Positions 1-46,477 of a stretch of DNA of 46,477 bases are shown in pieces (positions within the stretch are counted from its first letter, which is position 1; each line of letters begins with the position of its first letter). Under the pieces are notes generated by a model that ran no database searches, was not told the origin of the DNA, and worked only from the letters and a program-made list of their open reading frames with translations. The stretch covers positions 598,451-644,927 of the forward strand of contig WELB01000068.1 in the NCBI GenBank assembly GCA_009602725.1, given 5' to 3'. The stretch comes from Spirogloea muscicola. Lineage: Eukaryota > Streptophyta > Zygnematophyceae > Spirogloeales > Spirogloeaceae. The position numbers and the translations under genes are program-made.

Positions 1-65
1 CTGCCGCCCTTCCCTCCCGCCGCCTCGCCGCGCCCGCGCCGCGCGCGGCCGCGCCGCCGGCGACC

Positions 66-3000
66 ATGAGAATCACCGTCAAGACCCTCAAGGGCAACCA
101 CTTCGACCTGGAGGTGGAGGCCTCCGCCACGGTGAGCCGCCGCGGCCTCTGCCCCCGCCCGCGAGCTTTTCAGGACTCCGCCTCCGGGACATGCTGGGAG
201 AGGGGGAGCCCGGCGCGGGGGCACGGCGCTTTGGAAGAATCTGCCCCTGCTCCAGCTGCAGCTACACACGGCCGCCGCTCTCCCGGGCCTCGGGCCTGCG
301 CCGGCGCCGCCTGAGCCTGGCTCCCGTCCCCCAACCTCCTTGCAGGTGGACAGCGTGAAGAAGCAGATCGAGGAGCTGCAGGGCCGCGAGGCCTTCCCCT
401 GGGACCAGCAGCTCCTGATCCACCAGGGCAAGGTGATGGCGGACAGCACCACGCTGGAGATGAACCGCGTCTCCGAGAAGAGCTTCATCGTCGTCATGCT
501 CTCCAAGGTAGCGCCCTCGTCTCCTTGCAAGCTCCCGACTCGCTTGCGTGCTCCGTGCGCGGATGAGCAAGGCATGGCGGCTCGTGGCGGCAAGCGTGTA
601 CAGCCTGCACCCGGTGCTGCCAGACAGTGCTTTGGGGCATCCGAGCTCTCAATTTGCTCGCCCCATTAAAGGCTATGTTGCCGCCGGTATTCGGACATGA
701 TGAGGGCAACAGCACGGCGAGCTCGCCCCATCAGAGACTCTGTTGCTGCTGGATCCTGGAGATGATGAGGGCAATAGCACAGCGAGCTTGCCCCATCTAA
801 GACTCTGTTGCCGCCGGTATACGGACATGATGAGGGCAACAGCGCAGGGAGCTCGAAGAAGACTGGGAGGGAGAGCTACCGGCGTGGCTGGGGTCACTCA
901 TGAGTGTTGCGGCGTTTCCTTTGCAGGGCAAGACTGCTGCCGCACCTCGTCCTCCTGCAGATACAGCTGGACAAGTGAGTGCGGCCAGCTGGGCACCCCT
1001 TGGGGCTCAGTCAGCAGGGACTTCTGCACGTAGACTGATGGAGGCATGACTGTGCTACAAGTGACCAGCTGTGTTTTGGGGGTTTTAGGTTGTGTTGCCT
1101 GGGGCATGACAGCATATAATAGCAGATGCGCAAATCCCTGCACATCGCAAAGCCTGCACGTCCTCTGCTGCCATAGATTCATGTCAGACCGTCTGGGTCG
1201 GACATGGATGTCGTGCCTCTCTCAAAATTTCTGCTCTGCTTTGTTGAGCCTTTTGCAGTCATCCGTTGCCACAGCTCCTGCATCTGCCCCTGCTGCTTCA
1301 GCTCCTTCTCCAACTCCATCTGTGCCAGTTCCTTCTACCGGGTACGCAGGGTAACTTGGGGGTTTTGTCCTTCATCAGCACAGAGCCTGTCCCTGGAAAC
1401 TTTTGCTCATTGTGACTCTGCAGATGCTTTTCATCGATTAGGTTAGACTCTGCACTTTACTACTCAGATTCAGAGGACTACACCGGATGAAGCACAGAGT
1501 ACAGAGTACAGAGCTTACAATATGCTACAGCCAAGATAGAGACTTTACAGGACAACACAAAGGACCAACTACGTAGTAACGCACGACATGGGATTGACAG
1601 GGCTCCTGAGGCAGCTGAAGTAACAGGTGGCCCGGTTCAGTCACCAGCACCACCAACGCCCATAGCCACTGGAGCAGCTCCGTAAGTCCAGTGCCTAATT
1701 GAAAACCCTACCATCAATCCAGTTGCACATTAACATGTGGTATCGTGTCACCTCTCAGTCAATAACATAGGAGCTTTGGATTAGTGGAGCCTTGGAGCCA
1801 TTCTGACACAAGCCGGACCTTTGTTCTGGTTGACAGAGCAATTGGCACTGCTGACGTTTATGGAAGAGCAGCTGGCAACCTCGTCGCTGGAACGGAGCTC
1901 GAGTCTACAGTGCAGCAGATCATGGACATGGGTGGCGGTATCTGGCAGCGTGACATGGTCATTCGCGCACTTCGTGCTGCCTTCAACAACCCTGAGAGGG
2001 CTGTGGAGTATCTCTACTCGGTATTGAACCATGGCAATGTCAAGTTATGCATGTTCTCATGGCGAGCTCAGGGCACTTGCTCAGTATCTCCTTTCCCTTG
2101 ACCAGTACTGTTGTGAAAGCACTGGCTTGTCCTTCAGGCTTCTCCTCCATTACCATAAAAATCAATCAGGCTTCTCCTCTGAGCTTCCTTTTCTTCTGCT
2201 GTGTTGCAAAACCGACAGGGGATCCCAGAGGCGACCGAGGCACCAGCGCCCGTTGCTCGCCCTCCTGCAGGTGGTGATGCCATGGCCCCTGCTGCTGATC
2301 CTGGTGTTGCGGTTCCTGCTGCTGGAGCCGAGGTCAATGAAGCCCCAGCCCCTCAGAACACTGCTGCTGCCATTCGTGCCCCTCCTTCTGGCGGCCCGAA
2401 TGCTGCACCTCTGGACCTATTTCCCCAGGTCCAATGTGACCCTCTTGCAAGTGCACAAATTCTATATTCTGTGCTATGCATCTTAGGCTTCTTGATAGCA
2501 CGTAAGCTCCCTGAATGGAAGTGGAGCAGAACTCAGCGAAGTTGCTTGTTGACGGCTTGTTCAACTCTTCCACTGCGCATCCATGCAGCTTGACAAGGTC
2601 GAATTCACAAGGCTGATTTCACAAGGCTTGTTGGTGTTGAACAGGGTGCTTTTGAGTTGACCTGTGCACCTTTGACTTGAACCTGCAGGGTATGCCTGGA
2701 CTGGGTGGTGCTGGCGGGGGTGCTGGAGCAGGCGCGCTTGACTTTCTACGGAACAACCCTCAGGCATGTCAATTGGTAGTCAAGAGCAAGGGCAGCATCA
2801 GGAGGATACACAAGATACTCCTGCCGCAAATACGTGCTGAGTATCAGTGACATGAATGAACAGTGAAGCAGGCAGCTGCAGCCTTGTGGTTGTACTGTTG
2901 CGAACCCTGTTGTGATAGGAACATAATACCAAGTGCGTTATGAGCGTCTCACTTCCCAGAGCCGCGTATCAACTTCCTCAACTTCACATTTTGCAGTTCC

Positions 3001-3921
3001 AAGCTCTGAGGCAGATGGTACAGGCCAACCCTCAAATTTTGCAGGTAAAGAGTGCCAGCAACAGTGCAGGCTGTCTTGTTGCAGTGCCTGCCCTTTTCCG
3101 CTGCTCGGTACTGGCGAGCCTCTTGTAGGCGTCATTAGAGCGCAAGCTGTGGTACTCACTTCCTACCCGATGCTGCACAAGCAGCCCATGCTGCAGGAGT
3201 TGGGGAAACAAAATCCCCAGCTGCTGCAGCTGATCAATAGCAACCAGGGAGAGTTTCTCCGTCTTATCAACGAACCTGGTGATGGTGGTGCTGGGTAAGC
3301 CTGTGGTCCACCTGTGCTATCATCAACCACAACAAAAGAAGGATGATATTAATGAGGACTCTGGCTAGCTTGGCATCTTGCCTCTTTGACGATGATAAGC
3401 CTTCCCTGTCACTTTGATGGCAGGGCTTCTTCACTTTTATGTCTCTTAAGTCAAGGTTGCTATTTGAGCCTACTCCGTGGTTGGGTGTTGCAAGATTCTA
3501 GAGATGAGAAATTAACGTTGCCTTCACCCTCTGCAGGGATATGCTGGGACAATTGGGTGGTGGTGCACCCATGCCGCAGGCTATTAATGTCACCCCTGAT
3601 GAGAAAGAAGCCATTGACAGGGTATGATGCAGCTGTGAATTTGCTGATAAATCTTGCATGCTCATGAGACATAGGTGCAGCTAATGTGATTGTCATAAGT
3701 TGGACTTATGATGTCATTCTTTGGCATGTCTGGCATCAGTCATGATTTCCACGGTGCCACTGCACTTTTGTCACTGATATGAGCATCGGATTTGTTGGTG
3801 CCAGCTGGAGGCGATGGGGTTTGACAGAGCGCTCGTCATTGAGGCATTTTTTGCGTGTGACAAGAATGAGCAGCTGGCAGCTAATTACCTACTTGAGCAT
3901 GGCCAGGAGTACGATGATTGA
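66..3921 (+). CDS. RAD23: RAD23-family ubiquitin receptor / DNA-repair protein, 12 exons
   Basis: RAD23 proteins carry ubiquitinated substrates to the proteasome and stabilise XPC/Rad4 in nucleotide excision repair. My exons are 66-131, 346-507, 927-974, 1259-1341 (or 1350), 1601-1681, 1837-2020, 2219-2428, 2689-2763, 2997-3044, 3185-3294, 3537-3621 and 3805-3921. They join in frame to about 422-425 residues, the usual family size. Domain order is canonical: N-terminal ubiquitin-like domain (starts [10 protein letters not shown]), Ala/Pro linker, UBA1 (core IMDMGGG, then [12 protein letters not shown]), XPC-binding domain (FLRNNPQ to FLRLINEP), and C-terminal UBA2 (LEAMGF to NYLLEHGQ) ending TGA. 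The exon at 2689-2763 ends CAG before GCATGT, so intron 8 is GC-AG. Intron 2 holds a 65-bp tandem repeat. The only doubt is the choice between two donors at 1341 and 1350. Confidence 0.95.
665..865. repeat. Three-copy 65-bp tandem repeat in RAD23 intron 2
   Basis: The string GATGAGGGCAA occurs at 699, 764 and 829, exactly 65 bases apart. Each copy is surrounded by related sequence (TGTTGCCGCCGGTAT upstream, CAGCGAGCT downstream). The outer copies resemble each other more than the middle one, which has TGCTGCTGGATCCTGG in place of the middle stretch. It lies wholly inside the intron between the exons ending at 507 and starting at 927. Confidence 0.85.
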
Positions 3922-4352
3922 GCTAGTCTGACACTGCTGCACATTCCGCAGATGCTTAGCCCTCATTGTCGGCTTATGGCATCAGGCTGGTCAGCCTGGT
4001 GCTGCGCTCCTAGCTCACATGCTTTCAAAGTAGCCCAGCTTGGGACTTGACACTCACAAGGTTCACTTCCAAATGGTAGTAGAAAGTCCAACCTTGGCCG
4101 ATCTGGGGCGCTGTTGTTGTCTTTCTGTGTGCGACAAACATTGACAACAGTGACCTCAAAAACATGGCATGGTCGATTGTGGGCAGCACCTCTGAGGCAA
4201 CATCCCTCTTCAAGACTGAAGGATGCAACATCGGGGAGAACGTAAGATGGATGTCTCGTTTGAAATGGGCAAGAAACAGATGTGCTCAACGGGATCAGAC
4301 TTCGAGCTTGATTACATCTGATATTACAATGATGTCAAAGCAATGTTGGCAG
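3922..4352. other. Convergent intergenic spacer RAD23 / CCME
   Basis: This stretch lies between two stop codons facing each other. It should contain both 3' UTRs. I see no coding frame with family resemblance and no repeat. Confidence 0.6.
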
Positions 4353-6457
4353 TCATGTCCGTATCTCGTACACTTGAGACCTGGAAGGTGCCTGTGCTAC
4401 ACGCCACACTTTTTTCTGCTCTGATGGACCTAATGAAGGTGATAGTAAAGGGGATGCAGCGATGGAGAAGGGGCCAGTGCTGCTTGCAGGAATGCAGGCC
4501 TCTTCAGCTGCCAGCTTAGAGGCCTCAATGGCAGCCTTGTTCTTGGCTACTGCGGCAGCCACTTCTTTGGGCATGTACTTCTGCACAAGCACAGAAAATG
4601 ACAGTGTTCAGAGTGTCCTTAAAAGAAGCTGCACTGCAGACTGTCGTGGCAGACTGTCCACTAACAAGAACATCCAGCCACTACCCAAAAGCAGAGAGTC
4701 ATACAATGAACAACATTTGCGGCTGGTTACATCAGGTTACTCACTTCGTCATGCTTTGCCAGGACCTCTGTTGCTGCAAAGTAGCAGCCTGCTGCAAGAG
4801 CCTTCTCGCTTGCCTTGGCAGCATCAGCATGTGCAACTCGTAGGAGGCCAGGACTTTCGACAGCTGGGTCCACCACTTTTAAAAACCCCTCAGCCACAAC
4901 GCTGTGACCTTCCCTGAAGAGGTCAGGTAGGGCTCCTCGATATCTCACCAGAATCTGCAAGCAGGCAAATGCAGCTATGGATGGATTTGTGCAACACGCT
5001 TTGCTTCAATTGCCCGACTGCATGCTGACAGCATTTCTTGACTTTTAAGGTAAGCACACAACAAGCCCCAAACACCTCAAAAAGTCAACGTCCAATGACA
5101 CAATTGATGCAATGCTTGACACACTCTTATGAACTTCGGGACAAGGAGGACTCACTTCGTTGGCCAGATCCGTGACTACAAATTCCATTTCTGTGGACCT
5201 GGGGAAATGATGAATGCTGCAAGGTAGACAAGCAATGCAGGAAACGGTTGTACTTACAGCAAACCACAGCATGGGCAAGGCTTTGGAGAATCCCAGTAAC
5301 CTACTCAGTAGAGTGGACGCAGTTGCGCTGCTGACAAGTTCCCAAGATTTTGAGACTAGCTACCTGCCCTCTAGAACAAGCCCACCCAGTCGGAAACGAT
5401 TTTTCCCAGGGTCAGCTGCATATTTCTCTAGTGCCTGCAGCCGAGTAATGCACCCAACCGACGATGATGTCAGTATTAGCACTTTGTTGTTGTTGCAGGG
5501 CGCTCTACATAGACAGGTCTCACATGTCTGATGCCCTCATGACTTTGCAGTGCAAGAGTGTCGAGGGGCAAAGGGTGATGCCTGTGTTGGCGTGATGTAA
5601 AACATGAGGCTATCCTGAAAAGTGTTGATCATCAGGATGAAGAAGAGAGATACAGCTGAGCCACCGAAAGCAAGCGCCCAGAGTCTCTTGGCCTGCACTG
5701 CTCGTGCCCTTGCCCCAATATCCACGCGGCCACTGATGCTCCTCCCGCTTCCAAGTCCTCCAACCCTTCCAGATTTATCACAGGCAGGTGCAAGAGAGGA
5801 AGTAAGTCAGACAAGACCACCGCTAAATCTTCACTGCTTCCCCTTATTAACACTCCCAGAGACGAGCGCCGAGGCCCAGACCTTCAACACTATATATTGC
5901 TACTTCTGGTGTGCAAGCATGACATGAATTTCTGTCCAGCTTGTCCTGCAGAGCAACACCGTCTTTGACTTGTGCCAGGAACGGGAACCCTACAGGGCTG
6001 CGTAGCCGGAAGCTGCTGCCTAAGGTGAACGGCGGCTGTGTATGCCAGCCCGTTGTATGAAGAGAACGTCTTGGCAGTGCAACTGGTTGAAGTGCAACCG
6101 AAAGTGAGACTTTGACGTAGTCCAAAGCTTCTGCCGGGTGTTTGCGTCCGGAGCAACGGCGGCGGCTGACCTGAGGCCCTCAAGTGACTCGCTGTTCATG
6201 CCCAAGGATGTGGGCGAGGCTGCGGATGGGCTCGCGGCCTGCCTGCCTGTTTCCGAAAGCGCGCGGTGTGTGAGCGACGCGCCTGCTGACGAGCGCAGGA
6301 CTGATGCCCAGACAGCAGCAGCAACTACCGGGTGGGCCTGTGGACAGCCTGCCCCAGTGCCACCGTCGATGCCATGGGAATTGGCCGCATGGCGACGTTG
6401 CAGGACCGCCTGGCCGCAAGGGCTGGCGCGAGGCGGGACCTGAAGCGGCGTACGCAT
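4353..6457 (-). CDS. CCME: Mitochondrial cytochrome c maturation heme chaperone CcmE
   Basis: CcmE holds heme covalently on one histidine and passes it to apocytochrome c in System I maturation, on the intermembrane side of the inner mitochondrial membrane. Exons on the minus strand are 6171-6457, 5582-5765, 5364-5434, 5156-5216, 4745-4954 and 4353-4580, joining in frame to about 346 residues. A transmembrane segment (LWALAFGGSAVSLFFILMI, about residues 124-142) is followed by FYITPTQALEKYA, FRLGGLVLEGS, MEFVVTDLANE, then LFREGHSVVAEG with the heme histidine near residue 218. ATEVLAKHDEKYMPKEV matches plant CCME. The N-terminal ~95 residues are Arg/Ala/Ser-rich like a transit peptide; the start at 6457 is the least certain point. 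The protein has a C-terminal extension beyond the plant end. Intron 2 begins GC (CAG then GCATCA). Confidence 0.9.
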
Positions 6458-6867
6458 GAGATCCGCCGGCGCGCAGGTGGAAGGCGTCCATCAGCTCGCA
6501 CCCAGGGCTTGAGACGGGAGCTCGAGAGCCCGCCTGAACGCAAGGCGGCGGCGGTGGCAGGAGCTGGCGTGAGAGCCGCGGCGCGCGCAGAGGTCGGCGC
6601 TGGGCCGGCGGGAGCGACGGCACGCTCGGGTGGGCGGGGCGACGAGCGGCGTGGGCGCGCACCGGCGNGGCGGCGGCGGCGGGGCGCGCGGAGCTGGCGG
6701 CGGGGGCAGCCACGTCCCACTGTTGTGAGATCAGTGGGCTGCTCTGCCGCTGGCCCGGGGGCAGTGGCGTGGGCCGTGCGGGGTGGCCAAGCACGACGGC
6801 TACTGGGCGAGAGGGACCCGCGGCATCACTCTGAGACCGTCTTGCCGGCGGCTCAGCAAACGAACCA

Positions 6868-7960
6868 GCTTCCCCTCCCGCGGTCCTTGGCCCACGCCTT
6901 GCAGCTCCGCGCTGGCCGTGCCCTGGCTGTGGATTCCTTCTCCTCTCTTTACCTGGGCTGGCCTCTACCAGAGCCCACTTGGTAGACCCCTTTCTCCCCG
7001 CCACCGCCCTCTCCTGGAAGCGTCTTTTCTTCTTCTGGCTGCCTGCCGCCTCTGGCTATATCTTCGACGGGATTGCCAGGTTTGAGACAGTCAGGTGAGC
7101 TACATGTTGGAAGAGCTGCCGTGAGCTGCTCCGGCTCCGACGCCGCCGCCGGGTCGCTGGCCCTGGTGTTCCGCACGCAACTCTCCGTCGGCTTTCAGCG
7201 TTTCCAGGCTCATGCAAGGGTTGACGGCACTTTCGGACAGGCCGAGCTTTGGCTGCTGCTTCTGGGTTCCATCGCGGGTGCCTTGGAGACTAGTATCCTG
7301 CTTTTGCGCCATCCGGCCCTTTCAGACCTTGTACATTCCTTTGGGCTTCATTCTTTTCTCTGGGCTGGCCTCTCCGAGCCACCTCCCTGTCCTGGAAGCC
7401 TCTTTCCTCCTCTGCGCTGGCCTCTCACAGCCATTGCCGTAAACTGGAAAGAGAGAGGTGGCTCTCCCACTGGGGGCAAGGGCTGTGAGAAGCCAGCCCG
7501 GAGAGGAAATGACAAAGGTCCGAAGGGGCCAATTGACGGAGGGGCCTAAAGCCACAATGGAAAGAGCCATTTCTTCTTTTCCAGCTGCAAGGTGGACCTT
7601 GTCCATTCTTTCTGGGCTGGCTCTTCACAGTCCCCACCCTCTTTGAAAGAAGTAGGCTCATCGAAAGGGGCGAGGGCTGCGGAATCCCAGCCTGTAGAAA
7701 TAAACAAAGTCCGAAGAAGCTTACTCTTTCCAGCCGCAATTGGCTCCAACTTGAGGCCGCGGAGTCGGGGCTACTAAGCTCCCATACGCTGTAGCCAATC
7801 TCATAATTGTGTCATTTTAGCACCTTTCGGCCTTTTGCACTTTTGATTTCGTGGGCTGGCTTTCTAATAGCCTCGCCCCTTAAGAAAGAGCCCCATTCTT
7901 TGGGCTGGCCTCTCACAGCCATTTCCGGCGGCTAGTCTTGCTGGCTGTTGGCTGCTTACT
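6868..7960 (+). mobile_element. Decayed LINE family-1 C-terminal and 3'-tail fragments
   Basis: Translated pieces resemble the C-terminus of the large retrotransposon at 28.9-33.3 kb. Near 6895-6935 the frame reads LQLRAGRALAV, and near 7150-7230 it reads AAGSLALVFRTQLSVGFQRF; the intact-like copy has AAGSLAQVYWMRLAVSLQRS and LRAGRALAAAS. After each come copies of the LINE 3' tail, recognisable by GGGCTGGCCTCTC followed by an AGCC (for example near 7361 and 7905). The frames are broken, so these are dead, 5'-truncated copies. The boundaries are approximate. Confidence 0.6.
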
Positions 7961-8089
7961 ATGACTTTCAAGTGACCATCCTCGTGGTACTTGCTTGATT
8001 GTGGTTTTCTTCTTTGCGCTTTCCAGCCCTTAAAAAGCCCTTATCAACAGTTGCACGTCAGAGCAGATAATAACCGCAAAGAACAAAGA

Positions 8090-8270
8090 ATAAGGGCTCG
8101 CCCATTGAGGATAGGGGCTGGAAAAAGCCAGCCCAGTAAAGAATGAACGAAGGACGAGAAGGGAGGCCAGGGGATGCACTAACAAAAACAAGCACAAGAA
8201 GAAATCAAGCAGCTTTGAAGCATTCAGTAACCCCTGCTAAAGCAGCCTCAGGTCAGAGAGACTGGGTTCC
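8090..8270 (-). mobile_element. 5'-truncated LINE family-1 copy: end of coding region plus 3' UTR
   Basis: Read on the minus strand this begins with a sequence like the last codons of the large LINE (GACCTGAGGCTGCTTTAGCA, then GGGGTTACTGA) and continues into its 3' UTR: CTTGTTTTTGTT, CCTGGCCTCCC, CCAGCCCCTATCCTCAATGG and GCGAGCCCTT. The order of these blocks is the same as at 33.12-33.30 kb on the plus strand. It is a short, severely 5'-truncated insertion. Confidence 0.65.
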
Positions 8271-9798
8271 ACAAAGACAAAGAAGCTCTCTCAGAGGGGG
8301 CGATGGCTTTGAAGTGGACAAGGCAATGGCTGAATGGAGTCACCACGCCTACAGCCTAAGGCGGCAACTAGACTCTGGCCATTGCTGCAGATGCAAGGCA
8401 GAAGTCAGAGAACGCTGCAACGTAATCATGACGTATTGCGTTACAACAGGACCACAGAGAAAGCCTGGGGCATTGAAACCGGGTTGCAATTCTTGCAGCC
8501 ATTTGAACACCGCTCATAAAGCAAGCTGGTGCAACCCAGGTCAAACCACCAATCCGTAAACGCCCCATGGACGCACGGGGAAGAAGCCGGCAATGATTAT
8601 GAAGGCCAAGCCAAGAGGAAAACCCACCGCACAACTACCTCTGCATACATTCGGCTGACCCTCACAGCCACCCCTGCATAGCAGCAGCCGCGCTCTATCC
8701 CAATACTTTTTCTCGCCACAGCCACGCTGCCACCTTCCAGGCGGCGTCCCCGAGGACCTCCTCCCAGGTGCTGGCGTGGGGCCTCAAAAGAGCGCCTGCA
8801 CCCCTGGAGTTGCATGCGGATTCATGGCGGCGAAAGCTGCAGATTTACAAAGCTTCCATGGATGGGGCCGGAGGCTGTGAAAGGCCAGCATAAATTGCAT
8901 GGACAAGGTCTAGGGCGGAAGCTTCAACACGAAGCCAGAGATACTCCACAAAGCAAGTGGCTACTGCAGATAGCCACTTAGACCCCTAGTCTACAGTGAG
9001 AAGCTCAATGAGTAGCAGGGAAACTTCAACCTGCCAATATTCTGAGGCGGCAGCCAACACGCAGCCAGCATGCAAATAGAAGGCGGATCCTGCCATCCTC
9101 GTGAAGGATGGCAGGATGTGCGCCGGGTGGTGAGGCTGACCGCCAAGCCTAGGGCCACAAGCAGGGCTAAAGCGCCAATTCCTCAGGGCTGTGCTCAGCT
9201 CCCTCCACCTGCAACAGGAAATCATGCTACCCGCAATCAAGGCACAGCCAGAGGAACTTGTGTAAACGCTGGCATTTCTACAGTGGCAGCGCCTGTGGAC
9301 TGCCAACAGGGAAAGCAGGAAGCGAGAGACTTCAAGAGATTTGATGTATGTCATGATCGTGCCAGCATACACCCTCCTCTTGTGCACTGCCGAAACTGCC
9401 AACTGACCTGCGACGAAATCAGGTCCTAGCCCCGCATTAAAGGCCCGGGCAAGCCCTCAGCTAGTCGCGTGGGGTTCTCACTGGTCATCTCCAATCCCAA
9501 CTTGCAGCAATCGGCGGGTCGGCTCAAGGCAGTAAGCTAGAATATGGTGCTTTGCTGCGGTCCGCCTGCTGCCTGCACAGGTATCCCCACAATACTTGCT
9601 GCAACTCTGCGCTCTTGAAGCCTGTCTCACGCGCTCCGATCTCAGTTGCTTCTGGCCTGTGCGCCTCTAGACAATCAGCTACAGCCTCCTGACTCGGCCA
9701 GAAGAGCAGCTGCCTGCTCAAGGCCAGCCAGCCATCAGTCTAAGTAGAAGGTGCTGCTGCAGATTGGAGTCGCTTCTCTCTACTGAACAGCTCTGTCA
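8271..9798. other. Gene-free stretch with a small LINE remnant
   Basis: I find no exon series with family resemblance here. On the minus strand near 8990-9090 the translation HAGCVLAAASEYWQVEVS resembles the LINE family-1 C-terminus (RAGRALAAASGYGQ), so part is decayed transposon. Short open frames such as 8143-8559 (+) and 9070-9429 (+) have no recognisable domain. Confidence 0.45.
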
Positions 9799-11537
9799 TC
9801 ATTGTCTGAGTCCAAATTCATAGCAGGTGGCCTTCCCTTCTACTTCCTCGTTCCCTTCCGCACTGAGGCCCTCCTGATAGCCGAGGGTACGCTGATGTTT
9901 GTACCTGCCACCAAGGATCACAAAGTCAGCGGCCAATGCCACCAGCTCCGCCTTTAGAGCCTGACCCAGCTGCAGCCGACACGCATCTAGCATATTCAAG
10001 GTTAAGAAAGGCCATGTGATGCACTTAAGCGCAAGCCATTGTGGAGGACACGAGTTGGTGCTCTGTACCCTGGGAAGCTACTTGCTTTGAAGGGGTAAGA
10101 CGAGAGGAGTTGCAATCGTCCAGTTTGTACTGCAAGATCCGTCACATGCCACAGGCGGTATGGTTTTCCATTCTTGATGGCCAGGTGGAGTCTGCCATCA
10201 CGATGAAGCAGAGGCACTGCTGACAGGAAGAAATTGAACACAAGCACTTTGTTCTTCCACACATTGACATCCTGGTCCTTGATGCCGCACCCAATATGTG
10301 GGAAATTGAACACTATCCTGTCACGACGATGCCAGTATCAACCATTAGTGACGATTGGGTTACCTTTGCTCGGGCACTCGATGATGACCAGCTAGCATTG
10401 CTGGCAACAGGATTTTCGGTACGCAGTGAAATTTGAAGTACTTGAGATCCCTATAAATGAGGGTTTCTTTGACCTGTCAAATGGCTCGTCGGTGACACAT
10501 CGGGTGCCCTGCTTCCTCTTCCTCTTGCCTGTTGTGCCAAGAAGCTGCAACTCTCAGCAACTTTTCAAGAAGGAAGGCATATGGCTAGCCCAAAGGGAGG
10601 CACTGCCATGGAGCAGTCAGTGGGTAGCGCAGCATTTGGTGAGCGGAGTGAAGAGACAAATACGTTGAATACTGATCAGCAGTAACGTGCCTGACGATCA
10701 CAAGTATCATGCAGCCCCAGTCTGCTGAGGCAGACAATGAATAACATCTGGCAAGCAAGCTGCTCACCTACATGTAGGCATTGGCCAAGTCGGTTTGCAT
10801 CCACGCCAAAGAGGACTGTGGCCCCAGTAGCCCTCAAGTCATCAACAATGTTCCGCCCACTGCTATATTTCTGCCGCATGAAGCAGCATGACTTTTAGCA
10901 GATGAGAAGAGTGAAGCAGACCGGCAGAGCAAGATGATGTTTAGCACTATCATGACGATCTTGACATGGAGACAGGCCACTATGACAAGACAACGGTGTA
11001 GTGGAGACATGCCTCATAGACTACATCCTCCAAATCTAAGGTTGTCGCCACAAGGCCAGAGCCGCCGCCAAACAGCCGCGCGAGGGCCAGGCTGAAGCTG
11101 AAGTCCCCCTCTCCAACAAGAAGAATCTTCTGCAAGAAGATCGCTCCTCAACTTAACCTTAAGTAAGTGACAGGAGAATCTGCTGCTGCCACAGGACTGA
11201 AGGGGTCTGCTGTTGCCTAGGCTGCTGCCATGTTTCATCATGATGAAACAGGACGTCTGTGCAGTGTCAAGAAAACTGCATATGCACGAGCATACGAGCA
11301 TAAGCAGACCTGTCTAGGGTTGAATCCACGCGGCAACGGCTGTGCCTGCACGTCCTCGCGTTCTGCTGAGCTGTGGTCCACCTCGTCCAAATCGGTTGGG
11401 GAACGGTCTGCCTCTAAATCAGAGGCAAGGACTGAAAGCTTCGCGTGAAGATGTGCATTGCTTTGCACCGCCGCAGGACGCCGCCTTTTCTTCGCTGATG
11501 CCTCGTTGGCCTTCGACTGCGTAGAGACATCCCACAT
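9799..11537 (-). CDS. BMT5-like 25S rRNA (uridine-N3)-methyltransferase
   Basis: The family methylates N3 of a uridine in large-subunit rRNA, using S-adenosylmethionine, in the nucleolus. Six minus-strand exons fit exactly in phase: 11310-11537, 11013-11129, 10768-10870, 10364-10400, 10069-10317 and 9799-9904, giving 279 residues. Residues 77 onward read KILLVGEGDFSFSLALAR, the SAM-binding motif. Then come VLFGVDANRL, IVFNFPHIGCGIKDQD, NGKPYRLWHVTDLA and FPGYKHQRTLGY near the end; these are the signature blocks of the family. The first ~76 residues are charged (KKRRRP), perhaps a nuclear or nucleolar signal. The intron after VVYE starts with GC (GAG then GCATGT). The 37-nt exon 4 is the weakest, supported mainly by phase. 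Stop is TGA. Confidence 0.88.
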
Positions 11538-11974
11538 GTCGGAAAGTGCCAAAAGGGATCAGAGGAGTACATGGCTAGTCCACAACCGCAGGGTACAGCA
11601 TGCCGGCAGATCAGGTCAAGGTCAAGGTCAAGGAAAGAACTTGGCATGGCACGGCAAGGCTGTTCGACCCTTGCGCGGAGTTACGGCCGGCGGCCGTGGC
11701 TGGAGAGAGTGGCAGGCGAACCTTGCACCGGTGAGGGTTGGGCGCGCCACCGCGGGCGGCAGCGGCAGAAGCCCGCCGCCATGCGGGCCCGTGGACCTTC
11801 CACTGCTTGCCCATGCGCGGCGGCGGCGGCGGCGGCGGCGGCGGCGTGCAGGCAGGGGCCCGAGAAAAGGCCACAGGCACCGGCAGGGGCGATAGCGGCC
11901 CGAGGGCCAGGACGAGGCAAGCCCGAGTAAGGCACGCACCCCTCGAGATTAGGCAATGGCTGCGAGAAATAGGA
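11538..11974. other. Spacer upstream of the methyltransferase gene
   Basis: This GC-rich stretch should contain the promoter and 5' UTR of the minus-strand methyltransferase gene. It includes the (CGG)n tract at 11818-11846 and a short GGTCAA-rich tandem near 11613-11632. I see no supported coding exon; open frames here are by-products of GC-rich composition. Confidence 0.5.
11818..11846 (+). repeat. (CGG)9 microsatellite
   Basis: Nine CGG units plus a partial unit run without interruption. It lies upstream of the minus-strand methyltransferase gene and downstream (on minus) of a LINE 3' tail. Confidence 0.95.
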
Positions 11975-12135
11975 AGGGAAGGGCTCGCCCGCTGAGGACA
12001 GGGGCTGGACCAGCCAGCCCAGAAAAGAAGGAACAAAGTCCGAGAAGGGGGGCCAGGGGAAGCGAGAAGAGAAGCAAGCACAACAAGAAACAAAGCAGCT
12101 ACGTATCACTCAATAACCCCTGCTAAGCAGAGCAA
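11975..12135 (-). mobile_element. LINE family-1 3' UTR copy
   Basis: On the minus strand the blocks AGCAGGGGTTATTGAGTGAT, GCTGCTTTGTTTCTTGTTGT, GCTTGCTTCTC, GGCCCCCCTTCTC and CCAGCCCCTGTCCTCAGCGG appear in this order. The same order is found after the stop of the large LINE at 33.15-33.29 kb. The copy begins at the end of the coding region, so it is severely 5'-truncated. Confidence 0.75.
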
Positions 12136-12409
12136 GCGCGGCCAGATTAACTGGTGGCTGGGAGAGGCCAGCCCAAAGAGAAGGGCTTTCCTTTCGTCCT
12201 TTGTTCATTCTTTTCTGGGCTGGCTTTTTCCAGCCCCTATCGAAGAAGAAGTGGCTCTCCCAATGGGGGCAAGGGCTGTGAGAAGCCAGCCCGAAAAGAA
12301 TTGACAAGGTTCGAAGGGGCCAAACTACGAGCTAAGCAGCGACTGCGGGGCCTGAAGAGGCTATGGCAGAACGGGGGAGGATGGACCACACTTAGTAGTT
12401 ACGAGTGAG
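12136..12409. repeat. Cluster of short LINE-tail repeats
   Basis: Several short units are joined here: one starting AAGCGCGGCCAGATTAACTG at about 12131, a plus-oriented tail with GGGCTGGCTTTTTCCAGCCC near 12216, and a 90-bp block at 12244-12333 that recurs without a mismatch at 23125-23214. All carry the GGGCTGG...CCAGCC hairpin of the LINE 3' UTR. Confidence 0.7.
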
Positions 12410-13060
12410 GAGCCTCACGTCCGACCTATCCTCAATGGGCGAGCGGGGGGCAAGCGCGGCCAGATTAACTGGTGGCTGGGAGAGGCCAGCCCAAAAGAAC
12501 GGACAAGGTCTGAAGGAGTCGGAGTGCTAAGGACTGAGACAGCAGTAAGCAAACACTCAGTAACCTCTCGTCAGTAGATGCGGATCTGAGTAGCTAGCAG
12601 GCGGAAAGACGTCGCCCTGACGGGAGCCGGAGGCCGCCGCCAGAGCGCGGCCTGCGCGCAAGTGGACCGCAAAAGCTAGGGACCGCTGCAAAGAGACGGC
12701 CAGGCGCATCCGGAAAACTTGGGCGAGGGACCCGGCGACATGGAAGCCAGGCTGCTCGCCCTGCTGCCCGTGGCGGCGGGCCGCTGCTCGGCTCGCGAGG
12801 CGGTGAAGGAGGTCCAGCCATTTGGCGCCAAAGGCGCCGTGTACGTCGACGGCGAGTGGGATAAACTCGTCGCCTACCGGGTGATCCGAGTACTTGCGCT
12901 CCATTGCGGCGGCCGCTTGGCGGACGGCGTAGCCCGCCTCCTCCGCCGAGCGTGTAGCGCTCCAACCATCGTGGGCGGGAGTGAGGGCCCGCCTCGTTGT
13001 GGATGCCCTCGCGAAACACGTGGCAGCTGTCAGTCAGAACGAGCGACGCCAAGCCCGCCA
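12410..13060 (-). mobile_element. 5'-truncated LINE family-1 copy with C-terminal endonuclease region
   Basis: On the minus strand, translation of roughly 13000-12560 gives MERKYSDHPVGDEFIPLAVD, then VHGAFGAKWLDLLHRLAS, AGSLAQVFRMRLAVSLQRS and HLRAGRALAAAS before a stop near 12557. The large LINE has KYADHPREDEFFPLAIDTHG and LAQVYWMRLAVSLQRS in the same order. The RLE end is reached only after a frame change near 12905, so the copy is dead. Its 3' UTR continues to about 12410. It abuts the promoter region of the ABC ATPase gene. Confidence 0.75.
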
Positions 13061-13328
13061 TAGTCGTTGCCGCTGCTTCCCCCCCCGCGACCCCGCGACC
13101 ATTGTGACCGTCCGATCTCGCGATGCCGCGCGCCTGATCCGACGGCGGGGCCGGCGCGCCAGGAGCTCCGGCGAGGGCCGCCCGATGCGCGCACCCGATT
13201 CCGACGGCCTCCCCGCGCCGCCGGGGCGCCTCCGCTCGGGACGGCACGCGCGCGCGGGAGCGTCCTCGCCTGGTACGGACTCGCGAGCGAGCGAGCGGCC
13301 AGCGGGCAGGACGCACCGCCCCCCGCTC

Positions 13329-14841
13329 ATGACCTCGCGCGCGGCCAACGGCGGCGACGAGACCGTCGGCCTGCTCACCAAGCTCAGCCGCTCGCTCAGC
13401 CGCCGCCACACCTCCCTGCGCGTCCGCGAGCCCTTCGCCGGCCCCAAGCTCACCGTCCGCAGCCTGTCGCGCACCGTTGCCAGCGGCGACCGCATCCTCA
13501 GCGACATCAGCCTCGACGTCAAGGCCGGCGAGATCGTCGCCCTCATCGGCCCCAGCGGCAGTGGCAAGTCCACCCTCCTCCGCGCCCTCAACCGCCTGTG
13601 GGAGCCCGCCGAAGACTCCATCTTCCTCGACGGCCAGGACATCACCCAGCTCCCAGTCGTGCAAGTCAGGCGCCGCGTTGGCATGCTCTTCCAGACCGCG
13701 AGCTTGTTCGACGGTGCGCCCCCGCCATCACCTCCACTGTCTGCCTTGCCTCACCATCTCAGCTGAGACCTCATTCACTGGAGCAAATTTATTGGTGTGA
13801 TTGCCAGCTAGTATTACCACTAACCCAGTGCAGGGTTGTTCTGCCGGAGCCTTGACATGAAAATGCTCAGCTTCCAACATCCCCACAGCATCATTGCAGG
13901 CACTGTCAAGGACAATCTGCACTTTGGGCCCAGCTTGCAGAACAAGAGCCTGACAGACGAGGAAGTGGTGGAGCTCCTGGCCTTAGCTAACCTGGACGAT
14001 TCCTTTGCCTCCAAGTCCACGATTGGCTTGTCTGGAGGGCAGGCGCAGCGTGTGGCTCTTGCACGTGCCCTTGCCAACCATCCCGAGGTGTCCAAGCCGT
14101 GCATGATGTCCATCTCGTTCACCTTCACCCTGCCTTTGCATGGCGTTGATCTCCTTGAAGATTGCTTGGCCCAACTCTGCTTGCAACCTCCTGGCTTGTG
14201 GAGCCATGCAAGCCTGCACCCCTTCGTGCAGTCTATGCAAGAGCCTTCTTGCAAAGCCAAGTGTTAGCCCCCTTGGCTCTCAAGAGGAGAAGCAAGACTC
14301 CCAGATCTTTGGCTGTGCAGGCGGCTGTCTGTCAGCCATGTTGGTAATCGTGGTCATCAAGCAGCCCTCATATATTCCTCATCCATTCTATATGCAGGTT
14401 TTGCTTCTTGATGAGCCAACAAGCGCTTTAGATCCAGCTGCTACCCTGCGCATTGAGGAGATCATTAAGGAGCTTCGAGCTAAGACTGGCTTGACCTGCG
14501 TCTGGGTCTCTCACAGGTCAGCTGTCAGGAGCTGCCCGGGTCATGCAGCACTCGTCTAGGAGCTGCAAATATGTCATCAAGTCAACTCTTGACAGCCTCC
14601 GAGCATTGTCGGTACAGCATGATCCTGATCATCATTGACAACTGCGTGCAACTTTGCTCGCTGCTGAGAGGAGGAATCCGTCCCATGTGGCAGTGCTGAG
14701 CAGGTCGAGAGAGTCGCGGATCGCGTAATTCTCCTGGTCAAGGGTGCGATTGTGGATACCTGCTCACCGGAGGAGCTGCGTCAGAAGGACCATCCGCTTG
14801 TCAGGCAGTTCATGGAGGGCACGCTCGTCAGTGAGGCTTAA
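13329..14841 (+). CDS. FetA/STAR1-like ABC transporter ATPase
   Basis: This nucleotide-binding subunit belongs to the YbbL/FetA-STAR1 group, which pairs with UPF0014 (FetB/STAR2-ALS3) permeases in metal tolerance. Exons 13329-13713, 13900-14087, 14398-14516 and 14694-14841 join in frame to 279 residues. Walker A GPSGSGKST is at residues 74-82, the signature LSGGQ at 172-176, Walker B LLLDEP with D196-E197, and the switch histidine in WVSHS at 230. An upstream in-frame ATG near 13184 could add about 48 residues rich in Arg/Ala/Pro, possibly a targeting peptide. The stop TAA at 14839-14841 is only 78 nt before the ATG of the permease on the same strand. A GTGAGG donor-like site 8 nt before the stop leaves open splicing into the next gene. 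Confidence 0.9.
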
Positions 14842-14919
14842 AATGGCTCCATTCTCATGACCAACTCCACCTGACATCCGCACTTCAGGCTTCACGTGCA
14901 AGCTTCACATCACCTTGGG

Positions 14920-16268
14920 ATGGCTGTACACTCAGCAGACATGCTTCTCCTCTACACCAGACTTGAGGACAAGATCATACCTGACGGTTTCTGGAAAGGC
15001 ATGCTTCAGCCCGTACTGGCACTTGCTTTAGTCGCAGGAGCAATATGTATTTCTGTATGGCAAGGGCTAGGACTAGGTAAAGACATGGCCTACTCTGTTA
15101 CCCGAGCGTTTGTTCAGGTTTGTACTGTACTACCCAACAGGACGCAAATGCTTGCTGTCATCCTTCTTCATTGTGCCCTCTAGCTCCTGAAAAATGACTA
15201 TGTGCTTACCACACATTTTGATTGCCAGAACTTGTGCTGACTCAAGGACTGTTAGCAGCATAGTCAAGGGTAATCAATTGAAATTGCTGCTCTTTCAGCT
15301 CACAGACATGCTCCCTGTGTTTGCAGCTCATCATTGTTGGATTCCTCCTTGACTTCATCTTCAAGGAAAATAGGACAATATGGATATTTGTTGCCTATGT
15401 GATGATGGTGAGTTGCTTTGACATTTAGAAACACATATTGGCAAGCGACATTGACCAACGGTGTCAGTGAAATCCTTGCATCAGGGGGTAGTGCTTATGT
15501 CCTGCTATGGCAAGCGGGTCATCAGAGGATTCTCTCACGCTGGAGCAAGTTGCTGTGCAGACTGTTGTGGCAGGCTCCACCGCAGGCAACAGAGCCAAAC
15601 TTGTGCCAAAGTCTCAGGCCATTGCTACTATATCCATCTTGGCGGGGACGGCCATTTGTATGAGCGTCCTGGTAGCTCTGAAAATCTTCGACTTCACGCC
15701 GCGCTACATCATCCCCATTAGCGGCATGATGGTAGGCAATGCCATGACTGTGGTTGGCGTGACAATGAAGAGGTTGCGTGAAGACATACGACAGCAGCAG
15801 CAGCTGATTGAGGCTGCTCTGGCATTGGGAGCAACTCCAGGCCAGGCTATCATGAAGCAGGTACGCTCACCTCGGAGTTTCTTGCAGCTGCACAGCAGCT
15901 GAAGCTGATGGCGACCAAGTCGTAGTGTCGAGTGCTCAGCATTGACTGCTTTGAGTGCTTATCATTGACTTTATTAGAATCCTGAAGCTTCACTCCTTGG
16001 GCAGGTCCGGAGGTCATTGACGCTTGCGTTGGCGCCTGTCTTGGACAATGCAAAGACAATGGGCTTAATCTCGCTCCCCGGTGCAATGACGGGCCTCATC
16101 ATGGGAGGTGCATCACCTTTGGAAGCCATACAGTTGCAGATTACTGTGCTCAACGTGCTCATTGGGGCCGCCACCTTCAGCTCGCTGTTGGCCACCTACC
16201 TTACCTGGCCCCAGTTTTTCTCCGGAACTTACCAGCTCAAAACAGAAGCTCTTTTCGCAGATTCCTAG
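14920..16268 (+). CDS. FetB/STAR2 (UPF0014)-like ABC permease
   Basis: This is the membrane partner of the ATPase just upstream. Exons 14920-15117, 15327-15407, 15561-15860 and 16005-16268 join in frame to 280 residues, the family's usual size. Hydrophobic segments include LQPVLALALVAGAICISVW, LIIVGFLLDFIF, ATISILAGTAICMSVLVAL and the C-terminal LNVLIGAATFSSLLATYLTW. Family signatures visible are STAGNRAKLVPKS, FTPRYIIPISGMMVGNAM, EAALALGATPGQAI and SLPGAMTGLIMGGASPLEA. Stop is TAG. The adjacency and orientation copy the bacterial fetAB arrangement. The ATG at 14920 is the first in frame; if transcripts splice across from the ATPase, the true start would be upstream. Confidence 0.92.
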
Positions 16269-16284
16269 TGGACTCGTAAACATT

Positions 16285-16289
16285 TGTAA
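16285..16289 (+). promoter_or_regulatory. Candidate TGTAA polyadenylation signal
   Basis: TGTAA, the usual green-algal poly(A) signal, lies 16 nt after the permease stop, with another TGTAA near 16382. The second position is more typical for a 3' UTR. This rests on a five-base match only. Confidence 0.25.
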
Positions 16290-17859
16290 ACACATTATGC
16301 ACACATGGAACCTGCCAATGAAGATCTGCGGCTACTGTTCTGCTAAGGCCACTCCAGCCTGCTTAATGGTAGCCTCTTCTGTGTAAATTGGTCATCTCAA
16401 CATCGTGTCTTTGCAACTTAGTTCACAATTTTGCTGCGGTTACTAGTTTTTTGTCTTAGGGTACGGAAAAAGATGCTCAGGACATCTTTATCCTCCAGAT
16501 TTAGTCTTTGCAAGGGGCACTGAGCATGAAGTTGTGGTCTTGTTTGCACCCCGCAATCCGCATTTTTAGACGCTTTTGAGTTGTGCATGTGTAAAGGGAC
16601 AAACCATCCAATGAGGTGAAGCTGACTGCTGCTGTCGTTCAGCACTACTGGCCAGCTCATGCTGCAATTGCAATGACTGCTTCTGCTGCTAGTACTGTAA
16701 GCCCTTTGACATGTGAGAGATGACTATCGCGCAGTCGCTATTGTGAATTACATGAGCTTCATCTTGTAGTATGCATGTCACTCAGGAAATCTTCTATGGC
16801 GTTGACATTTCAACATTTGACCTGGACTCAAGATGGCTGCCGATGTTTGCATTCCTTCAAAGTTTCCTTAAAAATCTCATTACCACGAAAATATTATGTT
16901 GGATTGCCTACCAAACGATGCTTGTACACAGTATTAGATCACCCCCATATAGACAGAAAATCACGAGAGCAGTTCGAGATATAAGAAAAAGGGTCCTTCA
17001 AGTGAGGTATAACCTGGTAAACGTCTGAAAGAAGTAGGTACAAAACACTAAGGCTAATCAACACTACAAACCGTCAGTCATCAGAGGCCACCTAATATGC
17101 AGGTGGGCTTGTGCACTTCCTTGGCAACCTGCCCGGCAGCATTGGCTGTCCTAAGCACTTCCTCTAGTACAGTGCAGCACTGGTGGAGAAGCAGGCCCAA
17201 GAGGTGACGTGTTCAGATCAAGTTCGTCCGCAGAGTGGGGTAAAGAGTTGTAATCTCCAGATGATCGATGCTGCTAACCTGAATTCACATACCCGGAGCT
17301 GACACGCAAATTCCAATACCGGTGCAGGGACTCTCAGAAAGAAGGGCTCAAGGCAGCTGAGGATACCGCCAAGTGCAGACCCAAGGTTCAGATATGAAGC
17401 AAACATCTTATTAAAATTGATGGATTCTTGCTACTGAAGAAAGAAGAGGAGGGCAGCCTCAAAGCAAGCAACTATTTTGCCAACCAGCCATGACTTCTAA
17501 GGAAGAACCGAAAACGATACAGCAATAAGATGTCAACATGACACTTCAAACAGATATAGGGGCATCTTCTATATGAGATTTGTATGTTCTTTGCTAGAAA
17601 GTCAACAGTGGAAGAAAGATCTGGAAAGGGTCAACCAAAGAATGGATGACCGAGGATTAAGGGCTTGAACCTTATTCTGCTGACTCATCACATATTTATT
17701 GCAAAGAAATATTGAGTGGTGCTTTGATATGCTTGTGCCCATGCTTGATGCTCTGTGCTGAATATGGCTGTGCTTCGTGCCTCTGAAATTCACTGCTTGA
17801 TCACGCTCGATGTTGGTCCTGTCTCGTCTCTCTTTTTCCTTCTCTTCTTTTCTTGTCAG
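16290..17859. other. AT-richer spacer with no recognised gene
   Basis: I recognise no exon, RNA gene or clear repeat. A short plus-strand open frame at 16771-17028 has no family resemblance. Base composition is clearly more AT-rich than in the exons, like the introns of this window. Confidence 0.5.
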
Positions 17860-18640
17860 AAAGAACTTCCATCCTTTCAATAGCCATGTACAAGGAGTGC
17901 AAGTGTTGAACGGATTACTCTGCTTTCTGGATGATTTGCATTTCTTCGGAGTTGACGATCCTACTGGAGTTCTTGGAATATGCAGGACATCTCCCTCAGA
18001 AGAAGTTGTGGAAGTGAACAATGTCATGCCTATCACCACGGATGCCCAGGGACGTCATCATCGCCGCACTCTTGACATTGTGGGCGTGCAACCTGGTGGA
18101 GGACCACGAGCCTTGGTTGATGTGGTTATTATGGAGGCTTATCAAGGTCCAGCATCGACGCACATTGCTGGCCACAGAGTGGGCAGTGCAGAACAAAGAA
18201 AGCTGCAGCACTACTTCGATTACCCCCAATGCGATCAGCTCTTGCCAGCTGCAGTCGACATCTTTGGCTGTTTAGGTCCTCGTTTCCACACTCTCCTTCA
18301 GAATATTGCTTATATAGGCTATGCACGACTGCAGATGGGTTTCCGGCTGAGATGGGCTTGCCAGCTGCATATCTGTCGTTCTTGCGACGACGAGTTTCGG
18401 CGCCTGTTTGCAGCGTGCTCAGGCTAATGCATTGCACCAGAAAGCTGGGCGAGCTCTACTTTGTGGCAGAAGGGCTTCGTATTTGCCATCTAATATTCAG
18501 GCGTTGATTAGCGACCTTCACGTATTGACCCGTGGTTACTGAGCGGGTCAATCTGCTGTGGGCGATGTGCGTCTGTAGATGTGCTTGCCTCTGTACTTGG
18601 CCATTTGGCCTGCCTTTGTTTCAAATACACAAAAATTGCC
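17860..18640 (+). mobile_element. LINE family-2 fragment: restriction-like endonuclease end and 3' tail
   Basis: The plus-strand frame at about 18040-18420 reads RRTLDIVGVQPGGGPRALVD, VVIMEAYQGP, EQRKLQHYFDYPQCDQLLPA and AVDIFGCLG. This aligns block by block with the endonuclease domain of the large LINE (RRVDLVATPQAGGPRLILD; LKYADHPREDEFFPLAIDTH), but is clearly a different family. The core D...(L/V)DVV of the PD-(D/E)XK fold is visible. The C-terminal piece changes frame near 18350. Non-coding sequence to about 18615 (including GAGCGGGTCAATCTGC) also occurs in the inverted copy at 23.5-24.2 kb, so it is the element's tail. Confidence 0.75.
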
Positions 18641-19184
18641 GTCAGAAGAGTTACTTATCGGCTAGTCCCTGAAGTTAACTTTGCTAGACTCTGTTCAAAA
18701 GCCTCAGCATCTTTGTATCCTCTACTCAGTCTCCTAAAGTGGGCGTTTGCTCGTCTGGAGGACCAGCAGACCGCTCCTACAACCCACTGGGCTATGTTAG
18801 TATCCAGCCCAACCTGCTGGTTCATGCATTGTCACATCGAACATTCGCCCCCCCCCCAATCCCTTCTTGACCGGTCTTCCATTCGACTATCATTGCACCT
18901 AGAATTGAACTGGAATTATGGTGATCACGAATGATGACTCTGTCTCCGGAGGTGAAGTGCCTCCACGAAGCGGAACACATAGAGAAGAAAATTGAAACAA
19001 CAAATGCACCAAAGGAACTATGAATACAGGAGAAGTCTGGACCCACGCTCACCTTCTCAAAACTGTGTGACAACTGGAGGCTGCCTGGCCGAGTATGAGC
19101 TGCCTGATGACATACTTGAGTGCTGGAGGCTTCAGAGTCTTGTGGTCAGCCTCTTTATAGTGTCCTGATAGACCGCCGAGCTCT
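18641..19184. other. Spacer downstream of the nucleoside hydrolase gene
   Basis: It holds a poly-C tract of 10 bases near 18850 and probably the 3' UTR of the minus-strand gene. I see no coding exon. Confidence 0.5.
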
Positions 19185-22100
19185 TCAGAGTTCAGCCGCA
19201 GAAACATTAGCGGCCTCCCACAGTGGGGATGTACTGACAGGATCAGAAGCAGTTGTTGCTCCACTTACGCAAGCAGCAGCATCAGCTGCGTCAATTCCAG
19301 CCAGAGTAGTATCCCAAAAGACGTCTACGTCCATGCTACGAGCCACTTGACAATTTGGTGCTTTCCCACTTTGTTGCCAAATGTCACACACGGTCTGCCC
19401 TGCGCTCAGCTGCGGAGACAAGACAAGGCTGTCACAGGCTGTCACAGAGCACTATTTGCATGCAGGAAGCACATAAGCATAGGGCTCTGTGCAGTATCTT
19501 GCTAAAGATACTGCTGATGGCTACGTGCATAGCACTGGTTGGCAGTAGTCCATGATCAATATTGCAAACAGCTCATCATATAATAAATGCATGTAGTACC
19601 TCACTTGTTGTCTCCACATCCACACGCAGGTGCTGAGTCTGGAAGAGAGAGCAAACCAAGAGATGCCTGCCTGAGTTCAAGAGAATTCATTCGGCCAACA
19701 GCTTTACCTCACAAAAGTGAAAGGCAGAGCACAATTACCTTGAAGATTTGAGGAGCGATCACAAATACCACTGCACAAGGATCATGGAGTGGTGGAAATT
19801 TACAGCCAAAGACAGCCTTGTATGTCTCTGTGAAGAAGAGTAGTAGATCTGCTACTGCACACAGGCCGGGTTGCACGACATTGCTCAACTGAGGTTGCAG
19901 AGTCCTTGCACAGCTTGCGAGGATCTTCTACAAACAAACGGCTTTATAAAATGCAATGGCTTGGAGATCAAGGGTGTAGGAGTAGTGCTATGAGGTCGAT
20001 CCCAGATGCTCTTAGGAGATGCTCAGTGCCATACCAAGCCTCCTGAAGTGCGTTGGCTTCCGCGTCAAAACTCGCTCTAGGATCTCTGAGGTAACAAGTG
20101 CGGTGTGTGTGACCTGCAGCAGAAGTTTTCTCACTGCGCGTTAAGTTTTTCATGGTGCACTGCAGGCTGAGGGAGTGCAGTAGCTGCAGTGAGGAAAAAA
20201 CACAGATCGGCTGAGGAGTCTGCTCAAGGCTACCAAGATACGAGGGACCCATGTCTTCTACGCGTCTATGTGAAATAGACATTCTCAGCATTAAGAACGT
20301 CCACTTGGGGATAGCAGCAGCGTCGATGAATAGAAAGCATCCTTGGGCAGAGTAGCAGTCAGGCACTAGCATGCTCAAGCAGAGAAGTCATAAAGACCTC
20401 CAGGGGGATCATAGTCACTGGAGCTTGAGACTGCAGTACCATCTTCGCAGCCTCCGGATCACACTGCACACATTATGCAGGTGTATGCTTCTTTGAGGAC
20501 CACAGCATGCGTGCTTCGAGACAAGTGTGCAGAGCATGAGCCACCTCGATTAAGTACCCTTGCAGAGCTTGTGCAGGGCATCACGAGATACATGCAGGCA
20601 GCGTCAGCCTCCTCTGCAAAAGCATGGTAAATCACGCTGCACAGAAGCCAATTGCTGACCTGGATATTGAACTCCATGACTGGCCCTGCAGGTGGAAAGC
20701 ACCGAACACTATTCTTAGCCTCACGTGATTTGCATGCACCTAACTTCCTTTTAGTCATGATGGACCTGCAGTCGTGAGCTGTGGTCATGGGGTTTTTCTC
20801 AAGGCCTTGACCAGTCATCTCAGGCCTGCTTTGCCGCTCTGGTTGCAAGCTTGCTATCTGGATGACAGACGAGGCCAAAAGCGGCGGGTTGCCATTTGAC
20901 CACCTCACCCGTATTTCCAAGGCCTAGACATCCACCTGTATCGGATAAGGTTGTCAATCAGCCTTGCAAACATGACCTTCTTCTTGCAGGCTGCTTAGGA
21001 TTTCAGGCCCGCTTGACATTCACCACATCTCGAGAAAGTATGAAGACAGCGAGCATGACAGGACGCAGGAGCAAGCCCCATGGATGTCCTGTTGCCCAAG
21101 TCTTGTGACTGCGGCAACACTGAGGAGAATGAGAAGTACAGTGCGCCACTACGTGCTCACCCATAAGTACAATCTGCCGCAGTCAGTGGTCGTCATGGCC
21201 ATGTAGTCAAACCATCGCAAAGTCAGGTGACATCCGAAGCCAGAGCTGGGCTGTGTTCTGCTAACATTCTTAATTACCCTGCGCTCCTCACAGTACTAAT
21301 AACAGAGACAGGATTGCTAGGATGATCGAAGGATGCTGGGTGGCAGAGCCACAGAACATGTTATACAGGGCCTCCAGAGTCGGGAAACAGCAGGCACCTC
21401 AATGCATGATGCTACCTCTGGGTAGAGGGCAAGAAGCATTGCAGCATTGGTAAGGGCGCCTGTACAGACGAGAGCAACTCTCTGCCTGGTCTTTCGTGCC
21501 TCCTCACTTGAGAAAGCCAGAGAGCAAGAGCATGTGAAGAATTTGCTGAGCTATTACTCAATGTATGAAACCTGTGAAGCCTTGGCGACTCAAACCTGCA
21601 GTGCATTGTGATCACTGTATGCACAGCAGCAGTACAGAGGGCGCACCAGGCACTGAAGGCCGACATGATTGCATTGGCCATGACGGTGACGGCCTTCCCT
21701 TCCACGGGCTGGTGCGGAGAAGGCAGGATGGTTGGGCCGTCGAGCCCTGAATTGCCATGGATCTCAGGGCAAGACCGTCGAGGGCGCAGCAAGGGCTGCG
21801 CCTGGCCCTGCACCACACCTGCCGACCGGGATGCGGATGGGAGCAAGCGCAGCTTCAATGAACACAGAGAAGACCAACTCCTGTCACAGGCTGGGTGGCG
21901 TGGGCGAGAAAGAATGCGGCCGCTGATATTACGAGAGCGGCTGTAAAAGCCAGCCAGGTGCATACAGAGGGTGTTCATGACTATGTGAGCGGAGCCAGAG
22001 GCTAGGCAATGAGGGTGCTCTTCGCACCCTCGTATCAGCAATAGGAAGTCAGATAAGCTGAGGGGAGGAATGGAAATCCAAAGAGCAACCCATAGTAACC

Positions 22101-22531
22101 CAAGAGGGAGAGGTTGCAGAGCGTGGAGGCCGACGCACCCACGTCGCCTCTGCCGCAGAGGTGGAGCACCTTGAGTGCGTTGGCAGTCACCCGGGCCACC
22201 TGTGCCAACAGAGCGTGCGCGACTGAGCAGTGACGGAATCGATGGCAGCCTGGCCCCAGCCGGATGAAGTGAGGGGCCCGCGGGAGGCGGAGGAGCCTTT
22301 TGCTCACGTCCTGGTTGCCGTGCACGGTGCTGACGCCGAGGAGCCTCAAAGCGGGGCTGTGAGCGGCCAGGAGGATGGCGATGGCGTCGTCGTGCCCTGC
22401 GAGGAGCAGGTTGACGATCACCAGAGGCACGCACGGGTAGAGGAGAGAGGGGGGGGCCATGGCCCAGCCTTCACTGTGGCCGCACCAGGGTCGCAGTCCA
22501 GCCAGAGGGGCCGCGGCTGGGTGGTGGCCAT
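19185..22531 (-). CDS. Inosine/uridine-preferring nucleoside N-ribohydrolase
   Basis: These enzymes hydrolyse ribonucleosides to base and ribose in salvage, using a Ca2+-binding aspartate cluster. Supported minus-strand exons are 22486-22531, 22308-22396, 22139-22199, 21647-21818, 21416-21485, 21161-21173 (13 nt), 20660-20685, 20398-20463, 19739-19927, 19600-19638 and 19185-19409. Exon 1-2 give LDCDPGHDDAIAILLAAHSP, the catalytic DxDxxxDD signature at residues 12-19. Later blocks are VSTVHGNQD, CPEIHGNSGLDGP, VALVCTGALTNAAML, IVLMG, PVMEFNIQCDPEAAK, PPLHDPCAVVFVI, TQHLRVDVETTSE and VARSMDVDVFWD. Two stretches remain unresolved: around 21415-20690 (the loop before PVMEFNI) and 20397-19930 (after MIPLEV). 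The gene may be intact with extra small exons, or slightly damaged. It is flanked on both sides by LINE family-2 copies in opposite orientations. Confidence 0.85.
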
Positions 22532-22904
22532 GCCCGGCCCTCCGCTGCGCCTCCGACCTCCGCCGCCACCGCCACACAACGCACGGCTCCGCCTCCCGCC
22601 GCCTCGCCGCCTCGCCCAGGCGCAGCTCTCGGCTTTCAGCGCCTGCAGCTAGCGGGGCACGCGGATTGCTCGCGCCCCAGGGCTCCGCACAGTGTCCTGC
22701 GCTCGCCTACTGCTGCGCTTCAGCACGCTGCCCAGCAGGGGCAGCTGCAGGCAGCCGATGGAGGAGAGCGGCGGCAAGCGGTGCGACAGAGGTGTGGGAC
22801 CAGGCCTTGAGTGGCTGGCGGCCGTATCTGCAGCTCTCTGGTGACGCCAAGCTTGCAGATGGTAGCACAAGATCAGCGGAGCTGGAACTGGGTTAAGGAT
22901 TCGT

Positions 22905-23124
22905 GACAATTGGGATGACCTTCGTTCATCATTTTCCCATCAATCTTCGCAATGGACAGCAAGGTGAGCTGCGCAGCTTCAATGCTGCCGATCCGCTAGC
23001 CCAGGTGTTCCGCATGCGGCTCTCCATCTCAGGCTCATGCAGTGCACTTGCAAGCAGGCCGCGACTTGGCTGCTGCTTCTGGGCCTCGTCGAAGCAAGCG
23101 CGGCCAGATTAACTGGTGGCTGGG
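22905..23124 (+). mobile_element. Short LINE family-1 C-terminal fragment
   Basis: The frame at about 22970-23030 reads AADPLAQVFRMRLSIS, matching AAGSLAQVYWMRLAVS of the large LINE, then decays. It runs into a 3'-tail unit starting AAGCGCGGCCAGATTAACTG, also present twice near 12.1-12.5 kb. Confidence 0.6.
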
Positions 23125-23220
23125 AGAAGAAGTGGCTCTCCCAATGGGGGCAAGGGCTGTGAGAAGCCAGCCCGAAAAGAATTGACAAGGTTCGAAGGGG
23201 CCAAACTACGAGCTGGGAGA
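23117..23220. repeat. 90-bp tail repeat inserted in another repeat, with an 8-bp direct flank
   Basis: CTGGGAGA occurs at 23120-23127 and again at 23212-23219. Between them lies a unit that is base-for-base the same as 12244-12333 where they overlap. Removing the unit and one flank restores CTGGCTGGGAGAGGCCAGCC-like sequence, which exists uninterrupted near 12157 and 12475. This is the pattern of a target-site duplication around a small insertion. Confidence 0.75.
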
Positions 23221-23519
23221 GGCCAGCCCAAAAGATTGGACAAGGTCTGAAGGAGCCGGAGCCTCGTCGGGGTGCCTCTTTTTCCTTCGCCCCCCGCCCT
23301 CATTGGAAGAGCCCCTTCCAGTAAGGTCCAGCCATCGACTGCCGAATGCCCCAAACGTAAGCTCTTCAGACGGAAAGACGAAGCTCATCCAATACCCTCT
23401 ACTGGAAGAGTCATTCCTCTTGGTGTGAGGAACGAGCAAAGACGCCTCCAGGAGAGGGCGGGGAGAGGCCAGCCCAGAGCAAAGGATGAACAAAGTTCGA
23501 AGGGGCCAGGGAATGCTAT
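23221..23519. repeat. Mixed short LINE-tail repeats
   Basis: Units with GGCCAGCCCAAAAGATTGGA, GGGAGAGGCCAGCCCAGAGC and GACAAGGTCTGAAGGAGC lie head to tail with short unique pieces. All are variants of the LINE 3' tail in minus orientation. No coding exon is visible. Confidence 0.5.
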
Positions 23520-24180
23520 ATAGCACTTTGGGAATCAAGGAATGGCTCTGAGAGGCCAGCCCAAAAGAGAAGTGGCCCTCCCAAATGGGGTAAGGGCCGG
23601 GAAAGCCAGCCCAAAAGGAGGGTACAAGGATGTACTAGAGCTCGCTGCCGGGGTGGTAGAGAAGAATCTGCGTGTATCAATATTGGGATGCCAAAGTGGC
23701 CAATTACAAGCACATCTGATGACGTACATTACCCATCGCAGATTGACCCGCTCAGCAACCACGGGTCTACACATGAAGTCCACAAATCGATGCCTAAATA
23801 CCAGATGGCAAATTCCAAGCCCTGCTGCCACCATTACAGCTCGCCCAGCTTTCTGGTGCAAAGCATGAGCCTGAGCACGCTGTAAACAGGCCGACACTCA
23901 GACGATGCAAGAACGACAGATATGTAGCTGGCAAGCCCATCTCAGCCGGAAGCACATCTACACGTCGTGCATAGCCTAAACTGGCAATCTCTTCAAGGAG
24001 TGTGGAACCTATGCAGCCAAAGAGATCGACTGCAGCTGGCAGGAGCTGATTGCAGTGGGGGGTAGTCAACATAGTGCTGCAGCTTCTTTGTTCTGCACTA
24101 CCCACTGCGTTGTGGGTCGATGCTGGACCTGGACCTCTGTATGCCTCCAGCATGCCTCCATCATTTGGCCCCTTCAAACC
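23520..24180 (-). mobile_element. LINE family-2 fragment, inverted relative to the 18-kb copy
   Basis: On the minus strand the translation gives MLEAYRGPGPASTH, VGSAEQRSCSTM, CNQLLPAAVDLFGCIGS and SLGYARR, followed by PAEMGLPATYLSFLHR. The 18-kb copy has the same blocks (MEAYQGPASTH, VGSAEQRKLQHY, CDQLLPAAVDIFGCLG, IGYAR). By eye the DNA is roughly 80 percent identical. Frame breaks differ between the copies. The shared non-coding tail follows on the minus strand. Confidence 0.75.
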
Positions 24181-24420
24181 TTTGTCATTCCTTCTTTGGG
24201 CTGGCTTTTCGCGGCCCTTGCCCCCATTGGGAGTGCCACTTCTTTCGACAATTGAGGCTCCTCACTCGTAGCTTCTGAGTGGTCCATCCTTCACCCGTTC
24301 TGCCATAGCGTTTTAGGCTCCTCCGTCACTTGGCCCCTTCGAACCTTTGTCAATTCTTTTCGGGCTGGCTTTTCACAGCCCTTGGCCCCATTGGGAGAGC
24401 CACTTCTTCCATAATGACGA
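24165..24420. repeat. Two adjacent LINE-tail short repeats
   Basis: Two plus-oriented units near 24169-24250 and 24332-24408 each run GGCCCCTTC, ACCTTTGTC, TTC, GGGCTGGCTTTTC, a CAGCCC-type closing arm, then CCATTGGGAG and GCCACTTCTT. They are the reverse complement of the 90-bp unit at 12.24 and 23.13 kb. They end within 200 bases of the RSZ22-like start codon. Confidence 0.7.
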
Positions 24421-24591
24421 GCATCAACCAAGGCCCGCCTCCGTAACGACGACACAACCAAGGCCGGCAATCTCCACCAGGTTGCCGGCGAGAGGAAGGG
24501 GGGGGGCGGGTTGGCAGCAGGGGAAAACCCTAGCCCCCCGGTCCTGCGCCCCCTCGCGCCCACCGCCGTCAGCCGCGCCGCCGCCGCCGCC

Positions 24592-26998
24592 ATGTCGCGT
24601 GTGTACGTCGGCAACCTCGACCCCCGCGCCACAGGCCCGCTCCGCCTCTCCATCCCATCGCCTCCGCAGAGCCCCCCGCCTCTCCCCCGGGCGTTGCCGC
24701 CCGCCTGCACCTGCGCAACCCCCCCTCCCGCCGGCGCTCTTGCTGCTGGCGGCGCTCTTGCCGCTGGCGCCCTGCACTTCGCCCTCACTCCAACCGACAT
24801 CTTGGAAGGAGTCGCCACAAGCTGCGGGACTCGCGCCTCCTGCCTGCGTCCTCGCTCACCATGCATCCTCTCACACTGACCTCTGTGCAGAACGAGAGAT
24901 GGAGGACGAGTTCCGCGTGTATGGAGTCCTCCGCAGGTCAACCTCCCTGTCCCGCGCGCAAGCGTGCAGTGTTGAGCTTGTTTCTCGACCTTGCGAGTTG
25001 CTGCCGTGTAGACGGACGAGTCCTTGGTGACGAGGCTGCCACGTGCTCGGTGAAGCACGGCTCTTCTGCACCTCGGAAGTGCCGCTCCGCAACCTTATCG
25101 GGCCTCTATGTCTCTGGTGCTTACAGCGTCTGGGTCGCACGCAAGCCCCCTGGTTTTGCCTTCATCGAGTTTGAGGATCGCCGCGATGCTGAGGACGCCA
25201 TCAAGGGCAGCAACGGTGACCACAGTCCTGATGCCCCAGCTGCCCTTGATGACGTGCTTTCTTTTCTTTTTCGGGCACCATAACCACAGAAACAGGCAGT
25301 TCAATCTTCTATGGTAGCCATGGGCTGCCAGCCCAGCTTGCCTGCCCAGCTTGCTGCCATAGTCGTGTGATGTACATGTGTAGTAGGACGACCCTGAGTT
25401 TTGAAATCGTGCCTGCTCAACCAAACCGCTCGATGTAATTACAGGTCGTTTTTGCGCATGCATGCACCTGCTGTGCAAGGGCACATTTCTCTTTTATATA
25501 TACGTGGACATGTGCAATTCTGGTGCTTCCGCTTCCACAGGCAAGAATGGCTGGCGAGTTGAAATGTCTCGTGGACCTGGTGGTCCGGGGGGGGGCCGAG
25601 GAGCTGGTCGTGGTGGCGAAGAAATGCGATGCTATGAGTGCGGAGAGCCTGGACACTTTGCCCGTGAGTGCCGCCTGAGGGTGGGTGAAGCTGGCATTGG
25701 TGGCCCAAGGACTCGACCTCGCAGCCGCAGCCGCTCTCCAGCTCGCTACCGCCGCAGTCCCAGCTACGGTCGTGCCAGGTGAGAGATGGTCCTCTGTGCA
25801 CGCCCCTTTCTGACCTGTCTGCTTCAGATCTGTCCGGTGCTTCTGTTTGGGGCCGCTTGTGCTCGGAGGCCACGGTGGCTGCTGGTCAGGATGTCTGGGC
25901 AGATACCACTTTTACCGCTTTTTGTCGAGTACTTGTTTTGAGGCAGACGCAGGGAGGTTCACAAGGGCTCTAGGTCGATCCTCTTGATGTCTGTGCTTGT
26001 TCCACATGGCCCCCGTTGTTCTGATGCACAACTCTCGTTGTGGCTGGCCACGGCGGCTCAATGTATGCCACCCTGTCTCTCCCTCCTCATAAGCTCCGCC
26101 CAGCCCCGTGAGGCGGCCTAGGAGTCCTGGATACGGTGAGGACCGCAATGGTCATTCCAGCCGGCGCCATCGTAGCCCTAGCCCCGTGTATCGTTCTCGA
26201 CACCGCAGCCCTGACCGCAGGAGCCCTCGGCAGAGCAGGAGCAGGAGTTATGACAGGTACGGTTGATGGCCTAAGATGTCCTTCCCTTCTACATTGGCAG
26301 TGGGGTCGTCAGAAGATGCAGGTGCCCGTGGCAGGTGCACAGGTGGTCTCTTGGACAGCAGCATCCTTACAGATGGTTCCACCCACCTGGCAAGCTAAGC
26401 TGGCCTCCCACGTATGACTGAGAGAAGCTCCATAGGCTTTTGATGTCCACTGACAATATTACAACAATGTCGTCTTCTGATAGCAGCCCTCCCCGTCGAG
26501 CGGACTACTCGCCGAAGCGTCGAAGCAGGTCGCCACCTCCTCGCCGCCGCAGCGTGAGCCGGTCGCCACCACCTCGTCGTGACCGATCTCCAGCAGCCAA
26601 TGGGTGAGATGTACAGCCTTGCAGTGGGTGTGGGGCAGACAAAGGGCACTGGTTGGCAAGCGTGCGCGGAATGCCAATTGAGACTAAGGCTGTCACAAGT
26701 ACCGTGGCGGATTATTTGAAGCACGGTCAGATGGAAGCTTGCGCGCCTCGCAGAATGCCTCCTACTGTTGTCACACTTGTACTAACGCAGTTCGACCGGT
26801 TCTCCTGTCTGTGGGTCTTGTGATCTGTGGCATTCAGTCTATGATCTGATATTGTATGTCCCCAGTTGATCCAGTTGAGTAGCTTCCCGGTTTCTATGGC
26901 CTCTCAGGCCAGCTCACATGCCTCGTCCTGCTCCTTGCAGAACCCCTCCTCCAAGGCGTCGCAGTCGCACACGCAGCCGCAGCCGCAGTCGGAGCTGA
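24592..26998 (+). CDS. RSZ22: RSZ22/9G8-type SR splicing factor
   Basis: This SR protein binds pre-mRNA and guides splice-site choice in the nucleus. Exons 24592-24634, 24891-24936, 25127-25215, 25541-25778, 26104-26256, 26484-26603 and 26941-26998 join exactly in frame to 248 residues. An RRM spans residues 1 to about 70: [19 protein letters not shown] with RNP2 VYVGNL, and RNP1-like GFAFIEF. A Gly-rich linker follows, then a CCHC zinc knuckle C90-x2-C93-x4-H98-x4-C103 ([15 protein letters not shown]), then an RS tail rich in [19 protein letters not shown] and final SRSRSRS. One zinc knuckle makes it the RSZ rather than RS2Z type. Intron 1 starts GC (ACAG then GCCCGC), which is needed to keep the RRM in frame. 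Stop is TGA. Confidence 0.95.
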
Positions 26999-28939
26999 AG
27001 CTAGACTACAAATCACTTGCAGTCTGACGATTGTTGTGCCAGATGGAGCTTTGCTTGAGACAGAATCAATGATGCTGGCAGCAACAAAGCATGGGTATCC
27101 AAAATGAGTTGAAGACTTGAAGAGAGTAACCACGACTGGGGAGTTTACAGGGCATGGATCTTCACTGTGATCACACCCGAGCTGCTCGAGCTGCAGCACC
27201 TTCCTCAAGTAGTAATGATGCTGCTGGCAAGTCACCTCCTAGGTTCCAGAGCACCATGTTGGCACTGGCCCTATGGACCTTTTGGTACTGCAGGATGAGT
27301 TCTCTCCCTAGATAGAGGTCTTGATATCTTGCCCCTCGACTTAGTTGTGAACTTGCATGTAGACAGCCTTTTGATGTGCCATCAAGTCTCTTTCTGGTCG
27401 TAAGGGGTTGACGTCCTAAAGTGACAATGTGTCCTACTGCTTGCCAAGCCAGGCTGTGCTCTTTACTTACTGGTCGGCTTTGGCACCTGTGTTTGCTGGA
27501 AGGTTGTCGATCTCCCGGCTCTTCTCTGCACTTCTGCCCTCCCTTCAGCCTCTATGTTACTCCCCTTTGACGGCTCTGCTTCGACGCACCCTGCACCCTG
27601 CCTGGCTGTCTTCCTCCATAGCACCGTCCGCTGCTCAGCACTGCACTGCACTGCACGGCACGGCACTGCACGGCATCTGCTCTCACCCTGCGTCACCTGG
27701 TATTGATATTGGTTTCACGAGGAGCTTGTGGTTGTCATATTGATCCTAAGCTTGCAGACTGGCTGCTTAACATGACTGATTGTTGCAGGTCTTGGCTATG
27801 TCTGCTAGTGGAGCTCGTCTGACAGGAAGAGCAGAAAGGTTGCACTTGCTTGATTGCTGAAGTGAATTTGCAGAAAGTAAGAACCTGCTCTGCACGAGCA
27901 TGTGTACTTCTTGTCAATGTGACATGCTGCCATTACGTTGTCCTGAGATGATATTGTCATGAGCAGATAATGTGGAATCGGATGCATATCAGATTTCCAG
28001 GCTGGTTCACGTGCGAATCGGCGCCTCTTTTGAAGTTGCACTTCACTTGTCAGTGTGAAATATCTAGCCAGAAGAATGGGCTTGAGTTGAGATGGTCAAA
28101 GATTGCGAGGATGAATGGGGCTCAGAATGACTGTTGGTAGTCAATAACAGATGAGAACATCATGTGCAGATGCAAATGGTATGTGCAGATTGTACACTAC
28201 ATGGAGACAAGCAGGGTGATTACAAAGATTATAGAAGTATCTGTTGCTGTTGAAGGCTTGTTAGGGCTCAAGGTTATCTGGAAGCACAACGATTTGATGC
28301 CCGAACACCCGGATTAATCATCGTGAGGGCTCTATGTCTGAAACCCATAACATGTCACAGCTGATTAAATTGGTGCTTTGTGCTTTTACTGAGGGCTCTA
28401 TGTCTGATACTCAAATCATGTCACAGCTGATTGAGTTGGTGCTTTGTCCTTTTAGTTAAGCACTAACTTCGACAGCGCATTGGGAAGCTGAGATTCGCCC
28501 AGTGGATTTTGGCACTGGTTGTTGGGGCTTGACTGCAAGCGTCTAGCTTTTGTCTCCTGCCATGTACATACCCGTCTCCTGGCTTAGTGGACCTTTTGAT
28601 TTTTGCAATTTTGGGGGATTGAGAGATGATAGTCAACTTGTGGTAAACGTAAATGCAGTCCAATATCTTGCTTGGGAAGTGCAGTCTTAGGGTCACAGCT
28701 GCCGTTGCTATGTTGCCGTCGCAGGGCATTGCCAAAAGGGTGCTTGCCTGGCTGGTAGCCAGCCCAGCCGCCATGTACCCTCACCCTGACAGGTCTCCAT
28801 TGAATGTGACACAATGCGGTGCATGGCCAGGCAATCTCGTTCGTGCACGTGCGTCCTTGCCTGGATTAACATCTACTGGACATTGCTGGTACTCCGCTTA
28901 TGCTTGCGTGGCTCAACTGCCACTTGCGTGGTCGTGAGG
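26999..28939. other. Spacer between RSZ22 and the large LINE
   Basis: This holds the RSZ22 3' UTR. A TGCAC-type simple repeat sits near 27640-27680 and a 66-bp tandem duplication at 28324-28456. I recognise no exon on either strand. Confidence 0.5.
28324..28456. repeat. Tandem duplication, 66-bp period
   Basis: TGAGGGCTCTATGTCTGA begins at 28324 and at 28390. Both copies continue with ATGTCACAGCTGATT and TTGGTGCTTTGT. A handful of substitutions separate them. Confidence 0.9.
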
Positions 28940-30943
28940 GTGGTTCGGTACAGTGTAGCCGGACTGTGTGCACTTCCTTGCCTCATGCATGACTGGTGTA
29001 CTGGCTCGTCTTGGCCTCCCTTTCACGGCATGCTGCGGCCCGCGCGCCTTCTCTCTCCTTGGCGGCACTGTAACAGTAGTGCCTATGCCCGGCTTTCCCC
29101 CACCACGCGCTAGGTCGCGGCCGCCGCCGCCGCCGCCCCTCCAACCCCCCGGACCACTGCCGGCGTCGCCGCCGGCGGCGCCCGCCATGGGGTCCGCGGC
29201 GACCGGGCCAGCCGCCTTCGCCGCCGTCGCCAGCGCCGCTCTGCTCCCCGCCGCCCCACCCGCGCGCCCTCGGCGCCGCCCGCGGAGCCGCAGTCCCGAG
29301 TACCCCCCGTCCAAGGTCGCTTGGGCGCAGCGGCTCCTCCTCCGCGCCGCCCTCGACGCCGTCACCACGCCACCTCCGCCGCAGCCCCCCCCGCCTTTCC
29401 CCCTCCCCTCGCCATCGCCCCCATCAGCGCCCCCCCCATCTCTTCCGCCGCCGTCACCCCCGCCTGCGGAGCTCGCACGCGTGCTGTGCCCAACTTGTCC
29501 GCGGGATTTCGCATCTCGCCGCAGTGTCTCATTGCACCGGAAATACTGCAAGGGGCATGCCAGCCCCACCGGCACGCCGCCCGCAGCGGCCGTCGCGGCT
29601 TGCAGCCCCATCGCCCCGGCCCTGGCATCTACTCAGGCGGAGCATACCACGGAGCACACCACGGACGCCATCACTCTATCGCCTCCCGCCCGAGAGAAGC
29701 GTCGGGCGCCTGCGTTATCGCCTCCACCCCTGAGATGCGAGGGGACCCACGAGGTGACCACGCTCCTCCATCCTCAGGGTACCATGCCCCATGTGCTCGG
29801 CCCTGACGTCCCTGAGTGTGCTTCTCCGGCGACAGAGGTGCCTCAGCCGCCACCACCCGCCGAGCCGTCGCCACCACTGCCGCCGGCGTCCCCACCGCCC
29901 CCATCTCCCCCAACGCCGCCTTCCCAACCATCCGCCATCCCGCCTCTCGAACCGCCCAGCCTTCCGCAGTCGGCGCCATCGACGCCGCCCCCGTCACCGC
30001 CGCCTCCAACCCCGCCGAGCGAGCCGGCTTCAACGCCGTCGCCTCCCCCCCTCCCTCGCCCGAACCACTGCTGTGCCAGCACTGCCAGAGGACCTTCACC
30101 TCGCGGTCCGGCCGGGCCAACCACGAGCGAGCCTGCACGTGCAGTAACAACCGTGCGGCACAGGCCCGGAGCGCAGCGGCAGCGGGTGGTCGTCGGGGCA
30201 GACCAGGCAGGCCTCCCGCGCCGTCCCCGCCCACGCCCCATCAGTGGCAGTGGCTGGCTGGCCTCGACCTGGCCGCAGTCCACCGCCAGGCAGCTCTGCC
30301 GCTCCTCCGCCACGTTCCGCGCTGGGTGCGCTCGCACCTCCGCTGCGCGCTCCGCCAGGCAGCGGATCGTCGCGGACCACCGGGACGAGGCGGCGTGGAA
30401 GTTATTTCTCCTCTTCCCTCGGCTGCTGCTCGGGCGTGCCTCTCCCAACAGCAGCAAGCAGGGCCAGCAGCCCCTGCTGGAGCGCGTCCAGTTGTTCGAG
30501 AGCGGGCACTGGGAGGAGCTTCTGGCGCGTCATGACGCCGCCGTGGCAGCCTCTGCGTGCTATCGTGGTGGCACAGGGGCAGCGCCCGACAGGGCCGCCA
30601 GCGTCCGCCGGGCACTTCGCTTCGGCCACGCGGGTAAGCAGGGCTGTGCAGGCCCTCGACGATGCGATGCTGGCGCCGACCAATGCGGCGACTCGGGCGG
30701 CCCTGGACTCCCTGCACCCCCCGGCGAGCTCCCCCTTGCCACCGTGGTTGGCCGCCTTCGCACCGCCAGAGGAGGTGGTCTTGGATGCCAACGCCCTCAA
30801 AAAGGCTCTGCAGACCAGCCGTCGCGCAGCCGCCGGCGGCCCCTCCCGCATGCTTACTGAGCCCCTGCGGGAGATCTTCCTCGAGGGAGAGGCTGCGGAC
30901 TTCAACACGCTGATGCAGATCTGCCAGCATCTGGCCCAGGACA

Positions 30944-31885
30944 ATGTCCGGCCAGCATCGTGGCGTACTGTGCACCAGCACGCTGCTCGCCCCCGACAAG
31001 CCGAGCGGGGGAGTCAGGCCCATTGCCATTAGGGAGGTCCTCTACCGCCTGGTGAGCCGCGTTCTCTGGCAGCAGCATGCGGGGCCGGCGCAGGTGCACC
31101 TTGCGCCACATCAATACGGTGCGGGGCTGGGGAGTGGGGGCGAGGCCGTGGTTTACGGGGTCCGTGCAACCTTGGACCAACACCCGGGGTGGCTGGTACT
31201 GGCCGTCGACGTTAAAAATGCCATGGAGCGCGCCTGCATTGCGGAGGAGCTCCGGGCCACCTTCCCCTCCCTGGTACCCCTTTTCCGCTTGGGTTACGGT
31301 CAGCCCAGCGACCTCCTCTGGAGGACAGGGGGTAACCAAGTGGAGGTCCTGCAGTCCCAAGCGGGCACGCGGCAAGGGGACCCCCTCGCCGGCTTCTTCT
31401 TTGCGCTCGCTCACCACCAGGCTCTGCAGGCTACCGCGGCGGCACATCCAGGGGTCCTACTGCCCACCTTCGCTGACGACACCACCATGGTCGGCCCTCC
31501 GGAAGACGTGGCGGCGGCCTTCGTCACCTTCGAGCGGCAGCTGGCCACCCTCGGCCTGTCCACCCGGGCGTCGAAGTGCGCGGCTTGGTCCCCCTGCGGC
31601 CTCCCATCCACCCTGGCGCTGCCCCCCGGATGCCTGACTCCTGCAGACGGATTCACCCTCCTGGGGGCCCCCATTGGTGGGCCGTCCTTCGTGGAGGGGC
31701 AGCTGCGAGCCCGCCTCGAGGAGCACCTCCAGCCTGCGGCCCGGCTCCCCAAGCTGCAGGATATGCAGCTGGCTCTGGCCATGTTGACCAAGGCCATTGC
31801 GCAGAGACCCCAGTATCTGGCGCGGGCCACCCCGCCGTCACCAGGGCGCTGGCGGCGTACGCGGGTTTCAACGCAGGCATGGTGA
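30944..31885 (+). pseudogene. Reverse transcriptase segment of the LINE
   Basis: This is the longest uninterrupted piece of the element's polymerase. Motifs in order are PSGGVRPIAIREVLYR (RT block 2), LVLAVDVKNAMER (block A with its aspartate), SQAGTRQGDPLAGFFFALAH (block B) and LPTFADDTTMV (block C, the FADD catalytic pair). It opens without a natural start and leaves the true frame near 31.8 kb, where coding continues in another frame (LAAYAGFNAGMVTSVAALVR). It is part of the transposon, not a host gene. Confidence 0.85.
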
Positions 31886-32965
31886 CGAGCGTGGCGGCCC
31901 TGGTCCGCCACCAGGGCTTCCCCCAGTCGCCTGCCGCTCTTCATCAGGCGACGCTACCCCTCAGTTACGGCGGTCTCGGCTTGCGCCCGCTCGTCCGTTC
32001 CTGCCAGGCGGCGTACCTCGGCAGCTGGGCGCAGACAGCCGCCTCCGTGGCCCAGCGCTTCTTGGTCCACGGCCGGCGTGCGCTGGAGTAGGCGGTGGGG
32101 GAGGGAGAAACGGGTGTGCTGCCCTTCCAGGCGTCACTACGCACCGCCCACCAGGAGCTGCTCGCGGCGCACCCGGACCTGGCGGGCCAGGCGGTCTCCT
32201 TTGCGCACCTCGCGCACACCGCCGACCTGCGCGTCCAAGCGCGCTTCGCAGCCTCGATGGACAAGGCCGCCTTCACCACCGCCTTGCTGCAGCTCCTGGA
32301 GGCCGACCTGCGCGGGCGCGCGAGACTCCACTCAGCCTCTTCCTAGGAGGCAGCGGCGTGGCTCCAGGCCCTCCCCCTCAACGACGCCCTCACTCTCCAG
32401 GACGAGGTATTTCGCAGTGCCGTCCACCGGCTCCTGGGCCTGCCGCCGCCATGCCTCCAGGGTGTGCGTCAGTGCGAATGTGGCGAGCGAGGGGCCGAGC
32501 CTGGGGAGCTGGCCGCTCATGTTCTGCGCTGTTCCCACGGCGGACAGCGGACAGCGGCCCACGACCGCCTCCGGGATGCGATGCATGGCATGCTGGTGGA
32601 GGCTGGCTTCTCGGTGGCAGCGGAGAACTCCGCCGTCATGCCGCTCCAGCAAAGGGCCGACGGTCTCCACGCACGTCGCGTAGACCTTGTGGCCACCCCA
32701 CAAGCCGGCGGGCCACGTCTTATCCTGGACGTGGTGACCACAAACGCATACGACCGCTCACACCTAGCCAAATGTGCCATTAAGGCTGGGTATGCGGTCG
32801 CCTGCGCCGCTCGAGCTAAGGAGCTCAAATATGCTGATCATCCGAGGGAAGACGAGTTCTTCCCGCTGGCTATCGACACGCATGGGGCGTTGGGCGCTCG
32901 GTGGCTCGAGCTGCTCAACCAGCTCGCCCGCCACGCCATTCTGCCGCTTCCATGGGGAGCCAGTG
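31797..32965 (+). pseudogene. RT thumb to restriction-like endonuclease segment of the LINE, two TAG stops
   Basis: One reading frame runs from the region after the RT to the endonuclease, broken only by TAG at 32089-32091 and 32344-32346. The residues around each break (RRALE-stop-AVGEGE and SASS-stop-EAAAW) suggest Gln codons changed by a single C to T. Downstream the frame carries the CCHC knuckle and the PD-(D/E)XK core with D in RRVDLVA and D in LILDVVTTN, then AIKAGYAV and FPLAIDTHG. The last ~60 residues lie in a different frame after about 32960. Confidence 0.8.
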
Positions 32966-33384
32966 GACTTCCCTGCAGCCGGGTCGCTAGCGCAGGTGTA
33001 CTGGATGCGCTTGGCCGTCTCGCTGCAGAGGTCTATGGCCCGCGCGCAGCACCTGCGTGCCGGCAGAGCCCTCGCTGCTGCCTCTGGCTATGGCCAGGGG
33101 ACCCACTTCCAGGAGCCTAGCTTCGCTGACCTGAGGCTGCTTTGCAGGGGTTACTGAGTAATACATAGCTGCTTTGTTTCTTGTTGTGCTTGTTTTTCTT
33201 AGCGCTTCCTCTGGCCCCGTTCTCATACTTTGTTCCTTCTTTTTTGGGCTCGCTTTTCCAGCCCCTGTCCTCAATGGGCGAGCCCTTTCTTCTGATTTGG
33301 CTCTTTCTTTCTTTCGCGCTCTAAGTCAGGCTTGAGGCTTCTGTGGCGGCGCTCCTCCGGCTCCCCGAGTTAGCTTGTCGGCTT

Positions 33385-33705
33385 TGCATGTGCTCACCTG
33401 TGGGTACCAATGTCACCCTGTCACCTTAGGCACCTTAGCATAGAGCTCCGTTTTATGTAGCCTTGTTCATCCTGCACTAGATTCTGCCTGAGCAATGTAC
33501 TGGCGTGCATGGGCCTCCCTTTGAGTTCATGCGCTCCGCGCGCCTGTCTCTCTTCCAAGACACTCGTGGGTACTGAGCTTCCCTCTGCTTCGTCAACGTG
33601 TTTTGCAGTGTTTTGTAGTGTAGTCCTTTTTCCGGCTCCTCTTTCTCTGGCTTTGGACGCTGTCCATGCCAGCCCCTCTTCTCTATGGGCGCGCACTTCT
33701 CTGTA
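33385..33705 (+). mobile_element. Internally deleted LINE derivative: 5' leader joined to 3' tail
   Basis: The first part (33385-33550) matches the 5' leader of the large LINE: TGGGCCTCCCTTTGAGTTCA, then TGCGCTCCGCGCGCCTGTCT. It also shares GTGCTCACCTGTGGGTAC with the unit at 37.2 kb. After only about 60 bases comes tail-like sequence, GGCTTTGG, CCATGCCAGCCCCT and CTCTATGGGCGCGCAC, matching the element's 3' UTR. No zinc finger, RT or endonuclease sequence lies between. Confidence 0.6.
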
Positions 33706-33768
33706 GCCAGTTGATGCCCCGTTACCAGGACTTCCGTAAGGCTCGGCTTGGTCCTCCCTTCCACGTTC

Positions 33769-34433
33769 ATGCGCTCCGCGCGCCCCCTGCGCCCTCTCTC
33801 CATGGCTGCCGCCGCCACCGCCGCGCCCGCCCCGCCGCCGCCCGCCCTCGCCCGCCGCTCCGCGNNNNNNNNNNNNNNNNNNNNNNNNNNNNNNNNNNNN
33901 NNNNNNNNNNNNNNNNGCCCCCGGCGCTCCCCGCGGCCGTGTCCCGCCAGGTGCGGCAGCTGGGCCGCCAGGGCCGCCTGCGGGACGCCCTCGCCGCCTT
34001 CGACGCCCTGCAGGGCGCGGGCGTGGCGCCCGACGTCGTGGCGGTCACCGCCCTCATGGACGCCTGCGTCCGCTGCGGCGACGTCGCCCGAGCCCACCGC
34101 ACGTTCGACGCCTTCTTCACCGGCGCCACCGCCATGCGGCCAGACGGCGTGGCCCTTGGCGTGCTGCTGAGGGCCTACGGCGCCAGCAGGCCGCCGCACT
34201 GGGGCAGGATCACACAGCTCCTCGACGTCGCGGACAGGTCCCTCCTGGTGGCGCCATCTCTGGCGGTCTACAACGAGCTGCTGGACATCTGCGCCCGAGA
34301 GAATAACGTGGACAAGGGTCAGCAGCTGCTGGAGCGCATGAGGGCGGCCGGCCTGCAACCGGACTCCCTGACTTTCAGATTCGTGTCGCGGCGCAAGGCC
34401 CTGCGCAGTCACTTCAAGAAGCTCTTTGCTTGA
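33769..34433 (+). CDS. Short pentatricopeptide-repeat (PPR) protein, interrupted by an assembly gap
   Basis: PPR proteins bind organelle RNA, each ~35-residue repeat reading one base. After the gap the frame gives LPAAVSRQVRQLGRQGRLRD, ALAAFDALQGAGVAPDVVAV, TALMDACVRCGDVARAHRTF, SLAVYNELLDICARENNVDK and QQLLERMRAAGLQPDSLTF, about three to four P-type repeats. The protein ends with SHFKKLFA and TGA. The N-terminus (ATG at 33769, or MAAAATAAPAPPPP from 33802) is Ala/Pro/Arg-rich as in chloroplast or mitochondrial transit peptides. The 52 N at 33865-33916 hide the frame relation between both parts; the N-terminal frame differs from the PPR frame if the gap length is literal. The start-codon region resembles the LINE 5' leader. 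Confidence 0.75.
33865..33916. other. Assembly gap (52 N)
   Basis: A run of undetermined bases inside the PPR gene's extremely GC-rich 5' coding region. Single N positions occur also near 6667 and 36713, again in GC-rich sequence. Confidence 1.
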
Positions 34434-35217
34434 CCGGCAAGCTGTGAAACTACACCAACGCGCCCTGGCTAGCGCGAGCACTTCCACTGGTCTCACCAAA
34501 GTCCTCGTCACTGCTCCTGCACAGGTCCGCATATCGTACAGAACATAGAATGTTGTATTGGGTTCCCAGCAGGCAATGCTGCAATGATTACGGCTTATGT
34601 TGACTGCAGCCTAACTATCCATGTATTGCTGCACCTTCTTTAGACAATTGACAGGGCTTTGCTCACAGCTATGTTGCTTGTCATCTCATTTTTATGGCTC
34701 AGCACTTAGCTCAGCCAGTGAGAAAGATAAGTACGTCATGATGGTCAGCACGATGCTTTTGCAGGTGTTTTGCCGTTCTAGATGGTGGGGCCCCTTGGAA
34801 ATGGCAGTTGCCCGTGTCATTGCTAAATTTGGTGGGTCACCAGCACCTTCTTTTGTGGTTGGCCCTTCACCCTAGCCCCACAGATTGTCCCCTCATCTTG
34901 CCACATTTCGCTCCTTAGTACCCTCCTATAATTGTTCGAGGCTTTATCAGTCAATGATGGTCGTATGACCAAGCGCCACAGCCTGGCTAGGAGATAGCAG
35001 CTCCTTGAGGCGGCCATGTCCTACCTTGCTGCTTCTCTGCGAAATTCCCTGACGTGAACACTGAGGTATTTATACAAGGCTTTCCAATTTGTGACTCCCG
35101 CACCAATGGCTGCCAGTCCTCAGCAAGATAGGGCTGCCCAGGGAGTCTATCTTGCTGCCGAGCGACTACAATAACAGAAACATATGATGACCCTGTATAA
35201 CGGGAGAGAAGGGGCAG
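34434..35217. other. Spacer between PPR and SAP genes
   Basis: It must contain two 3' ends facing each other. The composition is AT-richer and I recognise no exon or repeat. Confidence 0.5.
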
Positions 35218-36397
35218 TCAAAGAGCACCTAGGCCGCCCGAGTTGGTCTTAGGCTTGGGCTTGGGCGAGTGGCAGACGGGTTTAGGGTCCCCCAATTTGG
35301 CAAGCAAAGCTCTTTTGGCCACAAAGTAAATGCTCTGATGCAGCACTGCTCCTGAGAAAGTCACTGCTGTTGAAAGTGACGAGGTTACTCGGCTAGTCAT
35401 GTGTTAACAGCAGCACCGTTTTCGTCAACAACGTGAACCTTATCTCACGACAAGACTCTGGCTGGTCGGTCCAAGTCTGACGACTCCAGTGATTGACAAT
35501 GTGCTCTGAAGAAACCTCACAGCAACCCGCCTCATTCTTCTCTATACAGCAATCCTTTGACTTGTTGTCGTGAGGAGTTAAATAATAGGACACTTCCCGA
35601 GGGGATCATGGTTGGATCGACCTAGTCGAGCAGCAACCATGCTGGTCAAGTCAGAGGGACCTCTTTGCTCTCTCCAGCAACACCTCCTGGAGGAAATCGT
35701 AGTGCAACACCATTTGCCCGTCACACAAGGAGCCGCAGTTGCCTGGCCAGCTGCATCTTGCCCACTTGGGATCTGCAACTTGAGCATCACAAGCATGCTC
35801 GGGAGAGGAGTCACCTTCTTTCCGACTGAAGATAGTCCCTTTTCCCTTAGCAGCGCCTTCAGCTTTTCTACCGTGTAGTCATGGAGGTCCGTTTCAGTCG
35901 TCTTCCTTGCAGAACTTCCTCCAACAGTTTCTGCATTTGCTGCAAGAGCCAGTGGTACTGTACTTGCCGCGGTCGAGGCAAAGCTCTTCCCAGGCTTCCT
36001 CAGAAGCCTGGTGTGGTGCTCAAGCGCGCTAAAGCAGTGGACGAGCAGGCATAAGCCGCCAAGCGAACAAGAAGTCACTGCTTGCAGGCCACCTTGTTTC
36101 CTGAGGAGCTTCAAAGGGTTGCAAGGCACTAAAGCAAGGGAGGGGACAAGGAAACAATACCTCTACGGAGGCCCTTGTTGGACGCGGTGCGCTTGACTGG
36201 CGGCTGCTCCCCGTCCGAATGGCTGGAAGGGGGGGACGACGGCTCACGGCCGGTAGCGTCAGGTGGTAGCCGGCCCAAGAGTCCGGTCGTGGGTCAGAGG
36301 CAGCCAACGGCTCGGGTGCAACGCAAAGCGCGTGCGTGCGCGTGCCCGAAGGTCGAGCTGATAAACGAGTGACAGATAGCGGAGGACCTCGAAGCAT
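35218..36397 (-). CDS. SAP-domain protein, probably organelle-targeted
   Basis: A SAP motif is clear on the minus strand: LHDYTVEKLKALLREKGL then SSVGKK (about 35815-35890). SAP domains are ~35-residue helix-extended-helix DNA/RNA-binding modules. My model starts at 36397 with an Arg/Ser/Pro-rich leader (MLRGPPLSVTRLSARPSGTR) like a transit peptide, spliced after RASVE (donor GTATTG near 36163) to KPGKSFASTAAS at about 36002. After SSVGKK the intron donor is GTGACT. The last exon is probably that ending in KPKPKTNSGGLGAL and TGA at 35218, with VAKRALLAKLGD completing the second SAP helix. Only the SAP exon is firm. The 5' end lies 19 bases from the stop of the DDA1-like gene on the same strand. 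Confidence 0.5.
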
Positions 36398-36416
36398 GGG
36401 GCAGGACGAGCAGGCG

Positions 36417-36925
36417 TCACCTCTCAGCCCTGGCCTCCTCCTTGCCGCCGCGCTTCTCGGGCTTGGGCCCCTTGAGCGACTCCTCGTGCTTCTTGCGCTT
36501 CAGCTCCAGCGCGCGGATGAGGATGTTGGTGGGGTCGGTGCGGATGTGCTGCCCGTCTGGCAGCGGCCGGGCGCAGGACCGGTCAGCCCCCGGGGCGGGC
36601 TCGCGCGGGGCGAGGCTGGCTCTGCCGCAGCGGGGGCAGGGCGGGGGGCCGCACCGGGGGGAGCGGTGTCGTGGTCGCAGAGGTACACGGGCAGCGGGCG
36701 CTGGCAGGCGCGNCGCGTCCAGGTGCGGCGGCATGGCCGGCAATGGCAGTGGCGGGCCCCGGCAGGCCACCCCGCTCCTCCCCCCCCCCCGTGTGCTGCC
36801 TTGCTCTCTTCCCTCTTCTGGCCTCCCGTTGGCCAGAAACAGCTAGCTCCTCCACTCTCGTTCTTCTGACCTGCGCTGCCCACCAGGGGATGTCGAGCAC
36901 CCAGTGACCACCTGAGTCGCTGCAT
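36417..36925 (-). CDS. DDA1-like protein (DET1- and DDB1-associated)
   Basis: DDA1 is a small adaptor of CUL4-DDB1 ubiquitin ligases. Joining the exon that ends at 36655 to that at 36417-36556 gives LPVYLCDHDTAPPDGQHIRT then DPTNILIRALELKRKK. This matches the family core, a P-x-VYLP segment followed by TNILLR and a basic helix. The C-terminus is Lys/Glu-rich (KGPKPEKRGGKEEARAE) and ends TGA. Family members are about 100 residues. The 5' part is uncertain: an ATG at 36925 is in frame, but the N-terminal ~70 residues have no resemblance, and an undetermined base at 36713 may hide a change. The call rests on a ~30-residue similarity judged by eye. Confidence 0.55.
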
Positions 36926-37194
36926 GCTTCAGCGCCGTCTCTGGCCCCTCAGCTTCAGTACAAGTGGTCCTCCCTCCTCTGTCGCCTGGCCCACCTGATC
37001 GATGGGCGGCGTCGTAGCCGCGCCGTCAGCTCAGGGCACACCACTACCCGGCAAGCATTGATTGCTACTCAGAGAGTGCGGCTCTCGCCTTGCAGCATTT
37101 CAGCTCTGGCCATACAGCAGCGCGCTCGGCGTTTACTAAGCCAGGCCACTGGCTTGGGTGGTGGTGCTCCGTCCCCCCAATTTAGTCTATCAGG
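36926..37194. other. Spacer upstream of the DDA1-like gene
   Basis: Likely promoter region of the minus-strand gene. Nothing further recognised. Confidence 0.4.
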
Positions 37195-37420
37195 TATGTA
37201 AGTGCTCACTTGCGGGTACTGGAGTCCCCTTCAGTTGTATTGTTCGTCCTGTTACCTTAGCCCCTCTCATCTTTGTTCTTCGTACAAACATGTGCTGGCT
37301 TGCTTTGGCCTCCCTTTCGTTCCATGCGCACCGCGCACGTTCTCCTCATGATTCTTGGGGTCTGCCCCCTGGACCTCGTCCACTCTTCCGGGGCTGGCCT
37401 CTCACAGCCAACGCCTCCTG
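37195..37420 (+). mobile_element. Second internally deleted LINE derivative
   Basis: AAGTGCTCACTTGCGGGTAC near 37200 and TTGGCCTCCCTTTCGTTCCA with TGCGCACCGCGCACGTTCTC near 37310 match the LINE 5' leader and the unit at 33.4 kb. About 40 bases later comes the 3' tail, CCTGGACCTCGTCCACTCTT and GGGGCTGGCCTCTCACAGCC. The internal coding part of the LINE is missing, as in the 33.4-kb unit. Confidence 0.6.
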
Positions 37421-37681
37421 CTACAAGAACAACTCACTCTCCCCGGCTCGGACAGCTCGCGCCCCTCCTGGCAGCAGGCTGCCAAGGGCGCGTTGTGCCC
37501 GACGGAAGTGCAGCGTGCCGCTGAGGCGACTCTCGTCCACCCCCAGCCACACTAGGCTGGCTCCCATGCTCGCTTGCCAGCCTCAACCGTCAATCAAGCA
37601 AGGCGCCTTCGACCCCCTTTCTCGTTGTCTCTCCCCCCTTTGTGCGCTGCTGCAGTTTGCCGCAGAACCCCCTGCCGTACC
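37421..37681. other. Spacer downstream of TRAPPC12
   Basis: Short stretch with no recognised feature beyond the probable 3' UTR of the minus-strand gene. Confidence 0.4.
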
Positions 37682-40600
37682 CTAAAGGCGCGTGCAGGAG
37701 AGGTCAAAGTCGTCCGGCGCGAGCCGAGCTAGCCACGCCGCCAGCAATCGCTTGGTCGCGCCGCTGTCCGCACTCGCCAGCTCGTACATGGAGCACAGGT
37801 CCAGTATGAGCGTCTCCTCCAATGACACTAGCGGGTTGCGCTGCAGAGCGCCCTCCAGCACGCTGATCGCACCCAGCAGGTCCCGCCCGTACATCAAGCA
37901 CAGCGCCTGACCAGCACACAACACATGGGGCCACAAAACTCACTGTCAGCCCACCAGGCCCGCTGTGCTGCCTAGCGCTCCAGAGGGTACGGGCCTGTCA
38001 CTCGATCTGAATACGACGGGAGGTCTTGTTCAGCTGCTTCTGTTCGCTCTACGCCCTGCCAGCGATAACAACCACCCCCGTCCATGTGCGCCTCTGACTT
38101 CCAGCCTCTCATACATTGCACAGGATGGACCTGCTGCAAGGAAGACAAAGAGGAGCAGTACATTGTCATCACCTTGTTATTGACAGCCACAACATTGTCG
38201 GGGTCCATCTTTAGAGCCGCATCGAGCTCCACAAGCGCTGCTGAGTACTGCTTGGTGGCAAAGTGCAGAAGGCCGCGGTTCAGGTGGACTAGTGCCTCGG
38301 TTGGGCCGGCACTCTGCTCCAACTCCATGAACGTAGCCTTGGCGCCCTCCAGGTCGCCCATCTGCAGCTGGACATACCCGTACTTTGCCTGCAGCAGAGC
38401 TAAATTGTTAGAGGTTGTCGCTCACCTTCAAATCATGGCAAGGCTCTGCCAACAAGTCACACCCAGAGCTTCCTAGCTAAAAGCAAGCTATTCTTTGGGG
38501 CCACGGTGCCTGTTTAGGTTTAAAGCGGCTCCTGTCACAGGATCAGCTTGTGGAGTTGACCTGGATGACGGGGTCACCAGGATGCTGCTCGACCAAGCTG
38601 CCCAACCACTGAAGCGCAACAAGGAATTCTCGCTGAGCCAAGTGGTGATTGAGAACAGAGAAGATCACAATCTCCTGTCGCTTGTGCCACTTCTTCAGAG
38701 CTGGCATGCAACATCCAGAAGTCTGCCACTTTGTCAATGAAAGAAAGGAGGGAAGCACTGAGTGGATACACAGGCTGCAGTGAGTTTTCAACCACTTAGC
38801 TATACTTCAGACTTCAGGCTGTGCAGAAAGCCCACTGGTATGCACGAACCTCTGCCTTCTAGGGATGGGAACAATGTTGACGATCTCCTCGCAAATCCAT
38901 CATCAGCCTCATCTGGACTGGCATGTTTCACATCCTCCGGCAAGTCCCTATGTCCTCGACTGACTGCTTCTTCATGGGCTCCCATTGTGAAGTGAGCAGC
39001 ATCACTCGCTATCGGTAAGGAGGTTGCAGGTGACATCTTTGCGTCCTCCTCAATATGCATACCTGCAGCTTCTCTTGCAAGAGCAGAAGTATCCAAAGTG
39101 CCACTGGCTGGCGGAGAGGTCACAGGTGCTCCCTGCAGGATCTGCTGCGCAGATTGTTGCCTGCAAACAGGCCAGCAGCATGGAGAGAAACCTGTGAGTA
39201 GTCCAGCACGAGGTGCGAATTGAGTCAAACACCTGAAGCACAGCATGCCCTGAAAGCTGTCAAGCAGCCTCTTGCACTGCAGCAAGCTGGATTACTAGTC
39301 AGGAGAGAGGCTAAGCAAGTGTTGAGAGCCCTACACAATGTTTACATCAGCTGATGTTGCTGCAGCAATGGCAGGGAGTCTGAGCTTGCCCTTCTCAGCA
39401 GCACTTAGCTCATCAAGCTGCGGGTGCATTTCTGCCACAAATCAATGACATTGGGACAACACCAGAAAGAGGGGCCCCTTGGTAGAGGCATCATCTGCCC
39501 TTTGATGGCATTGTAGCAGTCCCACATTACAAGCGAGGGACACCTTGAGCAGGACAACCTCCTGTGCTTACAATTCTCACCTTTGCATTGCAATGCGCCA
39601 GGAGTGCATACAATCGGTCTATGGTGGTGGCCGTTTGTCCTAGTCTGTGCGGTAGCTCCGCATGAAGCAATCTCAGAGCGAAGGGGACCATGGAGCCTGC
39701 ACTGTTGAGAGTCAGAGGCATGAGCCAGTTGCCCACCGCCCCAGGACGAAGGGTGATTGTTGACCTGCTCTGATCCCAACCAAGTCAATCTGTTCCTGAT
39801 CACCACACTCACGGACACTGTTGTGCGATGTCTGAGGTCTCAGCAATCTCTTCACATGCCGAATATCAGGGCGGGCAAGCAAGACAGCGGCTGCAGAGCA
39901 GCCGCACAGTACCTTGCTTGGTCGGATAAGAACTGGGCCAGGATTCGTAGCTGTATTTGGTGCTGCCCAAGTCGCCTTGCGCTTGGAGCTCGTCAGCTGC
40001 TGCCCCATACATGCGCAGCTTCACAAGCGCAAGGACATGATATGCCGAGTACACCAGCTGCTCATGAGGGGGCTGCCAATGTATGATGGAAGACAACAGA
40101 TGACAATTTGCACGTACGTCAAGCGATGTCGGGGGTACAGGCGGTGCTTGACAGCAAGAGAATACTAGAACAATGTCAACCTTCTCCAAAGCGCAAAGGA
40201 GCTGGTGACTGTAGAGGAGCTGAAGCCTGTTCAATAGGAAAAATCCGTGTGTTGAGTGATGGAAGGCCAGAGCTGCCAAGAAATAAGGCAGCAGAGGAGA
40301 TCACAAAGCGAACCTGCAAATTTGGCCCTGTCGTTTTCCCTTCCTTGACCTTCTCAACAATGGCTCGCCAGGAGCCTTGCTCCTGTCATAGATAGAGAAG
40401 CAACCCCAGTACGAGACTTCAGACCGTGTTTACAGTATTGACCAAGGGAGAATCGGACTCTGACTATATTGGAGCTTCTTGGGGATGCATTGACTGGCAA
40501 AGACGCGTATGTATTACGTTTCCAGGTCTGGCAAAGATTATGGATGCAATGACCCTGGCAGCATGGGTGGTCAGGGTAGTGGCCCTACTGCGAGCGTTTG

Positions 40601-41229
40601 AAGGCCGTCCACCGAAGATGGGACGTCTTGGCTGGAAAGACGACGGATCACTGGCGGCCCTGTGCGAGCAAAGGTGGCCTTGCCGACCTCATAAATTATG
40701 GTGGAGGGTGGAGAGGAGAGCATGTCCGAGGGGCTTGCAATTGCCATGGCCCGGTTGACTGGGCTGGACGCCTGGTTGAGTGGGAGGGGCGAACTGCCGC
40801 TGCTCAACGGTGACTGCGACAGAGCTGGACACCGCGTTGCAAGGAATCATGAGATGCAGCTCACTGTGTTCGCTGCCTTAGCATCTGAATGAGCTGTTTG
40901 GTGCGGCAGGCTTTGATCACGTCAACCCATGGCGCCGTGGAAATGCAACCGGTCAAGGTGACAGATCACAGCTAGCAAGAGGCTGGTGACAGCAGACCTG
41001 GGGCGAGCAGTGAAGAAGCCGCCGCAGGAGAAAGTGGGGCGACTGTGGGCGCAAGAGGGTGTGGCTGCGCGGCAGGCAGGCTCGGCGAGGGTGCCACTCC
41101 CTCGGCAAAGAGGCTCCACGTGGTGGACAGCTGCGGGAAGGCAGCTGCCAGGTCCGCTCCCAGGGAAGCCTGTGGCTGGCGAGCCGTGGCTGCTGCCGGC
41201 GGCTGCGCCTCTGGTGGGGGGCCCGACAT
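37682..41229 (-). CDS. TRAPPC12-like TPR subunit of the TRAPP vesicle-tethering complex
   Basis: TRAPP complexes activate Rab GTPases in ER-Golgi traffic; TRAPPC12 is a TPR-rich subunit. Supported minus-strand exons are 40998-41229, 40589-40824, 40314-40382, 39913-40072, 39581-39696, then pieces near 39310-39420 and 38850-39165, and 38561-38700, 38173-38388 and 37682-37906. Blocks with family resemblance are GSWRAIVEKVKEGK, LVYSAYHVLALVKLRMYGAA, SMVPFALRLLHAELPHRLG, TTIDRLYALLAHCN, and the TPR part NHHLAQREFLVALQWL, HLNRGLLHFATKQYSAALVE and ISVLEGALQRNPL. The N-terminus is Pro/Ala/Ser-rich and low-complexity (starts MSGPPPEAQPPAAATARQPQ). The exons between 38700 and 39420 encode an acidic, poorly conserved linker and their joins are uncertain. 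Stop is TAG. Confidence 0.85.
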
Positions 41230-43376
41230 GGAGTCCTTGACGGCTTGGGGAGCCTGCGCCGCCACACCCCGCTCCTTCCTGCCCCGACCAGGTGCTGCGT
41301 GCTGCCGTCGTGAGGTCTGCCTACCGCCTCGTGCCTGCCCAGCAGCAGGCTCGCGAGAAGCTCGGGAGGTGCGCCTTCGGCAGTGCACACTCCAGCTCCG
41401 TGGGCAGGACGAGGGTTGCAGTGACCGGGAGCGGCAGTCCCAGCGCAGCGAGCAGCGATGAAGGCGGGCCAGCGCGACGGGAGAGGGGCTGCCTGGTTGG
41501 CGCTGCGCCTCCAACCCCCCTTGCTCGAGGTGGTCGTCCTGCGAGCGCACGAAGGCCCAGGCATCGACCTGCACTGCTGGCCACGTGAACGAGCCGAGCA
41601 GCACAGCTCTGATCACCCCCGCTGTGATCGTCTGCGGACTTTCGTCCCGACTTGCGTCATCTCACAGGCGTGATCATGTGGCAGCCATCCTTGGCGTAGC
41701 CGGTGGACCACATACTGGGTGGTTTGCGCCACACGACATCCAAAGAACGTTAGCTTCCACTGCCTCCTGAGGATCACGTCCTCGGCGGCATCACACCTTG
41801 CTTGAAAGCGGTGGCCCGTTCAAACTTTGTCCATTGATTTCGTGCCGACCTTGCCAGCCCTCGCCCTCTTTGGAAGAGCTTACATCAATTGCACAGCCCA
41901 ATTGCCATGGCTGTGCTTCTAACTGAGATGGACGTCCGAGCAGCAATCACTCCACTTCTGCGGCGCTGGGTGTCAGCGTGTCTGTGGCAAGCTTAGGAGA
42001 GTAAGATAGAAAGGGGACTCTTCTACAAGGGGGCTAGGGTTGTGGGAACGCCAGCACAGAAAATTGGACAAGGTCAAAGGCTGAAAGGCGCTACCCTCAC
42101 CACAAAGATGGATAAGCCACAGCTGGTAGTGGGGGGGATGGAATCTGCCGTCCCCGAGTCAGGCATCAGGCAGTAACCTCGACCTCCTGACCTGCTGCTA
42201 CTGAGCGCGTCAGCATACTCGAGAAGCGAGGGGGCGAGGGCTATGTAAGGCCAGCCAGTCTATCAGCAGACGGCCTACGCCTATACTCGTGTACGAGTTG
42301 CACACGCTTGCACAGCAGCCGAAGTACAGCTTCTGTATTCGACCGCTCTGGCCACCTGTCACTTGCAAACCCTATTCTTGTTTGGGCTGGCCTTTCTAGG
42401 CTGACCAATCACATCCATCGCCCTTCTCTGGAAGAGTTTCTCTTTCAGAGTCCTCACCCCCTTTACTTTGCAACACAACAGCTTCGAAGAAGAGCAGCGT
42501 CTTATTTCACGGCCTTTCATTCGGGAAGAGCTTTTTCATACATGCTTCTCCAGCTATGCCACGCCCTGGCTGCCCCACGTGGCCCGGGATGTTGGGGCCC
42601 CACGCTCAGTGTCACAGTGCGGCTGCAGGACCAGGCCAGGTTTACGCGCCCAGGTTGGTTGAGCACTGGCCATTCCTGGACTCGCAGCACCGTCTGACCT
42701 CTCCAGAGCCCGCATCACACCATCTCTGTTCTGGCCCCTTCAGACCTCGTCCATTCCTTTTTGGGTTGGCCTTTGAACAGCCATTCTACGACAAACTCTT
42801 GATTACAACGCAGCCAATACATAGCCCCCGCCTCCATGGCTTCCCACTCTCAAGCTTACTGCCTCGCAGATAACTCTGGGCGAGTTCCTCTGCCTGCCAA
42901 TCTTACCCATTTCTTTGTGCATTCTCAATTGCCTTCGCACAGCAACCTGCCTACCTTTGAGCAATGCTTGTGATGACGTGCATTTGCCCTTGCATGTCAT
43001 AACGTCAACAATACACCTCAAAGAACAAGACTTGCAAAAAAGATAAGATTAGGTTGGCATAGGCGGCAAGGTGCTGCCAGCTGTATGAACTGTACATTCT
43101 CGCATAGAGCGCATGCTGGCTAGCCGCTAGCTGCTCGAAGGTCTAGCAACCAGGCAGCCTTACTTCCTGGAAGACAAGCTTAGCCAGCAACAGCAAAAGT
43201 GAGTGCTGACTGGTGCAACAACCTCTGCTGCATTAAAATAAGTGAGCTGTATTGTGCAGTGAAAGCTTCGCAACCACCGGCAAATCTGCGGAGCTGTCTT
43301 TGCCAGCTGCCTAGCGAGCAAGGGACCTGCAGACCTAAGACTTGCATATGAAGTCTGTGAGCTGTGAACACCAACT
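41230..43376. other. Intergenic region with scattered LINE-tail repeats
   Basis: LINE-tail units occur near 41815-41885 (GTTCAAACTTTGTCCATTGA then CCAGCCCTCGCCCTC), 42375-42445 (GGGCTGGCCTTTCTAGGCTG) and 42735-42800 (GGCCCCTTCAGACCTCGTCC then GGGTTGGCCTTTGAACAGCC). GC-rich open frames on the plus strand at 41230-41600 have no recognisable product. The region should also hold the TRAPPC12 promoter. Confidence 0.5.
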
Positions 43377-46300
43377 TTAAGGGAGCACTCGGCAAGCTCT
43401 CTGCATGTGTGAGGAGCAACGCGGCAGTGTGGCAGCTCGCATCTGTCGCTGACATATGAACCTGTGCTCGTCACAGAGCAGATACGGGTAGGTCGTGGCT
43501 AAAATGCAGCACGCTCCTGCCAAGGAGATAATCCATGGCGGTGTTGCCTTGCTGGAAGTAGCTAGATTCAGGCTGCACAGTCCAGGCCACAGCAGCATCA
43601 GCACTTTGGACCACTCCAAGGGCACCATGCTTCTGCTGACAGACGCCGATCGCAAGGCGGGATGGCTTACTGAGAGTCGGCGCTGCTGTCGAAGCAAGAC
43701 CACCCAGCAGGCGGCAAGGGCTAGGAACACCCAGATCTTGGACAGCAATGGTCGTGGCTGCAGGTGCAACCAGGCCAGGAGCTTCGACATGCGCTTGGTC
43801 CGGCGACCAGGCAAGCCCGATCCAGAACGCATCATGAGGAATATGGCAATGGCAGCAGTGACGAGTCCCGAGAGCAGGACAACATCGAAAGTGACGCCGT
43901 AGCCTGGTTGGATGAACACTGTCGTTCCCTCTGGCGATGGCAAAGGTACTTTGAGGTCAGCCGGTCGAAGAAGAGCCCAAGTTGCACAGGCCCACTCCAT
44001 GCATGTTGCAGTCAAGAACGCAAAGCTGGCTCCCATCCAAGTCTGAAGAATAGAACAAGCAGCGTCGCAGATCTCAGCTCCACAATGGGAACACGCAGAT
44101 TGGCCCGCTTCCTTCTGGCCAACATGACACCAACGCCATTCATGCCTTGGGCAAATGGATGTGGTTACCAAGCTACGCCGCCGACTGAGCCGCAGATCTG
44201 CAGCCTCGGGTGTCGTGACACTGCCTCCGCTCGCTTCGCCTGTCGCTGAGAGCATGAAGAAGAGCCCGGCAACTCCCCAGAGAGCAAATGCAAGCCACAG
44301 GAGGATGCGCGTGAAGTAGCCGGCAAGGCGGTACTGCCTGTGAAGACGAAAATAAGTAGGACCAGCAATCAGCATTCACATCTTCAGAAGCACGATCGAC
44401 TGCGCTTGCCGACAAGGCAGCAGGAGCGTAAGGATGCAGTCGACCTGGGCCTCAGTTTGCGCGACAAGAACTCTGCCTTCTGCAGCCAGGGAGGGGTCAG
44501 GACAGGGACTGCGAGCTGCATTGTCGCCCGAATGAACAAGAAACTCAAACGAACTCCAAGACTGACCTGCCCCAGCGAATTCGCTCCTGATCAAAGACAA
44601 GGTATTCAGCAAGCTCTGAGATTGGCAAGGGCACTCCTTGCACGATGCGCTCCCTGTACTGCCTGTTGTATAAGCCAGAGTACTTGCCGTGACCATTCCG
44701 CCCCTGCAATCCCCCAGGACAAGGGAGAAGCTCACATGGTGGCCACACTGGCTTGCTTCAGGCTGGAACGAGCCCAGCTCGTCGAGCTGTGTGGACGTCT
44801 CCAACAGACCCGCTGCTGACGCTATGCCCCAAGGAGCACTAACGCCGCGGTCAAGGTACCTCGCGCAATTCTGCTGTTGCCTCGGACTATCGCATCAGCT
44901 GCCAGACCAATCGCTCAGGCTGCCCACCTGCCCTCCAAGCCAGCTGTAGTGCTCGTTGAAGACAATGTTGCCTTCCTGTTGGTGAGTGGGCTCCCCAGTC
45001 AGCGTGTAGTTGACCCCCCGCAGCCCCACGTTCATGCCCATGGTGCAGTTTGTGAGCTCCTTGGCGAAGGGGTGCAGCAGGACTTGGACTCTGGCGGAGT
45101 CTGCACGACAGCAAGGTGTAGGTACGGTCAGCACGCATGGCACCCTTCACATGTGCACATTGGAAGTCGAAACAAACGACATGGAGATGACAAGGGCGTG
45201 GACAGTGGACTACACATACCTCATGCATCTAGGGTCAGCAATGCTGCATCTGACCTTAAGTCATGGGGCATCTCTAGCGAGCCCCGCGCTTCATGCAGAC
45301 ACAGCCTGGCCACTTGATAAAGAGCTATCTGCACAAGGATGTTGGGCAAGGCCGGCAGAGGGTGGCCAGGTGCGATGCTCCTTGGAGGAGCTGCTCACCA
45401 TGGTCCCACGTATACGACCACTGAGATGCAACAAGCAAAGCGGCGATGTACAGGTAGTACGTCACAGCGAGGGGGGCGAGAGCAAAGCGAAGCTTTTCTG
45501 TGCGTCGCAATCTCCTGAGCTGGTACTGGTCTGCACACGATGAACAAGGAGGCATGAAGCGTCGGCCGACCGGGCCGCCACAGGCTCACCCGAAAGTGGC
45601 AGGCTCAATAGCCCCCCTCGGCGCGTAGACGAGTAGCGCAACCAGGCGGCGGTGAGTCGCATGTCCTGGCTGCTGAAGGATTGAACTCGTCGTGCCACCC
45701 CAACCACTCACCGGGGTGGAGGGTGTCAACAGTTGCCGCAGTTGGCGGCTTGCGGCCCCTCACGTACAGGAAGAGCAGGGGCCACAGGCTCACAAGTACA
45801 CAGCCAAAGGCGTACCCAATGCCTGCACATCGCAGAGCGAGCGCCGCAGCCATGCGACAATGTCACGGCGATGACAGGTGTGCGGCTCCCATTCGACCTC
45901 GCCTGACCCCTGCTTGTGCAAGCGCGTGCGGAGACGGCTGCAGAGCCGGTCGTGCGGCGACCGGGGAGCAGCCTCCGTGGAGCGCGGATGTCGATGGCAG
46001 TCACAATGCACGGCCGCTGGTAGAGGGGTGACGGAGGGGGCAGCGTGCCTGCAAGCTTGACGTCGGCGCGCCAGTCCGTCCAGTGCGTCCCGAAGTTGGC
46101 GGGCTGGCGGTCGTAGTTCGCGAGGCCGAGGTAGGTGATGAGGCCGATGACGCCGCCGGCCACGACGAGCAGCACCAGGAACTGAGCGCACTTGCTCTTC
46201 TGCTAGGCCAGGCCGCTCGCTGCCGGGTCAGCTTGCCCTCGCCTTGGTGGAGCGGAAGGTAGCGCTGCAGCTCGGGGCAGCGCGCGCGCTCGACGGGTGC

Positions 46301-46444
46301 GGTCGTGGCGGCGGAAGGGGGGGGGGGGGGGGGCACCAAGTGTCTGCGGGCGAGGGGCAGGTTGTCGGGGTCGAGGATGGGCGCGCTGGCGGCGGCGGCG
46401 GCGTCGTCGGCCGTGGTCCGGAGCTTCATGCTGCTGCGCCGCAT
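43377..46444 (-). CDS. DUOXA-like (dual oxidase maturation factor) multi-pass membrane protein
   Basis: In animals DUOXA is an ER membrane protein required for folding and delivery of dual oxidases. Minus-strand exons with consistent phases include 45712-45822, one ending at 45399, 44928-45100, 44567-44703 and one starting at 44337; a further one starts at 44042. Translation gives a first membrane helix (LVVAGGVIGLITYLGLANYD), YAFGCVLVSLWPLLFLYVRG, then an extracellular-type loop GVNYTLTGEPTHQQEGNIVF then NEHYSWLGG. Animal DUOXA has the same block, N-x-T-x-TGTPVHQLN...YNEQFTW. Next are RQYRLAGYFTRILLWLAFAL and, C-terminally, FIQPGYGVTFDVVLLSGLVT. The first exon shows a frame problem near 46205-46333, next to a 17-base G run, perhaps a sequence error. 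The intron after KLAG starts GC. The C-terminal end and the exon ending near 44170 are uncertain. Confidence 0.8.
46317..46333. repeat. Poly-G run of 17 bases
   Basis: A homopolymer inside the first coding exon of the DUOXA-like gene; on the coding strand it reads as a Pro stretch. Its length decides the frame of the N-terminus, so an assembly error here is likely to matter. Confidence 0.9.
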
Positions 46445-46477
46445 CTGCGGGCGGGCGGCGCGGCGCGCGGCGGCGTC

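Follow-up and report, generated by a model that had tools for sequence, protein, structure and literature searches.

Dual oxidases (DUOX) and their maturation factors (DUOXA) are known as an animal system, associated with thyroid hormone and mucosal defence. Among human bidirectional gene pairs with a spacing below 1 kb, both DUOX/DUOXA pairs appear in a list of the ten best conserved (PMC2871058). In the cryo-EM structure of the human complex, the glycan on DUOXA1 N109 makes extensive polar contacts to both DUOXA1 and DUOX1 (PMC7794343; human DUOX residue numbering and roles are taken from the same source throughout). The land-plant NADPH oxidases, the RBOHs, lack a peroxidase domain and carry an NADPH_Ox domain with EF-hands on the cytosolic side (PMC3591440); they are not known to need DUOXA. 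In an earlier classification, land plants contained only RBOHs and chlorophytes only unclassified NOX-like sequences, while DUOX formed a metazoan clade (PMC9421330); that set included 14 streptophyte and two chlorophyte sequences and equated streptophytes with land plants. In the open-access literature searched (titles and the starts of abstracts), we found neither DUOX nor DUOXA reported from plants or green algae; automated database entries may exist.

Here, we describe a DUOXA gene from the alga Spirogloea muscicola and the DUOX-type oxidase gene found head-to-head with it at three loci. With a constrained pair of this kind present in an alga so close to the base of land plants, the history inferred for enzymes producing reactive oxygen species (ROS) would need revision. 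It makes two questions testable: whether the partnership is older than animals, and what DUOXA does in the absence of a thyroid or gut.

A DuoxA-Family Gene in the Window

The stretch analyzed, hereafter the window, is 46,477 nucleotides long and carries on its minus strand a gene of nine exons (46444..43471) whose spliced model encodes a membrane protein of 503 amino acids. This model has seven GT-AG introns and one GC-AG intron, with identical splice dinucleotides in both other copies of the locus.

All exons are on the minus strand. The predicted ATG start codon, at 46444, opens exon 1 (46337..46444), which has no PDB or Pfam coverage and of which 28 codons fall within an N gap in the copy on contig C300. 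Exon 2 (46049..46199) encodes an extra N-terminal hydrophobic segment, with a hydropathy peak at residues 44-62, and ends in a GC donor. The GC-AG intron that follows, intron 2 (window 46048-46049 region), has this donor in all three copies. Further hydrophobic segments are predicted from exon 3 (45712..45822; residues 87-105) and exon 4 (45399..45530; residues 139-157), and the PDB and Pfam matches start within the latter, at residue 144. The extracellular loop is divided between exon 5 (44928..45100), which contains NCT and NYTLTG sequons and gives the genome's best match to the Pfam DuoxA profile (PF10204), and exon 6 (44567..44703), which is supported by the spliced model and the PDB match. 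Exon 7 (44169..44337) encodes RQYRLAGYF followed by a helix and has a PF10204 match at C68:642700-642804 (C68 being the contig of the window). The C-terminal helices are encoded by exon 8 (43671..44042; hydrophobic segments at residues 379-397 and 426-444), whose frame is kept in the three copies. Exon 9 (43471..43629) ends in a TGA stop, and its frame and stop are likewise common to the three copies, the tail being without homology support.

The gene is a genuine member of the DuoxA family. Its product matches PF10204 with an E value of 1.4e-39 and 136.3 bits, against a cut-off of 23.3, and the only PDB matches at E <= 1 are human DUOXA1 (7d3e_B, 1.2e-17) and mouse DUOXA1 (6wxr_B, 7.5e-16). 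Identity to human DUOXA1 is 34.5% (50 of 145 aligned residues). The NYTLTGEPTHQ, FNEHYSW, and RQYRLAGYF blocks are all in frame in the spliced protein, and the Asn of NYTLTG aligns with human N109, the sequon being retained as NYT; this concerns the sequon only, as we have no glycosylation data. Besides the profile match, the NxTLTG sequon at the position of human N109, the loop, and the RQYRLAG helix start, the gene shares with DUOXA1 and DUOXA2 its DUOX neighbor. Unlike those proteins, it carries additional hydrophobic segments at both termini and, unlike human DUOXA1, it does not keep the sequons at positions 84 and 121. Its 503 residues compare with 483 in the human chain 7d3e_B and 341 in the mouse chain. 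PDB searches gave no match to solved structures past approximately residue 300. Scans of viral contigs (2 stretches) and genome contigs (17 stretches) returned no DUOXA relatives, but such a single-protein query reaches close relatives only.

An earlier note, made without database searches, had proposed a DUOXA homologue at 43377-46444, sharing with the animal proteins a glycosylation-type loop, a Y/F-N-E block, an L-A-G helix start, and the order of helices. The homology and the three sequence blocks held. The end of the gene did not: position 43377 is where one unspliced open frame stops, whereas the spliced model has a short last exon ending at 43471. The hydropathy profile picks out six segments, including additional ones at either end of the protein; of the five transmembrane (TM) helices of the family, the fourth falls below threshold. 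Two of the checks that the note named, a match to a DuoxA profile and the presence of the NYTLTG block in the spliced frame, came out positive, the latter in a predicted model without transcript data.

A DUOX-Type Oxidase Adjoins DUOXA at Three Loci

We performed profile searches of the genome from which the window comes (153 Mb in 471 contigs; the resulting lists score best candidates only). The six matches to PF10204 fall at three loci, on C68, C300, and C314, with exon-level matches over the cut-off. All 14 matches to An_peroxidase (PF03098) are at the same three loci, and NAD_binding_6 (PF08030) has three matches, one for each. Together with PF08022 and PF01794, these profiles each match beside DUOXA on all three contigs. 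At every DUOXA locus found (3/3), the oxidase adjoins DUOXA on the opposite strand in a head-to-head, divergent arrangement.

The earlier note had suggested searching the same genome for a NOX, DUOX, or peroxidase-NOX protein and had raised the alternatives that algae keep a DUOX-like oxidase partner or that the family has an older, different role. With a DUOX-type oxidase head-to-head with DUOXA at three loci, this alga therefore keeps a DUOX partner, and the first alternative is borne out for this genome; an older origin remains possible. The partner was invisible from the window because it sits past the window end and an N gap. Only the start of the intergenic region (46445..46477) lies inside the window, and the divergent DUOX gene is outside it, on the plus strand at C68:648587-656521. 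This segment contains exons 8-29, exons 1-7 falling in the N gap at C68:644928-648458.

The intergenic region contains an N gap in all three copies, of 3,531 (C68), 1,953 (C300), and 1,753 (C314) bases. On C314, the two genes are 1,984 bases apart, 1,753 of them N, and the true gap size is uncertain. The divergent, adjacent genes resemble the human bidirectional pairs (PMC2871058), but the algal spacing is up to about 2 kb (C314, N gap included), whereas the human genes overlap or lie 135 bp apart. The intergenic N gap of C314 is bordered by a long run of A.

The three 20-kb locus regions are 87.9-92.6% identical in blocks longer than 2 kb, and a few short blocks are lower. Between copies, dS for DUOX is 0.094-0.130 and dN/dS 0.09-0.125 over 1562-1732 codons. 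For all exons of DUOXA, dS is 0.090-0.131 and dN/dS 0.20-0.24, the latter being 0.15-0.21 for exons 3-9. By these ratios, all three copies of both genes look constrained, as under purifying selection, and no internal stop is found in their readable parts.

An Oxidase Departing from Animal DUOX

The DUOX model was derived from the three-copy alignment, with anchor peptides and conserved splice sites replacing an automatic splice modelling that gave discordant 5' ends, and was built on C314, where it comprises 29 exons (83612-93874), 28 GT-AG introns, and 1805 amino acids. A start codon could not be assigned because its position is in or beyond the N gap. Projected onto the other copies, the model has no internal stop and equal exon lengths except for exon 25 of C300, which is three bases shorter. 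Owing to N gaps, C68 lacks exons 1-7 and C300 lacks exon 1 apart from 7 bases.

The adjacent gene encodes a DUOX-type oxidase. The protein begins with a signal-like N-terminus and a peroxidase-homology domain; a TM segment and the regulatory region then lead to a NOX core that retains the heme ligands, followed by an FAD/NADPH domain. PF01794, PF08022, and PF08030 all score over their cut-offs in the draft model. The peroxidase region aligns with residues 28-609 of human DUOX1 (415.7 bits, E = 3e-123), the next peroxidase, 8s6c, scoring 236 bits; NCBIfam gave no match for this part of the protein. The NOX region alone scores 281.6 bits with mouse DUOX1 and 279.9 with human DUOX1, and 159 and 150.7 with NOX5 and NOX2. 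In the alignment rows copied for counting, 38.5% of the residues in the peroxidase rows (150/390) and 33.3% in part of the NOX core (66/198) are identical to human DUOX1. In human numbering, the heme-ligating His 1130, 1144, 1225, and 1238 and the oxygen-site residues R1087 and H1148 are kept, as are both cysteines of the disulfide tying the peroxidase domain to the membrane domain (C118 and C1165). The oxidase thus resembles animal DUOX1 and DUOX2 from its N-terminus to its FAD/NADPH domain, with a full peroxidase-homology domain, the disulfide cysteines, and a DUOXA neighbor.

The regulatory region is different. Unlike animal DUOX1 and DUOX2, the algal oxidase has no detected canonical EF-hand loop: a PROSITE-style loop pattern has no hit in any of the three forward frames at the three loci, with introns left in, although an intron-split loop would escape such a scan; the positive control worked. 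There is no EF-hand Pfam match in the regulatory region at E <= 10, and sequence comparison of this region with DUOX1 detected no similarity, including to the pleckstrin-homology-like domain. Structure prediction for the EF-hand-equivalent exon, as a single exon, gave a pLDDT of 43.9. Because the EF-hand criterion fails in these searches, we class the oxidase as a variant of the DUOX type and not as a standard DUOX. On sequence evidence, the oxidase is a new, EF-less variant partnered by a DUOXA belonging to the known family, with the reservation that an intron-split EF loop is not excluded. With such a variant, assembly that depends on DUOXA could be studied apart from control by calcium.

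The stretch preceding the NOX core resembles ubiquitin, a feature that also sets it apart from animal DUOX1 and DUOX2. The Pfam match is weak (0.00069) and below the cut-off (19.8 vs. 25.4 bits). In the PDB, single ubiquitin chains match at about 0.0015 at best; the far lower values in that list belong to polyubiquitin repeats. For the truncated exon, AlphaFold returned a long helix and no ubiquitin fold (75.5 for the best model, 46-59 for the remaining four), but the input lacked the expected first strand, which is encoded partly in the exon before. For this reason, we regard a ubiquitin-like insert just before the NOX core as probable but not shown.

The peroxidase domain also differs from that of human DUOX1. 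The proximal heme His of true peroxidases is present (RFGHTLV), where human DUOX1 has Ser331, and the domain may conceivably bind heme, an inference from sequence. Nevertheless, the distal His is replaced (FGQQVVEEI vs. WGQFLDHDL in 8s6c), leaving peroxidase activity doubtful. Among the other residues compared, T170, W172, D174, T332, R395, and D397 are kept, while the tetramer-interface residues R50 and R507, D1128 of the FAD site, and D109 and S176 of the cation site are changed.

The Host Genome and the Origin of the Pair

The earlier note had called the genome green-algal in type. The genome search listed 68 matches to light-harvesting complex (LHC) genes; the presence of nuclear LHC genes supports this description. 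For one Lhcb, assembled by eye from two open frames, the scores are 438 bits with 8htu, 402 with 6kac, and 381 with 8bd3, which we take to be from a moss, Chlamydomonas, and Chlorella, respectively; the top two rows of this PDB list, multi-repeat LHCI chains of 9vfj, were set aside. GRAS gave 92 matches, many in evident trios; the genome of S. muscicola is described as triplicated (PMC7994812, PMC9065682). Within green plants, GRAS genes are known from Zygnematophyceae and land plants. The LHCII and GRAS evidence together points to the host being, in all likelihood, a photosynthetic streptophyte alga apparently near land plants. PF00016 gave no match and no plastid RbcL was found in the assembly, which we do not read as absence of photosynthesis.

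A different explanation for the loci is contamination, that is, contigs from an animal or protist in the algal culture. In its favor, outside this genome DUOX and DUOXA are known chiefly in animals (PMC9421330), and no LHC or GRAS match is found on C68, C300, or C314. Against it, contig C68 is 677 kb long, and the genome has three copies of the locus. Other genes also come in threes, including several GRAS trios and the FAD_binding_8 genes on C197, C355, and C271. One Lhcb copy pair is 83-93% identical at the DNA level, near the 88-93% of the DUOX region, and the algal DUOXA is only 34.5% identical to the human protein. We consider contamination very unlikely.

Horizontal transfer is harder to dismiss and remains a possibility: the algal lineage would have acquired the genes as a linked pair, with an animal or a protist as donor, before the genome tripling. 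The divergent arrangement is as in human (PMC2871058), a linked pair could move together, and the genes are not known in other green plants. On the other hand, the divergence is deep (the counted rows are 33-39% identical to human DUOX1), the regulatory region is different, and the gene has 29 exons. None of these points excludes an old transfer.

A Putative DUOX-DUOXA Enzyme

We think it likely that DUOXA works with the adjacent head-to-head oxidase as a DUOX-DUOXA enzyme; without expression, interaction, or activity data, complex formation, product, and mode of control are all inferences. Such an enzyme would reside at the plasma membrane or in the secretory pathway, and electrons would pass from cytosolic NADPH via FAD and two hemes to oxygen outside the cell. 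The glycosylated loop of DUOXA may support the peroxidase domain within the complex, and DUOXA may help in the export of the oxidase, its DUOX binding and maturation role being inferred from gene neighborhood only. The predicted product is extracellular H2O2. Control would not occur via direct calcium binding to EF-hands, and the probable ubiquitin-like insert may contribute. The most likely use would be extracellular H2O2 for wall or mucilage chemistry and stress signaling, the role of RBOH in land plants.

The rival view is that no working DUOX complex exists, with DUOXA having another client or role and the oxidase acting alone like RBOH. The extra hydrophobic segments at both ends of DUOXA and the lack of conservation at the human DUOX tetramer interface speak for it. 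Against it, the genes are adjacent, divergent, and kept in three copies, and the N109 sequon and the cysteines of the peroxidase-to-membrane disulfide are retained. We find this view unlikely and prefer the joint DUOX-DUOXA enzyme.

The comparison with RBOH has limits. The algal oxidase shares with the land-plant enzymes a NOX core and, by inference, extracellular ROS in the green lineage; unlike them, it has a peroxidase domain and no NADPH_Ox (PF08414) among its Pfam matches. No RBOH was seen in the genome, but as the PF08414 search was silent for the controls too, and as genes can escape searches run exon by exon, this does not establish absence. A bolder reading is that the divergent DUOX-DUOXA pair is a eukaryotic module predating the plant-animal split. 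Land plants would have lost it in favor of RBOH, while this alga would have kept it, with the oxidase as its main or only NOX-type enzyme and with EF-hands exchanged for a regulatory insert resembling ubiquitin. Taken as one joint claim, this is no more than possible, and the choice between transfer and ancient inheritance is unresolved.

Other Genes in the Genome and the Window

FAD_binding_8 gave six matches in the genome, the DUOX trio and one other trio, on C197, C355, and C271. This second FAD_binding_8/Ferric_reduct trio was read only for its C355 copy, which we take to be a plant FRO ferric reductase by motif. A further Ferric_reduct-like gene is found at C207:155500-158999, with a weak Pfam Ferric_reduct match in one frame (0.0026, below the cut-off). 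By eye, we take it to resemble a STEAP/YedZ-type reductase; STEAP has been placed in Metazoa (PMC3591440).

Elsewhere in the window, two open frames on the minus strand have matches below the cut-off, to IU_nuc_hydro (21415-22470; 9.9e-7) and SAP (35581-36162; 0.00087), and a third, at 37975-38421 on the same strand, has a TPR match over it (TPR_2, 8.4e-7). On the plus strand, a reverse transcriptase domain at 30914-31882 (RVT_1, 8.3e-14, over the cut-off) indicates a retroelement.
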